64,000 nucleotides of DNA from Hyphomicrobiales bacterium. Its GTDB lineage: Bacteria; Pseudomonadota; Alphaproteobacteria; Rhizobiales; Rhizobiaceae. Made by a program: the position numbers and the translations under genes. Location: assembly GCA_900469965.1 (NCBI GenBank), contig UBZP01000017.1, forward strand, positions 372,001-436,000, in the 5' to 3' direction. This document shows, piece after piece, positions 1-64,000 of the stretch. Position 1 is the first letter of the stretch; each line of letters starts with the position of its first letter. Below the pieces are notes generated by a model. The model did no database searches, was not told where the DNA came from, and saw nothing but the letters and a program-made list of their open reading frames with translations.

Positions 1-71
1 TGATGATGACGGTGGTGGTCCTGAGCCTGCCCGGCGCCATCGGCGCGGCGGCGGCACGGCTCATTCTATAG
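1..71 (+). CDS. C-terminal end of an integral membrane protein (TIGR02587-like, partial)
   Basis: Only the last 22 codons of a reading frame that enters from the left edge are visible, ending at TAG 69-71. The tail is hydrophobic (TVVVLSLPGAIGAAAARLIL), as expected for the last membrane helix of an integral membrane protein. The next gene resembles family TIGR02588, which is usually found directly after TIGR02587 membrane proteins, so that is the best guess. The assignment rests on this neighbour relationship, because too little sequence is present for domain recognition. Confidence 0.45.
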   Translation, partial: MMTVVVLSLPGAIGAAAARLIL

Positions 72-103
72 TCCCTGGCCATGTTCCAACGCGAGGATGC
101 AGC

Positions 104-514
104 ATGACGAAGATGTCCACCGCCCGGCATACCGAGACCGGCGATCCGCACGTCGTCGAATGGCTGACGGGATTGTTCTCCGCCGCCTGCGTGATCGCGA
201 TGATCGCCTGGATGGGGGTGCAGGCGATCGGCCAGCGTGACGAGGCGCCCGACCTGTCGGTCAGCGTCGTCCGGCAGGAGGCCCGCAGCGGCGGCTATCA
301 GGTGGAGTTCGAGATCGGCAATGCCGCCCGTGCGACGGCGGCGCAGGTCCTGGTGCGCGGCGAACTCGTCGACGGCGATGCCGTGGTCGAGGCGGTCGAG
401 ACGACGCTGGACTACGTGCCGATGCAGTCGAAGGCGAGCGGCGGCCTGATCTTCCGGCACGATCCGGCAGGCCTGGCTGTCCGCATCGCGGCGGTGGGCT
501 ACGCGGATCCGTAG
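104..514 (+). CDS. TIGR02588-family single-pass membrane protein of unknown function
   Basis: 136 residues. A short cytoplasmic N-terminus precedes one membrane segment (about residues 22-44, with LFSAACVIAMIAWMGVQAIG). The rest is a soluble domain of about 90 residues, predicted to face the periplasm and to be beta-rich (repeated short valine-rich strands such as YQVEFEI and AQVLVRGELV). Size and layout match the uncharacterised TIGR02588 family, which pairs with the TIGR02587 membrane protein upstream; the gap between the two genes is only 32 bases, so they are probably one operon. No catalytic motif is visible. The function is unknown. Confidence 0.7.
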   Translation: MTKMSTARHTETGDPHVVEWLTGLFSAACVIAMIAWMGVQAIGQRDEAPDLSVSVVRQEARSGGYQVEFEIGNAARATAAQVLVRGELVDGDAVVEAVETTLDYVPMQSKASGGLIFRHDPAGLAVRIAAVGYADP

Positions 515-528
515 CCGAAGCGGCGGCC

Positions 529-1509
529 CTACGGTTCGAAGCGGCTGACCTCGAGGCCGCTGCCGATCGGCAGCAGGACGCTGGTGATGCCCGGCTTGGC
601 CCGCAGCGCCTGCTGATAGCGGCGGATGTCCTCGCCGCCGGGGCGCAGCATGTTGTCGGCAACCAGGATGGCGCCGGGGTTGAGCAGGGGATAGACCGCC
701 TCCAGGCAGGGAAGATAGAGATCCTTCCACAGGTCGAAGAAGACGAAATCGACCTTCGATCCGAGCGCGCCGATCAGTTTCGTCGCATCGCCGACGACGA
801 ACTCCACGTGCCCTTCGAGGCCGGCCTCTGCCGATTTCTGCCGTGCGAAGGCCGACTTGTAGTCGTGATATTCCATCGTCACGAGCTTGCCGCCCGCCGA
901 TCGGGCCGCATCGGCAAGCCAGATCGCCGAGTAGCCGAACGATGTGCCCAGCTCGAGAATGAGCGGCGCATACAGACTTCTGGCCAGCGTGTTGAGAAAC
1001 CGCCCCGTGTCGGGCCCGATGGCGCGCATCCGCATGTCCTGCCCGCCGTCGCGGCCGCCGGGCGGCTCCGTGCGTGGCGTCTGCTGCTCCTCGCGCTGCA
1101 TCGCGTGATAGGTGTCGAGCACGGCCGTCACCTCGGGGTCCAGCGCGTGCTCGCCGACCCGAAGCGCCTCGGTCGCGGAGGCCGCAGCCGGCCTAACGGG
1201 CACGTCGGTCCATTCCACGCTCAGTTCTTCGCGGAAGGCGAAGCGGACGAGATGACGGACGACCACATCCTGCAACTCGGCCATCTGTTCCCGGTCTTCG
1301 GCGCCCAGCACGATCCGCAGCGCCGCGGGGTCGGCGGCGAGACGGCATTCGCCGATGGCAAACGAGATCTGGCCTGACAGCGTATCGAAAGTGACCGGGC
1401 GCTTGTGGGCAAAGTGCTTGCAGAGCTGCTGAAGGTAGCGGCTTGCGTGCCCGGTGGGGATGGACGCAGTCGCCATGACCGGGTGGGTGATCGACGCGGC
1501 GTTGTCCAT
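529..1509 (-). CDS. DUF2218 / O-methyltransferase fusion protein
   Basis: 326 residues with two parts. Residues about 12-105 match DUF2218 (ASRYLQQLCKHFAHKRPV, ending near LSVEW), a small domain otherwise found alone or attached to siderophore-interacting ferric reductases. Residues about 135-326 form a class I SAM-dependent O-methyltransferase of the caffeoyl-CoA/catechol type, with the SAM-binding segment LILELGTSFGYSAIWLADA and the metal/SAM acidic stretch DFVFFDLWKDLYLPCLEAV. The start ATG overlaps the stop of the upstream PadR gene (TGATG), so the two are translationally coupled. Family knowledge points to methylation of a catechol or similar hydroxyl group. The link to metal or siderophore chemistry is inferred from DUF2218 and the regulator. 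Confidence 0.85.
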   Translation of the reverse strand: MDNAASITHPVMATASIPTGHASRYLQQLCKHFAHKRPVTFDTLSGQISFAIGECRLAADPAALRIVLGAEDREQMAELQDVVVRHLVRFAFREELSVEWTDVPVRPAAASATEALRVGEHALDPEVTAVLDTYHAMQREEQQTPRTEPPGGRDGGQDMRMRAIGPDTGRFLNTLARSLYAPLILELGTSFGYSAIWLADAARSAGGKLVTMEYHDYKSAFARQKSAEAGLEGHVEFVVGDATKLIGALGSKVDFVFFDLWKDLYLPCLEAVYPLLNPGAILVADNMLRPGGEDIRRYQQALRAKPGITSVLLPIGSGLEVSRFEP

Positions 1510-2084
1510 CAGCTGCGCTCCACCGTTTCGGCGGCCTTGTCCAGTGCCGCGGCGATGGCATTGATGGCCGCCTCGTCGAGCGGACGGCCCTTGAGCCGCA
1601 GTCGCATGGCGAGCTTCAGGTTTTCCATCGCCCGCAGGACCTGAAGCGGCAGGTCCTTCCGGCCGCCCGGCTCCATGGCGCGGCCACGGGCGAGAAGCGC
1701 GTCGAGAAGGCCGCGGTTGGCAGTGAGGAAGGCCTCGCCCTCGGGGGTGATCCTGTAGCGCTTGCGCCCGCCCTCGACGGGCTCGACGCGCGCGTAGCCC
1801 ATGTCGTCCAGCCAGGCGAGGGTGGGATAGACGACGCCCGGGCTCGGCGCGTAGGCGCCGCCGAACTTTTCCTCGATCGACTTGATCAGCTCGTAGCCGT
1901 GGCTCGGCGCCTCAGCGATCATGGCGAGCATCAGGAGACGCAGGTCGCCGTAGTCGAAGAGCCGGCCGCGCCGGCCGCGCCCGTGATGGCCGCCGTGGTG
2001 GCCGTCATGATGATTGTGGTGGCTCGACCGATCGTCGGGCGGCGAGAAGAAGCGGCCGAAGCCGAAGTGTCCATGATGTTTCAT
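1509..2084 (-). CDS. PadR-family metal-type regulator, YqjI-like
   Basis: 191 residues. The N-terminal 40 residues are a His/Gly/Arg-rich tail (HHNHHDGHHGGHHGRGRRGR) like the metal-binding tail of E. coli YqjI, a nickel-responsive repressor of a ferric reductase gene. The PadR winged helix follows (about residues 45-110, DLRLLMLAMIAEAPSHGYEL and SPGVVYPTLAWLDDMGY), then a C-terminal dimerisation helix. In E. coli the partner gene yqjH encodes a ferric reductase; here the partner is a DUF2218-methyltransferase fusion, so the regulated chemistry differs. The promoter carries three GATATATC palindromes, which suggests autoregulation. The metal identity is inferred. Confidence 0.88.
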   Translation of the reverse strand: MKHHGHFGFGRFFSPPDDRSSHHNHHDGHHGGHHGRGRRGRLFDYGDLRLLMLAMIAEAPSHGYELIKSIEEKFGGAYAPSPGVVYPTLAWLDDMGYARVEPVEGGRKRYRITPEGEAFLTANRGLLDALLARGRAMEPGGRKDLPLQVLRAMENLKLAMRLRLKGRPLDEAAINAIAAALDKAAETVERS

Positions 2085-2091
2085 GGATCAC

Positions 2092-2154
2092 GATATAGAA
2101 CGCGATATATCGGAAATCAAGATATATCTAGAAATAAGATATATCGGAAATTAG
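2092..2154. promoter_or_regulatory. Operator array: three GATATATC palindromes at 17-bp spacing
   Basis: Perfect palindromes GATATATC lie at 2104-2111, 2121-2128 and 2138-2145, each exactly 17 bp apart. Each is followed by a similar A-rich tail (GGAAATCAA, TAGAAATAA, GGAAATTAG). A partial copy, GATATA, is at 2092-2097. The array sits directly upstream of the PadR start codon at 2084 and is AT-rich in a GC-rich neighbourhood. It is the obvious binding array for the PadR/YqjI-like protein and probably overlaps its promoter. Confidence 0.75.
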
Positions 2155-2243
2155 GGCGGTCGATGGCCATGCGGGCGCTTGTTGTGCTCCAGCGTCGCGA
2201 ATGGACAACGATGGACGGGCGCGCCGGAGCGCGCCCGAACCAT

Positions 2244-2954
2244 TCACGCGACCTTGAAGGTGATCTCGTCGACGCCTTCCACATGGGCGACCATCACGTC
2301 GCCCTTCACGATCGCGCCGACGCCGGCGGGCGTGCCCGCAAAGATCAGGTCGCCGGCCTGCAGGGTGAACAGCTTCGACAGGTAGGCGATCATTTCCGGC
2401 ACCTTCCAGATCATCTGGTTGAGGTCGCCGCTCTGGCGAAGCTCGCCGTTGACCTTGCACCAGACGGCGCCCTGGGTCGGATGGCCGACCTCTTCGACCG
2501 GGTGCAGCGGGCCGCACGGCGCCGAGGCCTCGAAGGCCTTGCCGGTCTCCCAGGGGCGGCCGAGCTTCTTGGCTTCGCCCTGCAGGTCGCGACGGGTCAT
2601 GTCGAGGCCGACGGCATAGCCGTAGACGCAGTCGAGCGCCTTTTCGAGCGGGATGTTGTCGCCACCGCTCTTCAGCGCCACGACGAGTTCCGCCTCGTGG
2701 TGGACGTCGTTGCTCTCGGAAGGGTAGGGGAAATCGTGACCGGGCAGGACCAGGCTGTCCGGGTTCTTCTGGAAGAAGAACGGCGGCTCCTTGTTGGGGT
2801 CGTGGCCCATCTCGATGGCGTGGTCCGCGAAGTTCCGGCCGACGCAGTAGATGCGGTGCACCGGAAAGAGCGCCTGGGTGCCGACCACCGGCAGGGTTGG
2901 AATGGCCGCCGGCTTGAAGACGTAAGCCGCGTTGATGGAGGTCATGTCGTTCAT
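2244..2954 (-). CDS. Fumarylacetoacetate hydrolase (FAH) family protein
   Basis: 236 residues, the single-domain FAH fold. The divalent-metal ligands are visible in HHEAELVVAL (about residue 83) and GLDMTRRDLQ (about residue 117). The C-terminal GDLIFAGTPAGVGAIVKGD is the family hallmark. Members cleave C-C bonds of fumaryl-/acylpyruvates (for example fumarylpyruvate in gentisate breakdown) or decarboxylate oxaloacetate. The start ATG at 2954 overlaps the stop of the ABC permease gene (TAATG), making it the last gene of the transporter operon. It probably acts on the imported compound or a breakdown product. The exact substrate cannot be told. Confidence 0.85.
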   Translation of the reverse strand: MNDMTSINAAYVFKPAAIPTLPVVGTQALFPVHRIYCVGRNFADHAIEMGHDPNKEPPFFFQKNPDSLVLPGHDFPYPSESNDVHHEAELVVALKSGGDNIPLEKALDCVYGYAVGLDMTRRDLQGEAKKLGRPWETGKAFEASAPCGPLHPVEEVGHPTQGAVWCKVNGELRQSGDLNQMIWKVPEMIAYLSKLFTLQAGDLIFAGTPAGVGAIVKGDVMVAHVEGVDEITFKVA

Positions 2955-3706
2955 TATCGCGCTCCTGCGTAATATTCGATGCGTTTTTCGAAGTGTTCCA
3001 CGGCCGCGGACAGAAGCATGGCTGCCGCGAAGAGGATGATTGTGAGAGCCCAGAACCGCTCCATGTCGAAGCTGCGGGAATAGAGCTCGAAGAGTTCGCC
3101 GTAACCGATGACCGAGACGAGGATCTGCCCGATCACCACGCCCTTCACCCCGCGGATCAGCCCGATCCGGATGCCGGCCAGGATCTCCGGAAGGGCGGAG
3201 AGCAGGATGATCTTGGTGAAGATCGTAAAGCGCGAGGCGCCGTAGCAGCGTCCCATCTCGATCAGCGAGGGCGGCACCTGCATGACGCCGGCGCGGGCGT
3301 CGAGCACGATGATCCAGACCGCGAAGAGGAAGACGGTGACGAACACCGTCGTCTCGCCGAGCCCGAACAGGATCATCAGGATCGGGACCAGGGCCGACAG
3401 CGGCGCGCTGACGAACATGTTGACCCACAGGCCGAAGATGTTGTCGACGACCTTGACCCGCCCCATCGCCACCCCGAGCGGGACGCCGACGGCGATCGCC
3501 ATCGCCATGCCGAGCGCGAAGGAGCGGAGCGTGATCACGGTCGCACTCTGCCAGGAGCCCGTCTGCACCAGCCCGATGCCGGCGGCGATCACCGATGTCA
3601 TCGGCGGGATCAGGAAGATGACGTCCATCCGGCCGACGATCTCCCAGACCAGCGCCCAGAAGATCAGCGACGTCATCATCGGAATTCGAATGCCGAAGAG
3701 TGTCAT
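2954..3706 (-). CDS. ABC transporter permease, SsuC/TauC type (second permease of the operon)
   Basis: 250 residues with about six membrane helices and the binding-protein-dependent transport permease domain. The cytoplasmic EAA-type loop is in the region SLIEMGRCYGASRFTIFTKI, which contacts the ATPase. Its closest type is the nitrate/sulfonate/taurine permease group. It lies between the ATPase (6-base gap) and the FAH-family gene (1-base overlap). With the other permease at 4521-5363 it probably forms a heterodimeric channel, since only one ATPase gene is present. Confidence 0.88.
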   Translation of the reverse strand: MTLFGIRIPMMTSLIFWALVWEIVGRMDVIFLIPPMTSVIAAGIGLVQTGSWQSATVITLRSFALGMAMAIAVGVPLGVAMGRVKVVDNIFGLWVNMFVSAPLSALVPILMILFGLGETTVFVTVFLFAVWIIVLDARAGVMQVPPSLIEMGRCYGASRFTIFTKIILLSALPEILAGIRIGLIRGVKGVVIGQILVSVIGYGELFELYSRSFDMERFWALTIILFAAAMLLSAAVEHFEKRIEYYAGAR

Positions 3707-3712
3707 GGCGCC

Positions 3713-4519
3713 TCACTCCGCATATTGCCTGAGGCCCTGCCAGATCTCCTCGACCACATCGAGATAGCCTTTGTCGCGCCGGATCACGTCCGGTGCGGCG
3801 GTGCGGTCGATGGCGGGCTCGATGATCTGGGAGACACGGCCGGGACGCGGCGACAGAAGCACGATCCGGTCGGAGACGTAGACGGCTTCCTCGATCGAGT
3901 GGGTGACGAACAGGAAGGTCTTGCGCTCCTTGTCGACCAGCCGCAGCAGGTCTTCCTGGAACTTGCGCCGGTTCTGCTCGTCGACTGCGGAGAACGGTTC
4001 GTCCAGAAGCAGCACGTCGGCGTTGACCGAGAACGCCCGGGCGATGCCGACGCGCTGGCGCATGCCGCCGGACAGCTCGTGCGGATACTTCTCCTCGAAG
4101 CCGGACAGCCCGACCTCGCCGATGTAGTGTCGGGCGATGCGGTGCCGTTCGGCCTGGGGCACGCCCTTCAGCTCCAGACCGAAGCCGACGTTGCGCAGCA
4201 CGGTCGCCCAGGGCATCAGCGCGAAATCCTGGAAGACGAAGGCGCGCTCGGGGCCCGGGCCGGTCACGACCCTGCCGTTAATGCGGATCTGGCCCGACGT
4301 CGCAGGCACGAGGCCGGCGATGATCTTCAGGAGCGTGGTCTTGCCGCAGCCCGAGGGGCCGAGCAGCGTCGTCAGCTTGCCGCGCTCGAAATCGAGGTTG
4401 ATGCCGCGAAGCGCCTCGAGGTCGCCGTAGCGCTTGCAGATGTCGCGCACCTCGACGATGGCATCCGACCTGGCTGTTCCGGCGGGATCGGCCGCGCGGG
4501 CCTGCATGGGAGTGGCCAT
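3713..4519 (-). CDS. ABC transporter ATP-binding protein, SsuB/TauB type
   Basis: 268 residues from the ATG at 4519, chosen because AGGAG lies just upstream and because the longer frame overlaps the preceding permease. Walker A is GPSGCGKTT, the signature is LSGGMRQRVGIARA, Walker B is VLLLDEPFSAVD and the switch histidine is in FLFVTHSIEEAV. It energises the importer formed by the flanking permeases and the periplasmic binding protein. The gene starts one base after the stop of the first permease. Confidence 0.92.
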   Translation of the reverse strand: MATPMQARAADPAGTARSDAIVEVRDICKRYGDLEALRGINLDFERGKLTTLLGPSGCGKTTLLKIIAGLVPATSGQIRINGRVVTGPGPERAFVFQDFALMPWATVLRNVGFGLELKGVPQAERHRIARHYIGEVGLSGFEEKYPHELSGGMRQRVGIARAFSVNADVLLLDEPFSAVDEQNRRKFQEDLLRLVDKERKTFLFVTHSIEEAVYVSDRIVLLSPRPGRVSQIIEPAIDRTAAPDVIRRDKGYLDVVEEIWQGLRQYAE

Positions 4520-4520
4520 G

Positions 4521-5363
4521 TCACTTTCTCCTCTTTTCGGGACGCAGGAAGCGCAGCTCGACATATTGCAGGGCAGCGAGCGTCAGCGTCGACACGGCGA
4601 TGATGGATGCCACGGCCGCATACATGTGTGCGTAATTGGCGACCGAGCGGTGATAGGTGATGAGGTCGCCGATGCCGGTGGGGGTGATCAGCAGTTCGGC
4701 GAGCATGACGCCGATGAAGCCGGCGGCGATGCCGAGCCGAAGGCCGGCAAACAGCACCGGCGTCGCATCGGGAATGATGATCTTGAAGATCTGCTGCATG
4801 CGCGTGCCCTGGAACGAGCGGCACATGTCGACCAGGGACGGATTGACGTGGCGCACGGCCTTGTACGAGTTGAGCACGATCACCGGCAGCGCCAGCATGA
4901 TTACCGCCAGCGTCTTGGCGACGAGACCGATGCCGTAGACGAAGGTGACGAGCGGCACCAGCGCGGCCATGGGCGCTGCCTGCAGCACGATGAAGACGGG
5001 GGCCAGCAGCCATTCGGCCTTGTCGGACAGCCCCATGACGATGCCGAGACCGATGCCGAGGACGGCGGAGACCGCGACGCCGAGAAGAAGCGGCTGGAAC
5101 GTGATGAGGTAGGCGGGCAGGAGCGTGCCGTCGAGGGCCATCTCGATCAGTGCCGACAGCGTTTCCAGAAACGTCGGAAAGGCGAAGCTGATCGGCACCC
5201 GGCCGGCGATCTCCCATGCGGTGAACAGGATCGCGAGCGACACCACGACCCAGAAGGACTTCCGGCGCCGGGCGAATTCGGCGAGCGTTTCGACGATGCT
5301 GGAGGAGCCGCTGCCGGCCCCTCCCGTCGCGCCCACCTTGTGCGGTGAAGCGGCCATGTGCAT
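4521..5363 (-). CDS. ABC transporter permease, SsuC/TauC type (first permease of the operon)
   Basis: 280 residues. A Gly/Ser-rich cytoplasmic N-terminus precedes about six membrane helices and the EAA-type loop near SLVDMCRSFQGTRMQQIFKI. The start ATG at 5363 directly follows the TAG of the binding-protein gene (TAGATG). A second in-frame ATG at 5357 is also possible. Having two different permeases with one ATPase and one binding protein in the same operon is typical of the nitrate/sulfonate/pyrimidine-precursor importer family. Confidence 0.9.
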   Translation of the reverse strand: MHMAASPHKVGATGGAGSGSSSIVETLAEFARRRKSFWVVVSLAILFTAWEIAGRVPISFAFPTFLETLSALIEMALDGTLLPAYLITFQPLLLGVAVSAVLGIGLGIVMGLSDKAEWLLAPVFIVLQAAPMAALVPLVTFVYGIGLVAKTLAVIMLALPVIVLNSYKAVRHVNPSLVDMCRSFQGTRMQQIFKIIIPDATPVLFAGLRLGIAAGFIGVMLAELLITPTGIGDLITYHRSVANYAHMYAAVASIIAVSTLTLAALQYVELRFLRPEKRRK

Positions 5364-6353
5364 CTACTTGGTCCCGGTCTTGGCGAGCACCGCGTTCAGC
5401 GCGGTGAGATCCCAGAAGTCCTCCACCTTCAGCTCCGCCGGCTTGCCTTCGAGCGCGCCCGAGATCGTGTAGAACTCGAAGTCGTCGCGCGCCGCATCCT
5501 CGCCGCCGCCGTTCAGCGGAAGCGTCGCAGCCGCTTCCGTGAAATAGGGCTCGATGTCGGCCACCATTTCCGGCGTGGCATCGGGCAGGAGCTTGTACTT
5601 GTCACGGAGCGCGATGGCCGCCTTCGGGTCCGCCGCGACCTCGCGCCAGGTGGTGAGGATGCTCTCGACCAGGATCTCGATGTCCTTCTGGTTCTTCTGC
5701 AGGTATTCGGTGTTGGCAAAGAGCGCCTCGTCCGTGGCGCTGACCTCGCCCAGCGGCAGGAAGATGAACTTGCCGGGGGCCTCCTTTTCGAGAACGCGCT
5801 TGCCGGACGAATCCACGATCGTCGCCTTGACGTTGCCCTGCAGCAGCGCGCCCGTCCGCACTTCGGCGCCCGGCACGTAGGAGATGTTGGAGTATTTGAT
5901 GCCGTTCTTGTCGGCCATCAGCTTCATGATGGCTTCCGTGCCCGACCCGCGCGAATGAACGGCGATCTCCTGGCCGTCCAGGTCCTTCCATTCCTTGTAG
6001 GCCTCGGAATTGACGACCGGGTAGAACTGCAGCTTGGACAACTGCATGAAGATGCGGATCGGCGCCTTCACCTTCTGCAGCAGCGCATAGGGTCCGCCGA
6101 CGCCGATATCGGCCTGGCCGCTGACGACGGCCTGGGCGGCGATGTCCTCGCTCTTGAGGAAGGTGACCTGGACGTCGACGCCCTTTTCCTTCGCCCGCTC
6201 GAGCGCGGCCAGAAGGTGCAGGGATTCGACGGTGGCGATATCGCCGAAGGCGACGCGCATGGGATCGGCGAGCGCCCATCCCGGGATCGCAGCGGAAAGG
6301 CAGAAGACGGCAGCAGCCGCCGACGCCCGCATTCGTCTGGCAAACATGTTCAT
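5364..6353 (-). CDS. ABC transporter periplasmic substrate-binding protein (NMT1/SsuA-like)
   Basis: 329 residues from the ATG at 6353, which is preceded by a strong GGAGG. It has a signal peptide (RRMRASAAAAVFCLSAAIPG with cleavage near ALA-DP), then a two-lobed type II binding fold of the NMT1/SsuA class (SGQADIGVGGPYALLQ; VHSRGSGTEAIMKLMADKNG). Family ligands include sulfonates, nitrate, thiamine precursors and aromatic or dicarboxylic acids. With the FAH-family enzyme downstream, an organic-acid ligand is likely but not proven. It is the first gene of the minus-strand operon facing the GntR regulator. Confidence 0.9.
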   Translation of the reverse strand: MNMFARRMRASAAAAVFCLSAAIPGWALADPMRVAFGDIATVESLHLLAALERAKEKGVDVQVTFLKSEDIAAQAVVSGQADIGVGGPYALLQKVKAPIRIFMQLSKLQFYPVVNSEAYKEWKDLDGQEIAVHSRGSGTEAIMKLMADKNGIKYSNISYVPGAEVRTGALLQGNVKATIVDSSGKRVLEKEAPGKFIFLPLGEVSATDEALFANTEYLQKNQKDIEILVESILTTWREVAADPKAAIALRDKYKLLPDATPEMVADIEPYFTEAAATLPLNGGGEDAARDDFEFYTISGALEGKPAELKVEDFWDLTALNAVLAKTGTK

Positions 6354-6370
6354 TTTCTTTCCTCCCAGAA

Positions 6371-6403
6371 ATTGGGCTCCTCGACCCAATCTAAAACCAA
6401 TTC
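6371..6403. promoter_or_regulatory. Leader of the ABC operon: GntR half-site and short hairpin
   Basis: AAACCAATTC at 6394-6403 repeats the left arm of the palindrome in front of the GntR gene (6573-6593), so the regulator probably binds both promoters. Between it and the binding-protein start is an inverted repeat ATTGGG-N8-CCCAAT (6371-6376 and 6385-6390). This may be a leader hairpin or a second weak binding site. Confidence 0.5.
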
Positions 6404-6572
6404 TTCATTAATATGGAATTGTGTCAACCGCTAAGTGTTGCTGCACGGCAGCAAGGAAACGTGCAGGATGCCGGATTGCAGGCATAAGTAAATGAAAATA
6501 AACAGAAAAATTAAATCCTGTGTCAGCCGCCTCGCCCCGCGTTGACACCGATCCTCTTGTCCCATATAACCA

Positions 6573-6593
6573 AAACCAATTCGAAATTGGTTT
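6573..6593. promoter_or_regulatory. GntR operator, AAACCAATT-N3-AATTGGTTT
   Basis: A perfect inverted repeat with 9-bp arms (6573-6581 and 6585-6593) and a 3-base centre, located 9 bases before the GntR start codon. Its position fits autorepression. The related sequence at 6394-6403 in the divergent ABC promoter supports co-regulation of transporter and regulator. Confidence 0.75.
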
Positions 6594-6602
6594 AGGCGAG
6601 AC

Positions 6603-7277
6603 ATGATCGAGATCACCGATGCCACAGTGCTGACGCGGCTGCGCGATTTCCTGGCGACGGCGGCATTGCCCGACGACGGGCGGCTGCCGCCCGAGCGGGA
6701 GCTGGCGCAATCATTGGAGGTCGGGCGGGCCGCCTTGCGAAAGGCGCTGGCGACCCTGCAGTCCGAGGGCGTCGTCTGGCGGCACGTGGGCAAGGGCACG
6801 TTCACGGGTGAGCGGCCGATCGATACCGTCGCCGACATCAACGCCATGGTCCAGCGGACCAACCCGCTGGAGGTCATGGGCGCGCGCATCGCCTTCGAGC
6901 CGGAGGTGGCCCGCTGCGCCGCCCTCCATGCAACGGCGGGCCAGGTGGCGGAGATGCGAAGCTGCATGCTGAAGGCGCAGCAGGCGCCGACCTGGCGGCA
7001 ATACGAGCAATGGGACAACAGATTGCACCGGACGATCGGCGAAGCCTCGCAGAACTCGCTGCTCCTGGGCCTGCTCGATACGCTGAACGCGGTGCGCCGG
7101 GCCGTGACCTGGGGGCGGCTGCGCGACACGCCGCTGCGCCCGCCGGCCGACCACCACAGCTTCGAGGAGCACGCCCGCATCGTGGCCGCGATCGCCGACC
7201 GCGACGGCGCGGGCGCCGCGGACGCCATGCGCCGGCATCTGCGCAGCGTCGAAAGCCACATGCGCGACCGTCTCTGA
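6603..7277 (+). CDS. GntR/FadR-family transcriptional regulator
   Basis: 224 residues. The N-terminal winged helix is about residues 8-75 (DGRLPPERELAQSLEVGRAA, then a basic wing VWRHVGKGTFTG). The C-terminal all-helical FCD ligand domain carries the usual metal-ligand pattern (ARIAFEPEVARCAA; FHxx-type segment NRLHRTIGEAS; EEHARIVAAIADRDG; final MRRHLRSVESH). It is divergent from the ABC/FAH operon and has a perfect palindrome just before its start, so it almost certainly controls that operon in response to a small organic acid. Confidence 0.92.
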   Translation: MIEITDATVLTRLRDFLATAALPDDGRLPPERELAQSLEVGRAALRKALATLQSEGVVWRHVGKGTFTGERPIDTVADINAMVQRTNPLEVMGARIAFEPEVARCAALHATAGQVAEMRSCMLKAQQAPTWRQYEQWDNRLHRTIGEASQNSLLLGLLDTLNAVRRAVTWGRLRDTPLRPPADHHSFEEHARIVAAIADRDGAGAADAMRRHLRSVESHMRDRL

Positions 7278-7316
7278 AGGAGGCCACCCGCAAAGCGACT
7301 GCGCCGTTCAGAACGA

Positions 7317-7343
7317 AAGGCTCACCGCAGCACGGTGAGCCTT
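7317..7343. terminator. Bidirectional terminator hairpin between gntR and the chemoreceptor gene
   Basis: A perfect 11-bp stem, AAGGCTCACCG / CGGTGAGCCTT, with a 5-base loop. It lies 40 bases after the GntR stop and 53 bases before the stop of the convergent chemoreceptor gene. The A-rich and T-ending arms serve transcription from either side. Confidence 0.75.
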
Positions 7344-7395
7344 ATGACGGACGATGTCCGTTCGTCTCCGCCGACCCGATGGGTCTGCAGGCCGG

Positions 7396-9528
7396 CTACG
7401 CCGCCCTGCGCCCGGACGTCTCGCGCTGGCCGGATGGGAGGACCGCCGTCCCGCCGAGGCGGAACTGCTCGACGCGCTCCTTCAGCCGCGCCGCCTCCAT
7501 CGCAAGCGTCGCCCCGGCGGCGTTGCTCTCCTCCACCATCGCGGCATTCTGCTGGGTGACCTGATCCATCTGGTTGACGGCGGTGTTCACTTCGCTGAGC
7601 CCGACGGACTGCTCGCGCGCCGAGGTGGCGATCGCGTCCATGTGCTGGTTGATCGTGACGATATAGCCTTCGATCGTCTTCAACGCCCCGCCGGTCTGGC
7701 TGACGAGCTGCACGCCGTTCTCCACCTCGCCGGAGGAGTGCCGGATCAGGTCCTTGATCTCCTTGGCCGCCTGGGCGGAGCGCTGGGCGAGCTCGCGGAC
7801 CTCCTGTGCGACGACGGCGAAGCCCTTGCCGGCCTCGCCGGCGCGGGCCGCCTCGACGCCGGCATTGAGCGCCAGCAGGTTGGTCTGGAAGGCGATCTCG
7901 TCGATCACGCCGATGATGTTCGAGATCTGGTTCGACGATTGCTCGATGCGGCTCATCGCGTCGACGGCACTGGCAACGACCGTGCCCGATTGCCGCGCAC
8001 TTTCATTGGCCTGGATTGCGACGGCGCGGGCCTCCTCGGCGCGCTTGCTCGAATTGGCGACGTTCGCGGTGATCTCGTCCAGCGCTGCGGCCGTCTGCTC
8101 CAGGGACGCCGCCTGCTGCTCGGTGCGCCGGGACAGGTCGTCGGCGCTGTGGCTGATCTCGCGCGATCCGCTGTCGATCGCGTTCGTGGCGTTCGCCACC
8201 GCCGTCAGGGTCTGCCGCAACTGGTCGACGGCCCGGTTGTAGTCGGCGCGCAGGCTTTCGAAATCGGCGGCGAAGGGGTCGTCGAGCCGGAAGCTCAGGT
8301 CTCCCGAGGCCAGGTGCTTCAGCCCCGTGGCCAGGCCGCTGGTCGCCTGCGCCATCGCCGCCGAGCGGTCCTGCTCCTTCGCGGCCGTCATCCGGCGCTC
8401 GTCCTCGGTGCGTTCGCGCTGTTCCTGCGCGTCCTGCTCCAGTTGGCGCGTCCGGACGGCGTTGTCCTTGAACACCTGCACGGTGTTCGCCATCGCGCCC
8501 AGTTCGTCGCGGCGGTCGCGCCCTTCGACGACGGCGTCGAGATTGCCGGCGGCGAGCTCGGTCATCGTCCCGTTCAGGCGCCGGATGACGTTCCCCAGCC
8601 TGCGGGCAAAGAGGAAGAAGGCGGCCAGCGCCAGGAGCGCGGTCACGGTTGCCGCAAGCAGCGACAGGGTGAGGGCGGAGCGGCCGCTGGCATAGGTCGC
8701 CGTGACGTCCGATGCGGCCTCGATCAGGCCGATCGTGTCGCCGGAGAAATTGATCAGCGGCGTCGCGGTGACGAACAGGGTGCGGTCTCCCGAATAGACG
8801 TAGCGGCCCGGTGCGGTGCCCTGCGCCATGGCCTGCAGTTCGTCGATCGCCACGAGCGGCTCGCCGTCGTAGGTCGCAGCCTGCCGCTGGAGCGCGCCGT
8901 CCTTGGCGACATAGACGGAGAACGCGCCGTTGATCCTCTCGGCCAGCCGGCTGAAGTAGTCGACGGTCAGCTGCGTGCCGACGTCGGCCGACCCGATGGC
9001 GGTCGTGCCGTCCATGACGGGGGCGGTTCCGAAGATGGCGATGCCGGCCTTGCCGGGCTCGATGCCGGAGGTCGGCCTTGCTTCCGCAACCGCCGTCTCG
9101 ATGCCCTTGCGCCGGCCCTTGTTGTTGTCGCCGGCCTTTTCCGGGTCGTGGACGCGCGCGATCACCGTGCTGCCGGCATCTGCAAAGCCGATCGACTGGA
9201 CCTCGCCGCGCGCCTTCAATTGCGCGTATCCGGTCTCGAGCGTCCTGACGATGCCTTCCCGGTCGCGCGCCTTCATCATCTGGACGATGCCCGGCTGCCC
9301 GGCGATGGCGATCGCGAGGCCCAGGTTGGCGCGCTGCTGGGCATCGATGCTGGAGACAAGGACACCGAGGTCGTTCTGCGATTCGTCCTTCACCGCCTGC
9401 TCGATCAGGCTGACCTGCCGATGCCAGCCGATGCCGCCGATCACGCCGCTCGCAAACAGCACCGCGGCAAAGCCGCAGCCCGTGACGACCATCCAGAGCG
9501 GTCGGGCGACCTTCGTTTCCGTCTTCAC
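7396..9528 (-). CDS. Methyl-accepting chemotaxis protein with periplasmic Cache-type sensor
   Basis: 710 residues from GTG 9528, chosen because AAGGAG lies 8 bases upstream; an in-frame ATG at 9552 has no such site. The order is: first membrane helix (about residues 10-33), periplasmic Cache-like ligand domain, second helix (about 280-305, ALTLSLLAATVTALLALAAF), HAMP, a second HAMP-like repeat (SGDLSFRLDDPF), then the methyl-accepting signalling helix pair. The hairpin tip is EVRELAQRSAQAAKEIKDLI. No C-terminal CheR pentapeptide is seen. Its ligand is unknown, but the gene sits between organic-acid uptake systems and may report on such compounds. Confidence 0.93.
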   Translation of the reverse strand: MKTETKVARPLWMVVTGCGFAAVLFASGVIGGIGWHRQVSLIEQAVKDESQNDLGVLVSSIDAQQRANLGLAIAIAGQPGIVQMMKARDREGIVRTLETGYAQLKARGEVQSIGFADAGSTVIARVHDPEKAGDNNKGRRKGIETAVAEARPTSGIEPGKAGIAIFGTAPVMDGTTAIGSADVGTQLTVDYFSRLAERINGAFSVYVAKDGALQRQAATYDGEPLVAIDELQAMAQGTAPGRYVYSGDRTLFVTATPLINFSGDTIGLIEAASDVTATYASGRSALTLSLLAATVTALLALAAFFLFARRLGNVIRRLNGTMTELAAGNLDAVVEGRDRRDELGAMANTVQVFKDNAVRTRQLEQDAQEQRERTEDERRMTAAKEQDRSAAMAQATSGLATGLKHLASGDLSFRLDDPFAADFESLRADYNRAVDQLRQTLTAVANATNAIDSGSREISHSADDLSRRTEQQAASLEQTAAALDEITANVANSSKRAEEARAVAIQANESARQSGTVVASAVDAMSRIEQSSNQISNIIGVIDEIAFQTNLLALNAGVEAARAGEAGKGFAVVAQEVRELAQRSAQAAKEIKDLIRHSSGEVENGVQLVSQTGGALKTIEGYIVTINQHMDAIATSAREQSVGLSEVNTAVNQMDQVTQQNAAMVEESNAAGATLAMEAARLKERVEQFRLGGTAVLPSGQRETSGRRAA

Positions 9529-9553
9529 TGCACAAACTCCTTCATGTTGCATT

Positions 9554-9589
9554 CTGCATGCAGTATTTCCCGCAGAGGTTAGTGCTAAC
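9554..9589. promoter_or_regulatory. Two short palindromes upstream of the chemoreceptor gene
   Basis: CTGCATGCAG (9554-9563) and GTTAGTGCTAAC (9578-9589) are perfect short palindromes immediately upstream of the minus-strand chemoreceptor start, in an AT-richer stretch. They may be part of its promoter. The remaining bases up to the histidine kinase gene show nothing else recognisable. Confidence 0.3.
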
Positions 9590-9828
9590 TTAACCGACCA
9601 TGCGATTTGTTTCACTTTTCGCAACTGGTGGTAGGCGTCACCGCAGCGGGCATTCCCCGGGGCAGGGCGGACGGCGTGCGCTGCCCGCTTCGTGCTGGAA
9701 GGTTCGCCCCCGTTCGGCAGCGGATCTACTCGTCTCTTGGAAAATGCGGCATAGCTCTCTAGACTTCCTGCGCGAGACTTCCTGCGCGGCGGGAGGCCGT
9801 GGCGAGGGAGGGAGGAGCCCGCGTTTTC

Positions 9829-11658
9829 GTGAAGCAGCGTTTTCGTATTCTTGTCTGGCTCGTGCTCCTGCCGGCCCTCCTCTATGCGATGATCGTGCCG
9901 GGCGGGGCGCTGGCAACCCGCAGCTACATGGATGAAGCATCGTTGCAGGCGGGCTCGGCGCTGCGCCTCGCCGTTTCGGCCCTGCGGGGACACCTCAGCC
10001 GCTACGAGCCGCTGCCGGCGCTGATTGCCGATCACGACGACATCAAGCACCTGGTCAGCGATCCCGGGGACCGGACGCTGCGCGCGGCGGCGAACGCCTA
10101 TCTCAAGGAGATCAACGGCCTGCTGGAATCCTCCGACATCTATGTGATGACGATGGACGGCGTCACCATCGCCGCCAGCAACTATGACGGTCCGACGAGC
10201 TTCGTCGGGCAGAACTTCAGCTACCGGCCCTACTTCCAGGAGGCGGCCAAAGGCGGTCAGTCGCGCTTCTATGCGCTCGGTACGACATCCTTGAAGCGCG
10301 GCTATTATTTCGCCTCGCCGATCCGGGTCCACGGCGAGATCCGCGGCGTCATCGTCTTCAAGGTCGATATCGATTCGATCGAGGCCTCCTGGCTCGGCGG
10401 TGAATACAAGATCTTCGTCTCCGATCCGGAAGGCATCATCTTCATGACCGGCAGCCCGGAGTGGCTCTATTCGGCCATCCTGCCGCTGACGCCGGAGCGG
10501 CTCGGGCGCACGCAGGCGTCGCGCCGCTATGCCGAGGCCGTGCTGAAACCGCTGCCCTTTCACGAGGACGGGGCGACGGGGCACCGGCTGATCACCCTCG
10601 CCGACGGCGGCGCCGCGCGCGAATACCTGGCGCTGTCCCAGTACATGCCGGAGGCGGACTGGACGGTGAACGTGCTGATGGACACGAGCTCGGTGCGCTC
10701 CCAGGCGCGCACGATGCTCGTGGCCGTGCTGCTGTTTCTCGGGCTTGCCGGACTGGCGGTCGCGATCGTCATCCAGTGGCGGGCACGGGCGCAGGAGCGG
10801 ATGCGCATGCAGGTCGAGGCGCGAAACGAGCTGGAGCATCGCGTCGAGGAACGCACCGCCGACCTCGCCCGCGTCAACCGGCAGATCGAGCAGGAGATCG
10901 CGGAGCGCCGGCTCACCGAACAGAAGCTGCGCGAGACCCAGGCCGACCTGATCCAGGCGGGAAAGCTCGCAGGGCTCGGCCAGATGTCGGCAGCGCTTTC
11001 GCACGAGCTGAACCAGCCGCTGGCCGCCGCCAAGACCTATGCCGACAGCGCGGCGATGCTGATCGACCGCAACCGCGTCGAGGAGGCCCGCGACAATGTC
11101 CGGCGCATCTCCGGGCTGATCGACCGCATGGCCTCGATCAGCCGGCATCTTCGGAATTTCGCCCGCAAGCCGAACGAAAAGCTCGGACCGGTCGCGCTGT
11201 CGGCCGTCATGACGGATACGCTGGAGATCGTCGCCGCCCGCCTGAAATCGGCCGATGCCACGCTTCTGATCGACCTCGGAAAGGAGCCGGCCGTGGTCCA
11301 TGCCGGCTCGGTGCGCCTGCAGCAGGTTCTCGTCAACATCATCGCCAATGCCGCCGACGCGGTCGAGGGACTGCCCGACCGGCGCATCCATATCGACGCG
11401 GTGCGCCAGAAGGGAAGGGTGATCATCACGATCCGCGACCACGGGCCGGGCGTGCCTGCGGCGATTGCGGAGCGCATCTTCGATCCCTTCTTCAGCACCA
11501 AGGGCGTCGGCCGCGGTCTCGGGCTCGGCCTGTCGATCTCCTACAACATCGTCAAGGATTTCGGCGGCAGCCTTTCGGTCTCCAACCCGCCCGACGGCGG
11601 CGCCGAGTTCCTGATCGAGCTCGCCGCCGCGCGGATGATCAGCGAGGCAGCCGAATGA
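9829..11658 (+). CDS. dctB: DctB-type sensor histidine kinase
   Basis: 609 residues from GTG 9829 (GGAGGAG lies 11 bases upstream; the longer GTG start at 9799 has almost no spacing to a binding site). The first membrane helix (LVWLVLLPALLYAMIVPGG) is followed by a periplasmic double-Cache domain of about 260 residues, a second helix (MLVAVLLFLGLAGLAVAIVI), a coiled coil, and the kinase core. The H-box is ALSHELNQPLAAAKTYADSA, the N-box NIIANAADAVEG, and the G-boxes are DHGPGVP and GLGLGLSI. This matches DctB, the C4-dicarboxylate sensor. Its gene overlaps the response-regulator gene by 4 bases (ATGA). Confidence 0.85.
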   Translation: MKQRFRILVWLVLLPALLYAMIVPGGALATRSYMDEASLQAGSALRLAVSALRGHLSRYEPLPALIADHDDIKHLVSDPGDRTLRAAANAYLKEINGLLESSDIYVMTMDGVTIAASNYDGPTSFVGQNFSYRPYFQEAAKGGQSRFYALGTTSLKRGYYFASPIRVHGEIRGVIVFKVDIDSIEASWLGGEYKIFVSDPEGIIFMTGSPEWLYSAILPLTPERLGRTQASRRYAEAVLKPLPFHEDGATGHRLITLADGGAAREYLALSQYMPEADWTVNVLMDTSSVRSQARTMLVAVLLFLGLAGLAVAIVIQWRARAQERMRMQVEARNELEHRVEERTADLARVNRQIEQEIAERRLTEQKLRETQADLIQAGKLAGLGQMSAALSHELNQPLAAAKTYADSAAMLIDRNRVEEARDNVRRISGLIDRMASISRHLRNFARKPNEKLGPVALSAVMTDTLEIVAARLKSADATLLIDLGKEPAVVHAGSVRLQQVLVNIIANAADAVEGLPDRRIHIDAVRQKGRVIITIRDHGPGVPAAIAERIFDPFFSTKGVGRGLGLGLSISYNIVKDFGGSLSVSNPPDGGAEFLIELAAARMISEAAE

Positions 11659-13001
11659 CCGCAAGCCGCATTCTCCTGATCGACGACGAGGAGGACATGC
11701 GCCGCTCGTCGGCGCAGGCGCTGGGCCTGTTCGGGCTGGACGTCGTCACCTTCGCCAGCGCCGAGCCGGTGCTGGAGCGCGTCGGTTACGGCTTCGACGG
11801 GGTGGTGGTCAGCGACATCCGCATGCCGGGAATGGACGGGATGACGCTGCTGCAACGCGTTCGCGAGATGGATGCCGAAATTCCCGTGATCCTCGTCAGC
11901 GGCCATGCGGACGTGCAGCTCGCGGTCAGCGCCATGCGCGCCGGCGTCTACGACTTCGTCGAAAAGCCGTTCACCGCCCAGCAGCTCGCCGCCATCATCC
12001 GGCGCGCGCTGGACAGGCGCAGCCTGGTGTTGGAGAACCGCCGCCTGCGCGCGGTCGCCGGCAAGCGCGACGATGTCGAGGCGCGCCTGCCGGGTCGCAC
12101 CCAGGTGATGGTCGACCTGCGCTACCGCCTGCGCGCGATCGGCGCGACAGATGCCGACACGCTGATCATCGGCGATACCGGCGTCGGCAAGGAGGTCGTG
12201 GCGCGGGCGCTGCACGACATCAGCGCCCGCGCCGACCGGCCGCTGATCGCCATCAATTGCGCGGCGCTGCCGGAGAACCTGATCGAGAGCGAGCTGTTCG
12301 GCCACGAGGCCGGCGCCTTCCCGGGCGCGCTGCGGCCGCGCTACGGCAAGTTCGAGCACGGCCGCGGCGGCACCATCCTGCTCGACGAGATCGGCTCGAT
12401 GCCGATCGAGCTGCAGGCGAAGTTCCTGCGGGTGCTGCAGGAGCGGGTGATCACGCGGCTCGGCTCGAACGAACCGGTGCCGCTCGACGTCCGCTTCATC
12501 GCCACGAGCAAGGTGAACCTCGAGGGCGAGGTGGCAGCGGGCCGCTTCCGCCCCGACCTGCTCTATCGCCTCAACGTCGCGACCATCCACGTCCCTTCGC
12601 TGGCCCAGCGCCAGGCGGATGTGCCGCTGCTCTTCCTGCAGCTCGTGCGCGAAGCGGCCGCCCGCTACGGGCGCGGCGACGTCGAGGTGCCGCCGGAGGT
12701 GGTGACGGAGATCGCCGGGCGCAGCTGGCCCGGAAACGTCCGCGAGTTGCGCAACGCGGCCGACCGGTTTGTCCTCGGGCTCGACCGCCAGCCGGACGAG
12801 ACGCCGGAGCCCAGCCAGAGGCTGGCCGACCGGGTCGCCGCCTACGAGCGGAGCCTGATTGCCAGTGCGCTGGCGGCCCATGGCGGCAACTTGCGCCCGG
12901 TCTACGAACTCTTAGGGATTTCCCGCAAGACGTTGTATGAGAAGATGCAGAAGTACGGGCTCGACAAGAAGGTTCGCGCCATCGACAACGACTATGCCTG
13001 A
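11655..13001 (+). CDS. dctD: DctD-type sigma54-dependent response regulator
   Basis: 448 residues. The receiver domain (1-120) has the acidic pocket D10/D11 and phospho-acceptor D54 (VVSDIRMPGMDG). The AAA+ domain (about 145-370) has Walker A GDTGVGKE and Walker B ILLDEIGSM. The C-terminal Fis-type helix-turn-helix ends in LLGISRKTLYEKMQKYGL. The sigma54-contact loop, normally GAFTGA, reads GAFPGA at residues 220-225. It is cotranscribed with the kinase gene and followed by a TTT importer rather than by dctA, so that importer is the likely target. Confidence 0.87.
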   Translation: MTASRILLIDDEEDMRRSSAQALGLFGLDVVTFASAEPVLERVGYGFDGVVVSDIRMPGMDGMTLLQRVREMDAEIPVILVSGHADVQLAVSAMRAGVYDFVEKPFTAQQLAAIIRRALDRRSLVLENRRLRAVAGKRDDVEARLPGRTQVMVDLRYRLRAIGATDADTLIIGDTGVGKEVVARALHDISARADRPLIAINCAALPENLIESELFGHEAGAFPGALRPRYGKFEHGRGGTILLDEIGSMPIELQAKFLRVLQERVITRLGSNEPVPLDVRFIATSKVNLEGEVAAGRFRPDLLYRLNVATIHVPSLAQRQADVPLLFLQLVREAAARYGRGDVEVPPEVVTEIAGRSWPGNVRELRNAADRFVLGLDRQPDETPEPSQRLADRVAAYERSLIASALAAHGGNLRPVYELLGISRKTLYEKMQKYGLDKKVRAIDNDYA

Positions 13002-13009
13002 CGCCGGCG

Positions 13010-13029
13010 ATGGGTGGAAATCCACCCAT
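13010..13029. promoter_or_regulatory. Perfect dyad ATGGGTGG-AAAT-CCACCCAT upstream of the TTT operon
   Basis: A 20-bp inverted repeat with 8-bp perfect arms, 8 bases after the dctD stop and about 175 bases before the first TTT gene. It could be an upstream activating site for the DctD-type regulator, at a suitable enhancer distance, or a hairpin that ends the dctBD transcript. No T-run follows, which favours the first reading. No convincing -24/-12 sigma54 promoter was found by eye between it and the gene. Confidence 0.55.
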
Positions 13030-13202
13030 TGCTTTGTCGGTTTGTCCCCGTTTCTACACATGCTGCGGCGCACGCAGGCAAATATTCGAGCGGAAGGCAG
13101 GCCTTGGCGGTTGTCCGCCGCAGCGCGAGCCGCACAGTTGCCCCATCCATGACCGGTACGGAGGGAGCCGTGCCGGCAGGCCACATCCTGGGGAGGACAA
13201 CA

Positions 13203-14186
13203 ATGAAGATTTTCAGCACCCTAATCGGCATGACGGCGGTCGCCGCCATTGCGCTCGTTTCCGGTTCCGCCATCGCGCAGACCTATCCCGAGCGGACGAT
13301 CACCATGGTCGTTCCCTTCTCCGCCGGCGGTCCGACCGACACGGTGGCGCGCCTGGTCGCCGAATCCATGTCCAAGGACCTCGGCCAGCAGATCATCGTC
13401 GAGAACGTCGGCGGCGCCGGCGGCACGCTCGGTGCCGGTCGCGTCGCGCAGGCCGATCCCGACGGCTACACGGTCCTGCTGCACCATATCGGCATGGCGA
13501 CCAGCGCCACGCTCTACCGCAAGCTCGCCTACGACACGCTCAATGCCTTCGAGTATGTCGGTCTCGTCACCGACGTGCCGATGACCATCGTCGCCCGCAA
13601 GGACTTCGAGCCGACCGACCTCAAGGGCCTCGTCGACTACGTCAAGGCCAACAAGGACACCGTGACCGTCGCCAACGCCGGTATCGGTGCGGCCTCGCAT
13701 CTGTGCGGCATGCTGCTGATGAGCGCGATCGACACGCAGCTCACCACCGTTCCCTACAAGGGCACGGGTCCGGCCATGACCGACCTGCTCGGCGGCCAGG
13801 TCGACATCATGTGCGACCAGACCACCAACACGACGAAGCAGATCCAGGGCGGCACCGTGAAGGCTTATGCCGTCACCTCGCCGGAGCGCCTGCAGGTGCT
13901 GCCGGACGTGCCGACCGCCGCCGAAGGCGGGCTGGCCGACTTCCAGGTCGGCATCTGGCACGGCATCTACGCGCCGAAGGGCACGCCGGCGGACGTCACC
14001 GAGCGCCTGTCGAAGTCGCTGCAGGTGGCGCTCAAGGATCCGAACGTCGTCGCCCGCTTCGCCGAGCTCGGCACCGTTCCCTCGCCGGAGAGCGATGCGA
14101 CGCCGGCGGCCCTGAAGACCAAGCTCGAGAGCGAGATCGCCCGTTGGAAGCCGGTGATCGAGGCGGCAGGCCAGTACGCGGACTGA
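13203..14186 (+). CDS. TTT-family periplasmic binding protein (TctC-like), first copy
   Basis: 327 residues from the ATG at 13203, preceded by GGGGAGGA. A signal peptide (LIGMTAVAAIALVSGSAIAQ) precedes the Bug/TctC fold, with the typical motifs TYPERTITMVVPFSAGGPTD, GGAGGTLGAGRVAQADPDGY and IPYKG-like VPYKGTGPAMTDLLGGQVDI. Family members bind carboxylates (citrate, tricarballylate, aromatic acids) and deliver them to the TctAB membrane complex. It is the first gene after dctBD and is separated from tctB by a stable hairpin, consistent with higher expression than the membrane subunits. Confidence 0.92.
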   Translation: MKIFSTLIGMTAVAAIALVSGSAIAQTYPERTITMVVPFSAGGPTDTVARLVAESMSKDLGQQIIVENVGGAGGTLGAGRVAQADPDGYTVLLHHIGMATSATLYRKLAYDTLNAFEYVGLVTDVPMTIVARKDFEPTDLKGLVDYVKANKDTVTVANAGIGAASHLCGMLLMSAIDTQLTTVPYKGTGPAMTDLLGGQVDIMCDQTTNTTKQIQGGTVKAYAVTSPERLQVLPDVPTAAEGGLADFQVGIWHGIYAPKGTPADVTERLSKSLQVALKDPNVVARFAELGTVPSPESDATPAALKTKLESEIARWKPVIEAAGQYAD

Positions 14187-14204
14187 CGATCGCGCTTCCA
14201 GTGG

Positions 14205-14226
14205 CCGCCCGCTTCACCGCGGGCGG
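14205..14226 (+). other. GC-rich intercistronic hairpin between tctC and tctB
   Basis: CCGCCCGC (14205-14212) pairs with GCGGGCGG (14219-14226) around a 6-base loop. There is no T-run, so it is more likely a 3' stabiliser or partial terminator that raises the level of the binding-protein message relative to tctBA than a full stop. The rest of the 187-base gap shows no gene. Confidence 0.5.
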
Positions 14227-14373
14227 TCATCGCCAGCTCGGATGCGACCGGATGCGGGCACCGGGCAGGCGGACGGGTCGGCCAGGCGGGCCGGCCGATG
14301 ACTTCAGCAGGCTGTCGCGACGGAGCGATCCGTCCGGCGGCGTTCGGCGGTTGCGGCCGCACCAGGGGGAGAC

Positions 14374-14835
14374 ATGAAATCCTTGACAATCGACAGCACG
14401 AACGCGCTCTGCGGGGCGCTGTTCATCGCGCTGGGCGGCTTCTTCATCTATCAATGCCTGAACCTTGAACTCGGTACGGCGCTGCGCATGGGACCCGGCT
14501 ACTTTCCGCTGGTGCTCGCCGTCATCCTCACCCTTCTCGGCCTGATCATCCTCATCCAGTCCACCCGGGTCCAGGGCGAGCCGCTCGGCCCGATCGCGCT
14601 GCGCGGCATGGCCTTCATCCTGCCCGCGCCGATCTTCTTCGGGCTGACCGTGCGCGGTCTCGGTTTCGTGCCCTCGCTGTTTCTGATCGCGCTGATCGCC
14701 GCATTCGCCTCGACGCGGATGAAGGCGCCGATGGCGGTCGTGCTGGCGATCGCGATCACGCTCTTTTCCGTGGTCGTCTTCAGCTATGCGCTCGGCCTGC
14801 CGTTCGAGCGCTTCGGCCCGTGGGTCCGGTTCTAG
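14374..14835 (+). CDS. TTT small membrane subunit (TctB-like)
   Basis: 153 residues with four predicted membrane helices, the usual TctB size and layout. Near the N-terminus it has the family segment MGPGYFPLVLAVILTLLGL. It forms the membrane complex with TctA and works with an extracytoplasmic binding protein, driven by an ion gradient. The start ATG follows GGGGGAGAC. The gene is 9 bases upstream of tctA. Confidence 0.9.
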   Translation: MKSLTIDSTNALCGALFIALGGFFIYQCLNLELGTALRMGPGYFPLVLAVILTLLGLIILIQSTRVQGEPLGPIALRGMAFILPAPIFFGLTVRGLGFVPSLFLIALIAAFASTRMKAPMAVVLAIAITLFSVVVFSYALGLPFERFGPWVRF

Positions 14836-14844
14836 GAGGCGCAC

Positions 14845-16350
14845 ATGGATCTGTTCAGCAATCTCGCGCTCGGCTTCTATACGGCGGCGTCTCCCGAGAA
14901 CCTCTTCTTCTGCCTTATCGGCGTGCTGCTCGGCACGCTGATCGGCGTCCTGCCCGGGATCGGCGCGACGGCGACGATCGCCATGCTCTTGCCGATCACC
15001 TTCCAGCTCGAGCCCGTCTCGTCGCTGATCATGCTGGCCGGCATCTACTACGGCGCCCAGTATGGAGGCTCGACGACGGCGATCCTCATCAACATGCCGG
15101 GCGAATCGTCGTCCGCCGTGACCGCGATCGACGGCTACCAGATGGCCAGGCGCGGCAGGGCGGGGGCCGCCCTTTCGATCGCAGCCCTCGGCTCCTTCTT
15201 CGCCGGCACCGTCTCCACCTTCCTGGTGGCGATCTTCGCGATCCCGCTGACCGTCCTCGCCCTGAAATTCGGCGCGGCGGAATATTTCTCGCTGATGATC
15301 GTCGGCCTCGTCTCCTCGGTGGCGCTCGCGCACGGCTCGATCGTCAAGGCGCTGGCAATGGTGGCGCTCGGCCTGCTGCTCGGCCTCGTCGGCACCGACA
15401 TATATACCGGCACCCCGCGTTTCACCCTCGGCATCCGCGAATATGCCGACGGGCTGAACTTCGTCGCCGTCGCCGTCGGCGTCTTCGGCGTGGCGGAGAT
15501 CCTGCGCAACCTCGAAGGCGAGAAGACCCGTTCCGTGCTGATGGCCAAGGTCAGCGGCCTCTGGCCGACACGCGAGGACTTCAAGCGCATGATCGGGCCG
15601 GTGCTGCGCGGCACGGCGATCGGTTCGGCGCTCGGCATCCTCCCGGGCGGCGGCGCCATTCTCGCCGCCTTTGCCTCCTACACGGTGGAAAAACGCATCT
15701 CCGACCGGCCGCAGGAGTTCGGCCAGGGGGCGATCGCCGGCGTGGCCGGGCCGGAATCGGCCAACAATGCCGGCGCCCAGACCTCGTTCATCCCGCTTCT
15801 GACGCTGGGTATCCCGGCCAATCCGGTGATGGCGCTGATGGTCGGCGCCATGATCATCCAGGGGATCGTGCCCGGTCCGAACGTCGCCTCCGAACAGCCG
15901 GCGCTCTTCTGGGGCATCATCGCCTCGATGTGGATCGGCAACCTGATGCTCGTGGTCTTGAACCTGCCGCTGATCGGGCTCTGGGTGAAACTTTTGACCA
16001 TCCCCTACTACGTGCTGTTCCCGATCATCATGGCCTTCTGCTCGATCGGGGTCTACAGCGTCAATTCCAACGTCTACGACCTCTATGCGGTCGCCTTCTT
16101 CGGCCTGGCCGGCTATGTGCTGGTCAAGCTGCGTTGCGAGCCGGCGCCGCTGCTTCTGGGATTCGTGCTGGGGCCGCTCCTGGAGGAAAACCTGCGCCGC
16201 GCCATGATCCTGTCGCGCGGCGACCCGACCACCTTCATCACCCGGCCGATCAGCGCCATCCTGCTTCTGATCGCGCTCGCCGTGCTGGTCGTGGTGTTCC
16301 TGCCGTCGGTGAAGGCCAAGCGCGAGGAGGTGTTCCAGGAGGAGGACTGA
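14845..16350 (+). CDS. TTT large membrane subunit (TctA-like)
   Basis: 501 residues with about 12 membrane helices. Family hallmarks are present: GVLPGIGATATIAMLLPITF, YGAQYGGSTTAILINMPGES, ILPGGGAILAAFASY and the conserved segment GPESANNAGAQTSFIPLLTL. It is the transport core of the tripartite carboxylate importer. It is followed by a second binding-protein gene in the same direction. Confidence 0.95.
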   Translation: MDLFSNLALGFYTAASPENLFFCLIGVLLGTLIGVLPGIGATATIAMLLPITFQLEPVSSLIMLAGIYYGAQYGGSTTAILINMPGESSSAVTAIDGYQMARRGRAGAALSIAALGSFFAGTVSTFLVAIFAIPLTVLALKFGAAEYFSLMIVGLVSSVALAHGSIVKALAMVALGLLLGLVGTDIYTGTPRFTLGIREYADGLNFVAVAVGVFGVAEILRNLEGEKTRSVLMAKVSGLWPTREDFKRMIGPVLRGTAIGSALGILPGGGAILAAFASYTVEKRISDRPQEFGQGAIAGVAGPESANNAGAQTSFIPLLTLGIPANPVMALMVGAMIIQGIVPGPNVASEQPALFWGIIASMWIGNLMLVVLNLPLIGLWVKLLTIPYYVLFPIIMAFCSIGVYSVNSNVYDLYAVAFFGLAGYVLVKLRCEPAPLLLGFVLGPLLEENLRRAMILSRGDPTTFITRPISAILLLIALAVLVVVFLPSVKAKREEVFQEED

Positions 16351-16421
16351 GGCTCGATCGGGCGGCCGCGGACCTGCGAACGCCCTTGTCTGCAAAGCAG
16401 CTACAACGTGGAGGAAATAGC

Positions 16422-17411
16422 ATGACCCGATTTCACCTGACGCGCCGTGGCGCGCTCGCAGCCGGCCTGTCGCTGGCCGCGATGCTGGCAACCGGTTCGC
16501 CGTCGCTGGCGCAGGACTTCCCCGACCGGCAGATCACCATGGTCGTGCCCTTCGCGGCCGGCGGATCGACCGATGTCGTCGGCCGCATCATTGCGCAGAA
16601 GATGTCGGACGAACTGGGCCAGCAGGTGATCGTGCAGAACGTCGCCGGCGCCGGCGGCAATCTCGGCGCCGACAATGTCGCGCGTGCGGAGCCCGACGGC
16701 TACACCATCCTGATGGGCACGGTCGCGACGCACGCGCTGAACCCGCTGATCCTGAAGTCGACCCCCTACGATCCGAAGAAGGATTTCGCCCCGGTCTCGC
16801 TGCTGGTCGTCGTGCCGAACGTGCTGGTGGTCAACCCCGAACTGCCGGTGAAGAACGTCGAGGAACTCCTGGCGCTCCTGAAGGCCGAGCCGGGCAAGTA
16901 CAGCTATGCCTCGTCGGGCAACGGGACGCCGCTGCACCTGTCGGGCGAGCTGTTCAAGTCGATGGCGGGCGTGGAGATGGAACACATCCCCTACAAGGGC
17001 TCCGGTCCGGCGCTGAACGATCTGCTCGGCAACCAGGTGTCGATCATGTTCGACAACCTGCCGTCCTCCTCCGGGCACATCAAGAGCGGCACGCTGCGCG
17101 CGCTCGCGGTGACGACGAAGGAGCGCGCGCCCTCGTTCCCCGATGTGCCGACGATCGCCGAGGCCGTTCCCGGCTATGAGACCTACACCTGGAACGCGCT
17201 CTTTGCGCCGGCCGGAACGCCGGCCGATGTCATCGCCCGCCTCAATGCCGCCGCCAACAAGGCGCTGGCCGATCCGGCCGTGGTCGAACGGATGAAGGAG
17301 TTCAGCGCCACGGTCGTCGGTTCGACGCCGGAGGAACTCGGCGCCCATGTGGATGCGGAGATCGCCAAGTGGACCCCGATCGTGCGCGACGCGAAGATCC
17401 AGCTCGACTAG
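16422..17411 (+). CDS. TTT-family periplasmic binding protein (TctC-like), second copy
   Basis: 329 residues from the ATG at 16422 after a GGAGG site. The N-terminus RRGALAAGLSLAAMLATG is a signal peptide, possibly twin-arginine-like (TRRGAL). The Bug/TctC motifs MVVPFAAGGSTDVVGRI, NVAGAGGNLGADNVARAEPD and HIPYKGSGPALNDLLG are present. It is clearly related to the first copy but distinct in sequence, so the single TctAB complex is served by two receptors, presumably with different ligands. A strong terminator follows. Confidence 0.92.
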   Translation: MTRFHLTRRGALAAGLSLAAMLATGSPSLAQDFPDRQITMVVPFAAGGSTDVVGRIIAQKMSDELGQQVIVQNVAGAGGNLGADNVARAEPDGYTILMGTVATHALNPLILKSTPYDPKKDFAPVSLLVVVPNVLVVNPELPVKNVEELLALLKAEPGKYSYASSGNGTPLHLSGELFKSMAGVEMEHIPYKGSGPALNDLLGNQVSIMFDNLPSSSGHIKSGTLRALAVTTKERAPSFPDVPTIAEAVPGYETYTWNALFAPAGTPADVIARLNAAANKALADPAVVERMKEFSATVVGSTPEELGAHVDAEIAKWTPIVRDAKIQLD

Positions 17412-17438
17412 ACCCCGTGCACCATGTGACGGACAGCA

Positions 17439-17467
17439 CGCCCCGGACCCGCAACGGATCCGGGGCG
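17439..17467 (+). terminator. Terminator after the TTT operon
   Basis: CGCCCCGGA (17439-17447) pairs perfectly with TCCGGGGCG (17459-17467) around an 11-base loop that can itself pair further. It is located 28 bases after the second tctC stop and is followed by TTCGCTTG. The remaining 193 bases before the amidase contain no recognisable gene and probably hold its promoter. Confidence 0.7.
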
Positions 17468-17660
17468 TTCGCTTGTCCGGGGTGTCCCTGGAGGACGACA
17501 ATCCGTGCCTGCCCGGTCTTTGATGTTGACGGCCCCGGCGCCAGGTTGTTGAACGCTCTTTCGGTTTCGTTTCGAGCGCCCGGCCGGAGGGATCGACCGG
17601 CGCCGGCTTCGACGCATTCTGTCGTCTGCCACGCGTCGGGGCACAGGAGAGGAAGAGGAC

Positions 17661-19034
17661 ATGACAACAAATACCGGCCAGTCGATTGCGACCCTTTCGG
17701 CCCGCATCCAGTCGGGGATGCTGGATCCCGTCGCATTGGCCGAGGAGACGCTCGACGCCATTGCCGGCCATGAGGACGGATCCGTCTTCGTCGCGTTGAC
17801 GCGGGAACGGGCGCTGAAGGAGGCCGAGGCGGCATCACGGCGCCTGCGCGAGGGCCGTTCGCTCGGCGTTCTCGACGGCATCCCCGTCGCATGGAAGGAC
17901 CTGTTCGACCTCGAGGGTCTGGCGACCACTGCCGGGTCGAAGGTGCTGGCGACGGCCGAAGCCGCCGCCGCGGACGCAGCCGTCGTCGCAGCGCTGAAGG
18001 CCGCCGGCATGGTGGCGGTCGGGCGCGTCAACATGAGCGAGTTCGCCTTTTCCGGACTCGGCATCAATCCGCACTACGGCACGCCGCGGAACCCCGCCTC
18101 GAAGGACGTCGCCCGGCTGCCCGGCGGCTCTTCCTCCGGATCGGGCGTCGCCGTCGCCGCCGGCCTGGTGCCGGTCTCGATCGGCACGGACACCGGCGGC
18201 TCCGTCCGCATCCCGGCCGCCTTCAACGGCATCGTCGGCTACAAGGCGACGCGCGGGCGCTACGACATGAGCGGTGTCTTTCCGCTGGCGGGCAGCCTCG
18301 ATTCGCTCGGGCCGCTCTGCCGGAGCGTGCAGGATGCGGTCTGGATCGACGCCGCCCTGCGTGGGCTGACCGCCTCCGAAGTGGCGCGCGGCACGATCGG
18401 CGAACTGTCGCTGGTCGTGCCGGAAACGATCGTCTTCGATGACGTCGAGCCGGCCGTCGCTGCCGCATTCGAGCAGGCGCTGGACCGGCTGGCGCGGGCC
18501 GGCGCAAGGATCCGCCGGCAGGCGTTTCCCGTCTTTTCGGAGATATTCGCGCTGGCGGCGAGGAACGGCGCGCTGGTCACCGCAGAAGCCTATGCCGTGC
18601 ATGCGGCGCGCCTTTCCGGCCCCGAGGCCGCCGAGATGGACCCGCGCGTCGTCGTTCGCACGCGGCTCGGCGAGAAGATCACCGCGGCCGGCTACATCGA
18701 GATCCTCAAGACGCGCGAACGGTTGATGGCCGAATTTTCGGCCGGCATCGGCGCCGGTGAACTGATCGTGTCGCCGACGGTGCCGCATGTGGCCCCGCCG
18801 ATCGCGCCGCTCGTCGAGGACGACGCGCTGTTCTTCAAGACCAACGGCCAGACCCTGCGCAATCCGTCGATCGGCAACTTCCTCGATTGGTGCGCCGTCT
18901 CCATCCCCTGCGGGACGGGCGATGCCGGCATGCCGGTGGGCTTCCAGATCGCGGCGCTGCCCCATCAGGACCTAAGCCTGCTGTCCGCGGCCCTTGCCGC
19001 CGAGGCGGTGATCCGGGGCGGCTTTTCCGCGTAG
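17661..19034 (+). CDS. Amidase-signature family hydrolase
   Basis: 457 residues, preceded by GAGGAAGAGGA. The Ser-cisSer-Lys triad is visible: K79 in GIPVAWKDLFD, S157 in GGSSSGSG and S181 in TDTGGSVRIPAAF. The family hydrolyses C-N bonds of amides (including GatA, nicotinamidase-like and aryl-acylamidases). A separate GatB/GatC is not nearby, so this is a stand-alone catabolic amidase. Its position after a carboxylate importer suggests it releases or modifies a carboxylate that the importer takes up. No signal peptide is seen, so it acts in the cytoplasm. Confidence 0.88.
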   Translation: MTTNTGQSIATLSARIQSGMLDPVALAEETLDAIAGHEDGSVFVALTRERALKEAEAASRRLREGRSLGVLDGIPVAWKDLFDLEGLATTAGSKVLATAEAAAADAAVVAALKAAGMVAVGRVNMSEFAFSGLGINPHYGTPRNPASKDVARLPGGSSSGSGVAVAAGLVPVSIGTDTGGSVRIPAAFNGIVGYKATRGRYDMSGVFPLAGSLDSLGPLCRSVQDAVWIDAALRGLTASEVARGTIGELSLVVPETIVFDDVEPAVAAAFEQALDRLARAGARIRRQAFPVFSEIFALAARNGALVTAEAYAVHAARLSGPEAAEMDPRVVVRTRLGEKITAAGYIEILKTRERLMAEFSAGIGAGELIVSPTVPHVAPPIAPLVEDDALFFKTNGQTLRNPSIGNFLDWCAVSIPCGTGDAGMPVGFQIAALPHQDLSLLSAALAAEAVIRGGFSA

Positions 19035-19047
19035 CGTTCAAACCGAC

Positions 19048-19090
19048 GGGGCGCAGGCGGGTCGTCATCAACGAACCCTGCCTGCGCCCC
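19048..19090. terminator. Terminator after the amidase gene
   Basis: An 11-bp perfect stem, GGGGCGCAGGC (19048-19058) / GCCTGCGCCCC (19080-19090), with a 21-base interior. It lies 13 bases after the amidase stop and before the convergent small gene. Confidence 0.7.
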
Positions 19091-19124
19091 GCAATCGCCT
19101 GAACCGGAATTGCAACCCGGCCCC

Positions 19125-19373
19125 TTAACGGCAACGCTTGGTGGTCTTGGTCACTTCGCGGTTTTCCGTTTCCTTCTTCACCGTCTTGGTGGTGCAGCGC
19201 TCCGTATCGATCGAGCCGACGGCGATGCCGTCCGGGGTCAGCACGATGGTGGGATCGACCTCGTGCGTCTCGTAGGTGCGCTTCTTGACGATGGTCGTAG
19301 TGTCGGCCAGCGCCGGCAGGCCGACACCGATGGCCGCAAGGCCGGCGATGGATGCAACAATCAGTTTCCTCAT
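19125..19373 (-). CDS. Small secreted protein of unknown function
   Basis: 82 residues. A clear signal peptide (MRKLIVASIAGLAAIGVGLP, cleavage near ALA-D) precedes a mature part of about 59 residues. This part is rich in Lys, Thr and Glu (KKRTYETHEVDP; TVKKETENREVTKTTKR) and has two cysteines, one in ERCTT and one at the penultimate position (KRCR), that could pair in the periplasm. A GAGGATTTTTCCC-type ribosome site precedes the ATG. It resembles small conserved rhizobial periplasmic proteins, but no function can be assigned. Confidence 0.65.
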   Translation of the reverse strand: MRKLIVASIAGLAAIGVGLPALADTTTIVKKRTYETHEVDPTIVLTPDGIAVGSIDTERCTTKTVKKETENREVTKTTKRCR

Positions 19374-19493
19374 GGGAAAAATCCTCCGTTTTCACACGAG
19401 GGATGAACGCCGGCGGCGTGGAAGGGTTCCGCCAGCCGGCAGCATGGACTTTTTTCTTCAATTAAAACAATTGATTGATGATCGCATCATCAG

Positions 19494-21221
19494 TCAGGCC
19501 GCCGGGTTCAGCTCCAGCTTCAGCCCGTGAAAGCGCTCGAGCGCCTGCAGGACGTCGGCGAGTTCGGCGGTCCTGCGTTCGGGGCTCCATCCCAGCGCTG
19601 CGGCCGCGATGCCGGCGATCGCCATGAGGTCAGCGGATGTCAGCGCACCGAGGATCGCCAGCGTCGTTCTCCGGAACACGATGTCGCCCAGATGCACGAC
19701 GCGTTCGTTGCGCGCGATCCAGTCGATCTCGGCCAGGCTGTAGCCGGTCGCATCCGGCAGGCGCTCGCGATCGGAGTGGGAGGATGGGTGCGACAGCACG
19801 GCAAGCGCCGTCGTGCCGTAGCGGGCGAGCAGTTCCTCGACCCTTTCGGCCGGCTGCCCGGTCTGAAGGGAGACCTTCCGTACCCATTCCGTCCGGGCCG
19901 CGGGGGTGGACGGAAAGCTCTTTCCGCCACCGATCGCGAGCTTGCGGGTCGAGGTCGTCCGCGCGCGCTGCAGGCGCTTCAGGACGGTGTCGGCAACCTC
20001 CTCCGCAAAGCCACGGAACGTCGTCCATTTGCCGCCGACGAGCGAGATGATCGGGAACGGCCGGCCGTTCTCCGGTTCCCGCACGGGGGCGGAGTGATCC
20101 CGGCTGATCAGGCCGGGCGTGGAGGCGTCGGAGGCGGGCAGGGGGCGGATGCCGCTGTAGCTGTAGACGACCTGCTCTGGCCGGAAGGACAGGGCGGGCA
20201 GGAGCGAGGCCAGGCTTTCCAGGAAATAGGCCGTCTCTGGCTCCTCGCAGCGGGCGTTGTCGGGATCGTCGGACGGAATGTCGGTCGATCCGACCAGCGC
20301 CAGGCCGAGATAGTCATAGACGAGGCAGATCCGCCCGTCGTCCGCCTCGAAATAGATCATGTGGCCGTTCAGGCTTTTCACCAGTTCCGGATGGTCGAGC
20401 AGGATGTGTGATCCCTTGGTGCCGCCGATCAGACGCGAGGGGACCCCGAGCGTCGCGTTCACGCGGTCGATCCAGGGGCCGGCGGCATTGACGACGAGTT
20501 GCGGCTTGACCGAAAATCTGTGGCCGCCCGGGCGCTCGAAGGTCAGGCTGCCGCCTTCGGACGACAGCAGCGTGGTGAAGTTCAGCGCCGCGGCGTTCGG
20601 GTTCGCCGCAAGCCCGTCGGCGACCAGTTCGTAGACGAGTCGCTCCGGCCGGCTGATCTTGGCGTCGTAATAGATGCCGCCGGCGACGATCGCAGGCGTC
20701 ACGGTCGGCATCTCGCGCAGGGCGCGCCCGCGCAGGAGCAGCCGGTGGCGCGGCATCACCTGGTTGCGCGAACCGTAGAAGTCGTAGAGCGCCAGACCGA
20801 TCTTGACGAGCACGGCGCCGCGGCTGCGCGGCGCGGTGGTCGAGCCGAAGAGGGTGCGGAGTGCCGCCCAGATGCCGCGCGTCCAGGAAAAGACGGGGAT
20901 GAAGGTCGGCAGCGGCTCGACGCAATGCGGCGCGTTCTCCAGCAACAGGTTCCGCTCCAGCGTCGACTGCGCCACCAGCCCGAACTCGCCGGTCTCGAGA
21001 TACTTCAGCCCGCCGTGGATGAGGCGGGAGGGGGCCGCGCTCGTGCCGGAGCCGAAGTCGGCCTTGTCGACGATCAGGCAGTTGACGCCCTGCAGGCAGA
21101 GGTCGCGGAACAGTCCGGCGCCATTGACGCCGGCGCCGAGGATGACGACGTCGGCGCCTCCCTCGGCCAGTCGCGAAAGGCGGAGATCCATGTCGTCGGC
21201 GGTATCGGTCATTTCGGGCAT
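19494..21221 (-). CDS. GlpD-like FAD-dependent polyol-phosphate dehydrogenase (second copy beside the ery locus)
   Basis: 575 residues. The FAD-binding segment VVILGAGVNGAGLFRDL is at the N-terminus (about residue 25), followed by the GlpD motif SRLIHGGLKYLETGEFGLV and the C-terminal GlpD cap domain. The family oxidises glycerol 3-phosphate or related polyol phosphates and passes electrons to quinone at the membrane. It is 42 bases downstream of an FGGY kinase that is not a typical GlpK, so the substrate is more likely another sugar-alcohol phosphate. It differs from the eryB copy at 30727 and is about 70 residues longer. An alternative start is at 21212. Confidence 0.85.
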   Translation of the reverse strand: MPEMTDTADDMDLRLSRLAEGGADVVILGAGVNGAGLFRDLCLQGVNCLIVDKADFGSGTSAAPSRLIHGGLKYLETGEFGLVAQSTLERNLLLENAPHCVEPLPTFIPVFSWTRGIWAALRTLFGSTTAPRSRGAVLVKIGLALYDFYGSRNQVMPRHRLLLRGRALREMPTVTPAIVAGGIYYDAKISRPERLVYELVADGLAANPNAAALNFTTLLSSEGGSLTFERPGGHRFSVKPQLVVNAAGPWIDRVNATLGVPSRLIGGTKGSHILLDHPELVKSLNGHMIYFEADDGRICLVYDYLGLALVGSTDIPSDDPDNARCEEPETAYFLESLASLLPALSFRPEQVVYSYSGIRPLPASDASTPGLISRDHSAPVREPENGRPFPIISLVGGKWTTFRGFAEEVADTVLKRLQRARTTSTRKLAIGGGKSFPSTPAARTEWVRKVSLQTGQPAERVEELLARYGTTALAVLSHPSSHSDRERLPDATGYSLAEIDWIARNERVVHLGDIVFRRTTLAILGALTSADLMAIAGIAAAALGWSPERRTAELADVLQALERFHGLKLELNPAA

Positions 21222-21263
21222 TCCAGGTTTCAGGCGTCGTTTCGGGGCGGGGCGTGCGAGGCC

Positions 21264-22799
21264 TCAGCCGGGCGAGGGGCCGTCGGAAGCGGCGAGCTTC
21301 GAGATGCGCGGCCAGAGCGGCGTCATCGCCGCGGCGATGTCGCAGAACAGGCCGTAGCGCTCCTCGTAGTGGCGACTGCGGACGGGATCGGGCCGGCAGG
21401 TCCTGGAGATCTTCGCCAGATCGCGCGGGTCGCTCTGGTGGTCGGCAAACAGCCCGACGCCGGCGCCGGCGCACAGGGCCGCGCCCCAGGCAGCGGACTC
21501 GTCCGTGTCGGTGACGGTCACCGGCAGGCCGAGCACGTCGGCGAACATCTGCGCGATCGCCGGATTTCGGGAGATCCCGCCCGTCAGCCGCGCCTCGTCG
21601 AAGGCGAAGCCGTCGCGCAGCGCATCGACATGGATACGGTGGTTCATGGCGATGCCCTCGAGGACGGCCCGCAGCATGTCGCCGCGGCCATGCCAGCCGC
21701 CGAGGCCCGCAAAGCCGGCACTGGCGGCCGCTCCGTAAGGCGAGCCGAACAGAAAGGGATGAAACAGGGCCGTCGACGGACGAGCGAAGGCCGCCTCGAT
21801 CTCCGGGGCAAGCAGGGAATGGATCGACTGGCCGGAGCCCTCCGCACGCGCGAATTCCGCAGCGCAGAGTTTGTCGAGGAACCAGTCGTAGTTGGCGGTC
21901 GAGGCCGGCGAGATGGCCATGTTGTGCCATTGGCCCGGCACGATGCCGTTGCGGCAGAACCAGCGGCCGTCGACGCGCGGCTCGAAGGAGACGGTCTCGT
22001 TGATCGAGTAGGTACCGGCGATGATCGCGACGAGGCCTGCCTTGTGGCCGCCGACCCCGAGCGCCGAGGCGGTGACGTCGTGCAGGCCGGCCGTCACCGG
22101 CGTGCCCTCGGCAAGGCCGGTGCGTCGCGCCACCTCCGCCGTCACGTGGCCGACGACCTCGTCGGAGCGGGACACCGGCGGCAACGCATCCCCGAGGGCC
22201 TGCAGGCCGTAGAGCCGGAGCGCTGCGTCCGAATAGTCCTGCGTGCGGACGTCGGTGAAGGAGGTGCTGGCCTCGGTCCGGTCCGCGCCGATCGTGTTCG
22301 TCAGGCAGAAGCGCAGCCAGTCCTTGCAGCTCAGCACATGCGCGATCTTTGCAAACCGCGCCGGCTCGTTGTCGCGGACCCAGGCGAGCAGGGCGGCGGG
22401 CGCGGAGACGTGCGGCGCCTGTCCCGTCAGCGTGATCGCCTGCTGCGCGGTGCCGTCCTCGTTCCACCGGTCCACGATCGCGCCGGCGCGACTGTCGAGC
22501 GACAGCATCGCCGGCCCGAGCGGTCTGGCCTGATCGTCGAGCAGATAGACGCCGTCCCCGTGCGCGGTCGCGGCGATCGCCCGGATGTCGGAGGCCGGCC
22601 GGCCGCTGATGCGGATCGCCTCGGCGATCGCCTCGGCCGTTGCGGTCCACAACTCGTCCATGTCGCGCTCGACATGGCGGGGCCGGGGGATCGATTGCGA
22701 GACCCGCCGGCGCGCAACGGCGATCGGCGTCCCGTCAATGTCGAAGAGCGCGGCCTTGGTGACGGTCAGGCCGCTGTCGATGCCGAGGATGCTTGGCAT
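21264..22799 (-). CDS. FGGY-family carbohydrate kinase (LyxK/EryA-like), second copy beside the ery locus
   Basis: 511 residues from the ATG at 22799, with GGAG 7 bases upstream; an in-frame TTG 6 bases earlier is less likely. The ATP-binding N-terminal FGGY domain begins LGIDSGLTVTKAALFDIDG. The catalytic-base region ATAHGDGVYLLDDQARPLGP resembles L-xylulose/erythritol kinases rather than glycerol kinase. The C-terminal domain carries RLTGGISRNPAIAQMFADVL. It phosphorylates a sugar or polyol, with the GlpD-like dehydrogenase next in the operon as the likely second step. Candidate substrates are stereoisomers of erythritol or C5 polyols; this is inference. Confidence 0.85.
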   Translation of the reverse strand: MPSILGIDSGLTVTKAALFDIDGTPIAVARRRVSQSIPRPRHVERDMDELWTATAEAIAEAIRISGRPASDIRAIAATAHGDGVYLLDDQARPLGPAMLSLDSRAGAIVDRWNEDGTAQQAITLTGQAPHVSAPAALLAWVRDNEPARFAKIAHVLSCKDWLRFCLTNTIGADRTEASTSFTDVRTQDYSDAALRLYGLQALGDALPPVSRSDEVVGHVTAEVARRTGLAEGTPVTAGLHDVTASALGVGGHKAGLVAIIAGTYSINETVSFEPRVDGRWFCRNGIVPGQWHNMAISPASTANYDWFLDKLCAAEFARAEGSGQSIHSLLAPEIEAAFARPSTALFHPFLFGSPYGAAASAGFAGLGGWHGRGDMLRAVLEGIAMNHRIHVDALRDGFAFDEARLTGGISRNPAIAQMFADVLGLPVTVTDTDESAAWGAALCAGAGVGLFADHQSDPRDLAKISRTCRPDPVRSRHYEERYGLFCDIAAAMTPLWPRISKLAASDGPSPG

Positions 22800-22914
22800 G
22801 GGCAAACTCCGGGCGGACGCCAGGGTCCGCTTCTATCTCTCGTCCTGCGGCGACCCGGTTCGGGGGCGCGAGGATTGATTTCACTTGCAGCGGCGCCGTT
22901 CCGCAGTCCGCCCG

Positions 22915-23820
22915 TCATGGGCGGGCCGCACCGGATCCGGCAACCACGACGTTGACGCCCTTCGACTGCAGCCGGTCCAGATGCTCGACCGGCGTATCCT
23001 CGTCGACGATGACGGCGTCGAACTCCGAAAGGGCGGCGAAGGCGTGCAGGGCGCGGCGCTCGAACTTGGTGTGGTCGGCGACCAGGATCCGCCTTGCGGC
23101 GCATTCGAACATCGCCCGCTTGGTCTCCACCATCTCCGCCGACTGGTGGAAGGCGATGTCGTCGGTGATGGCGGACATAGACATGAACGCGATGTCGGCC
23201 CGCAGCCGGCGGATCTCGTGGACCGTCATGTGGCCCATGAACGCGTTGCACCAGTTGTAGAACTGACCGCCGAGGCCGAGCAGCGTCAGGTCGCGCACGC
23301 CTCTCAGCGCGTTCATGACGTTCAGGGAATTGGTGATCGCCGTCAGCGGCACCTTGGCCGGCAGGTGGACCGTCATCTGCAGCACCGTCGTCGAATCGTC
23401 GAGAAAGATCGACTGGCCGGGTTCGACGAAGCGCATCGCCGCCTCGGCGAGGTGCTTCTTCTGCGTGGCCTGGCGGTTGGCGCGGTAGACGTCGCTGGAC
23501 TCGATCAGGCTGGTCGGCGCCGCCGAGACGATGCCGCGCGCCTTGCGGAAGATGCCGCGGCTGACGAGGTCGTCGACATCGCGATGCGCCGTCATCAGGC
23601 TGATACCGAAGCGTTCGGTGAGATCCTCGATGCGTAGCGATCCCTCGGCCATGACCGTCTCGGCGATCAGCTGGCGGCGCACCAGTTGCCGGGCATGCCG
23701 GCTGTCGCTCGGCATCGGTTCCGATAGAAGCTGCTCGACATTCGCTTTCCTGGTCACGGTCGTTCCGCCATTCGTCTGGGACTGCAACCTGGCATCCAGG
23801 CCTTGCTCGAAGATCCGCAT
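22915..23820 (-). CDS. DeoR/GlpR-family transcriptional regulator
   Basis: Up to 301 residues. The DeoR helix-turn-helix (LRIEDLTERFGISLMTAHRD, then DLVSRGIFRKARGIV) precedes the sugar-phosphate-binding DeoR C-terminal domain (FLDDSTTVLQM; ILVADHTKFERRALH). The residues before the winged helix are longer than usual, so starts at GTG (VTRKANVEQ) or at the ATG at 23715 (MPSDSRHARQ) are also possible. It heads a sub-operon with the kinase and dehydrogenase downstream and is separated from the ABC genes by a terminator. It probably senses the phosphorylated intermediate made by that kinase. Confidence 0.87.
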   Translation of the reverse strand: MRIFEQGLDARLQSQTNGGTTVTRKANVEQLLSEPMPSDSRHARQLVRRQLIAETVMAEGSLRIEDLTERFGISLMTAHRDVDDLVSRGIFRKARGIVSAAPTSLIESSDVYRANRQATQKKHLAEAAMRFVEPGQSIFLDDSTTVLQMTVHLPAKVPLTAITNSLNVMNALRGVRDLTLLGLGGQFYNWCNAFMGHMTVHEIRRLRADIAFMSMSAITDDIAFHQSAEMVETKRAMFECAARRILVADHTKFERRALHAFAALSEFDAVIVDEDTPVEHLDRLQSKGVNVVVAGSGAARP

Positions 23821-23882
23821 GCCGCCGGCTTTTGCAAGCCCCTCCGACAGGCCGAGGCACGGACCTGTCGCCGGCGATGAAA

Positions 23883-23906
23883 GAGGGGCGCCCGGCGGCG
23901 CCCCTC
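23883..23906 (-). terminator. Terminator after the ABC binding-protein gene
   Basis: A perfect 10-bp stem, GAGGGGCGCC / GGCGCCCCTC, with a CGGC loop, starting 10 bases past the stop of the minus-strand binding-protein gene. On the minus strand the right arm is followed by TTTCATCG. It separates the transporter operon from the DeoR-kinase-dehydrogenase group. Confidence 0.75.
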
Positions 23907-23916
23907 CGGGATGGCA

Positions 23917-24864
23917 TCACTCCGACAGGACGAACGGAGCGGTGTACTTGTCGACGTTGTCCTTGGTGATCAGCAGGCAATCGAACAACTGCTTCTCGCT
24001 CTTGGCGCCGGTGGCACCCGTCTTGATGAAGCTGTCGGCCTGCTTGACGGCTTCCTCGGAGAAGACGGCAACCGGCTGGAGGACGGTGTACTGCAGTTCG
24101 CCGGCCTTGATCGCGGCCACGGCATCGGGCGAGCCGTCGAAGCCGCCGACCTTGATGCCGGAAAGCTTGCCGGCTTCCTTCAGCGCGGCGATCGCGCCGA
24201 GCGCCATTTCGTCGTTGCCGCTGATGACGCCGATGATGTCGGGGTTGGCCTGCAGCATGGACTGCATCTTGGCGTGGCCCTTGGTGCGGTCCCAGTCGGC
24301 GACTTCGCGGGCGGCCTTGACGAGATCCGGGTACTGGGTCAGCACGGTCTCGTAGCCGTTCGAGCGGGTGGCGGCGTTGTTGTCGGAGGGCGCGCCGAAC
24401 AGCTCGACGTAGTTGCCTTCCTGGCCCACGCTCTCCACCCACTGGGTGGCGCCGAGGGCGGCACCCTGGGCGTTGTTGGAAACGAGCTGTGCCTTGGCGA
24501 GGCCTTCCTGGTTGATCTCGGCGTTGACGAGGAAGACGGGGATGCCGGCGGCGACGGCCTTCTTCACCGCACCGACGGAGCCGTCGGCGTTCGCCGGATC
24601 GAGGATGATCGCGACCGACTTGTTGGTGATCGCGGTGTCGATCAGGTTGCTCTCGGTGTTGGTGTCGCCCTTGTGCGCACTGACCGAGGCCGTGTAGCCC
24701 ATCTTCTCGGCCGTCGCCTTGGCCACTTCGCCCTCGGTGTACCAGTAGGGGTTGGACGGATCGTTGACGATGATCGTCATCAGCCCTTCCGCCCAGGCGG
24801 TGCTGGCCAGCAGCGGAGCCGCAGCGACGGCGGCAAACAGGATACGCATTCCCTTCTTGAACAT
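23917..24864 (-). CDS. eryG: Periplasmic sugar/polyol-binding protein (RbsB type), probable EryG
   Basis: 315 residues. The signal peptide (MRILFAAVAAAPLLASTAWA) is followed by a type I periplasmic binding fold of the ribose/xylose group: TIIVNDPSNPYWYTEGEVAK, VAIILDPANADGS, AGIPVFLVNAE and ISGNDEMALGAIAALKEAG. It belongs to the importer encoded upstream on the same strand. Because the importer is divergent from a complete eryABCD set and shares its operator, erythritol is the expected ligand, as for EryEFG of Rhizobium leguminosarum. The 122-base gap to the permease gene has no hairpin strong enough to suggest separation. Confidence 0.85.
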   Translation of the reverse strand: MFKKGMRILFAAVAAAPLLASTAWAEGLMTIIVNDPSNPYWYTEGEVAKATAEKMGYTASVSAHKGDTNTESNLIDTAITNKSVAIILDPANADGSVGAVKKAVAAGIPVFLVNAEINQEGLAKAQLVSNNAQGAALGATQWVESVGQEGNYVELFGAPSDNNAATRSNGYETVLTQYPDLVKAAREVADWDRTKGHAKMQSMLQANPDIIGVISGNDEMALGAIAALKEAGKLSGIKVGGFDGSPDAVAAIKAGELQYTVLQPVAVFSEEAVKQADSFIKTGATGAKSEKQLFDCLLITKDNVDKYTAPFVLSE

Positions 24865-24986
24865 GTCTCTCTCCCTTTCAATCAGGATGGTGATGCCGGT
24901 CGCCCGGCGTTGCTTTCCGCAATCGGCTGGCCCTCAGGGCCGGGTGGGCCGTCGTGGACAAGTTGGTTGCTCCTTCCGGCCGGCCC

Positions 24987-26027
24987 CTAGCGGCGGCTGT
25001 ACTGGATGCTGTTGAGGAGGACGGCGAGCACGATGACGGCCCCGGTGAAGACCGTCTGCCAGTAGGACGAGACGCCGATGATGACGAGGCCGTCGGACAG
25101 GAAGCCGATGACGAAGGCGCCGAGCATGGTGCCCTGGATCGTGCCGCGGCCGCCGGTGAGCGCCGCGCCGCCGATGACGACGGCGGCGATCGCCGTCAGC
25201 TCGTAGGTGGTGCCCGCGGTCGGGCCGGCCGAGGTCAGCTGCGAGGAGAGCACCAGGCCGGCGATGGCCGCGCAGATGCCGGAAAGGACGTAGACGGTGA
25301 TCTTCACGCGCTTGACCGGAACGCCCGACAGCTCGGCGGCGCGTTCGTTGCCGCCCGACGCATAGAGCCAGCGGCCGAAGGCGGTGCGGTTCAGGACGAC
25401 GGCGCAGATGATGGCGAGCGCTGCCAGCACCAGCACGCCGATCGGGATGCCGGCCAGGCGGTTGAAGCCCAGCCAGTCGAAGCCGGTGTTGCCGAGCTCG
25501 GGGCGGCCGCTGAGGTTGTTATAGGTCAGGCCGTTGGTCATCAGGAGCGCGACGCCGCGGGCGCAATAGAGGACGCCGAGGGTCGCGACGAAGGCGGGTA
25601 CCCTGAGATAGGCGATCAGCACGCCGTTGACGGCGCCGACGAAGGCGCCGAGCGCGCAGGTCAGGACGACCACGGCCCAGACCGGCGGATAGAGGATCAC
25701 GCCCAGCGGCTCCAGCTGCACGCCCTGCATCAGGAAGCCGGCGACGACGCCGGCGAGACCAAGCGTCGAGCCGACCGACAGGTCGATGCCGCCGTTGAGG
25801 ATGACGAGCAGCATGCCGATCGCCAGCAACCCGAAGATCGCGACGTGCGAGGACATGATCAGGAAGTTCTCGACCGAAAGGTAGTAGGGCGACAGCAGCG
25901 AGAAGACCACGATGATCGCGATCAGCGCGAAAAAGGCGCGTCCTTCCAGGAGCAACTGGACGATGCTCGTCTTGCGCTTGGTGCCGTTCGAGACGGATTT
26001 CTTGTCGGTTGTGCTTGTGACTGACAT
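24987..26027 (-). CDS. eryF: ABC transporter permease (RbsC type), probable EryF
   Basis: 346 residues from the ATG at 26027, preceded by GGAG. It has about nine to ten membrane helices and the branched/ribose-type permease motif (LVILNGGIDLSVGSTLGLAG; GGRGTIQGTMLGAFVIGFL). It forms the homodimeric channel of the polyol importer with the double-domain ATPase 23 bases upstream and the binding protein downstream. The erythritol assignment rests on the locus, not on this sequence alone. Confidence 0.87.
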   Translation of the reverse strand: MSVTSTTDKKSVSNGTKRKTSIVQLLLEGRAFFALIAIIVVFSLLSPYYLSVENFLIMSSHVAIFGLLAIGMLLVILNGGIDLSVGSTLGLAGVVAGFLMQGVQLEPLGVILYPPVWAVVVLTCALGAFVGAVNGVLIAYLRVPAFVATLGVLYCARGVALLMTNGLTYNNLSGRPELGNTGFDWLGFNRLAGIPIGVLVLAALAIICAVVLNRTAFGRWLYASGGNERAAELSGVPVKRVKITVYVLSGICAAIAGLVLSSQLTSAGPTAGTTYELTAIAAVVIGGAALTGGRGTIQGTMLGAFVIGFLSDGLVIIGVSSYWQTVFTGAVIVLAVLLNSIQYSRR

Positions 26028-26050
26028 GATCAGTGCTCCATGATTTCCGT

Positions 26051-27601
26051 CTAGTGAGCGACCACGGCCTCGCCCGAAGCGGCCATGATCTTCTCTTTCG
26101 TGACATTCGACCCGAACTCGGCGGAGATCCGTCCGCGGTGCATGACGATGATGCGGTGGGCGATGCTGAGGCATTCGCCGACCTCGGAGGTGGAATAGAG
26201 GACGGCGAGGCCCTGCCTGGCCCGTTCCGCCAGAAGCTTGAACACCTCGGCCTTGGCGCCGATGTCGATGCCGCGGCTGGGCTCGTCCAGCAGGATCACC
26301 TTCGGATTGGTGGCGAGCATCTTGCCGATGACCACCTTCTGCTGGTTGCCGCCGGAGAGCGATCCGATCGCAGCGCCGCCGCCGTCGGTCTTGATGTGCA
26401 CCTTGCGGATCGCACCATCCACGAGCACGCCTTCGTTGCTGCGCGAGGTGAACAGGCCCCTGGTGAAGCTGCCGATGCTGGCGAGCGAGAGGTTGCGGCC
26501 GACCGTCATCGTCTGGACCAGGCCGTCGCGCTGGCGGTCTTCGGGGACCAGCACCAGGCCGAGCGCGATGCGGTCGGCGATGCTGAGGTGGGAGACGTCC
26601 TCGCCCTCGAGCAGCACCCGGCCGCTCGAGGCCTTGAGGCGACCGGCGACGCATTCGAGGAGTTCGGTGCGCCCCGCACCCATCAGTCCGTAGATGCAGA
26701 CGATCTCGCCGGCCCTGACGTTCAGCGACAGGCGGTCGACGACCGCATAGTCGGCGCCTGCGGGATCGGGCACGGTGAGGCCCTCGACGGCGAGCGCGAC
26801 GTCGCCCATCCGGTGGTCTTCCGGCGGCGAGCCGAGGTCGAAATTGTCGCCCACCATGTTGCGGACGATCCATTCGAGGTCGATGTCCTTGCGCCGGGCG
26901 AAGGCGGTCATGTTGCCGTCGCGCAGCACCACGGCATGGTTGGTGATCTGCAGGGCTTCTTCCAGGTGGTGGGAGATGTAGACGATCGACACGCCCTTGC
27001 TGTTGAGGTCGCGGATCACCTTGAAGAGCACCTCGACTTCCGTGGCGCTCAGCGCCGAGGTCGGCTCGTCCATGATCAGGATGCGCGAATTGACCGACAG
27101 TGCCCGGGCGATCTCGACGATCTGCTGCTGGCCGAGCCGCAGGTCCTCGACCAGCGTCAGCGGATCGATGTCCTCTTCGAGTTCCGCCATCAGCGCGCGG
27201 GTCTGGCGCTCCTCCTCGGCGAAGTCGACGCCGGTCGGCGTGGTGATCTCGCGCCCCATGAAGATGTTGTCGCGCACGTTCATGTTCGGCGCCAGGCTCA
27301 GTTCCTGGTGGATGATCGAGATGCCGCGGTCGCGGGCGTCCGAGGCGGACGAGAAGCTGACCGGCTGGCCGTCGAGGATGATCTCGCCGGAGGAGGGCTG
27401 GACGACGCCGGAGAGGATCTTCATCAGTGTCGACTTGCCGGCACCGTTCTCGCCGAAGAGCGTGGTGACCTGGCCGCGGTGGACGTCGAAATTGACGCCC
27501 TTCAGCGCGTGGACGCTGCCGTAGGACTTGGCGATGTTGCGGGCCGCGAGCACGACCTCGCGCGGATCGTCGACGGAGGGGGAAACCTGGCTCATGCTCA
27601 T
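26051..27601 (-). CDS. eryE: ABC transporter ATPase with two nucleotide-binding domains (RbsA type), probable EryE
   Basis: 516 residues with two ATPase domains. The first has Walker A GENGAGKST, signature LRLGQQQIVEIARAL and Walker B RILIMDEPTSAL. The second has a degenerate Walker A (GLMGAGRTE), signature LSGGNQQKVVIGKML and Walker B VILLDEPSRGID. A degenerate second half is normal in this sugar-importer class. The start overlaps the DUF2291 gene by four bases (ATGA). It energises the RbsC-type permease downstream. Confidence 0.92.
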   Translation of the reverse strand: MSMSQVSPSVDDPREVVLAARNIAKSYGSVHALKGVNFDVHRGQVTTLFGENGAGKSTLMKILSGVVQPSSGEIILDGQPVSFSSASDARDRGISIIHQELSLAPNMNVRDNIFMGREITTPTGVDFAEEERQTRALMAELEEDIDPLTLVEDLRLGQQQIVEIARALSVNSRILIMDEPTSALSATEVEVLFKVIRDLNSKGVSIVYISHHLEEALQITNHAVVLRDGNMTAFARRKDIDLEWIVRNMVGDNFDLGSPPEDHRMGDVALAVEGLTVPDPAGADYAVVDRLSLNVRAGEIVCIYGLMGAGRTELLECVAGRLKASSGRVLLEGEDVSHLSIADRIALGLVLVPEDRQRDGLVQTMTVGRNLSLASIGSFTRGLFTSRSNEGVLVDGAIRKVHIKTDGGGAAIGSLSGGNQQKVVIGKMLATNPKVILLDEPSRGIDIGAKAEVFKLLAERARQGLAVLYSTSEVGECLSIAHRIIVMHRGRISAEFGSNVTKEKIMAASGEAVVAH

Positions 27602-28254
27602 TTCACTTCCAGCTTCACCGGCGTGACCAGCCAGCTCTTCGGGTTGACGAGCTTGAAGACGCCCGTGACCTCCACGGTCTTGCCGGTGAGGTTCTCGACG
27701 TCGATGCCGGCCAGGACGGCCTTCTTCATCTCGTTGTTCAGGGCCGAGCCGGCGTCCTGGTACTCGATCTGGTTCTTGAACTGGCCGAACTCGATCGTGC
27801 CGGTCGCATCGCGCAGGTCCGTGCCGTTCACCGCCGGACCGGTCTGGACGCGAACGACCAGCTCGGCCGGAAGGCCGTCGATCGTCACGGTGTGATAGTT
27901 GGACTTGCGCTCGCCCACGGTCGCCGTGAACGACACGGGAATGACGGGGCCGATGCTGGTGGCCACGCCGTATTTCTCGCCGGCGGCGGTCTTGTCGGCG
28001 GCGATCGCGTTCGCAACCTCGACGGCCGGCGCGGCGCGCTCCTCGACATTGGCCTTCACCTTCGGGAATTCGTCGGCGCCATAGGTCGCCGCCGAAAAGC
28101 CCTGCTGGCGCACATCGTTCTCCGACCCGATCCGGACGACCGTCGTGTCGAGGGCGATGGCGCCCAGCACCACGACGGCGGCCGCGACGCTTGCGAGAAG
28201 CGTCGGCGAGAAGCGCGTCGGTTTGCGGGTGGTTGTCTCGGTCGATGTGCTCAT
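27598..28254 (-). CDS. DUF2291-family membrane-anchored periplasmic protein
   Basis: 218 residues. One N-terminal membrane helix (about residues 17-38, LLASVAAAVVVLGAIALD) is followed by a periplasmic domain of about 180 residues, with strand-rich stretches such as GPVIPVSFTATVGERKSNYH and TGTIEFGQFKNQIEYQDAGS. DUF2291 proteins recur as the first gene of RbsABC-type sugar importers, but their role is undefined. Here the gene heads the operon and overlaps the ATPase gene. A helper role in substrate delivery or complex assembly is a guess. Confidence 0.82.
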   Translation of the reverse strand: MSTSTETTTRKPTRFSPTLLASVAAAVVVLGAIALDTTVVRIGSENDVRQQGFSAATYGADEFPKVKANVEERAAPAVEVANAIAADKTAAGEKYGVATSIGPVIPVSFTATVGERKSNYHTVTIDGLPAELVVRVQTGPAVNGTDLRDATGTIEFGQFKNQIEYQDAGSALNNEMKKAVLAGIDVENLTGKTVEVTGVFKLVNPKSWLVTPVKLEVK

Positions 28255-28520
28255 TTCAGAAGACCTTCATTGGGGAATGCCGACGATCTGCCGCGCGCGG
28301 TCGATACCGAACCGGATGGGCGGATATCGGCCGCGGCGGCATGCAGGCCGGGCAATGTCAGGACAAGCGGCTGAGGGCAGCGCAAGCGACGCTGCTGCCG
28401 GCGGGGGCCCGGATGATGGCGATGGACATGGAACTGCCTCCTCCTGTGATTGCGGGCGCGTTGCTTCCTCCACTCGCCCGACAGTCGGCCGCGACGCGGC
28501 CTCCCGGTTCGGCAACAGGT

Positions 28521-28539
28521 GATATCGATATGATATCAA
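28521..28539. promoter_or_regulatory. Operator dyad TGATATC-N5-GATATCA facing the importer operon
   Basis: A perfect inverted repeat (28521-28527 and 28533-28539) with a 5-base centre. Reading on the minus strand, TTGATGG lies upstream of it at a distance suited to a promoter overlapping the dyad. It matches the second dyad at 28906-28924 in arm sequence and spacing, which suggests one regulator, most likely EryD. Confidence 0.7.
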
Positions 28540-28905
28540 TGCCGCCATCAATGTTAAAATCTACCGAGTCAAAGACCCGCCCCATATCAGGCGTCCTCTG
28601 TTGCTCCGATCCCGTCAGCGGCTCTTGCGGTGCAGCGAAATGTGCATCCGCAGCACGTATTTCCTGTCGCAGTCCCGTTCCGCATCCGCCCGACAGGGCG
28701 CTCTTCATATGCGGACGATGCATGCAACATATTGAAAGTACGTACCTATCGCCTCGTAACGCGTGCGTCTTGTCCTTCCCTGGTTCGCAGTCCCGTAGCC
28801 AGCCTGCTCCCGATCCGGCGCCGCGGCAGGGATTGCCTCTGCCGGAAACTGAGATCCATCTTATATGAAAAAAATTACGGCGCCAGCAAAATATTACGTT
28901 GATGG

Positions 28906-28924
28906 TGATATCTTTGTGATATAA
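28906..28924. promoter_or_regulatory. Operator dyad TGATATC-N5-GATATAA facing eryA
   Basis: It has the same architecture as the dyad at 28521, with one mismatch in the right arm. TTGATGG directly precedes and overlaps it on the plus strand, and TATAAG ends it, so it sits inside the presumed eryA promoter where a bound repressor would block RNA polymerase. Confidence 0.68.
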
Positions 28925-29055
28925 GAAAGTGGCCGACGAAAATGTCGACATGCCTTCGGGCTCCGACCGAGGGAGGTGCGCGGGACGGGCGCATCGACGC
29001 TGAATGCGCCCTGCGCCTGCCGTCCGGCGGGCGAGCGGGCAGGGAGGACTTGACC

Positions 29056-29124
29056 ATGAACCTGACGAGCGCCTGCGCGCCCTCATCCGATCCCTGCGCC
29101 GGGAGGGGGCTTCTCCATGGCTGA
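29056..29124 (+). CDS. Possible 22-codon leader peptide overlapping the eryA start
   Basis: A short frame beginning MNLTSACAPSSD has GGAGGA 7 bases before its ATG, a better ribosome site than many real genes here. Its stop TGA lies inside the eryA coding start (ATG 29117), so translation of the two would be coupled. It contains two cysteines and no obvious attenuator run of one amino acid. It may be a real leader peptide or a chance frame; nothing else supports it. Confidence 0.3.
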   Translation: MNLTSACAPSSDPCAGRGLLHG

Positions 29125-30667
29125 GGGCAGCCGGGTGATCATCGGGATCGATGCCGGGACATCGGTCATCAAGGCGGTCGCCTTCGAGACCGGCGGCAGG
29201 CAGCTCGCCGTGGCATCGGCCCGCAACAACTATTCCATGGCCGACGACGGTGCGGCCACGCAGTCGCTGGCCCAGACCTGGCAGGACTGCCTGACGGCGC
29301 TCCGCGGGCTCGGCGAGAAGGTTCCCGACCTGGCGCGGCGGACGGCCGCCATCGCCGTGACCGGCCAGGGCGACGGTACGTGGCTCGTCGGCGCCGGCAA
29401 CGCGCCGGTGGGCGACGCCTGGCTGTGGCTGGACGCGCGCGCGGCGCCGACGGTGCGCACGCTCGCCGCGGGTCCCCTCAACCGCGCGCGTTTCGAGGCG
29501 ACCGGCACCGGCCTCAACACCTGCCAGCAGGGCACGCAGCTGGCCCACATGGATCGCCACGCACCCGAACTCATCGGCCGCGCCGAGGTGGCGCTGCACT
29601 GCAAGGACTGGCTCTATCTCAACCTGACCGGCATCCGCGCCACAGATCCCTCCGAGGCGAGCTTCACCTTCGGCAATTTCCGCACGCGGCGCTACGACGA
29701 CACCGTCATCGAGGCGCTCGGCCTTCGCCACCGGCGTTCGCTCCTGCCGGAGATCATCGACGGGACGGAGACGACGCATCCGCTGACGGCCGCCGCCGCG
29801 GAAGCCTCGGGGCTCCTCGCCGGAACGCCGGTGTGCCTCGGCTATGTCGACATGGTGATGACGGCTCTCGGCGCCGGCGTGCGCTCGGGCGGCGAGAACG
29901 CCGCCTGTTCGACGATCGGTTCGACCGGCGTGCACATGCGCGCCAAGGCGGTGGCGGACGTGCAGCTGAATGCCGAAGGCACAGGCTACGTCATCGCGCT
30001 GCCGATCCCGGGCATCGTCACCCAGGTGCAGACGAACATGAGCGCCACCATCAACATCGACTGGGTGCTGCAGCTCGCCGCCGACCTGATCTCGGAGGGC
30101 GGTCGCCCGACCAGCCTGTCCGATCTCATCCCGCGCATCGACGACTGGTTCGGCGCCAGCACCCCCGGATCGGTGCTCTACCACCCCTATATCTCCGAGG
30201 CCGGCGAGCGGGGCCCCTTCGTCAATGCCGATGCGCGGGCGGGTTTCATCGGCCTGTCCACCCGTCACCGCTTCGCCGATCTGGTGCGCGCCGTGGTCGA
30301 GGGCCTCGGGCTTGCGACCCGCGATTGCTATGCGGCGATGGGCGACATGCCGGGCGAACTGCGGCTGACCGGCGGGGCTGCGCGCTCGGCTGCCCTGCGC
30401 AGCGTGCTGTCGGCCTCCGTCAACGCGCCGCTCTGCGTCTCCGAGCGGGAAGAGGCGGGCGCGGCCGGCGTGGCGATGATGGCTGCCGTCGCCATCGGCG
30501 CCTACCGGTCGATGGACGATTGCATCGCCGAATGGGTGACGCCGCTCCTCGGACGTCCGGAGCCGCCGGATCCGGAGCAGGCAAACCGCATCGATCACCT
30601 CTACGGCGCCTACCGCCAGGCCCGGTCCGGACTGGTTCCGGTCTGGGACGCGCTGGCGGGACGGTAG
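29117..30667 (+). CDS. eryA: Erythritol kinase
   Basis: 516 residues, close to the Brucella/Rhizobium EryA length of about 519. It is an FGGY kinase with N-terminal ATPase fold IIGIDAGTSVIKAVAFETGG, sugar-side segment VTGQGDGTWLVGAGNAPVGD and C-terminal ELRLTGGAARSAALRSVL. It phosphorylates erythritol to L-erythritol 4-phosphate, the first step of the pathway. The ATG follows GGGAGGGGG. The identification rests on the gene set eryA-eryB-eryC-eryD-tpiA2-rpiB in the order known from Brucella and rhizobia, combined with length and family. Confidence 0.9.
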   Translation: MAEGSRVIIGIDAGTSVIKAVAFETGGRQLAVASARNNYSMADDGAATQSLAQTWQDCLTALRGLGEKVPDLARRTAAIAVTGQGDGTWLVGAGNAPVGDAWLWLDARAAPTVRTLAAGPLNRARFEATGTGLNTCQQGTQLAHMDRHAPELIGRAEVALHCKDWLYLNLTGIRATDPSEASFTFGNFRTRRYDDTVIEALGLRHRRSLLPEIIDGTETTHPLTAAAAEASGLLAGTPVCLGYVDMVMTALGAGVRSGGENAACSTIGSTGVHMRAKAVADVQLNAEGTGYVIALPIPGIVTQVQTNMSATINIDWVLQLAADLISEGGRPTSLSDLIPRIDDWFGASTPGSVLYHPYISEAGERGPFVNADARAGFIGLSTRHRFADLVRAVVEGLGLATRDCYAAMGDMPGELRLTGGAARSAALRSVLSASVNAPLCVSEREEAGAAGVAMMAAVAIGAYRSMDDCIAEWVTPLLGRPEPPDPEQANRIDHLYGAYRQARSGLVPVWDALAGR

Positions 30668-30726
30668 CCATCGGGCCGTCGCCCGGAACGACACGGGGTG
30701 CCGGACGGCATCCGAAGGAGCAGAAA

Positions 30727-32238
30727 ATGGCAGAGAACAACACTTTCGATCTGGTCGTCATCGGCGGCGGCATCAACGGCGCCGGGATCGCCCGCGACGC
30801 GGCCGGTCGCGGCCTGTCGGTCCTCCTCTGCGAAAAGGACGACCTGGCGGAGGGCACGTCGTCGCGCTCCGGCAAGCTCGTCCACGGCGGCCTGCGCTAT
30901 CTCGAATACTACGAGTTCCGCCTCGTCCGCGAGGCGCTGATCGAGCGCGAGGTGCTGTTGAACTCGGCGAGCCACATCATCTGGCCGATGCGCTTCGTGT
31001 TGCCGCACAGTCCCAACGACCGCCCGGCCTGGCTGGTCCGGCTCGGCCTGTTCCTCTACGACCACCTCGGCGGCCGCAAGCGCCTGCCCGGCACCCGCAC
31101 CCTCGATCTTGCACGCGATCCCGAAGGCGCGCCGATCCTCGACCAGTACACCAAGGGCTTCGAGTATTCGGACTGCTGGGTGGACGACGCCCGCCTGGTC
31201 GTGCTCAACGCGCTCGACGCCGCCGAGAAGGGGGCCACCGTGCTCACCCGCACGGCCTGTTTCAGCGCCAAGCGCGACGGCGGCGCCTGGACCGTGCAGC
31301 TGCGCGACCAGGCGACGGGCGAGGTCCGCACCGTCCGCGCGAAGGCCGTCGTCAATGCGGCCGGCCCCTGGGTCAACGACGTCGTCGGCCGCGTCGCCGG
31401 CTCCAACAGCCGTCGCAACGTCCGCCTCGTCAAGGGCAGCCACATCATCGTGCCGAAGTTCTGGAGCGGGCAGCAGGCCTATCTCGTCCAGAACCACGAC
31501 AAGCGGGTGATCTTCATCAACCCCTACGAGGGCGACAAGGCGCTGATCGGCACCACCGACATCCCCTATGAGGGGCCGCCGGAAGAGGTGAGGGCCGACG
31601 AGGGCGAGATCGACTACCTGCTGTCCGCCATCAACCGCTACTTCAAGGAGAAGCTGCGCCGCTCCGACGTGCTCGAGAGCTTCTCCGGCGTCCGCCCGCT
31701 GTTCGACGACGGCAAGGGCAATCCCTCCGCCGTCACCCGCGACTACGTGTTCGATCTCGACGAGACCGGCGGCGCGCCGCTGCTCAACGTCTTCGGCGGC
31801 AAGATCACCACCTTCCGCAAGCTGTCCGAGCATGCGCTGCAGCGGCTGGCGAAGTTCTTCCCGCAGATGGGGGCGGACTGGACGGCGTCGGCGACGCTGC
31901 CGGGCGGCGAGATCCCCGACGCCGACTACGTGTCCTTCTCCGAGACGCTGCGCGAGCGCTATCCCTGGATGCCGCGCCGGTTGGTCCATCACTACGGCCG
32001 CCTCTACGGCGCGCGCACCGGCAAGGTGGTCGGCGGCGCGACGTCGCTTGCCGGGCTCGGCCGCCACTTCGGCGCCAGTCTCTACGAGGCCGAGGTCCGC
32101 TATCTGGTCGCCAACGAATGGGCGCGCCGGGCCGAGGACATCCTGGTCCGCCGCACCAAGGAAGGCCTGCACATGAGCGAGCAGCAGAAGGCCGATTTTG
32201 CGGCGTGGTTCGAGGCCGAGATCGCGCAGGCCGCCTAG
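30727..32238 (+). CDS. eryB: Erythritol-phosphate dehydrogenase (GlpD family)
   Basis: 503 residues, matching EryB at about 502. FAD-binding motif VVIGGGINGAGIARDAAGRG is at the N-terminus, GlpD motif SGKLVHGGLRYLEYYEFRLV follows, and the C-terminal GlpD cap is present. It oxidises L-erythritol 4-phosphate to L-3-tetrulose 4-phosphate, passing electrons to the respiratory chain at the inner membrane. The start ATG has AAGGAG upstream. It is clearly distinct from the GlpD-like protein at 19494-21221. Confidence 0.9.
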   Translation: MAENNTFDLVVIGGGINGAGIARDAAGRGLSVLLCEKDDLAEGTSSRSGKLVHGGLRYLEYYEFRLVREALIEREVLLNSASHIIWPMRFVLPHSPNDRPAWLVRLGLFLYDHLGGRKRLPGTRTLDLARDPEGAPILDQYTKGFEYSDCWVDDARLVVLNALDAAEKGATVLTRTACFSAKRDGGAWTVQLRDQATGEVRTVRAKAVVNAAGPWVNDVVGRVAGSNSRRNVRLVKGSHIIVPKFWSGQQAYLVQNHDKRVIFINPYEGDKALIGTTDIPYEGPPEEVRADEGEIDYLLSAINRYFKEKLRRSDVLESFSGVRPLFDDGKGNPSAVTRDYVFDLDETGGAPLLNVFGGKITTFRKLSEHALQRLAKFFPQMGADWTASATLPGGEIPDADYVSFSETLRERYPWMPRRLVHHYGRLYGARTGKVVGGATSLAGLGRHFGASLYEAEVRYLVANEWARRAEDILVRRTKEGLHMSEQQKADFAAWFEAEIAQAA

Positions 32239-32281
32239 GGCCCGCGCCCGACGCCCGCCCGCCGACCGACAGGAGAACCCC

Positions 32282-33214
32282 ATGGCCTTGACGCTTTCGC
32301 TGAACACCAACCCGCTCGTCAACCGGTTCGCCGATCCCGACGACCTGATCGAGACGGTGGCGCGCGACCTCAGGCTGCGCGACCTGCAGCTGACGCACGA
32401 ATTCATCAATCCGAGCTGGCCGGCACCGCTGATCCGCCGGCTGACGCGCCAGATGGATGCCGCCCTGCAGCGCACCGGCGTGCGGGTGACCTCGGGCATG
32501 ACCGGCCCCTATGGCCGGCTCAACCATTTCGGCCATCCGGACCGCGACGTCCGCCGCTACTATGTCGACTGGTTCAAGACCTTCGCCGACATCACTGCCG
32601 ACCTCGGCGGCACATCGGTCGGCACCCAGTTCGCCATCTTCACCTACAAGGACTTCGACGATCCCGCCCGGCGCGAGGAACTGATCAGGATCGCCATCGA
32701 CTGCTGGGCGGAGGTCGCCGAACACGGCAAGGCGGCCGGGCTTTCCTATGTGTTCTGGGAGCCGATGAGCATCGGGCGCGAATTCGGCGAGACGATCGCC
32801 GCATGCCTGCGCCTGCAGGAGCGGCTGAGCGCGGCCGACATGGCGATCCCGATGTGGATGATGGCCGACATCGACCATGGCGACGTGACGTCCGCCGATC
32901 CCGACGACTTCGACCCCTATGCCTGGGCGCGCGCGGTGCCGAAGGTCTCGCCGATCATCCACATCAAGCAGAGCCTGATGGACAAGGGCGGGCATCGCCC
33001 GTTCACCGCGGAGTTCAATGCCAAGGGCCGCATCCAGCCGGAGCCGCTGCTGGCTGCCTTTGCAGAGGGCGGCGCCGTCGATAACGAGATCTGCCTGGAA
33101 CTGTCGTTCAAGGAGCGCGAGCCGAACGACCGCCAGGTGATCGCGCAGATCGCCGAGAGCGTCGCGTTCTGGGCGCCGCACATCGATACCGGCGCGGCCG
33201 GGCTGAAGGTCTAG
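32282..33214 (+). CDS. eryC: Tetrulose-4-phosphate racemase, xylose-isomerase-like TIM barrel
   Basis: 310 residues (Brucella EryC is 309). It is a TIM-barrel sugar isomerase with acidic and histidine ligand positions visible in FWEPMSIGREFGE, MADIDHGDVT, IHIKQS and ICLELSF. EryC was once called a dehydrogenase; biochemistry in Brucella showed it interconverts L- and D-3-tetrulose 4-phosphate. There is no Rossmann motif here, in agreement with that. It is 43 bases downstream of eryB with an AGGAGAA site. Confidence 0.9.
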   Translation: MALTLSLNTNPLVNRFADPDDLIETVARDLRLRDLQLTHEFINPSWPAPLIRRLTRQMDAALQRTGVRVTSGMTGPYGRLNHFGHPDRDVRRYYVDWFKTFADITADLGGTSVGTQFAIFTYKDFDDPARREELIRIAIDCWAEVAEHGKAAGLSYVFWEPMSIGREFGETIAACLRLQERLSAADMAIPMWMMADIDHGDVTSADPDDFDPYAWARAVPKVSPIIHIKQSLMDKGGHRPFTAEFNAKGRIQPEPLLAAFAEGGAVDNEICLELSFKEREPNDRQVIAQIAESVAFWAPHIDTGAAGLKV

Positions 33215-33394
33215 GCGGGCGCGCGCCGCCCGACAGACAACGCGCTTTTTCGGATGCGCCGTTGTTTTTTGATCGACGGGCGGGGCCGAACAATCCTATC
33301 AACCGCTTCGGCGAAGCGGTGCGAGGCCGGGCCCGGAGGGGCGTGGCAGAGCATGGATCTGAGCTTTGGTGGAGAAGGAAGTCGGTAGCGACCC

Positions 33395-34336
33395 ATGACG
33401 GATGCAGACGAATCACTCGCCGTGCGCGCGGCCTGGCTGCACTACGTGGCCGGTATGACCCAGGCGGAGGTTGCCCGCCGGCTCGGCCTGCCGTCGGTGA
33501 AGACGCACCGGATGATCGCGCGCGCCGTGGCGGACGGGGTCGTGAAGGTGACGATCGATGGCGACATCATCGAATGCGTCGACCTGGAGATGAAGCTCGC
33601 CGAACGGTTCGGGCTCGCCACCTGCGAGGTGGCTCCCGATCTCGGCGAAGACGGCATTCCGCTCAGGGCGCTCGGCCAGGCCGGCGCCGGTTTCCTCAAG
33701 CGCGAGATCGAGCGCGGCGAGAACCGGGTGATCGGGCTCGGGCACGGGCGGACGCTGTCGGCGGCCGTGCACCACATGCAGCGGCTGAACGCGAAGGACC
33801 TGCATTTCGTCTCGCTGCTCGGCGGCCTGACGCGCAACTACACGGCCAATCCCTATGACGTGATGCACCGCATCGCCGAGAAGACCGGGACACAGGCCTA
33901 TGTGATGCCGGTGCCGTTCTTTGCCAACACGGCCGACGATCGCGAGGTGCTGCTGGCGCAGCGCGGCGTCCGCGAGGTGTTCGAGATGGCCAACAACACC
34001 GACCTGAAATTCGTCGGCATGGGAACGGTCGATGCCGAGGCGCAGCTCGTCCAGTCGGGCATGATCGAGGCCCGCGAGATCGAGGAGATCGCCGCTGCCG
34101 GCGGCGTCGGCGAAATCCTCGGCTATTTCTTCGACGCCCGCGGCCGCATCCTCGATACCGCGCTGACGGCGCGCACGCTCGCCGCCTCCTTCCCGCGATC
34201 GAAGACGGACCGGCTGGTGGCGCTGGCCGGCGGGCTCGTCAAGGTCAAGGCGATCCGGGCCGTGCTCAACAGCCGCCGCCTGCATGGCCTGATCACGGAC
34301 GAACGCACGGCCCGCGCCCTTCTCGAAACGGAATGA
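33395..34336 (+). CDS. eryD: Erythritol-responsive regulator, SorC/DeoR family
   Basis: 313 residues (Brucella EryD is 316). N-terminal helix-turn-helix MTQAEVARRLGLPSVKTHRM; C-terminal sugar-binding SorC domain with VIGLGHGRTLSAAVHHMQRL and FVSLLGGLTRNYTANPYDV. EryD represses the ery operon and is relieved by erythritol. A gap of 180 bases separates it from eryC, with a small GC hairpin but no obvious operator, so it probably shares the operon transcript. The paired dyads at 28521 and 28906 are its likely targets. Confidence 0.9.
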   Translation: MTDADESLAVRAAWLHYVAGMTQAEVARRLGLPSVKTHRMIARAVADGVVKVTIDGDIIECVDLEMKLAERFGLATCEVAPDLGEDGIPLRALGQAGAGFLKREIERGENRVIGLGHGRTLSAAVHHMQRLNAKDLHFVSLLGGLTRNYTANPYDVMHRIAEKTGTQAYVMPVPFFANTADDREVLLAQRGVREVFEMANNTDLKFVGMGTVDAEAQLVQSGMIEAREIEEIAAAGGVGEILGYFFDARGRILDTALTARTLAASFPRSKTDRLVALAGGLVKVKAIRAVLNSRRLHGLITDERTARALLETE

Positions 34337-34380
34337 GAAACAACCCGGGCGGCGCCGCCGCCTCAACAAGGGACTTGATG

Positions 34381-35151
34381 ATGACGACTGCACCGCAATT
34401 CTGGATCGGCACCAGCTGGAAGATGAACAAGACGCTCGCCGAGGCGCGGCTGTTCGCAGAGGGGCTGCGCGCCGCCGATGGCGCACGCGACCGGCGGATC
34501 CAGCGGTTCGTCATCCCTCCGTTCACCGCGGTGCGGGAAGTCAAGGCGATGCTCGCCGAGACGTCGGTGAAGGTCGGCGCGCAGAACATGCACTGGGCGG
34601 ACCAGGGCGCCTGGACCGGCGAGGTGTCGCCGGTGATGCTCAAGGACTGCCATCTCGATATCGTCGAGCTCGGGCATTCCGAGCGCCGCGAGCATTTCGG
34701 CGAGACCGACGAGACGGTGGGGCTGAAGACCGAGGCCGCCGTCCGTCACGGGCTCGTTCCGCTGATCTGCATCGGCGAGACGCTGGAGGAGCGCGAGGGC
34801 GGCCGGGCCGCCGAGGTTCTCGCGCGGCAGGTGCGCGGCGCGCTGTCGAAGCTGTCGGCGGAGCAGAAGAAGGCCGAGATCCTGCTCGCCTACGAGCCCG
34901 TCTGGGCCATCGGCGAAAAGGGCATTCCGGCGACCTCGGACTATGCCGATGCCCGTCATGCGGAAATCATCGCCGTCGCCGAAGAGGTACTCGGCCGCAA
35001 GATCCCCTGCCTCTACGGCGGTTCGGTCAACCCGGGCAATTGCGAGGAACTGATCGCCTGCCCGCACATCGACGGTCTCTTCATCGGACGCTCCGCCTGG
35101 AATGTCGAAGGCTATCTCGACATTCTCGGCAAATGCGCCGCCAAACTCTAA
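34381..35151 (+). CDS. eryH: D-3-tetrulose-4-phosphate isomerase (triose-phosphate-isomerase homologue TpiA2/EryH)
   Basis: 256 residues. All catalytic residues of the triose-phosphate isomerase fold are present: Lys in GTSWKMNK, His in [11 protein letters not shown], Glu in [12 protein letters not shown] and the phosphate loop [11 protein letters not shown]. In Brucella this second TpiA converts D-3-tetrulose 4-phosphate to D-erythrulose-type product for RpiB. Start: ATG 34381 or 34378, both after AAGGGA; an ATG at 34333 overlapping the eryD stop lacks such a site. It follows eryD by about 45 bases. Confidence 0.9.
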
Positions 35152-35161
35152 GGAGAACATC

Positions 35162-35617
35162 ATGAAGCTTGCAGTAGCCGGAGACAGCGCGGGCGAAGGC
35201 CTCGCCAAGGTCCTCGCCGACCACCTGAAGGACCGTTTCGAGGTGCACGAGGTCTCGCGCACGGATGCCGGTCCCGATGCCTTCTACGCCGACCTTTCCG
35301 ATCGCGTGGCGACCGGGGTGATCGACGGTACCTACGACAAGGCCATCCTCGTCTGCGGCACCGGCATCGGCGTCTGCATTTCGGCCAACAAGGTCCCGGG
35401 CATTCGTGCGGCGCTCACCCACGACACCTATTCGGCGGAGCGGGCGGCGCTGTCCAACAACGCCCAGATCATCACCATGGGCGCCCGGGTGATCGGGCCC
35501 GAACTGGCCAAGGCGATCGCCGACGCCTTCCTCGCCCAGACCTTCGACGAGAAAGGGCGGTCGGCAGGCAATGTCGACGCCATCAACGCGGTCGACGCCA
35601 AGTACAACGCCCGTTGA
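35162..35617 (+). CDS. eryI: D-erythrose-4-phosphate isomerase (RpiB homologue, EryI)
   Basis: 151 residues, RpiB/LacAB fold. The active-site Cys is in [20 protein letters not shown], and the phosphate-binding part is in [20 protein letters not shown]. It delivers D-erythrose 4-phosphate to the pentose-phosphate pathway as the last dedicated step of erythritol breakdown. It starts 10 bases after the tpiA2 stop with AAGGAGAA upstream. It is the last gene of the plus-strand operon and is followed by a hairpin. Confidence 0.92.
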
Positions 35618-35626
35618 GTGACGATC

Positions 35627-35649
35627 GGCGGTGCCGCGCCGGCATCGCC
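35627..35649. terminator. Hairpin after the ery operon
   Basis: GGCGGTGCCG (35627-35636) pairs with CGGCATCGCC (35640-35649), ten pairs with one G-T, and a 3-base loop. It is located 10 bases after the eryI stop and before the convergent HPP gene. There is no long T-run, so it may be a weak terminator or transcript-end stabiliser. Confidence 0.55.
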
Positions 35650-35692
35650 GGATCTTCATCGGAAATGACCGTTCCGGCGCTTGCCGGGCCGG

Positions 35693-36904
35693 TCAGGCGA
35701 CGTTGGCCTTGGGGCCTTCGTCTTCCGCGGGCTCCGCGGCCTGCTCGCTACGGCCCTGGAAAAGGGCGGCGATCAGGTCCGACTGGGTGACGATGCCGAC
35801 GACGCGGTTGCGCTCGTCCACGACCGGCATGTGATGGAGCCCCATGTCGGCCATCGGCGGCACCAGCTTGGCGATCATCGTCTCGGGCAGGGCCGACTGG
35901 ACGCGCCGCGTCATGATGTCGGCGACGGTGCGCGGCGTCTTCGGGCGGCCGCCCAGAACCAGCCGGACCTTGTCGCCGAAGCCAAACCGCAGCTGCCCGT
36001 TTCGTCCGAGCGCCGAATTGTGCATGAAATCGGTCTGGGTGACGATGCCGACGAGCCCGTCCGCCTCGGTCACCACCGGCAGCGCCTTGATCCGGTGCTC
36101 GAGCAGCAGGCGCCAGGCCTCCCGCAACGAGGTGTGCGGCGCGACCACGGCCACGTCGCGCGACATGACCTCGCGGCAGGTGATTTCGCCCGAGCGGCGA
36201 TGGTAGGCGCGGATCTGCGCCTGGTGCAGCAGCTCGTCGAGCACGTCGGAGCTGATGTCGACCACCTCGTCATACTGTGCCAGCACGGCCTGGAGATCTT
36301 CCGGTACGACGCCCAGCCGCTGCGTGGGCAGCGGATCGGCGGTCTGGTGCGGATTGGCCGGTGCCGCCGGAACCAGGTGCGGATAGCGCCGCCCCGTCGC
36401 GTTGTTGAAGGCGAAGGCGACGAGCAGGATCAGCGCGGAATTGATGCCGACCGGCGTCAGGATGAACCAGTATCCGGCCTCATGGACCGCCGGGCCGCCG
36501 AGAACGGCCGTCAATGCCACCGCACCGCTCGGCGGATGAAGGCAGCCCATCATCATCATTGTTGCAATGGCGATCGAGACGGCGACCGCTGCGGCGATGA
36601 CCGGGTCGCCGATGGCGAGCGCGCAGCTCACGCCGATGAAGGCGGCGATCGCATTGCCGCCGAGAACCGACCAGGGCTGTGCGAGCGGGCTCGTCGGGGC
36701 GGCGAAGAGCAGGACCGCCGAGGCCCCCATTGGCGCGATCAGCAGCGGCAGGCTCGCATCGCCGGACCCGACGGCCATCGTGCTGACGAGGCCCGTTACG
36801 AGAATGCCGACGAACGCGCCGGCCGTCGATCGGATGCGTTCGTGCCGGCTGGTCGGCGCAATATCGGGGATCAGGCGCTTCAGGAAGGCACTGGCCTTGG
36901 ACAT
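35693..36904 (-). CDS. HPP-family membrane protein with two CBS domains
   Basis: 403 residues. The N-terminal half (about 20-180) has four to five membrane helices with the family's CLHPPSGAVALTAVLGGP motif. The C-terminal half carries a CBS pair (MSRDVAVVAPHTSLREAWRL and IMTRRVQSALPETMIAKLV) that usually binds adenosine nucleotides. Related HPP proteins have been linked to nitrite/nitrate transport in cyanobacteria and plants; the role in rhizobia is not settled. It is not part of the polyol operons. An inverted repeat lies just upstream of its start. Confidence 0.88.
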   Translation of the reverse strand: MSKASAFLKRLIPDIAPTSRHERIRSTAGAFVGILVTGLVSTMAVGSGDASLPLLIAPMGASAVLLFAAPTSPLAQPWSVLGGNAIAAFIGVSCALAIGDPVIAAAVAVSIAIATMMMMGCLHPPSGAVALTAVLGGPAVHEAGYWFILTPVGINSALILLVAFAFNNATGRRYPHLVPAAPANPHQTADPLPTQRLGVVPEDLQAVLAQYDEVVDISSDVLDELLHQAQIRAYHRRSGEITCREVMSRDVAVVAPHTSLREAWRLLLEHRIKALPVVTEADGLVGIVTQTDFMHNSALGRNGQLRFGFGDKVRLVLGGRPKTPRTVADIMTRRVQSALPETMIAKLVPPMADMGLHHMPVVDERNRVVGIVTQSDLIAALFQGRSEQAAEPAEDEGPKANVA

Positions 36905-36944
36905 GACTACTCGCGGGAAAGGCGCTGCGACAGGGATTTGGTCA

Positions 36945-36969
36945 ATCGGATATCATTTGCCTATCCGAT
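36945..36969. promoter_or_regulatory. Inverted repeat ATCGGATA-N9-TATCCGAT upstream of the HPP gene
   Basis: Perfect 8-bp arms (36945-36952, 36962-36969) lie 41 bases upstream of the minus-strand HPP start in an AT-rich patch. This is typical of an operator for an unlinked regulator. The remaining bases to the next gene show nothing else. Confidence 0.5.
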
Positions 36970-37061
36970 AGGCATGAAAAATTGATCCAAATTGTGCAGG
37001 AAGTTCGAAAAAATATGCAGCGCGGCGCGTCCGCGATGGTGCCGGCCTGCCATCGCTGCCC

Positions 37062-38138
<1,077 letters not shown>

Positions 38139-38177
38139 GGTTTTCTCCTCCGGCAGGCGATGTTGGCCCTTGACCAA

Positions 38178-38203
38178 CATTATCGATATCAATATCAATA
38201 ATG
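38178..38203. promoter_or_regulatory. GntR-type operator between the divergent ATPase and gntR genes
   Basis: A 26-bp near-perfect palindrome: CATTAT (38178-38183) pairs with ATAATG (38198-38203), and inside it GATAT (38185-38189) pairs with ATATC (38192-38196). Only one position per arm and the central two bases do not match. Its central location between the GTG at 38138 and the ATG at 38240 suits simultaneous control of both transcripts by the GntR protein. Confidence 0.72.
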
Positions 38204-38239
38204 ATACAAACGTCGGTTGGCAACTCCGTGGAAGCTGCG

Positions 38240-38929
38240 ATGTCCTATTTTTCGACGAGGCCGAGTGCCCGCATGAGCGTTGCGAAGCCCGCCAAATCGG
38301 CGGCCGCCTTCAACGCGCTGAAGCGCGACATCATGCTCGGCGTCCTGCCGGCAGGTGCCGCGCTCACCGAGCTCGAGCTCGCCGCCCATTTCGGCTGCAG
38401 CCAGGGCACCGTCCGCGAGGCGCTGCTGCAATTGCAGGAGGAGGGGCTCGTCCTGCGCCAGGGGCACAAGGGCACCCAGGTCTCCGAATGCACCGAGGAC
38501 GAGGCGGTGGAGATGTTCCGCGTGCGCCGGCAGATCGAGTGCAACGGCATCCTGCGCGTGGTGCAGGCGCCGAGCCGGACGCTGATCGCCGACCTGAAGG
38601 CGTTGTTCGAAGAAATGCTGGACGCCGCGCGGCGGGACGACGAGCTGGAGCTCGCCTCCGCCGACCGCGATTTCCACCGCCGGATCTTCCAGGATGCGCG
38701 CCTGCCGGCGCTCGATCCGATCCTGCATCGCTGCCTCGTCCACAACCACCGCTTCAAGATCTCCCGCAGCACGCTGCCGCGCGATCTGGTCGCAACGGCC
38801 CAGCGCCACGCCGTCATCATCGAGGCGATCGAAAGCCGCGACCCGGCGCGCGCCGACGCGGCCCTCCGCCACCACATCGCGACGATCGTCGATCTCGGTC
38901 CGAGCGTCTTTCCGGATTTCGTCCAATGA
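38240..38929 (+). CDS. GntR-family transcriptional regulator (FCD domain)
   Basis: 229 residues from ATG 38240; an upstream in-frame ATG at 38201 lies inside the operator and is unlikely, and ATG 38273 is another option. Winged helix [20 protein letters not shown], then an all-helical FCD ligand domain with metal-ligand-like [25 protein letters not shown] and the final RHHIATI. It is the local regulator of the sugar importer operon; its stop overlaps the next gene (ATGA). The inducer would be the sugar, sugar acid or an intermediate of the pathway. Confidence 0.9.
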
Positions 38930-39906
38930 CCGCCTTCGATCCCACGCTCTCGCCGGAGATGGCAGCACTGATGGAGCGCATGGCATCGGCCGGCCCGCAG
39001 CCGGACCCGACGCTGTTGCCGCCGGCGGAGGGCCGGGCGCTTTCGGAGGAGAACAATCGCCGCTGGAACCGCGAGCTGCCGCCGATGGCGTTGGCGACGG
39101 ACTGCCGCGTCGAAGCGAACGCCGCATTGGGGTCGGTCGCCTGCAGGATGCGGGTACTGGTGCCGGAGGGTGCCGCCGCCGGCGCCATCCTCTACGTCCA
39201 TGGCGGCGGCTTTGCCTTCTGCAGTCCGGAGACGCACGAGCGCTGCGCCCGCCTGCTGGCGATTGCGGCCGGCATGCCGGTGCTCGTGCCCGACTACCGG
39301 CTGGCGCCCGAGAACCCCTATCCGGCCGGCCTGACGGATGTCGTGGCCTGCCTGCGCGCAGCGTTTGCGGCAACGAAGGCGGCCGGCGTCGTTGCGGGAC
39401 CGCTGATCGTCGCCGGCGATTCCGCCGGCGCCAACCTGGCGCTCGCCGCACTGCTGCACGAGCAGCGGCAGACCGTTCCGACCGCGGTCGCCGGCGCGCT
39501 GCTGTTCTACGGCAATTATGCGCTGGATTTCTCGACGCCATCCTATCTGGCCTTCGAGAACGGCCCCGGGCTGACGCGGGCGCGGATGCAGCGCTACTGG
39601 GCCTGGTATCCGGCGGCCGGAGCCGATCTCTCCGGCGACCCGCTCGCCTGTCCGCTGGCCGCCGACGACGGGGCGCTCATGGCCCTGCCGCCGCTGCATC
39701 TGATGGCGGGCGGGGTCGATCCGCTCCTGTCCGATACACTGAATTTGCACCAGCGTCTGCAGGCGCTCGGGCGGAAGGAGACCGTCACGGTCGTTCCGGG
39801 CGTGGTGCACGGGTTCCTGCAATACACGATCGATCTCGCAGCGGCGCGGGAGGCACTTGCCGCTGCCGGGATCGCAGCAAGGACGATGGCTGCAGCAACG
39901 GCCTAG
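38926..39906 (+). CDS. Alpha/beta hydrolase of the hormone-sensitive-lipase (esterase) family
   Basis: 326 residues. Oxyanion motif YVHGGGFAFCS, nucleophile GDSAGANLALAAL, acid in GGVDPLLSD and histidine in GVVHGFLQY: a complete catalytic set. It has no signal peptide, so it is cytoplasmic. Its start overlaps the gntR stop by four bases, placing it inside a sugar-import operon. The likely job is removal of an acyl (for example acetyl) group or opening of a lactone in the imported carbohydrate; this is inference from context. Confidence 0.88.
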   Translation: MTAFDPTLSPEMAALMERMASAGPQPDPTLLPPAEGRALSEENNRRWNRELPPMALATDCRVEANAALGSVACRMRVLVPEGAAAGAILYVHGGGFAFCSPETHERCARLLAIAAGMPVLVPDYRLAPENPYPAGLTDVVACLRAAFAATKAAGVVAGPLIVAGDSAGANLALAALLHEQRQTVPTAVAGALLFYGNYALDFSTPSYLAFENGPGLTRARMQRYWAWYPAAGADLSGDPLACPLAADDGALMALPPLHLMAGGVDPLLSDTLNLHQRLQALGRKETVTVVPGVVHGFLQYTIDLAAAREALAAAGIAARTMAAATA

Positions 39907-39936
39907 CCGGCCAAGAATTCAAAGGAGGAGACGACA

Positions 39937-41133
39937 ATGAACTTCAGGAAATTCAGCATGGGCGTTGCACTTGCGGCAACGCTTCTGGCATCCACGGCGT
40001 CCGCCGAGACGGTCCGTTTCTGGTATCATTTCGACAATCCGGAAAACCCGATGGCGGACCTCGTCGCCAAGTTCGAGGCGGCCAATCCCGGCATCACGAT
40101 CGAGGCGGAGAACGTGCCGTGGAACAGCTACTACGACACGCTCTACACCTCGCTTGTCGGCGGCAACGCGCCGGATGCGGCAATGGTGAAGCTGTTTGCC
40201 CAGCCGCGCCTGACCGAGATGGGCGCGCTCGAGCCACTCGGTGACAGGATCGACGCCTGGCCCGGCAAGGCCGATCTGCTCGACAACCTGCTCGAGCTGA
40301 ACAAGGGCGCGGACGGGCAGCAATACTACCTGCCGATCCAGTACGTCGTCCTCTACCTCTACTACCGCGCCGACCTGTTCGAGCAGGCCGGCCTGCAGCC
40401 GCCGAAGACCTGCGAGGAGTTCCGCGACGCGGCGATCAAGCTGACCAAGGCGCCGGAGACCTACGGCTTCGGCCTGCGCGGCGGCAAGGGCGGCTGGGAC
40501 CAGTGGGGCGCCTTCGTGCTGTCGCAGGGCGGCGAGCTGAAGCCCGGCGGCCTGACCAATGAGAAGGCGGTGGCGGCCAACCAGTGGCTGATCGACCTGT
40601 TCCAGAAGGACAAGGTCATCCCGCCGTCGGCACCGAACGACGGCTTCCAGGAAATCACCGGCGCCTTCAAGGCCGGCACGACGGCGATGACGATCCATCA
40701 CATCGGCTCGTCGAACGACATGGTCAAGGCGCTCGGCGACAAGGTGTCGGCGGTGCCGGTCCCCGAATGCGGCGGCAACCGCTGGACCTCCTATGGCGAC
40801 GAGTCGCTGGCGATCTTCTCCTCCTCCGAGGTGAAGGATGCGGCCTGGAAGTGGATCTCGTTCCTCGCCGAGGGGGAGAACAACGTCGCCTTCAACAAGG
40901 CGACCGGCCAGATGACCGTGACCAAGAGCGGCTCGGAAAACTGGAACCTGCATGAACGCCGCTTCGTCGACGCGACGGTCGATTCGCTGCCCTTCGCCCA
41001 TGTGCTGCCGCAGACGCCGGCGACGTCCGAGTTCGTCAACACCGCATGGCAGGCGGCCATGCAGCAGGCGCTGACGGGGCAGATCACGTCCAAGCAGATG
41101 ATGGAGCAGCTGGAAGGGCTCTTCGCGCAGTAG
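39937..41133 (+). CDS. Extracellular solute-binding protein family 1 (sugar-binding)
   Basis: 398 residues. A signal peptide (FSMGVALAATLLASTASA) precedes a UgpB/MalE-type two-domain fold (VRFWYHFDNPENPMADLVAK; YYLPIQYVVLYLYYRADLFE; RWTSYGDESLAIFSSSEVKD). A GGAGGAG site precedes the ATG. It captures a mono- or oligosaccharide or a glycerophosphodiester for the two permeases downstream. UgpB resemblance alone does not settle the ligand; the metabolic genes downstream point to a sugar or sugar acid. Confidence 0.92.
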   Translation: MNFRKFSMGVALAATLLASTASAETVRFWYHFDNPENPMADLVAKFEAANPGITIEAENVPWNSYYDTLYTSLVGGNAPDAAMVKLFAQPRLTEMGALEPLGDRIDAWPGKADLLDNLLELNKGADGQQYYLPIQYVVLYLYYRADLFEQAGLQPPKTCEEFRDAAIKLTKAPETYGFGLRGGKGGWDQWGAFVLSQGGELKPGGLTNEKAVAANQWLIDLFQKDKVIPPSAPNDGFQEITGAFKAGTTAMTIHHIGSSNDMVKALGDKVSAVPVPECGGNRWTSYGDESLAIFSSSEVKDAAWKWISFLAEGENNVAFNKATGQMTVTKSGSENWNLHERRFVDATVDSLPFAHVLPQTPATSEFVNTAWQAAMQQALTGQITSKQMMEQLEGLFAQ

Positions 41134-41216
41134 CAAGCCCGACCTCGTCCCCCACCTGCAGCGTCAGGGCGGGTGGGGGATCATCCCAGCCCGAAAAGGC
41201 AAGGAACTGAAATCCG

Positions 41217-42140
41217 ATGACCGTGATCACCTCGTCCGCCGCAGCCGACCCCGCCATCCCGACGCCCTGGAGCACGCGGCTGATGCCCTACATGCTGCTC
41301 GCGCCGGCGGTGCTGGTGACGGTGTTCATCGTCTTCATGCCGATGGTGCAGGCGGTCTGGACCAGCTTCTACGACCTCATCCTGTGGAAGCCGAATGCCA
41401 GCCGTTTCGTCGGCTTCGGCAACTATGTGAAGCTCTTCGCCGACCCGGTCTTCTGGACCGCGCTGTGGAACACGGTGATCTGGATCGGCCTGACGGTGCC
41501 GCTGCAGATGGGGCTCGGCCTCATCACCGCCCTTCTGCTGAACCGCGAATTTCCCTGGCGCGGTCTTGCGCGCGCCCTCATCATCATCCCCTGGGCGCTG
41601 CCGAGCGTCGTGATCGCGCTGATGTGGCGCTGGATCTACGACCCGAACACCGGCGTGCTCAACGACATCCTGATCTATCTCTCGATCGTGCGGAGCGCGG
41701 TGCCGTGGCTCGCCGATCCGAACCTTGCGCTCTATGCCGTCATCGCCACGCTGACCTGGCAGGGCTTTCCGTTCTTCGCGGTGATGATCCTCGCCGGCCT
41801 GCAGGGCATTCCGAAGAGCCAGTACGAGGCCGCCTCGATCGACGGCGCCACCGCCTGGCGCCAATTCGTGCACATCACCCTGCCGGGGATCGCGCCCGTG
41901 CTGGCGACGGCCGGCCTGCTGCGCGTCATCTGGGTGGCCAATTCGATGGACGTGATCTTCGTGATGACCGGCGGCGGGCCGGGCTATGCGACCCACACGC
42001 TGCCGCTCTACGCCTTCGTGCGCGCACGGCAGAACCTCGACTTCGGCTACGGCACCGCGATCGCCGTGACCTTCACCATTCTGCTCGGCGCGATCGTCGC
42101 CGTCTATCTGGCCCGTACTATGCGCGAGGTTGAGCGATGA
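41217..42140 (+). CDS. Sugar ABC transporter permease (UgpA/MalF type)
   Basis: 307 residues with six membrane helices. The EAA loop is in YEAASIDGATAWRQFVHITLPG, the ATPase contact. The start is ATG 41217 after a short gap from the binding protein. It overlaps the partner permease gene by four bases (ATGA), consistent with equimolar production of the two channel halves. Confidence 0.92.
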   Translation: MTVITSSAAADPAIPTPWSTRLMPYMLLAPAVLVTVFIVFMPMVQAVWTSFYDLILWKPNASRFVGFGNYVKLFADPVFWTALWNTVIWIGLTVPLQMGLGLITALLLNREFPWRGLARALIIIPWALPSVVIALMWRWIYDPNTGVLNDILIYLSIVRSAVPWLADPNLALYAVIATLTWQGFPFFAVMILAGLQGIPKSQYEAASIDGATAWRQFVHITLPGIAPVLATAGLLRVIWVANSMDVIFVMTGGGPGYATHTLPLYAFVRARQNLDFGYGTAIAVTFTILLGAIVAVYLARTMREVER

Positions 42141-42970
42141 ACAGACCGAGCACCGCACGCCGCATCCTGACGACCGACCTTCCGGTTCTCTTCATCGTGC
42201 TCTTCGCGATGGCGCCGTTCGCCTGGATGGTCCTGACCTCTCTGACGCCGACCGCAGCACTGAACGCGACCGGCGTCTCCCTCTCGCCGGCCGGCTGGAG
42301 CCTCGACAACTACGTCCGCCTGCTCGAGCAGACGTCCTTCCTCGGCAACATGATGGATAGCCTCATCATCGCCGGCGGCACGGTCGTGCTCGGGCTGGCG
42401 GTCGCGGTCACCGCGGCTTACGCCTTCTCGCGCTTCCGCTTCGCCGGGCGCAAGCTGCTGATGCTGCAGTTCCTGCTGATCAACATGTTCCCGGTCGTAC
42501 TCCTGATCCTGCCGCTGTTCGTGCTGATGAAGAACGCCGGCATTCTCGACACGCATTTCGGGCTCATCCTCGCGAACGCCACGGTGGCGATCCCGTTTGC
42601 GGTGTGGATGCTGACGAGCTATATCGGCGCCATCCCGAAGAGCCTCGACGAGGCGGCGATGATCGACGGCTGCTCGCGGCTCAAGGCGCTGTGGCGCGTC
42701 GTCCTGCCGCTGACCATGCCCGGCATCATCTCCACCGGCATCTACATCTTCATCACCGCCTGGAACGAATATCTCTACGCGCTGACGCTCGGCGGGCGGA
42801 ACGTCCGTCCCGTCACCGTCGCCATCCAGACGCTGATCGGCGAATACCAGATCGAGTGGGGCCTGCTTGCCGCCGGCGCCGTCGTCGGCGCCATGCCCGC
42901 CACCATCCTGTTCCTTCTCGTCCAGCGCCGCCTGATCGGCGGGCTCACGCAGGGTGCGGTGAAGGGCTGA
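42137..42970 (+). CDS. Sugar ABC transporter permease (UgpE/MalG type)
   Basis: 277 residues with six membrane helices. The EAA loop is [20 protein letters not shown], and the C-terminal [17 protein letters not shown] is the usual ending of MalG-type permeases. It is the second half of the heterodimeric channel and is followed after 21 bases by the isomerase gene. Confidence 0.93.
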
Positions 42971-42991
42971 ATTTCAAGAAGAGGACTGACC

Positions 42992-43873
42992 ATGAACCCC
43001 GTCGGGTTGATATCCATGCAATATGCGCGGCCCTTCACGGCCGAGCACTTCCCGCTGTTTTCGCGGATGCGCGAGCTCGGCTACGACTTCGTGGAACTGC
43101 TGGTGCCCGAGCCGGGCGAGCTGGATCTCGAGGACACGCGCAAGGCGCTCGACGATGCAGGGCTCGCCGTGGTGCTCGCCGCGCGCGTCAACCTGCAGCG
43201 CAACCTCTCCTCCGACGATCCGGTCGCCCACCGTGCCGGCATCGACTACCTGAAATACGCATCCGATTGCGCCGCGGCCCTCGGCTGCACGATCGTCGGC
43301 GGGCCGCTGACCGGCAATCCGCTCGTCTTTGCCGGCCGGCCGCCGCAGCCGGTTTCGGAAGAGGAGCGCCTCGCCAGGAAGGCGCGCTGCGTCGCCGGGC
43401 TGAAGGAAGCGGGCGATCATGCGCAGAAACTCGGCGTGGTGCTGGCCGTCGAGCCGCTGAACCGCTTCGAGAGCGACGTGCTGTGCACCACGCAGCAGGC
43501 GATCGAGCTCCTGGACGCGGTCGACCACCCCGCCGTCCAGCTGATGCTCGACACCTTCCACATGCACATGGAGGAAGCCTCGATCGCCGAGGCGATCCGG
43601 CTCGGCGGCAGGCGCGTCGTCCATTTCCAGGCGAACGAGAACCATCGCGGCTTTCCGGGCACCGGCGCCACCGACTGGGTCGACGTCTTCCGGGCGCTGC
43701 ACGAGATCGGCTACGAGGGCCCGGTCTCGCTCGAGCCGTTCCGCCGCAACGACGACCGCTTCGGCGTTCCCTTCGCGCAGTGGCGTCCGCCGCACGAAGA
43801 CGAAAGCGAACGGCTCGCGGCCTCTGCCGAATTCATCAAGTCCCACATCACATTGACGGAATATCGCCGATGA
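42992..43873 (+). CDS. Sugar epimerase/isomerase, D-tagatose-3-epimerase-like TIM barrel
   Basis: 293 residues. The metal-binding acid/His set of the tagatose/psicose 3-epimerase group is visible: AVEPLNRFESD, LMLDTFHMHMEEA, HFQANENHRGFPGTGATDW and SLEPFRR. Members move the hydroxyl at C3 of ketohexoses or isomerise hydroxypyruvate. Here it probably epimerises a keto-sugar made by the adjacent dehydrogenases. Its stop overlaps the Gfo/Idh/MocA start (ATGA). Confidence 0.88.
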   Translation: MNPVGLISMQYARPFTAEHFPLFSRMRELGYDFVELLVPEPGELDLEDTRKALDDAGLAVVLAARVNLQRNLSSDDPVAHRAGIDYLKYASDCAAALGCTIVGGPLTGNPLVFAGRPPQPVSEEERLARKARCVAGLKEAGDHAQKLGVVLAVEPLNRFESDVLCTTQQAIELLDAVDHPAVQLMLDTFHMHMEEASIAEAIRLGGRRVVHFQANENHRGFPGTGATDWVDVFRALHEIGYEGPVSLEPFRRNDDRFGVPFAQWRPPHEDESERLAASAEFIKSHITLTEYRR

Positions 43874-44865
43874 CACTGAAGATTGGTTGGATCGGGTGCG
43901 GCATCCACGCCACCCAGATGCTCTTGCCCCAGCTCGTTCGCCACGACGTCGAACTCGTCGCGCTCTGCGACATCGACGCCAAGCGCCTTGCCTCGGCCGG
44001 CCGCCAGTTCGGCGTCTCGAGGCTCACGAGCGACGCGGCGGAACTGATCGGCACCCGCGGCCTCGACGCCGTCGGCATGGCGGTCGGCCCCGACCAGCAC
44101 CTCGCCTTCGGCAAGATGGCGCTGGAGCGCGGCCTGCCGGTGTTCATGGAGAAGCCGCCGTCGGGCAGCGCCGCCGGCGCCCGCGAGCTGCTTGCCGCAT
44201 CCGAGCGGTCCGGCAAGCCGCTGCTCGTCGGCTTCATGAAGCGCTACTCCGCCGGCAACAAGATCGCCGCGAACATCCTGCGATCGGGCCGCTTCGGCGA
44301 CGTGCTGGGCCTGACCGGCTACTACATGACGGCGCCCGGCTATTTCGTCGGCAACGTGGACTATACCGGCTTCTTCCTGCACCATTGCGTCCACTACATG
44401 GACCTCGTCTCCTTCCTCGTCTCGCCGGTGAGGAAGCTTTCGGCGCGCAAGGTGGAGAAGGAGCCGGGCAAGGTGCTGTTCCACATCAACTTCGATTTCG
44501 AATGCGGCGCGATCGGCACCATCGCCATGGGCACCATCCAGTCGCGCGGCGCGCCCGTGGAGCGCATCGAGCTGATGGGCGACCACCAGCGCATCGAGGT
44601 CGACAACGTCATCGAGGTCCGCTGGAACCGCAACCCGCCGTTCAAGGTCGACGATCCGCTGGCGACGCTCACAGACAGCGTCGACAGCCTGACCTGGAAG
44701 CCGAACTTCACCGCCGCTGCCAACGAGGACCCGAAGGGCTACTTCTCGCTGCTTGCCGACGTCATCCCGGCGCTCGGCGGCGCGGAGACCGCAGCCCCCA
44801 CCATCGAGGACGGGGTCGTGGCGATGGAACGGCTGGAAACGCTCCGCCGCGAACTGGCTCTCTGA
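43870..44865 (+). CDS. Gfo/Idh/MocA-family NAD(P)-dependent sugar dehydrogenase
   Basis: 331 residues. Rossmann N-terminus IGWIGCGIHATQMLLPQLV, the conserved catalytic-Lys motif PVFMEKPPSGSAAGA, and a C-terminal sheet domain with YYMTAPGYFVGN and a potential catalytic His in HHCVHYMDL. The family oxidises or reduces sugar hydroxyls, often as the first step of rare-sugar degradation. It is translationally coupled to the epimerase gene. Confidence 0.9.
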   Translation: MTLKIGWIGCGIHATQMLLPQLVRHDVELVALCDIDAKRLASAGRQFGVSRLTSDAAELIGTRGLDAVGMAVGPDQHLAFGKMALERGLPVFMEKPPSGSAAGARELLAASERSGKPLLVGFMKRYSAGNKIAANILRSGRFGDVLGLTGYYMTAPGYFVGNVDYTGFFLHHCVHYMDLVSFLVSPVRKLSARKVEKEPGKVLFHINFDFECGAIGTIAMGTIQSRGAPVERIELMGDHQRIEVDNVIEVRWNRNPPFKVDDPLATLTDSVDSLTWKPNFTAAANEDPKGYFSLLADVIPALGGAETAAPTIEDGVVAMERLETLRRELAL

Positions 44866-44886
44866 GCACGACAGGAAAGGCAGGCC

Positions 44887-45993
44887 ATGAAGACCCCCGT
44901 CATCCAGTTCGGCACGAGCCGGTTCCTGCAGGCGCACGCCGACCTGTTTTTGTCCGAGGGAACGCCGGCGCTCGGGATCACGGTGGTGCAGACCTCCGGC
45001 GATCCGGCGAGGGCCGGGCGGCTTGCCGCACTCGCCGCGCCGGACGGCTATCCGGTGCGGATCCGCGGCCGCAAGGACGGCCGCGTGGTCGACGAGGAGC
45101 AGCGGGTCACTTCGGTCCGGCGCTGCCTGTCCATGACCGACCAGTATGAGGAGGTCCGGCGCGTCTTCGTGGAGGAGGCGGAATACGTCCTCTCCAACAC
45201 CGGCGATTCCGGCTACGAGAGCAAGGCGGAGGACAGCCTCTCCGCCTTCTCGCCCGGGATGAGCTTTCCCGCCAAGCTCTATCTGCTCCTGGCTGCCCGC
45301 CACGCCGAAAACGGGCGTCCCCTGACGATCCTGCCGATGGAGCTGATTGCCGACAACGGCAAGGTGCTGCGGGGGCTGGTCCTGGAGATCGCGGCGGCCA
45401 ACAACGCCACCGCCGGACTGATGCGTTACATCGCAGACGAGACGATCTGGGCGTCGAGCCTGGTCGACCGCATCGTGTCCGCGCCGATCGAGCCTGCGGG
45501 TGCCGTCGCCGAGCCCTATGCGCTCTGGGCGATCGAGCGGGCGCCGGGGCTGGTCGCTCCGACCGTCCACCCTGCGATCCAGCTCGTCGACGACCTGCGC
45601 GAGATCGAGACGCTGAAGCTGCACATCCTCAACCTCGGCCATACGGCGCTGGTGGACATGTGGATCCGGCAGGGTGCGCCGGCACAGGCGATCGTTCGCG
45701 AATTCATCGCCCGGCCGGACGTCAAGGCTGAGCTGGACGATCTCTATCAGAGCGAGGTCCTGCCGGCGTTCGCGGCGCTCGGTCGCCGCGACGCCGCGGC
45801 GGCCTATCTTGCGACCACCCTGGAGCGGTTTTCCAATCCCTTCCTCGACCACAAGCTCTCGGACATCGCCCAGAACCATGCCCAGAAGGTCGAGCGCCGG
45901 ATCGTCGCCTTCGTCGATCTCGCCCGCGCGGGTGGCCACAAGGGCGATTTTCCGAGGCTCACGGCGATCGTCGATCGCGGCGGCGCCGCCTGA
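44887..45993 (+). CDS. Mannitol-dehydrogenase-family oxidoreductase (tagaturonate/fructuronate-reductase-like)
   Basis: 368 residues, shorter than the usual 450-490 of UxaB/UxuB. The N-terminal domain begins IQFGTSRFLQAHADLFLSE, the typical start of uronate reductases. The C-terminal domain carries FSNPFLDHKLSDIAQNHAQK with the catalytic Lys and His region. The family interconverts keto-uronates or ketoses and the matching sugar acids or alditols with NAD. It is the last gene of the sugar operon and suggests the imported substrate yields a ketose, keto-uronate or aldonate. Confidence 0.85.
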   Translation: MKTPVIQFGTSRFLQAHADLFLSEGTPALGITVVQTSGDPARAGRLAALAAPDGYPVRIRGRKDGRVVDEEQRVTSVRRCLSMTDQYEEVRRVFVEEAEYVLSNTGDSGYESKAEDSLSAFSPGMSFPAKLYLLLAARHAENGRPLTILPMELIADNGKVLRGLVLEIAAANNATAGLMRYIADETIWASSLVDRIVSAPIEPAGAVAEPYALWAIERAPGLVAPTVHPAIQLVDDLREIETLKLHILNLGHTALVDMWIRQGAPAQAIVREFIARPDVKAELDDLYQSEVLPAFAALGRRDAAAAYLATTLERFSNPFLDHKLSDIAQNHAQKVERRIVAFVDLARAGGHKGDFPRLTAIVDRGGAA

Positions 45994-46032
45994 ACGATCG
46001 ACCGCCGGGGCTCCGCGTCGGCGCTCTGGGGC

Positions 46033-47055
46033 CTATCGCCAGCCGAGCGCCGGCGCCACGTGCTTCAGGATCGCCTCGATGACATGGGCGTTGTAGTCGA
46101 CGCCCAGCTGGTTGGGGACGGTCAGAAGCAGGGTGTCGGCTTCGGCCACGGCCTCGTCCGCGGCCAGCTGTTCCACCAGCCGGTCGGGTTCGGCGGCATA
46201 GGACCGCCCGAAGATCGCGCGGGTGTTCTCGTCGATGAAGCCGATCGAATCCTGTTCCTTGCCGCTCTGGCCGAAATAGGCGCGGTCGCGGTCGTCGACG
46301 AGGGCGAAGATGCTGCGGCTGACGGAGACGCGCGGCGTGCGGGCATGGCCGGCCTCCTTCCAGGCGTCCCGGTAGGCGCGGATCTGGGCCGCCTGCTGGA
46401 TGTGGAACGGCTCGCCGGTCTCGTCGTCCTTCAGGGTCGAGCTCTGCAGGTTCATGCCGAGCCTCGCGGCCCAGACGGCCGTCGCATTCGAGCCGGCGCC
46501 CCACCAGATGCGTTCGCGCAGGCCTTCCGAATAGGGTTCCAGACGCAGCAGGCCCGGCGGGTTGGGGAACATCGGGCGCGGGTTCGGCTTTGCGAAACCG
46601 TTGCCCTTCAGCGCCTCCAGCAGCACCTCGGCATGGCTGCGGCCCATGTCGGCGTCGGTCTTTCCCTCCTGCGGCTGGTAGCCGAAGTATTTCCAGCCGT
46701 CGATCACCTGCTCGGGCGAGCCGCGGCTGATGCCGAGCTGCAGGCGGCCGCCGGCGATCAGGTCGGCGGCGCCGGCGTCCTCGGCCATGTAGAGCGGATT
46801 CTCGTAGCGCATGTCGATGACGGCGGTGCCGATCTCGATGCTCTTCGTCTTCGCGCCGATGGCGGCCAGGAGCGGGAAGGGGGAGGCGAGCTGTCGGGCG
46901 AAATGGTGGACGCGGAAATAGGCGCCGTCGGCCCCCAGTTCCTCGGCCGCCACGGCGAGATCGATCGACTGCAGCAGCGCATCGCCCGCCGAACGGGTCT
47001 GCGACTGGGGAGAGGGGGCCCAGTGGCCGAAGGAGAGAAATCCGATTTTCTTCAT
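46033..47055 (-). CDS. LLM-class flavin-dependent oxidoreductase (bacterial-luciferase-like)
   Basis: 340 residues, luciferase-like TIM barrel. Recognisable segments are VAAEELGADGAYFRVHHFAR, IEIGTAVIDMRYENPLYMAE and GRLQLGISRGSPEQVIDGW. These enzymes use reduced FMN to monooxygenate or reduce varied substrates (sulfonates, amines, long-chain alkanes). No reductase partner lies next to it, so it takes flavin from a housekeeping source. The substrate is unknown. It is divergent from minC. Confidence 0.88.
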   Translation of the reverse strand: MKKIGFLSFGHWAPSPQSQTRSAGDALLQSIDLAVAAEELGADGAYFRVHHFARQLASPFPLLAAIGAKTKSIEIGTAVIDMRYENPLYMAEDAGAADLIAGGRLQLGISRGSPEQVIDGWKYFGYQPQEGKTDADMGRSHAEVLLEALKGNGFAKPNPRPMFPNPPGLLRLEPYSEGLRERIWWGAGSNATAVWAARLGMNLQSSTLKDDETGEPFHIQQAAQIRAYRDAWKEAGHARTPRVSVSRSIFALVDDRDRAYFGQSGKEQDSIGFIDENTRAIFGRSYAAEPDRLVEQLAADEAVAEADTLLLTVPNQLGVDYNAHVIEAILKHVAPALGWR

Positions 47056-47258
47056 GATGATGTCGCCCGATGCTGCCTCGTTTCGACCCTTGATGGCACA
47101 AGACGGAGCGGAGCGACAGGCGCGGAAACAAGAACGCTCTGTTCAGCGAGGCGAGCCTTTCGGTTGCGGCCTCGCCGGGATGGCACCCGCAGGAATCGGC
47201 GAAGAGCAGCCGCAGCGACCAAATTTCCCTAACGCGCAAGGCTGCGTGGGTGCGGGTG

Positions 47259-47274
47259 TTAACCATTTGTTAAC
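47259..47274 (+). promoter_or_regulatory. CtrA-type box TTAA-N7-TTAAC upstream of minC
   Basis: TTAA (47259-47262), seven bases, then TTAAC (47270-47274): an exact match to the consensus for the alphaproteobacterial cell-cycle regulator CtrA. It is located about 50 bases before the presumed minC start, where it would overlap the promoter. CtrA control of min genes has been reported in Sinorhizobium meliloti. The surrounding 268-base gap shows no gene. Confidence 0.72.
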
Positions 47275-47323
47275 CGTGAATCGCGTAGGTATCGAGAAGG
47301 AAAAATTAACGAAGATTTCCAAC

Positions 47324-48049
47324 GTGTTAACAGATGCTCGCTCGATCCGCATCAAGGGCCGGTCCTTCCTGGCGCTGATGCTCTCGCCGGAACTGCCGCT
47401 GGACGAATGGCTGGCGCGCCTGGACGACCTCGCCGGCCGTTCGGCAGGCTTCTTCCTGGAGCGGCCGATCGTGCTCGACGTCGCCGAGCTCGACATCGAC
47501 CGGCACCAGTTGAAGGGACTGCTGGACGAGCTTGCCCGGCGCAACGTTCGCGTCATGGGCATCGAGGGCGGGCGGCCGTCGCTGTTCGAGCCCGGCATGC
47601 CGCCTGCGATGCGTGGCGGACGTCCCGCCCCGGACATCGAGGTGCCGGCCGCCGAGCCCGTGGCCACGGCAGCCGAGACGGCGCCGGCAGTTCGCCGGGA
47701 GCCGCAGGCCGCGAAGGCCCTGTCGTCGATGATCGTGCGGGAGCCGGTGCGCTCCGGCCAGTCGATCATCTTTCCGGAAGGCGACGTGACGGTGATCGGA
47801 TCCGTCGCCTCGGGGGCGGAGATCATCGCCGGCGGCTCGGTGCACATCTACGGCACGCTCAGGGGAAGGGCGCTGGCGGGATCGGTCGGCAATGCCGGCG
47901 CGCGGATCTTCTGCCGGCGGCTGGAGGCGGAGCTGCTGGCGATCGACGGCGTCTACAAGACCGCCGAGGACATGGCGCCGGACCTGCGCGGCCAGGCGGT
48001 GCAGCTGTGGCTCGAAAACGATTCGATCAAGGCGGAAAGACTAAACTGA
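47324..48049 (+). CDS. minC: Septum-site-determining protein MinC
   Basis: 241 residues from GTG 47324. The N-terminal MinC domain begins [20 protein letters not shown], followed by a Pro/Ala-rich linker (about 100-135). The C-terminal beta-helix has [37 protein letters not shown] and GVYKTAEDM. MinC blocks FtsZ ring formation away from midcell when recruited by MinD. There is no ATG and no good ribosome site: GTG 47276 overlaps the region next to the CtrA box, and AAGGA at 47297 would suit an ACG codon at 47309. The start is therefore uncertain; rhizobial homologues begin close to the chosen codon. Confidence 0.88.
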
Positions 48050-48081
48050 GCCGGCTGCCGGCCAGCAACAGGAGCGGGAAG

Positions 48082-48897
48082 ATGGCAAAAGTAGTCGTGG
48101 TGACATCGGGCAAGGGCGGCGTCGGAAAGACGACTTCGAGCGCCGCTCTCGGGGCGGCGCTGGCCCAGCGCAACGAGAAGACCGTCGTCGTCGACTTCGA
48201 CGTCGGCCTGCGCAATCTCGACCTCGTCATGGGCGCCGAGCGCCGGGTCGTCTACGACCTCGTCAACGTCATCCAGGGCGATGCCAAGCTGACGCAGGCG
48301 GTGATCCGCGACAAGCGCCTCGATACGCTGTATCTGCTGCCGGCCTCGCAGACCCGCGACAAGGACAGCCTGACGCCCGAGGGTGTCGAGCGGGTCATGA
48401 ACGAGCTGAAGGAACAGTTCGACTGGATCATCTGCGACAGCCCGGCCGGCATCGAGCGCGGCGCCACGCTCGCCATGCGCCACGCCGACGTCGCCGTCGT
48501 CGTGACCAACCCGGAAGTCTCGTCGGTGCGCGATTCCGACCGCATCATCGGCCTCCTGGACGCCAAGACCGAGAAGGCCGAGCGCGGCGAGCGGATGGAG
48601 AAGCACCTGCTGCTCACCCGCTACGACCCGGCCCGCGCCGAGCGCGGCGACATGCTGAAGGTCGACGACGTGCTCGAGATCCTGTCGATCCCGCTGCTCG
48701 GCATCGTTCCCGAAAGCATGGACGTGCTGAAGGCCTCGAACATCGGCGCCCCGGTCACCCTCGCCGACAGCCGGTCGGCCCCGGCGCTCGCCTATCTCGA
48801 CGCCGCCCGGCGGCTTGCGGGGGAAACCGTACCGATGACCATTCCGGGCGAGAAGCGCGGCATCTTCGGCAAGATTTTCGGACGGAGGGCAGCATGA
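48082..48897 (+). CDS. minD: Septum-site-determining ATPase MinD
   Basis: 271 residues. Deviant Walker [11 protein letters not shown] (with the signature lysine) near residue 11, switch [16 protein letters not shown], and [15 protein letters not shown]. The C-terminal amphipathic membrane anchor is [10 protein letters not shown]. MinD recruits MinC to the membrane and is released by MinE-stimulated ATP hydrolysis. It starts 32 bases after minC with AGGAGCGGGAAG upstream, and its stop overlaps minE (ATGA). Confidence 0.96.
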
Positions 48898-49157
48898 GCA
48901 TTTTCAGCCTCTTCCGCAAGCAGACCTCCGCCCCGGTGGCACGGGAGCGTCTGCAGGTGCTTCTGGCGCACGAACGGGCGTCGGTCGGCCAGTCGGACCT
49001 CGTCGCCATCCTCCGCGAGGAGATCCTCGCCGTCATCGCCAAGCACGTCGAGATCGACGACGAGCGGGTGAGCGTGAAGATGGAGCGCGGCGAGCACGTC
49101 ACCACGCTCGAGGTCGACATCGAGATCCCGGTCACCGTGACCATCCGCGCCGCCTGA
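48894..49157 (+). CDS. minE: Cell-division topological-specificity factor MinE
   Basis: 87 residues, the standard MinE length. The N-terminal membrane/MinD-binding segment begins [20 protein letters not shown], followed by [11 protein letters not shown] (the MinD-contact helix/strand) and a dimerising alpha/beta domain ([32 protein letters not shown]). It stimulates MinD ATPase to set the Min gradient. It is the last gene of the operon and is followed by a strong hairpin. Confidence 0.95.
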
Positions 49158-49169
49158 GCGCAGCGCAAC

Positions 49170-49195
49170 GATCCGCGAGGTCAGCCTCGCGGATC
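49170..49195 (+). terminator. Terminator after minCDE
   Basis: GATCCGCGAGG (49170-49180) and CCTCGCGGATC (49185-49195) form an 11-bp perfect stem with a TCAG loop, 12 bases after the minE stop. It is a clear transcription stop hairpin, although the following bases are GGCAAGG rather than a T-run. Confidence 0.7.
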
Positions 49196-49584
49196 GGCAA
49201 GGACTATCGGACACACTCCATCGGCCGGTAGGCGGCGACACCCATCCGACGTGGTCGTCTTGCCGACGGATCCGGCCCATGGGCTCCTTGCGGGTTCATC
49301 GGGGTGCGCATCGCGCACCGGTGATCGCGGCGGTCCCCTTCGTCGTGTGGCGCTTGCATGCCGACAGGAACTGACAAGGCGTTCGCCTTGTTGTAAAACC
49401 ATCGAGGATTGAACCGGGCGGGCAGCATGATCCCGCGCCGCGGCAGCGGATAGCCGGTGTGCCGTGGACGGCATGAGCCTGTCGCATTGCACGGCGATGC
49501 CGTAGCCTGCCTTTCCGTTGCAGTCTGCATCTGGGCGGCATGGCATTCCGCCGGGCGCATCGGGTTCATGGTGGGGGAGGTTCA
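49196..49584. other. Gap without a recognisable gene between minE and the b561 gene
   Basis: 389 bases. Open frames exist on the minus strand, but their composition (runs of Arg, His, Pro) looks like chance GC-rich reading. Nothing suggestive of an RNA gene was found. The right end probably holds the promoter of the cytochrome gene and ends in GGGGGAGG before a TTG start. Confidence 0.4.
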
Positions 49585-50160
49585 TTGTCCAAGATCAGCG
49601 AGACGAGCACCCTGACCCAGGCGACCTGTCCCACCGAGGCGGTGATCCGCGTGGAGCGCTACGCCGCGACGTCCCGCATCCTTCACTGGATCGTGGCGGT
49701 GCTGGTGCTGGCGATCTGGCCGCTCGGCTTCTTCATCAAATTCACGAAGAAAGAGGTGACGCTCGACTTCTACATGGTCCACGAGAGCCTCGGGTTCCTG
49801 GTGCTGTGGATCATGCTGGTGCGGGTCGGCAACAAGCTGCTGGTGAGGGCGCCGCAGCCGGAGGGGCCGGCGATCGAGCGCCTGGTGGCCTCGGTCGTCC
49901 ACGGCCTGCTCTATCTCTTCCTGATCATCATGCCGGTCAGCGGCTTTCTCGCCACGAACGCGCACGGATTTCCGCTTCTCTGGTTCGGCCTCGTTCCGAT
50001 CTGGAGCCCGGTGGGCAAGGCGCCCGACATTGCCTGGACGCTTTCGGCGATCCATGCCTGGAGCGCATGGATCCTTCTGACGCTTTTCGCGTTGCATATC
50101 GGCGGCGTCCTGTTTCATCATGTGATCAGACGCGACAACACCCTATACCGGATGCTCTAG
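49585..50160 (+). CDS. Cytochrome b561-family membrane protein
   Basis: 191 residues from TTG 49585, chosen because GGGGGAGG lies just upstream; ATG 49540 is the alternative. Four membrane helices carry histidines suited to two b-type hemes: SRILHWIVAVLVLAIWPLGF, VHESLGFLVLWIMLV, VVHGLLYLFLIIMPVSGF, and LSAIHAWSAWILL together with LHIGGVLFHHVI. Bacterial members shuttle electrons in the inner membrane, for example oxidising superoxide in E. coli CybB, or serve dehydrogenases. Eight bases separate it from the RibD-like gene downstream. Confidence 0.88.
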   Translation: MSKISETSTLTQATCPTEAVIRVERYAATSRILHWIVAVLVLAIWPLGFFIKFTKKEVTLDFYMVHESLGFLVLWIMLVRVGNKLLVRAPQPEGPAIERLVASVVHGLLYLFLIIMPVSGFLATNAHGFPLLWFGLVPIWSPVGKAPDIAWTLSAIHAWSAWILLTLFALHIGGVLFHHVIRRDNTLYRML

Positions 50161-50168
50161 GGAGCGCG

Positions 50169-50972
50169 ATGTTCAAGTTGGAGATGAGCGATGCGACCTG
50201 GTCGCGACTGCTGGTCCTTCGGCAGGGCGCGGGCGAAGGCGTGCCGACAGAGGCGGCCTATCGCCTCTACGCGCCGATTGCCGGGGCAACCGGTCGATTC
50301 GTGATCGCGCAGGTGGGCCAGTCGCTCGACGGGCGCATCGCGACGCCCACGGGCGATGCCCGCGACGTCTCCGGCCAGGACGGGCTCGCCCATCTGCATC
50401 GATGTCGGGCGCTGGTGGATGCCGTGATCGTCGGCATCGGCACCGTCAGAGCCGACGATCCGAGGCTGTCGGTGAGGATGGTCAAGGGCGCATCGCCGGT
50501 CCGCGTGATCGTCGACTGCCATGCGGAACTGGACGGCAGCGAGAGCCTGTTCCATGACGGCGGGGCGCCCGTGATCGTGTTCAGAAGCGCGCGCGCCAAG
50601 GGCATCGTCCTGCCGGGGGCGGAGGTCATCAGCCTCGAGCCCAAGGCCTGCGGCCTCGACCCGCACGACATCCTCGACGCCCTGGCGCAGCGCAACCTCG
50701 ATCGCGTGCTGGTCGAGGGTGGCGCCCGCACGATCGCGCGCTTCATCGCGGCAGGCCTCGTCGATCGGCTGCATGTGGCCATATCCCCGATCATCATCGG
50801 CTCCGGTCCGAGCGGCATTGCCCTCTCGCCGATCGAGAGCCTGGCCGGGGCCTACCGCCCCGTCACCGAGGTCTACGATCTCGGAAGCGACATCCTGTTC
50901 GACTGCGCGCTGCGGCCGCAACGGGCCTCAGGCCGGCAGGGCCAGGAGATCCGCGTGGCCAACGAGGCCTGA
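50169..50972 (+). CDS. RibD C-terminal (dihydrofolate-reductase-like) family protein
   Basis: 267 residues from ATG 50169 after AGGGAGCG. After an N-terminal extension of about 40 residues comes the RibD_C reductase domain: FVIAQVGQSLDGRIATPTGD, ALVDAVIVGIGTVRADDPRL, VRVIVDCHAELDGSESLFHD and RVLVEGGARTIARFIAAGLV. There is no deaminase domain, so it is not the full riboflavin enzyme RibD. It should reduce an aminopyrimidine- or pterin-like ribosyl compound with NADPH. Its end overlaps the convergent methyltransferase by 45 bases. It belongs functionally with the PTPS-like cluster on the other strand; this is inference. Confidence 0.85.
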   Translation: MFKLEMSDATWSRLLVLRQGAGEGVPTEAAYRLYAPIAGATGRFVIAQVGQSLDGRIATPTGDARDVSGQDGLAHLHRCRALVDAVIVGIGTVRADDPRLSVRMVKGASPVRVIVDCHAELDGSESLFHDGGAPVIVFRSARAKGIVLPGAEVISLEPKACGLDPHDILDALAQRNLDRVLVEGGARTIARFIAAGLVDRLHVAISPIIIGSGPSGIALSPIESLAGAYRPVTEVYDLGSDILFDCALRPQRASGRQGQEIRVANEA

Positions 50973-51722
50973 ACCGCCGGGCGTGCCGATGGCCCCCAGC
51001 CGGTATTCCAGCCAGCCGTCGACCGTCGCCTCAGGCAGGTCCGAGATTTCGAGAAGCGGCCGGCGCAGGCCCTCCAGCAGCTGCGCCTGCAGTTCGGCGC
51101 TCTCCGCATCCAGGTGCCACGGGCTGTCCTCGACCCGCACCGTGAACCCACGCGCGGCAAGATGGCGCGCGAGGCAGACGGCCGCGTCGGGACCGAGCGC
51201 CGGGCCGAACCCCTTGTCCGTGTGCTGGTGGCTGTTGAACAGCGCCACCATCTGCGCATCGAGCGGATGCGACGGCGTCCAGCGCATCGTCCCGTCATAG
51301 TTCAGCGCCGCATAGAGACCGCAGCGCGCCGAGGCGAGCCGGTCGGCGAGCGCGGCGCAGAAGGGCTCGGAGCACAGGTCGAACAGGGCCGAAGCGGTGA
51401 CGACGCCCACGCCCTCCAGCGGCAGGGCGTCGATGTCGTTGAGGTCGTGCCGGCGAAACGTCACCCCGGCATCCCGGCCGATCCGGCGCGCGGCCTCGTC
51501 GAGCAGCAGCGGATCGTTGTCCAGCATCAGCCAGCGCGCGCCGGCGGGCAGCCGGCCGGCGAGGCTGCGCCAGGTGGACCCGGTGCCGCAGCCGATGTCG
51601 AGAACGAGGGGATCGGGCAGGCCGCGGACATAGCTTGCGAGCGCGTCCAGCAGCCCGCCGTGACGGGCGCGGCGATCGGCGGGTTCGCGCAGCGCCAGCC
51701 AGGTCTTGTCGAAGCCGCTCAT
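50928..51722 (-). CDS. Class I SAM-dependent methyltransferase
   Basis: 264 residues from ATG 51722, which overlaps the glycosyltransferase stop (ATGA). SAM motif I is PLVLDIGCGTGSTWRSLAG, the acidic motif II is LMLDNDPLLLDEA, and motif III is near VVTASALFDL. It is the last gene of a four-gene minus-strand operon (dehydrogenase, PTPS-like, glycosyltransferase, methyltransferase). It probably methylates the small-molecule product of the cluster. Its last 45 bases are shared with the convergent RibD-like gene. Confidence 0.85.
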   Translation of the reverse strand: MSGFDKTWLALREPADRRARHGGLLDALASYVRGLPDPLVLDIGCGTGSTWRSLAGRLPAGARWLMLDNDPLLLDEAARRIGRDAGVTFRRHDLNDIDALPLEGVGVVTASALFDLCSEPFCAALADRLASARCGLYAALNYDGTMRWTPSHPLDAQMVALFNSHQHTDKGFGPALGPDAAVCLARHLAARGFTVRVEDSPWHLDAESAELQAQLLEGLRRPLLEISDLPEATVDGWLEYRLGAIGTPGGSGLVGHADLLALPA

Positions 51723-52762
51723 CGCAGCGCCTCCAATGCTTGTGCGATGATCCCCACGGTCACCTCCCAGCCGGGCAGTGACGCCCCGGCGCGCCTTGCG
51801 GCGGCGGCCTTTGTCCGGCGCAGGCTCTTGTCCGCGACCAGGCTCCGCAGCGCGCGGGCGAAGGCGCGCACGTCGTCGACCGGCACCAGCATGCCGGCGT
51901 CCTCCGGCACGACCTCGGGAACGGCGCCCGCCCGGCAGGCGACGATCGGCAGTCCTTGCGAAAGGGCTTCGGCGAAGACCATGCCATACCCTTCGAAGCG
52001 GCTCGCAAGCGCGAAGACATCGGCGTCCGCCAGCAGCGCGCGGGTGTCCTCGCTTTCGCCGGCAAGCGATATCCGTTCCGCAAGGCCGAGTCTTTCCACC
52101 TGCTTTTCCAGAGCGGCGGCGGTTTGCGGATCGAGCCCGTGACTGCCGACGATCGTCGCCCGCCACGGCAGATCTTCGATCTCCTTCAGGGCGGCGACGA
52201 GCACGTCGTGCCCCTTGCGCGGGGTGAGCGTGCCGATGGAGAGGATATGCGCCGGGTCGCCCTCGCAGGTGGCCATCCGGGCCGGATCGGTGCCCGGGAC
52301 GGCGACCACAAGCCGGTCGGGGCGGACATCGTAGTGTGCGGCGAGCGCGCGCGCGGTCATGGCCGACGTGACGATGACGCGTCTGGCGAAGGACAGCGCG
52401 CGGCGCTCGCTGTCCTCGAACCGGCGCTGCTGGCCGGTGTCGAGCCCGGTCTCGAGCGCCAGCGGATGATGGACGAGCGCAACGATGCGCAGGCGCCGGG
52501 CTTCCCGCTCCGCCCACCGGTCCAACACGCCGAAGGCCAGGCCGTCGACCACGAGCAGCCCGCCGTCGGGCAGTTGCGACAGCCGGCGCTCGGCCTCCTC
52601 CTTGACCTCCGGCGTGGGAAAGGGAAAGCCTTCGCCGAGCGGCAGGCACGCGACCGACCAGTTGCGGTCGGCAAGCCCGGCGATGACCCGGCGATCATAG
52701 GCATAGCCGCCGGTGTTCAGGGCCAGGTCGCCGGGAAAGGCGAAGGTGACATGACGGCTCAA
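51719..52762 (-). CDS. Glycosyltransferase family 4 protein
   Basis: 347 residues, GT-B fold. The C-terminal nucleotide-sugar domain has SIGTLTPRKGHDVLVAALKE and the catalytic/nucleotide region SRFEGYGMVFAEALSQGLPI. The N-terminal acceptor domain begins VTFAFPGDLALNTGGYAYDR. It has no membrane helix. Its start overlaps the PTPS-like stop and its stop overlaps the methyltransferase start, so the three are tightly coupled. Likely reaction: transfer of a sugar to the pterin-like product; this is inference from context. Confidence 0.87.
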   Translation of the reverse strand: MSRHVTFAFPGDLALNTGGYAYDRRVIAGLADRNWSVACLPLGEGFPFPTPEVKEEAERRLSQLPDGGLLVVDGLAFGVLDRWAEREARRLRIVALVHHPLALETGLDTGQQRRFEDSERRALSFARRVIVTSAMTARALAAHYDVRPDRLVVAVPGTDPARMATCEGDPAHILSIGTLTPRKGHDVLVAALKEIEDLPWRATIVGSHGLDPQTAAALEKQVERLGLAERISLAGESEDTRALLADADVFALASRFEGYGMVFAEALSQGLPIVACRAGAVPEVVPEDAGMLVPVDDVRAFARALRSLVADKSLRRTKAAAARRAGASLPGWEVTVGIIAQALEALR

Positions 52763-53157
52763 AGGTCGGCCTCGTACCAGCCGCGGGCGGCATGCGATTC
52801 GTGAAGGGTCACCTTCAGCCGGCAGATCCGGTGGCTGCCCGGACCGAGCTTCTTCTCCGCTACGGCAGCCGCGAGCGCGTCGAAGATATGCTTGGCGATG
52901 ACTTCCGTCGTCGTGACCTTGCCGGCGAAGACCGGGAGCGTGTCGAGGTTCTGATAGTTCAGCGGCTGCAGCACCTCGCCCAACACCGTCGTCGCCGCCC
53001 CGATATCGACCGCCAATCCGTCCTCGTCGAGATCGCGCGTGAAGAAGGCGGCGTCGACCACGAAGGTGGCACCGTGCATGCCCTGGGCGGGACCGAAGAC
53101 CGGGCGGGGAAGGCTGTGGGCGATCATGATGTGATCGCGGACTTCTACGGCGAACAT
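52759..53157 (-). CDS. 6-pyruvoyl-tetrahydropterin synthase/QueD-family protein with altered active site
   Basis: 132 residues from ATG 53157, after GGAAGAGA. The fold motifs are those of PTPS/QueD: IMIAHSLPRPVFGPAQGMHG, DEDGLAVDIGAATTVLGEVL, LNYQNLDTLPVF and the substrate-binding Glu in LKVTLHESHAARGWYEA. However, the usual Cys-x3-His-Gly-His site reads with Gln in place of Cys (AQGMHG) and Ala in place of the last zinc-binding His. Normal QueD or PTPS chemistry is therefore doubtful. It is coupled to a glycosyltransferase gene and preceded by a dehydrogenase. Confidence 0.83.
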   Translation of the reverse strand: MFAVEVRDHIMIAHSLPRPVFGPAQGMHGATFVVDAAFFTRDLDEDGLAVDIGAATTVLGEVLQPLNYQNLDTLPVFAGKVTTTEVIAKHIFDALAAAVAEKKLGPGSHRICRLKVTLHESHAARGWYEADL

Positions 53158-53164
53158 TCTCTTC

Positions 53165-54172
53165 CTACTCCGTGTAGCGGATACGATGGCAAAGGGTTTC
53201 GGCATCGGCAAGGATCGCCGGATAGGCGGCGGCGAGGTCGGCGAAGCGGGTCTCGCCGGAAATCAGCCTGTCGAGGCGGTCGTCGCACAAAAGCTCCAGC
53301 GCCTTTTCGAGCCGTCGGGCATGGGGCCAGCGCGCCCGCCGCGCCGGCGGCAGCGAACCGACCTGGGAACTGGCGATGGTCAGCCTGCGGGCGTGAAAGG
53401 CGCCGCCGAGCGGCAGGCTGACGGAGCGGTCGCCATACCAGCTCGCCTCGACGATGCGGGCTTCCTGTCCAGCGAGTTCGATGGCTCTCGACAGCGCTTC
53501 GGCCGAGCCGGAGGCGTTGACGAGCACGTCGAACGGGCCCGCCGCCGTCTCCCCGGTCGCAAAGCCGAGGCCGAGTGCTGTCGCCAGCGTCCGCCGGGCC
53601 GGATTGCGGTCGATCAGCAGGACGTCGGTGCCGATGATCCCCGCGGCGAGATGGGCGACAAGGGCGCCGACGACGCCGGCCCCGAACACGGCGACCCGGT
53701 CCCCCGGCAGGATATCGGCGTCCCAGACGATGTTCAGCGCGGTCTCCATGTTCGCCGCCAGCACGGCGCGTGCAGGGGGCAGTCCCTCGGGCAGCGGCGT
53801 CACCGCGTCCGCGGCGACGGTGAAGACATCCTGATGCGGGTGGAGGCAGAACACCGTGCGGCCGGCAAGCGATGGGTGGCCCTGCTCGACCCGGCCCACG
53901 GCCGAATAGCCGTATTTCACCGGAAACGGAAAATCCCCGCCCATATGGGGGCCACGCATGCGCTCGAACTCGCTCACCGGGACGCGGCCGTGGAAGACGA
54001 GGTTCTCCGTGCCGCGGCTGATGCCGCTGAACAGCATGCGCACCCGCACCCGGCCATCCCCCGGCGGAGGCAGCGGCTGCTCGCGGATCTCGCAAATGCC
54101 GGCCGCCGGAATCCACAGGGCACGGGCGCTGGCGGCGCCTGCCATTCCGGCTGTGCCGGTGTCCGGTTTCAT
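53165..54172 (-). CDS. Medium-chain dehydrogenase, zinc-alcohol-dehydrogenase-like
   Basis: 335 residues. The N-terminal GroES-like domain has MLFSGISRGTENLVFHGRVP, where the usual zinc Cys is replaced by a Ser (ISRGTE motif, as in BchC-type proteins). The C-terminal Rossmann motif is VAVFGAGVVGALVAHLAAG. It lacks a structural four-cysteine lobe, so zinc binding is doubtful. It heads the minus-strand operon, 7 bases ahead of the PTPS-like gene. It should oxidise or reduce a side-chain alcohol or ketone of the pathway intermediate. Confidence 0.85.
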   Translation of the reverse strand: MKPDTGTAGMAGAASARALWIPAAGICEIREQPLPPPGDGRVRVRMLFSGISRGTENLVFHGRVPVSEFERMRGPHMGGDFPFPVKYGYSAVGRVEQGHPSLAGRTVFCLHPHQDVFTVAADAVTPLPEGLPPARAVLAANMETALNIVWDADILPGDRVAVFGAGVVGALVAHLAAGIIGTDVLLIDRNPARRTLATALGLGFATGETAAGPFDVLVNASGSAEALSRAIELAGQEARIVEASWYGDRSVSLPLGGAFHARRLTIASSQVGSLPPARRARWPHARRLEKALELLCDDRLDRLISGETRFADLAAAYPAILADAETLCHRIRYTE

Positions 54173-54562
54173 GCGTCTCTCCCTGGCCAGCGGTGCGGCG
54201 AGCTCATCATCTCGCGGGATGCGGAGCCCGGGTCAAGATGCGCCGAAACTGCGGGGCGTGCCAATAGGTCTGTCTCGCCCGTTCTTTCGGTTTCAGGCTG
54301 AACGGGCAATGCCGCAAGCAGCGCGCTTGCGTAGAGGCACAATTTTCTTGTCATTCGATAGGCGTGATTGCCAAGGTAACGGTCTTCGCCAATAGTCCGG
54401 TGGAGATCGCTGCGCGTTCCGATGGAGGCATCGAGGTTGCGAGCCGCATTCCCCCGACGGGTGAGGTGAGGGTCGAGAAAGCCGTCTGTCCAACGACCAG
54501 GAAGGGAGAGAGCCGGTCACATGTTCGAAATCGCGATCCTTCTCGCAGCGGAGTAGGCGAAG
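54173..54562. promoter_or_regulatory. Divergent intergenic region between the dehydrogenase and phosphatidyltransferase operons
   Basis: 390 bases with no convincing gene. It must hold the promoters of the minus-strand four-gene operon and of the plus-strand lipid-type operon. AT-richer stretches occur around 54340-54400. No clear palindrome or riboswitch-like fold was recognised by eye. Confidence 0.4.
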
Positions 54563-55342
54563 ATGCTGTTGGAGGAGACACCGGTCCTGCAGGGGCGCGT
54601 TGCGGAAGGTGCGCCGTCGCGAGCGCTGCGGGCCAATGCGCTGACCGTGCTCGGCTGTGTCTTCGCCGCTGCCGTCGCCGCCTATATGCTTGTCGCCTAC
54701 CACCTGCCGCTCGGCGGTGGCGTCGTCATGGCAGCGGCGGTGCTGCTCCTGTTCATCTTCGCGCTCGTCCTCAGGGGCCTGCAGCATCACGGACACCAGC
54801 GCTTCGGCCTCGCCAACACCGTGACGGCGGTCCGGGCCGCATTGGTCAGCATCATCGCTGCGGCCGTGTTCTATCCGGGTGCAGCGCAGAACATCGCGGA
54901 TGCGCCGTGGATCTTTGTGGCCCTCGTGCTCGTGGCGCTGGTGCTGGATGGCGTCGACGGGTTTGTGGCACGTCGCGAGGCACAGGTGTCCGCGCTGGGG
55001 GCACGCTTCGACATGGAGGTCGACGCGCTGCTGATCCTCTGCCTCTCCACCGCCGCCTTTCTGCTGGGCAAGGCAGGCGCATGGGTCCTGCTCATCGGGC
55101 TGATGCGCTACGCATTCCTGCTCCTGCACTATCCCGTGCCGCGTCTTGCGGGCGCGCTGCCGCCATCGCTGCGGCGCAAGTTCGTCTGCGTGGTGCAGGT
55201 CGCGGTCCTGTGCCTGATCCTGGTGCCCGCTATCGTCCAGCCGGTCTCGTCTTGGCTTGCGGCGATCGCACTGCTTCTGCTTTGCCATTCCTTTGCGGTG
55301 GACTGCTTCTATCTCCTGACCAAGGCCGAGGTGCGGGAATGA
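54563..55342 (+). CDS. CDP-alcohol phosphatidyltransferase family membrane protein
   Basis: 259 residues with about six membrane helices. The catalytic CDP-alcohol motif DG-x2-AR-x8-G-x3-D-x3-D is complete in DGFVARREAQVSALGARF followed by DMEVD (near residue 132). The enzyme transfers a phospho-group from a CDP-activated lipid or alcohol to an alcohol acceptor, as in phosphatidylglycerol or inositol-phosphate lipid synthesis. The acceptor is unknown. Its stop overlaps the FkbM methyltransferase start (ATGA), pointing to modification of the same product. Confidence 0.88.
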   Translation: MLLEETPVLQGRVAEGAPSRALRANALTVLGCVFAAAVAAYMLVAYHLPLGGGVVMAAAVLLLFIFALVLRGLQHHGHQRFGLANTVTAVRAALVSIIAAAVFYPGAAQNIADAPWIFVALVLVALVLDGVDGFVARREAQVSALGARFDMEVDALLILCLSTAAFLLGKAGAWVLLIGLMRYAFLLLHYPVPRLAGALPPSLRRKFVCVVQVAVLCLILVPAIVQPVSSWLAAIALLLLCHSFAVDCFYLLTKAEVRE

Positions 55343-56091
55343 ATGTCCTGTCCAGCGTCGACACGGCGATCGGCGTCACGCGGTCGATGCTGATCTACTA
55401 TGGCCAGCCGTGGCGCCGCCGGCAGCTCAGGCGCTTCTATCGCGAACTGGTCTCGCCCGGCGACCTCGTGTTCGACATCGGCGCCCATGTCGGCAGCCGC
55501 AGCCGGACGTTGATTTCGCTCGGCGCCGCGGTGGTGGCGGTGGAGCCGCAGCCGGTCTTCGCCGACATCGTCGCGATGCACCTTTCCAGACAGTTGAAGG
55601 GCCTCGAACGCGTGGCTGTCGGGGCCGCCGAGGGCGAGGCGACGCTTCATGTCTCGAGCCGCCATCCGACGGTCACGACCCTATCGAAACGCTTCATCGA
55701 CGGTGTCAGCCACAGCGCCGGCTTTCGGGATGTGGTCTGGGACAGCGAGATCCGGCTGCCGGTGACCACGCTGGACCGGCTGATCGACAAATACGGTCTG
55801 CCCGCCTTCTGCAAGATCGACGTCGAGGGCGCGGAAAGCGACATCTTGCGCGGCCTTTCCAGGCCGATCCGGCTCATCGCCTTCGAATATATCCCCGCCC
55901 TGCCGGACGTGGCGCGCGAGTCAGTCGACCGGCTCGGGCAACTCGGACCCTATCGCTTCAAGCGCGTCATCGGCGAGACCCACCGCTTCGTCGATGCCGA
56001 GTGGAAGGATGCGGCCGCGCTGTCGGCCGACCTTGCCACGCTTTCGCCGGACAGCCCGTCAGGCGACATCTACGCCCGCCTGGCGCCGTGA
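55339..56091 (+). CDS. FkbM-family SAM-dependent methyltransferase
   Basis: 250 residues from ATG 55339. SAM motif VFDIGAHVGSRSRTLISLGA, then VVAVEPQP and the FkbM hallmark FCKIDVEGAESDILRGL. FkbM enzymes O-methylate sugars, polyketides or lipid headgroups. It is translationally coupled to the CDP-alcohol phosphatidyltransferase and followed by a sulfatase-fold membrane protein, so an envelope lipid or polymer is the likely substrate; this is inference. Confidence 0.88.
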   Translation: MNVLSSVDTAIGVTRSMLIYYGQPWRRRQLRRFYRELVSPGDLVFDIGAHVGSRSRTLISLGAAVVAVEPQPVFADIVAMHLSRQLKGLERVAVGAAEGEATLHVSSRHPTVTTLSKRFIDGVSHSAGFRDVVWDSEIRLPVTTLDRLIDKYGLPAFCKIDVEGAESDILRGLSRPIRLIAFEYIPALPDVARESVDRLGQLGPYRFKRVIGETHRFVDAEWKDAAALSADLATLSPDSPSGDIYARLAP

Positions 56092-56207
56092 CATCGATGG
56101 CTGGTTCCCGTGCTTGCGAATGCCCCCGGCCTGCGCACGGTCATGTCGATCCGGCCGTTGCAAGTTGCGGCCCGATGGTCTGATGTGCGGGCGAAAGGGT
56201 GAAGCGG

Positions 56208-57851
56208 ATGGTGCGGCTGAATTCGGAAGGTAGGGGCAAGCGGGTCTTCGGGTGGAAGGCCGCCGTCTCCGTCCTTGTCTTCGTCGTCCTTGGTTTTGCC
56301 GCCTGCATCCTGCCGGACAGTCCGGACGCCTTCCATCCACAGGCTCTCCTGCGGCTGCCGATCGAGGTGCCGCTGACAGCACTCGCCCTGCTGCTGCTGC
56401 CGCGGCGGTTGGCCGTGGCGTGCGCGCTCCTTGCCGCGAGCCTCCTCTTCTGTCTTCTGTTCCTGAAGCTTGCGGACATCGGCGTGCTCTCGGCCTTCCA
56501 GCGCCGTTTCGATCCCTATCTCGACATGAAGATGCTGTTCGACGGCTGGAACATGCTCTCCGGCGCAGTCGGCACGGCGGGTGCAGCGCTGGCCATCGGC
56601 CTGGCGGTCGCGGTCCTGGCCATGCTGGTCGGCATCTTCTTTTGGGCCTGCGTGGCGATGACGCGGCTCGGCCGGACTGCCAGGCGGATTGCCGTTGCGG
56701 GCTTTTCGATCGTTCTGGCCGCTGGCCTCGCACTCCTTGCGGCCGGCCCGCGCGGGCAAGCGCAGGGCTTCGCCGATCTGCGGGCGGCGTCCTATCTCGG
56801 TGCGCGGCTTTCGCTTGTGGCCACCTCCGTCGCCGACATCCGGGCGTTCGAGGCCGAGCTTGCCGCCGGGGACGCGCATGGTGCCGGCGGGCCGCTTTTC
56901 TCCCGCGTCAGGGGGCGCGACGTGATCCTCGTCTTCGTGGAATCCTACGGTCGAAGCGCCATCGAGGATCCGCGCTATGCCGGACTGATCGGGCCGCGGC
57001 TCGGGGACATCGGGCGGCGGCTTCAGGGCGCCGGCTTTGCCGCAGCCAGCGGCTGGACGCGCTCGCCGACCGTCGGCGGCCTCAGCTGGCTTGCCCATGG
57101 AACGCTGCTATCGGGGCTGTGGATCGACAGCCAGGCGCGCTACGACCGGCTGATGGAAAGCGATCGGGCGAGCCTGAACCGTCTGTTCCGCGATGCCGGA
57201 TGGCGGACGGCGGCGGTGATGCCGGCGATCACGATGGACTGGCCGGAATCGGCCTATTTCGGCTATGACCAGATCCTGGCCGCGAAGGACCTCGGATATC
57301 GCGGCAGGCCCTTCAACTGGGTGACGATGCCGGACCAGTTCACGCTTTCGGCCTTCGAGCGCCTTGCCCGTTCGCCGGCCGAGGCCGCGGGCAAGCCCGT
57401 CATGGCCGAAATCGCGCTGATTTCCAGCCACGCGCCGTGGACGCCGGTGCCGAAGCTGATCGATTGGGATGCGGTCGGCGACGGCACTGCCTTCGACGGC
57501 CAGGCCGACAGCGGCGAGACGCCGGCGGTGGTCTGGGCCGATCACGATCGCGTCCGCCGGCACTACGTCGAAACCGTCGACTATGCGCTGCAGGCGCTGG
57601 GCGACTACATGCTGCGCTTCGGCCGGGATGCGGTCTTCGTGATCCTGGGCGACCACCAGCCGGCGGCGCTGATCACCGGTCCTGATGCGTCGCGCTCGGT
57701 TCCGATCCACATCGTCAGCCGCGACCACGCCCTCGTCCAGGGTTTCATCGCCGATGGCTTCGACGCCGGCATGACACCGTCTCCGAAGGGGGCGGAACCG
57801 TCGATGGACAGTCTGCGGGAACGCCTGATCCGGCACTTCAGCGGGCCGTGA
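56208..57851 (+). CDS. Membrane-bound sulfatase/phosphotransferase-fold protein (LTA synthase/EptA-like)
   Basis: 547 residues from ATG 56208 (AAAGGG 8 bases upstream; GTG 56199 has no room for a ribosome site). Four to five N-terminal membrane helices (to about residue 185) precede a periplasmic alkaline-phosphatase-fold domain. Metal-site features are ILVFVESYGRS (N-terminal acid), SPTVGGLSWLAHGTLLSG (nucleophile region), ISSHAPWTP and VILGDHQP. Related enzymes transfer phosphoglycerol or phosphoethanolamine from a phospholipid to glycans. It follows a CDP-alcohol phosphatidyltransferase, which could make the donor lipid. Confidence 0.85.
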   Translation: MVRLNSEGRGKRVFGWKAAVSVLVFVVLGFAACILPDSPDAFHPQALLRLPIEVPLTALALLLLPRRLAVACALLAASLLFCLLFLKLADIGVLSAFQRRFDPYLDMKMLFDGWNMLSGAVGTAGAALAIGLAVAVLAMLVGIFFWACVAMTRLGRTARRIAVAGFSIVLAAGLALLAAGPRGQAQGFADLRAASYLGARLSLVATSVADIRAFEAELAAGDAHGAGGPLFSRVRGRDVILVFVESYGRSAIEDPRYAGLIGPRLGDIGRRLQGAGFAAASGWTRSPTVGGLSWLAHGTLLSGLWIDSQARYDRLMESDRASLNRLFRDAGWRTAAVMPAITMDWPESAYFGYDQILAAKDLGYRGRPFNWVTMPDQFTLSAFERLARSPAEAAGKPVMAEIALISSHAPWTPVPKLIDWDAVGDGTAFDGQADSGETPAVVWADHDRVRRHYVETVDYALQALGDYMLRFGRDAVFVILGDHQPAALITGPDASRSVPIHIVSRDHALVQGFIADGFDAGMTPSPKGAEPSMDSLRERLIRHFSGP

Positions 57852-57876
57852 TACCTGGCCACTGAACTTCCCCGCG

Positions 57877-59376
57877 CTATTCGGTGAAGGCCTCCTCGCG
57901 CTTGCGGCTGATGCTGGGCGACAGCACGAGGCCGAGCACGACGACGGCGACGAGCAGCAGCGACAGGCTGAGCGGGCTGCGCACGAAGATCGTCGGGTCG
58001 CCCTGGCTGATCAGCATCGCCCGGCGCAAGTTCTCCTCCAGCATCGGCCCGAGAATGAAGCCGAGCAGCAGCGGCGCCGGTTCGAAACGCATCTTGCTGA
58101 GCGCAAAGCCGACAACGCTGAAACCGGCCATGACGAACACGTCGAACACGCTGTTGTTGATGCTGTAGGCGCCGATGCAGCAGAAGCCGATGATGGCCGG
58201 AAACAGCAGATGATAAGGCACCGTCAGCATCCGCACCCAGAGCCCGATCAGCGGCAGGTTGAGGATGACGAGCATGAGATTGCCCGACCACATGGAGACG
58301 ATCATGCCCCAGAACAGGTCGGGCTCGTCCGAGATCACGTTGGGGCCGGGGGTGATGCCCTGCAGGATCATCGCGCCGACCATCAGCGCCATGACCGGAT
58401 TGCCGGGGATGCCGAGCGTCAGCATGGGAATGAAGGACGTCTGCGCACCGGCGTTGTTGGCCGATTCCGGCGCGGCCACGCCCTCGATCGCACCCTTGCC
58501 GAATTCGGCGCCGTTGGGCGACAGCCGTTTCTCCATGGCGTAGGAGGCGAAGGAGGCGAGCATCGCGCCGCCGCCCGGCAGGACGCCGAGGAAGGAGCCG
58601 AGCGCGGTGCCGCGCAGCACCGGCCAGCGAATGCGCCTGAAGTCCTCTCGCGTCAGCATCAGTCCGGTCACGCGCTTGACGCCGACGGAGCGCTCCTGCT
58701 CGTTCTCGAGATTGCGCAGGATCTCGCAGATCCCGAAGATGCCCATGCTGACGGCGACGAAGTTGAGGCCGTCATAGAGTTCGGGGACGTCGAAGACATA
58801 GCGCGGGGTGCCGCTCTCGACATCGGTCCCGACGGTGCCGAGCAGCAGCCCGAAGACGATCATCGCCATCGCTTTCAGCAGCGAGCCGCTGGCGAGCGCG
58901 ACCGAGGCGACGAGGCCGAGCACCATCAGCGAGAAATATTCGGCCGGCCCGAAATTGAGCGCGACTGAGGCAAGCGGCGGTGCGGCCACCGCAAGCAGGA
59001 TCGTCGCCACCGTGCCGGCGAAGAAGGAGCCGAGTGCTGCGGTCGCAAGCGCTGCCCCGGCGCGGCCGTTGCGGGCCATCTGGTAGCCGTCGATCGCGGT
59101 GACGACCGAAGAACTCTCGCCCGGCAGATTGATCAGGACTGCGGTGGTCGAGCCGCCATACTGCGCGCCGTAGAAGATGCCCGCGAGCATGATCAGCGCG
59201 GATTCCGGCGGCAGGCCGAATGTGATCGGCAAGAGCATGGCGATGGTGGCGGTGGGGCCTAGCCCCGGCAGCACGCCGATCGCCGTGCCCAGAAGGCAGC
59301 CGATGAAGCCATAGAAAAGGTTCATCGGCAGAAACGCCGTCGAGGCACCGAGCCAAAGGTTCGAGAAGATATCCAT
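57877..59376 (-). CDS. TTT large membrane subunit (TctA-like) of the glucarate-linked importer
   Basis: 499 residues from ATG 59376. TctA hallmarks are GVLPGLGPTATIAMLLPITF, YGAQYGGSTTAVLINLPGES, PESANNAGAQTSFIPMLTLG and MLEENLRRAMLISQGDP. It forms the transport core of the third TTT operon element in this window. It is the last gene of tctC-tctB-tctA on the minus strand, next to a LacI regulator and glucarate dehydratase, suggesting hexarate (glucarate or galactarate) uptake. Confidence 0.93.
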   Translation of the reverse strand: MDIFSNLWLGASTAFLPMNLFYGFIGCLLGTAIGVLPGLGPTATIAMLLPITFGLPPESALIMLAGIFYGAQYGGSTTAVLINLPGESSSVVTAIDGYQMARNGRAGAALATAALGSFFAGTVATILLAVAAPPLASVALNFGPAEYFSLMVLGLVASVALASGSLLKAMAMIVFGLLLGTVGTDVESGTPRYVFDVPELYDGLNFVAVSMGIFGICEILRNLENEQERSVGVKRVTGLMLTREDFRRIRWPVLRGTALGSFLGVLPGGGAMLASFASYAMEKRLSPNGAEFGKGAIEGVAAPESANNAGAQTSFIPMLTLGIPGNPVMALMVGAMILQGITPGPNVISDEPDLFWGMIVSMWSGNLMLVILNLPLIGLWVRMLTVPYHLLFPAIIGFCCIGAYSINNSVFDVFVMAGFSVVGFALSKMRFEPAPLLLGFILGPMLEENLRRAMLISQGDPTIFVRSPLSLSLLLVAVVVLGLVLSPSISRKREEAFTE

Positions 59377-59413
59377 ATGCAATCCAATCCGGTTTCGCGG
59401 CTGGCGGGGAGTG

Positions 59414-59893
59414 TCAGGAAAGACCGCCGACGAAGGGGACCCAGGGCCCGAAGGCGCTGACGGGAAGCGACAGGAGCTTCGTGAACAGCAGCACGCAGCA
59501 GGCGGCGAGGAAGAGGCCGAGCAGGATCGAATGACGCCAGTTGGCATAGCGGCTGGCCGACGCGACGCCGACGATCAGGAAGAACATGGTCGGCGCAAGG
59601 CCGAGCCCCGCCAGCACCAGGCCGAAGCCGATCGGCGCAAGGATCACCAGGCCATAGGCCTTCCAGTTCCAGGTCTCAGGGCCGTCCTGTTCCGCCTCGA
59701 CCACCAGCGACTGCCCGATGATGAGCGCGCCGAGCGCCATCAGGATCAGGCTGAGCATGGTCGGGAAATATCCCGGTCCCATCTGGAAGGAGTTGCCGGC
59801 TTCCAGTTCGCGGCCGAACCAGATGAACAGCAGGCCGACAAGGATCATGGTTGCGCCGCCGACGAAGTCGCGGCCGTTTCTTATCTTCAGCAT
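59414..59893 (-). CDS. TTT small membrane subunit (TctB-like)
   Basis: 159 residues from ATG 59893, with four membrane helices and the family segment FQMGPGYFPTMLSLILMAL. It couples with TctA (37 bases downstream). The end is SAFGPWVPF, the usual TctB C-terminus, also seen in the copy at 14374. There is no strong ribosome site, so translation may depend on the upstream gene. Confidence 0.88.
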   Translation of the reverse strand: MLKIRNGRDFVGGATMILVGLLFIWFGRELEAGNSFQMGPGYFPTMLSLILMALGALIIGQSLVVEAEQDGPETWNWKAYGLVILAPIGFGLVLAGLGLAPTMFFLIVGVASASRYANWRHSILLGLFLAACCVLLFTKLLSLPVSAFGPWVPFVGGLS

Positions 59894-59955
59894 GGCATGA
59901 TACTCGCGCGTGAAAGATATGCCGGCCGGAGACGAGGTCCGGCCGGCAGCCGTTC

Positions 59956-60936
59956 TCACTGAAGCGGCACGTTGGCGGCCTTGATCACCTCGGCCCACTT
60001 TGCGGTTTCCTTGTCGATGAAGACCTGGAACTCTTCGGACGTGCTGCCCTCGGGCGTCACGCCCATGGCCTTGAGCTTCGCCTGCATCGCCGGGTCGGCG
60101 ATGATCGCCTGGACTTCCTTGCTGAGCTTCTCGACGATTTCCGGCGGCGTGCCGGCAGGAGCGAACAGGCCGTGCCACGAGGTCGCCTCGAAGCCGGGGA
60201 TGACGCTTGCCATGGTCGGTACGTCCGCCAGGAGATCGGCCTTTTCCAGGCTGGTCACGGCGAGCGCCTTGACCTTGCCGGCCTTGACCTGCTGGGCGGC
60301 GGTCGGGATGTTGTCGAACATCATGTCGACATGGCCGGCGACCACGTCGAGAATGGCCTGGCTGCTGCCCTTGTAGGGGACATGGGTCATCGTGACGCCG
60401 GCCTTGGTGGACAGAAGTTCGCCCGCGAGATGGATCGACGTGCCGACCCCCGAGGACGCGTAGGTGTGCTTGCCCGGTTCCGCTTTCAGAAACGCGATCA
60501 GCTCCTCGACGTTGTTCGCCTTGATCTTGTCCGGGTTGACGACCAGCACGTTCGGCAGGCTCGCGATCAGCGAAATCGGCGCAAAGCCCTTTTCCTTGTC
60601 GTAAGGAAGGCTCTTGTAGAGCGTCTGGTTGATGGCATTCGAGCTCACCGTGCCCATGCCGATCGTGTAGCCGTCCGGCTCCGAGCGGGCGAGATCGCCA
60701 AGCCCGATATTGCCGCCTGCGCCGGGTTTGTTCTCGACGATGAAGCGCTGCCCCAGCCGCTTGTCCAGTTCCTCGGCGACGAGACGGCCAAAGGTGTCCG
60801 TGTTGCCGCCGGCCGCGAACGGCACGATGACCGTCACGGTCTTGGATGGGTAATCGTCGGCGCGGCTCGGCTGCATGCCTGCGGCGCCCATTGCGGCCGC
60901 AACGGCCGCAAACGTCATGAAACGCTTGAGATTCAT
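59956..60936 (-). CDS. TTT-family periplasmic binding protein (TctC-like), putative hexarate binder
   Basis: 326 residues. A signal peptide (MTFAAVAAAMGAAGMQPSRA) precedes the Bug/TctC fold: VIVPFAAGGNTDTFGRLVAE, NKPGAGGNIGLGDLARSEPD and HVPYKGSSQAILDVVAGHVD. It heads the TTT operon, divergent from the LacI regulator with an operator in its promoter. The ligand is inferred as glucarate or galactarate from the neighbouring glucarate dehydratase. Confidence 0.9.
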   Translation of the reverse strand: MNLKRFMTFAAVAAAMGAAGMQPSRADDYPSKTVTVIVPFAAGGNTDTFGRLVAEELDKRLGQRFIVENKPGAGGNIGLGDLARSEPDGYTIGMGTVSSNAINQTLYKSLPYDKEKGFAPISLIASLPNVLVVNPDKIKANNVEELIAFLKAEPGKHTYASSGVGTSIHLAGELLSTKAGVTMTHVPYKGSSQAILDVVAGHVDMMFDNIPTAAQQVKAGKVKALAVTSLEKADLLADVPTMASVIPGFEATSWHGLFAPAGTPPEIVEKLSKEVQAIIADPAMQAKLKAMGVTPEGSTSEEFQVFIDKETAKWAEVIKAANVPLQ

Positions 60937-61008
60937 ACTGTTTCCTCCACTTGCCTGGCCCCTGGCCAGCGCGACTGACCCACTCTTCGAAACCCTCCTG
61001 ACGAAGAA

Positions 61009-61024
61009 ATGGAAGCGCTTTCAT
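61009..61024. promoter_or_regulatory. LacI-family operator ATGGAAGCGCTTTCAT
   Basis: A near-perfect 16-bp palindrome centred on CG, the typical shape of a LacI/GntR-subfamily site. It lies 73 bases upstream of the minus-strand tctC start. A partial second copy, ATGAAAGCG, is at 61142-61150 just before the lacI-family gene, so the regulator probably controls both directions. The surrounding 230 bases are AT-rich and otherwise featureless. Confidence 0.72.
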
Positions 61025-61168
61025 TTTAACTTCAAATTTCCTCACGGCAACCACGGGAGAAAAATTTAATGTCGTTTTGAATCAGCCTTTTAATGTGAAT
61101 AGTTGCTAAATTTCGCGCAAGGGCACTTGATTGTCTGCAAAATGAAAGCGTAACTCATTTTGGCAGAG

Positions 61169-62203
61169 ATGGCGGACATGGCCGAACACGACAAAGCAAA
61201 ACATTTCAGGACCAACGGCCCGGTGACGTTGGCCGATATCGCCAGACTCGCCGGGGTGTCGCCGGTCACCGTCTCGCGCGCGATCAATACGCCGAATCTG
61301 GTCAAGCCGCGCACGCTGGATGCCATCGAGCGCGTGATCGCGAGGACGGGCTATGTGCCGAACCTGCTGGCAGGTGGGCTCGCCTCCCGGAAGACCCGGC
61401 TGATTGCCGCGATCGTGCCGTCCGTCGCCAGCACGATCTTTGCCGAGACCATCGAGGGGCTGAACGCCGAACTGGTGTCCGCGGGCTACCAGCTCCTGCT
61501 CGGCCTGTCCGGCTACGATGCCGGCCGGGAGCTCGAACTGACCCGGGCCATCCTGGCACGCCGCCCGGACGGCATTATCCTGACCGGCATCTCGCACCTG
61601 AAGGAGACGCGCGCGATGCTGACGGGCGCGGGCCTGCCGATTGTCGAGATATGGGATTCCACGCCGTCGCCGCTGGATACCGCCGTCGGCTTCTCGCACT
61701 ACGCGGTGGGAAACCTGGTGGCGGAGCATCTTCTCCTCAAGGGTTACGACCGCTATGCCCAGGTGGGCGCGAACGACCCCCGCGCCGTCCAGCGCCGCGA
61801 CGGTTTCGTCAATCGCCTGGCGGGGATCGCCGAGGTCGAACTGCCGACGATGGACATGGGCACGCCTTCCACCTTCCAGGACGGACGCGTTGCCATGGCG
61901 CAGCTTCTGGATCGCGGATCGGGCACGCTCGGGGTGTTCTGCTCGTCCGACGTCGTCGCGCACGGGGCCATGACCGAAGCTCATGCCCGGGGCTGCAGGA
62001 TGCCGGACGATCTCGCCATCGTCGGCTTCGGTGATTTCGATTTCGCGCCCTTTACCCATCCGCCGCTGACGACCGTGCGGATAGACCGCCGCGACATCGG
62101 CACCAAGGCGGCGCGATCGATCCTGCGAAAGATCGCCGGCGATGAGAACGTGGAGGCGATGATCGACGTCGACTTCCACATCGTTGCGCGCGGAACGGCC
62201 TGA
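61169..62203 (+). CDS. LacI-family transcriptional regulator
   Basis: 344 residues from ATG 61169 (a TTG at 61160 and ATG at 61178 are alternatives). The helix-turn-helix and hinge are VTLADIARLAGVSPVTVSRA and YVPNLLAGGLAS. A type I periplasmic-binding-like effector domain follows (IAAIVPSVASTIFAETIEGL; VFCSSDVVAHGAMTEAHARG; DDLAIVGFGDFDF). It resembles the gluconate-type GntR branch of LacI. It is divergent from the TTT operon and convergent with glucarate dehydratase, and is expected to respond to a sugar acid. Confidence 0.92.
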   Translation: MADMAEHDKAKHFRTNGPVTLADIARLAGVSPVTVSRAINTPNLVKPRTLDAIERVIARTGYVPNLLAGGLASRKTRLIAAIVPSVASTIFAETIEGLNAELVSAGYQLLLGLSGYDAGRELELTRAILARRPDGIILTGISHLKETRAMLTGAGLPIVEIWDSTPSPLDTAVGFSHYAVGNLVAEHLLLKGYDRYAQVGANDPRAVQRRDGFVNRLAGIAEVELPTMDMGTPSTFQDGRVAMAQLLDRGSGTLGVFCSSDVVAHGAMTEAHARGCRMPDDLAIVGFGDFDFAPFTHPPLTTVRIDRRDIGTKAARSILRKIAGDENVEAMIDVDFHIVARGTA

Positions 62204-62279
62204 TCCGGCCCGTCGGTTCAGTGCCCGGCCCGTCCGTCGCATCATCGGCGCCGCCGATCACGGGCCAACATGGCTGCGG

Positions 62280-63653
62280 CTATCGAACCAGGCATGGCCG
62301 CTTGTTGTCGAACCGCCAGTCGGGGACAAGGTATTGCATGGCAACCGCATCGTCGCGGGCGCCGAGGCCGTGCTCCAGATAGAGCTGATGCGCCTCTTCC
62401 AGCCTTTCCATGTCCAGTTCGACGCCGAGCCCGGGGCGATCGGGGACCGCCACATGGCCATCCTCGATCCGGAGCGGTTCGCGGGTGAGGCGCTGGCCGT
62501 CCTGCCAGATCCAGTGGGTGTCGAGGGCGGTCACCCGGCCCGGTGCCGCCGCGCCCACCTGGGTGAACATGGCAAGCGACACGTCGAAATGGTTGTTGGA
62601 ATGGGAGCCCCAGGTCATGCCGAAGGTCTGGCAGACCTGCGCCACCCTGACAGATCCCTGCATCGTCCAGAAATGCGGATCGGCAAGCGGGATGTCGACG
62701 GATTGCAGCTGGATGGCATGGGACAGCTGCCGCCAGTCGGTTGCCACCATGTTGGTGGCCGTCGGCAGGCCGGTCGCCCGGCGGAACTCCGCCATGATCT
62801 CGCGGCCGGAATAGCCCTGTTCGGCGCCGCAGGGGTCCTCGGCATAGGCGAGCACGTCGCCGCGCCCCTTGCACAGGCTGATCGCCTCGTCGAGCGACCA
62901 GGCACCGTTCGGGTCGAGCGTCACGCGCGCCTCCGGAAAGCGGCGGGCGACCGCGGTCACGGCCTCGATCTCCCGTTCGCCGGCGAGCACGCCGCCCTTC
63001 AGCTTGAAATCCCGGAAACCGTAGCGTCGCTGTGCGGCTTCGGCGAGGCGGACGATGGCGTCGGGCGTCAGCGCTTCCTCGTCGCGAAGGCGCGTCCAGT
63101 CGTCCGTCGCGCCGCCGCCGGCGCGGTAGGGCAGGTCGGTCTTCTTCCGGTCGCCGACGAAGAACAGATAGCCCAGCATTTCCACGCGGTCGCGCTGCTG
63201 CCCCTCGCCGAGGAGGGCTGCGACCGGCACGCCGAGATGCTGGCCGAGCAGGTCCAGCATCGCCGATTCCAGCGCCGTCACCACATGGATCGTGGTGCGC
63301 AGATCGAACGTCTGCAGGCCCCGCCCGCCGCTGTCGCGGTCGCTGAACGTCTTGCGGACGCGATCAAGCAGCATGTTGTAGCTGCCGATCGTCTGCCCGA
63401 CGAGCAGCGGGGCTGCCTCTTCCAGCGTCCTGCGGATCGCCTCGCCGCCGGGCACTTCGCCGATGCCCGTCCGTCCGGTGTCGTCCTCGACGATGGCGAT
63501 GTTGCGCGTGAAGCACGGGGCGTGGGCGCCGCTCAGGTTCAAGAGCATGCTGTCCTGGCCGGCAACCGGGATGACGCGCACGGCAACGATCCTGGCCATC
63601 TCCTTCGTGAGATGGAGGTCGCGGTGGCTGTTCGCGGGCGTCTGGATCAACAT
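62280..63653 (-). CDS. gudD: Glucarate dehydratase
   Basis: 457 residues from ATG 63653 (GAGGA 4 bases upstream). Enolase superfamily, glucarate dehydratase subgroup: catalytic Lys in FRDFKLKGG, metal ligands in [14 protein letters not shown] and [30 protein letters not shown], and catalytic His in [16 protein letters not shown]. These segments are nearly identical to E. coli GudD. It dehydrates D-glucarate (and L-idarate) to 5-dehydro-4-deoxyglucarate in the cytoplasm. It pairs with the TTT importer and LacI regulator. A divergent GntR gene begins 220 bases upstream. Confidence 0.95.
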
Positions 63654-63798
63654 GCTGTCCTCATCGATTGAAAATCCTGTGCTGCCGGGCAACGCCCGAA
63701 TCAGGGCGGCGGGAAGGTCTGCGGCGCGAATGGCAGGCGCCTCCGGCGCCGCATGAAAGGCTCCCTTCCTTTCGCCGGCCCTATAAGTCGGCCTGTGT

Positions 63799-63836
63799 CC
63801 AGATTTGTCAATATCAGTAAATATTAGTAAATCTGG
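63799..63836. promoter_or_regulatory. Inverted repeat and direct repeats between gudD and the GntR gene
   Basis: CCAGATTT (63799-63806) pairs with AAATCTGG (63829-63836). Inside is a tandem AGTAAAT (63816-63822 and 63826-63832). This AT-rich block lies in the divergent promoter region and is a plausible binding site for the GntR protein starting at 63874. Confidence 0.5.
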
Positions 63837-63873
63837 CGCTTGGAAAGTTCGTATCCCCACGCTAGGGTCCATC

Positions 63874-64000
63874 ATGATCGAGACGAACCAACAGACCCGT
63901 CCCGTCGGCGATCTCTCGTCGCACGTGCTGGCCCAGCTTCAGGAAATGCTGGAATCCCCGTCCTGGTATGGCGGGGGCCGGCTGCCGCCGGAAGCCGAGT
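63874..64000 (+). CDS. GntR-family transcriptional regulator, N-terminal part (runs off the window)
   Basis: The first 42 codons are visible, starting [19 protein letters not shown] and reaching [11 protein letters not shown], the beginning of the GntR winged-helix segment (RLPPE-EL type). The effector domain is outside the window, so the subfamily cannot be told. It is divergent from gudD with a palindrome between them and probably regulates hexarate catabolism together with or instead of the LacI protein. Confidence 0.8.

Follow-up and report, generated by a model that had tools for sequence, protein, structure and literature searches.

A conserved gene set with a degenerate PTPS-fold protein probably turns GTP into a glycosylated and methylated small molecule

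We report that five genes in a 64,000-nucleotide stretch of DNA from a Hyphomicrobiales bacterium (the window) belong to a gene set that is kept in alphaproteobacteria, in one or more further classes of proteobacteria and in actinobacteria, and in three genomes of 1.4-1.6 Mb. Its product is probably a small molecule made from GTP that carries a sugar and is methylated. Specifically, it is fairly likely that we are dealing with a dedicated biosynthetic operon that would be entered from GTP via cyclohydrolase II and would yield a pyrimidine or pterin that is both glycosylated and methylated.

Results

Organization of the locus

The five genes occupy positions 50169-54172 and encode a RibD_C reductase, a methyltransferase, a GT4 glycosyltransferase, a degenerate PTPS homologue and a BchC-like dehydrogenase. 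All five reading frames are open, with the same coordinates as in the initial annotation, and are listed here together with their neighbours.

49540..50160, plus strand: cytochrome b561-family membrane protein (Ni_hydr_CYTB, 95.7 bits)
50169..50972, plus strand: stand-alone RibD_C protein (pyrimidine reductase-type), 267 aa (Pfam RibD_C, 145.7 bits)
50928..51722, minus strand: class I SAM-dependent methyltransferase, 264 aa (Pfam Methyltransf_25, 39.7 bits)
51719..52762, minus strand: GT4-family glycosyltransferase, TTG start (Pfam Glyco_trans_1_4, 105.7 bits)
52759..53157, minus strand: PTPS-fold protein of the SCO6650 (3D7J) subfamily, 132 aa (Pfam PTPS, 72.6 bits)
53165..54172, minus strand: medium-chain dehydrogenase, BchC-like (ADH_zinc_N 26.5 bits and BchC 57.7 bits, both below cut-off)
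54563..55342, plus strand: CDP-alcohol phosphatidyltransferase, divergent from the dehydrogenase (PF01066, 64.1 bits)
55339..56091, plus strand: FkbM-family methyltransferase, associated, ATG at 55339 (PF05050, 56.2 bits)
56199..57851, plus strand: membrane sulfatase-like protein, associated (homologue annotated 'sulfatase' in Peteryoungia)

On the minus strand the methyltransferase and glycosyltransferase genes, and likewise the glycosyltransferase and PTPS genes, overlap by 4 bases, while PTPS and dehydrogenase are 7 bases apart; the RibD_C gene is convergent with the methyltransferase gene and shares 45 bases with it (50928-50972). Coordinates and overlaps agree with the tight layout first described. 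The PTPS start was placed at the ATG at the 53157 end, which is preceded by a Shine-Dalgarno-like AGGAAG, and the longer frame extends to 53211.

The conserved neighbourhood extends beyond 50169-54172, with the cytochrome b561 gene on one side and the plus-strand genes at 54563-57851 on the other. The cytochrome b561 gene, one of two such matches in the genome, directly precedes the RibD_C frame on the same strand with an 8-base gap, and the two are presumably co-transcribed in the window. On the other side, the CDP-alcohol phosphatidyltransferase (in which the motif DGxxAR...GxxxDxxxD was recognised by eye), FkbM and sulfatase-like genes recur beside the gene set in relatives; Pfam, NCBIfam and PDB sequence searches gave no match for the sulfatase-like protein.

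Recurrence of the gene set

The comparison comprised 99 diverse cluster loci from proteobacterial genomes and 20 control stretches. The four minus-strand genes were found together in 88/99 loci (six glycosyltransferase-methyltransferase fusions included), which bears out the proposal that the genes form one conserved unit. In 75/99 the order dehydrogenase-PTPS-glycosyltransferase-methyltransferase was uninterrupted by another scored family; the 20 controls gave 0-1 on these counts. The dehydrogenase, for which the customary catalytic-zinc Cys/His residues were not seen by eye, adjoins PTPS among the scored families in 93/99 loci; the glycosyltransferase is present in 96/99, and the methyltransferase has its own gene in 84/99 and is fused to the glycosyltransferase in 6/99. 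Such fusions occur in 6 of the 11 loci from outside the class. RibD_C was found in 72/99 loci, and of the 27 without it eight are stretches shorter than 19 kb.

Moreover, each of the three 1.4-1.6 Mb genomes holds seven genes (GTP cyclohydrolase II (GCHII), creatininase, RibD, dehydrogenase, PTPS, glycosyltransferase and methyltransferase), and Streptomyces and Microbacterium plasmids as well as Thiodictyon carry most of the gene set. Since it turns up again beyond the class, actinobacteria included, and the 20 controls are nearly empty, the gene set is not a product of chance. Some loci count against a pathway from GTP via GCHII: besides the 27 loci without RibD and 58 without GCHII, the Streptomyces cluster has no RibD within 12 kb, only dehydrogenase, PTPS and glycosyltransferase were recognised in an Arthrobacter locus, two Streptomyces plasmid PTPS genes lie outside the cluster and have MEKHLA and cupin genes as neighbours, and in two Rhodobacterales loci, where a PfkB kinase is present, the glycosyltransferase is non-adjacent (at a distance of some 4 kb in one, not found in the other).

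The PTPS-fold protein has lost its catalytic residues

The motif AQxxHGA stands where QueD has CxxxHGH; A24 and A30 are each conserved at 1.00 among 190 sequences, and H28 is retained. The Asp-His dyad of a canonical QueD, which is catalytic in QueD (PTPS-I), aligns to Asn-Tyr. Against canonical QueD, both the Cys and the His of catalysis are replaced, as is one of the zinc His, and the designation 'degenerate PTPS' was apt; the pterin-anchoring Glu is retained (1.00 of 190 sequences). The protein probably lacks zinc.

Its solved relative is Streptomyces coelicolor SCO6650 (PDB 3D7J), matched at E 5e-39 and with the AQxxHGA motif in common, and the predicted model of the window protein resembles it (56% identity, TM 0.93). 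This close match in sequence, predicted fold and motif places the window protein in the SCO6650/3D7J subfamily. SCO6650 reportedly (Spoonamore/Bandarian) has neither zinc nor the triad, and is said to lie near an unusual GCHII, SCO6655. PMC5041015 describes PTPS-V as a COG0720 subfamily of unclear function.

The linked GTP cyclohydrolase is of type II

GTP cyclohydrolase and creatininase genes, which the initial annotation had named as neighbours to look for in relatives, do occur in the cluster. GCHII is present in 41/99 loci, 40 of which also have RibD (three of the 41 matches are weak, 67-182 bits), and absent from 58/99; a creatininase-family gene is present in 15/99, all with RibD. The cluster-linked cyclohydrolase is thus of type II, and both this entry point and the wider set of partners are new. 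The kind of pathway originally envisaged appears largely right and its entry is corrected, FolE (type IA) being near the cluster in 1/99 loci. Among 88 cluster-linked GCHII sequences over 120 bits, the zinc Cys triad C-x(9-12)-CxC is present in 88/88, and the catalytic position is Tyr in 73 and Phe in 15. A tie between the creatininase and loss of this Tyr was rejected, as the eight loci with both genes had five Tyr and three Phe after realignment.

No GCHII was found in the window's own cluster, and the only PF00925 match of the genome is a RibB fusion (L233:1812-2912) whose GCHII domain lacks the zinc cysteines (by eye); hence the source of 2,5-diamino-6-ribosylamino-4(3H)-pyrimidinone 5'-phosphate (DARoPP) in this genome can only be inferred.

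The genome does encode FolE, and we weighed a route from GTP cyclohydrolase I in which the PTPS-like protein and the dehydrogenase would modify FolE-derived dihydroneopterin (tri)phosphate, the RibD-like protein would act as a dihydropterin reductase and the glycosyltransferase would give a pterin glycoside, as in cyanobacteria, where pterin glucosyltransferases exist. Such a route agrees with the retained PTPS fold and anchoring Glu, and with the fact that one solved relative of the RibD-like protein is Rv2671, for which dihydrofolate reductase activity is reported. It is unlikely, however, given the scarcity of FolE beside the cluster relative to GCHII, the replaced PTPS residues, and the fact that SDR-family genes (the family of sepiapterin reductase) are not core members, with 15/120 and 8/99 loci; as a linked route, FolE-dependent pterin synthesis was rejected on the count of FolE (type IA).

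The RibD-like reductase

RibD_C is the sole Pfam family matched by the 50169..50972 protein, which has no deaminase domain, and its best solved matches are 6p8c (named 2,5-diamino-6-ribosylamino-4(3H)-pyrimidinone 5'-phosphate reductase) and 2azn. The motifs QSLDG, DxPxLxxR and EGG are conserved at 0.96-1.00 in 148 sequences. A stand-alone RibD_C domain with intact RibD motifs fits an archaeal-type DARoPP reductase, with a score against NCBIfam TIGR01508 of 120.4 bits, under the cut-off of 186.45, and sequence comparison suggests that the protein is nearest to the DARoPP-type reductases.

GCHII and RibD have riboflavin-type folds, RibD is on the PTPS strand in only 14 of the 72 loci that have it, and according to PMC9478397 the creatininase-family protein BrbF serves riboflavin in S. 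meliloti. Two unrelated functions might accordingly lie side by side, with GCHII, creatininase and RibD as spare riboflavin genes and the other four genes making a different product. We find this improbable: in those 72 loci, across classes, RibD lies at a median of 1.9 kb from PTPS, and in the window it overlaps the methyltransferase gene; seven annotated cluster records (with incomplete gene tables) list neither a lumazine nor a riboflavin synthase; and RibD_C is matched three more times in the genome, twice within frames of >400 aa.

Associated genes

The cytochrome b561 gene was found in 31/99 loci and the CDP-alcohol phosphatidyltransferase in 29/99, including 11/11 from outside the class; the latter is also present in the Streptomyces and Microbacterium clusters. 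FkbM and MdoH-like genes occur in 27/99 and 46/99, respectively, and the sulfatase-like gene in 11/99 versus 75/120 loci of a Rhizobiales-rich set. A scan for recurrent neighbours also turned up a family judged YceI-like by eye (12/99) and a secreted-looking uncharacterised protein (11/99), otherwise generic genes and some out-of-frame artefacts.

A cell-envelope or anti-phage module built of borrowed enzyme folds could have envelope-type neighbours such as the MdoH-like, CDP-alcohol phosphatidyltransferase and FkbM genes and the patchy, partly plasmid-borne distribution seen here, and the glycosyltransferase does score over the cut-off for PF20706 'GT4-conflict', if more weakly than for general glycosyltransferase families. 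This reading is still more doubtful, since the scored envelope families are absent from the stretches holding the seven-gene set. Anti-phage defence was rejected on a nearly empty PADLOC result, the nine proteins giving one weak match of the methyltransferase to mad2.

An improbable QueD

QueC was called at E 1e-30 or better in an order sample that includes 39 module genomes; it is present in 19 and absent in 20, the window's own among the latter. The PTPS is the only PF01242 protein of its genome, and in 8 of the 19 genomes with QueC the module PTPS is likewise the sole PF01242 protein, but six order-sample genomes that do not carry the module have QueC while lacking any PF01242 match, so that absence of QueD is not specific to the module. 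The score of the window's PTPS against NCBIfam TIGR03367 (QueD) is 31.4 bits, under the cut-off of 89.25. That the protein is the genome's QueD, acting in queuosine or 7-deazaguanine synthesis, is very unlikely and the least credible of the readings, because the catalytic residues are gone and QueC is lacking in half as described; the earlier doubt about 7-deazaguanine synthesis was well placed.

Discussion

From the observed gene content, order, conservation, glycosyltransferase-methyltransferase fusion and loss of PTPS catalytic residues we infer the substrates, the order of steps and a decorated pyrimidine or pterin as product. GTP would be opened by GCHII (cluster-encoded in many relatives, supplied from elsewhere in the cell in the window genome), with the creatininase-family deformylase acting where the cyclohydrolase halts at the formyl stage, to give DARoPP. 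Deformylation of a formyl intermediate by a creatininase-family protein, BrbF, is an established bacterial reaction (PMC9478397). The stand-alone RibD-type reductase would then act either on DARoPP or further along the route. The PTPS-fold protein, degenerate and probably without zinc, may hold the 2-amino-4-oxo-pyrimidine ring via its conserved Glu and, together with the dehydrogenase, bring about the next change in the ring or side chain; glycosylation by the GT4 enzyme and methylation by the methyltransferase would follow. Chemistry that starts from GTP and includes glycosyl and methyl transfer, as first proposed, remains the likeliest reading, with GCHII, creatininase and RibD recurring in the cluster.

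A bolder version, to which we give little credence, is that a pterin is made without GTP cyclohydrolase I and is decorated by the two transferases and, in many lineages, lipid-anchored, i.e. a new membrane redox cofactor. Here the RibD-like enzyme would reduce DARoPP to the ribitylamine and the BchC-like dehydrogenase would oxidise the 2'-hydroxyl to a ketone, giving the same 1-deoxy-ribulosyl intermediate that cyclohydrolase I forms through an Amadori rearrangement; ring closure to a dihydropterin would fall to the degenerate PTPS-fold protein, the CDP-alcohol phosphatidyltransferase would lipid-anchor the product in many lineages, and cytochrome b561 could exchange electrons with it. If so, the soluble core pathway would be kept even in very small genomes.

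Returning to the gene set itself, its wide retention, including the three 1.4-1.6 Mb genomes, probably points to a metabolite of general use. With the seven genes named, the product becomes open to direct testing, and many annotations could be corrected, as one scan gave at least 514 relatives; identifying the product would also assign a function to SCO6650. In annotated cluster records the PTPS is labelled '6-carboxytetrahydropterin synthase' and given a GO term for queuosine.

Comparison with known systems

The description of the pathway as undescribed holds in that no title or abstract describing the gene set was found among open-licence papers (weak evidence of absence); it has to be qualified in that the PDB entry of one protein of the PTPS subfamily, SCO6650, dates from 2008, where it is called 'uncharacterized'. 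With QueD/PTPS-I the window protein shares the T-fold, and two zinc His and the anchoring Glu are at equivalent columns, but it lacks the Cys, the third zinc His and the catalytic His, the genomes often lack QueC, and the predicted-model search gave 19-22% identity to E. coli QueD. BchC, from chlorophyll synthesis, is the top NCBIfam match of the dehydrogenase, yet the 57.7 bits are far under the curated cut-off of 291.25, and the dehydrogenase is here a partner of PTPS. Cyanobacterial pterin glycoside synthesis likewise combines a PTPS-fold protein with a glycosyltransferase; it relies on GTP cyclohydrolase I and on a PTPS whose catalytic residues are complete, and we know of no RibD, BchC-like and methyltransferase set in it. 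Finally, the archaeal and bacterial entry to riboflavin (GCHII or GCHIII, ArfB/BrbF formamidase and pyrimidine reductase) is mirrored by the GCHII, creatininase-family and stand-alone RibD genes that recur in the cluster; the difference is that no lumazine or riboflavin synthase was seen there, and that dehydrogenase, PTPS-like protein, glycosyltransferase and methyltransferase come after.

Gene content of the operon

We report that the five genes at 50169-54172 form a real, widely conserved operon. The coordinates, the overlap and the gene identities of the initial annotation were all correct, and the conserved neighbourhood extends past the five genes on both sides:

50169-50972, + strand: RibD_C protein (RibD)
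50928-51722, - strand: class I methyltransferase (MT)
51719-52762, - strand: GT4 glycosyltransferase (GT)
52759-53157, - strand: PTPS-fold protein (PTPS)
53165-54172, - strand: medium-chain dehydrogenase (DH)
ending 8 bases upstream of RibD, + strand (as RibD): cytochrome b561
on the other side, up to 57851, + strand: CDP-alcohol phosphatidyltransferase, then FkbM methyltransferase, then sulfatase-like protein

Conservation of the gene set

Genomes from the order, class and phylum of the window (samples that share some genomes) were searched with the PTPS protein at an E value threshold of 0.001. Matches were found in 40 of 150 order genomes (39 strong, including the window's own), 47 of 385 class genomes (45 strong) and 78 of 398 phylum genomes (27 strong). 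A set of 99 diverse loci was assembled: 37 from the 38 remaining order genomes with a strong match (G083, whose match is partial, was omitted), 43 from class genomes outside the order (all of those with a strong match) and 19 from further strong phylum genomes; 20 of these loci are shorter than 19 kb. The control set consisted of 20 distant stretches of 19.9 kb, each from a different order genome. The HMMs used for scoring were derived from a Rhizobiales-rich set and distant members may escape detection, and with this scoring the core families were present as follows: PTPS 99, DH 98, GT 96, MT 84 and RibD 72. Partners were MdoH-like GT2 (46), GTP cyclohydrolase II (GCHII; 41), cytochrome b561 (31), CDP-alcohol transferase (29), FkbM (27), creatininase (15), lysylphosphatidylglycerol-synthase-TM protein (LPG-synthase-TM; 13) and sulfatase-like protein (11). 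In the 20 control stretches nothing scored except a weak dehydrogenase (59 bits) and a cytochrome b561 (99 bits). DH, PTPS, GT and MT follow each other with no other scored family interposed in 75/99 loci. Of the 11 loci that lie outside the class, 6 have GT and MT fused into one protein. Counting these fusions, MT is present in 90/99 and the full DH-PTPS-GT-MT core in 88/99 loci. In 12 diverse loci (for example L161:6556-7260) the cluster has near it a periplasmic protein that by eye is YceI-like; YceI proteins are frequent companions of cytochrome b561.

Closer to the window, scanning named genomes with the PTPS gave at least 514 relatives, and the best 80 of these, mostly with Rhizobiales names, were combined with 39 order-sample loci and the window into a 120-locus set skewed to Rhizobiaceae. 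Two of the 39 (L134 and L135) are weak matches and not the module. Mechanical clustering of this set, best 80 of at least 514 included, gave GT 119 (counting one of the two non-module loci), DH 117, MT 113, PTPS 110 and RibD 91, followed by sulfatase-like protein 75, CDP-alcohol transferase 73, cytochrome b561 70, GCHII 69, LPG-synthase-TM 64, FkbM 55 and MdoH-like GT2 28. Rhizobium sp. PDO1-076 carries the cluster on two contigs (L027 and L045; their PTPS share 89% and 87% identity with that of the window), being either duplicated or from a mixed assembly. Among the best 80 of at least 514, L019, a contig that carries the label of an Arenimonas MAG and may be mis-binned, has a cluster that ranks with those nearest to the window's own (sulfatase-like protein 919 bits). 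Two genomes from a single family have a VOC/glyoxalase-family gene that separates DH from PTPS (L123:9393-9851 and L126:9445-9906).

Three small genomes (1.4, 1.4 and 1.6 Mb; completeness 94-96%) have, among the scored families, only GCHII, RibD, MT, GT, PTPS, DH and creatininase, in identical relative order and orientation. A map of each gene in two of them (G+C 0.28 and 0.26) shows the seven genes to be contiguous, and their retention in streamlined genomes may point to a general role.

Probable entry into the pathway

The GTP cyclohydrolase and creatininase neighbours that the initial annotation proposed to look for are both present in part of the 99 loci. GCHII lies near PTPS in 41/99 loci, 40 of which also have RibD (three of the 41 GCHII matches score only 67-182 bits and are weak), and creatininase in 15/99, all with RibD; FolE was found in 1/99. 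The zinc Cys pattern is present in all of 88 cluster GCHII sequences, and the catalytic Tyr in 73, with Phe in 15. In Sinorhizobium meliloti, BrbF of the creatininase family deformylates a GCHII-type intermediate to 2,5-diamino-6-ribosylamino-4(3H)-pyrimidinone 5'-phosphate (DARoPP); the same paper leaves the GTP-opening enzyme of BrbF-bearing bacteria to be found (PMC9478397). The cluster-linked creatininases are homologous to the single creatininase of the window's own genome (E 7e-24 to 6e-53), which is presumably BrbF. For the RibD-like protein the nearest solved proteins are DARoPP-type reductases (6p8c by its name); 6p8c and 2azn are archaeal. Given this gene linkage, the BrbF chemistry and the RibD relatives, the best-supported entry therefore leads from GTP by way of DARoPP to the RibD step.

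The only PF00925 protein of the own genome is a RibB fusion (L233:1812-2912; G000:C22:27329-27784). Since its GCHII domain, read by eye, lacks the zinc cysteines, the first riboflavin step has no assigned enzyme in this genome, which scored 100% complete.

The PTPS-fold protein and queuosine

Residue columns were set by alignment to a canonical QueD and to Escherichia coli QueD structures. Across 190 sequences the PTPS-fold protein has Ala at position 24, Gln at 25, His at 28, Ala at 30 and Glu at 120; in QueD position 24 is the catalytic Cys and 30 a zinc His, and Glu 120 is the pterin-ring anchor. Judged from these residues, the window's protein is most unlikely to act as a catalytic PTPS or as QueD, and it probably binds no zinc. 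The predicted model (mean pLDDT 90.5) matches 3D7J (SCO6650, Streptomyces coelicolor) with TM 0.93 and 56% identity, and the next PTPS/QueD entries, among the first 30 matches listed, with TM 0.64-0.77; the subfamily thus already has a solved structure, to which the entry assigns no function.

A queuosine role was considered for the protein, the only PF01242 member in its own genome, and is very unlikely. Besides the residue replacements, no QueC match in the own genome goes below E 1.5e-4, and QueC at E 1e-30 or better is absent from 20 of the 39 module genomes in the order sample, in agreement with the earlier view that 7-deazaguanine synthesis is unlikely. The other 19 have QueC, with a second PF01242 protein in 11 and no second one in 8. 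Six order-sample genomes without the module (G042, G046, G121, G134, which is 78% complete, G136 and G147) have QueC and no PF01242 match; the missing QueD is therefore a separate puzzle, and QueD is missing or replaced in some of them.

Putative later steps and envelope partners

All steps past RibD we infer. DH resembles BchC, which converts a secondary alcohol to a ketone, and the usual zinc ligands are not among its conserved residues (by eye). DH might oxidise C2' of the ribityl chain to a ketone able to close to a dihydropterin, and PTPS could catalyse the closure; we consider this route, including a lipid-anchored extension, improbable. GT and MT would then decorate the product. Envelope-type partners vary by lineage, with MdoH-like GT2 in 30/37 order loci and, outside the class, CDP-alcohol transferase in 11/11 and LPG-synthase-TM in 10/11 loci (both also in Microbacterium). 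This variation suggests export or anchoring of the product in some lineages, but neither in the smallest genomes.

Plasmids and distribution

A plasmid search gave 20 records among 72,556, and with the actinobacteria Streptomyces and Microbacterium the cluster extends to another phylum. The Streptomyces fungicidicus plasmid cluster has CDP-alcohol transferase, DH, PTPS, GT, MT, creatininase, GCHII and an unlisted LPG-synthase-TM frame, with no RibD found within 12 kb; that of Microbacterium has CDP-alcohol transferase, DH, PTPS, GT, MT, LPG-synthase-TM and RibD, and that of the gammaproteobacterium Thiodictyon DH, PTPS, GT, MT, cytochrome b, RibD and CDP-alcohol transferase. Annotated plasmids of Methylosinus and Peteryoungia also carry the cluster, and in an unannotated Arthrobacter record DH, PTPS and GT were the only members recognised. 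Two Rhodobacterales records have a PfkB kinase, with GT approximately 4 kb away in one and not found in the other. In two Streptomyces plasmid records (L186 and L187) PTPS is separate from the cluster; its neighbours include MEKHLA, cupin and MBL-fold genes, and the fold may have a second use there. The presence of the cluster is patchy, as G794, a phylum-sample genome of the window's own genus, has no PTPS match, and it has likely spread by horizontal transfer. No description of the gene set was found in the open-licence literature searched, and the operon's putative chemistry is of the GTP-derived kind, in a variant that would be new.
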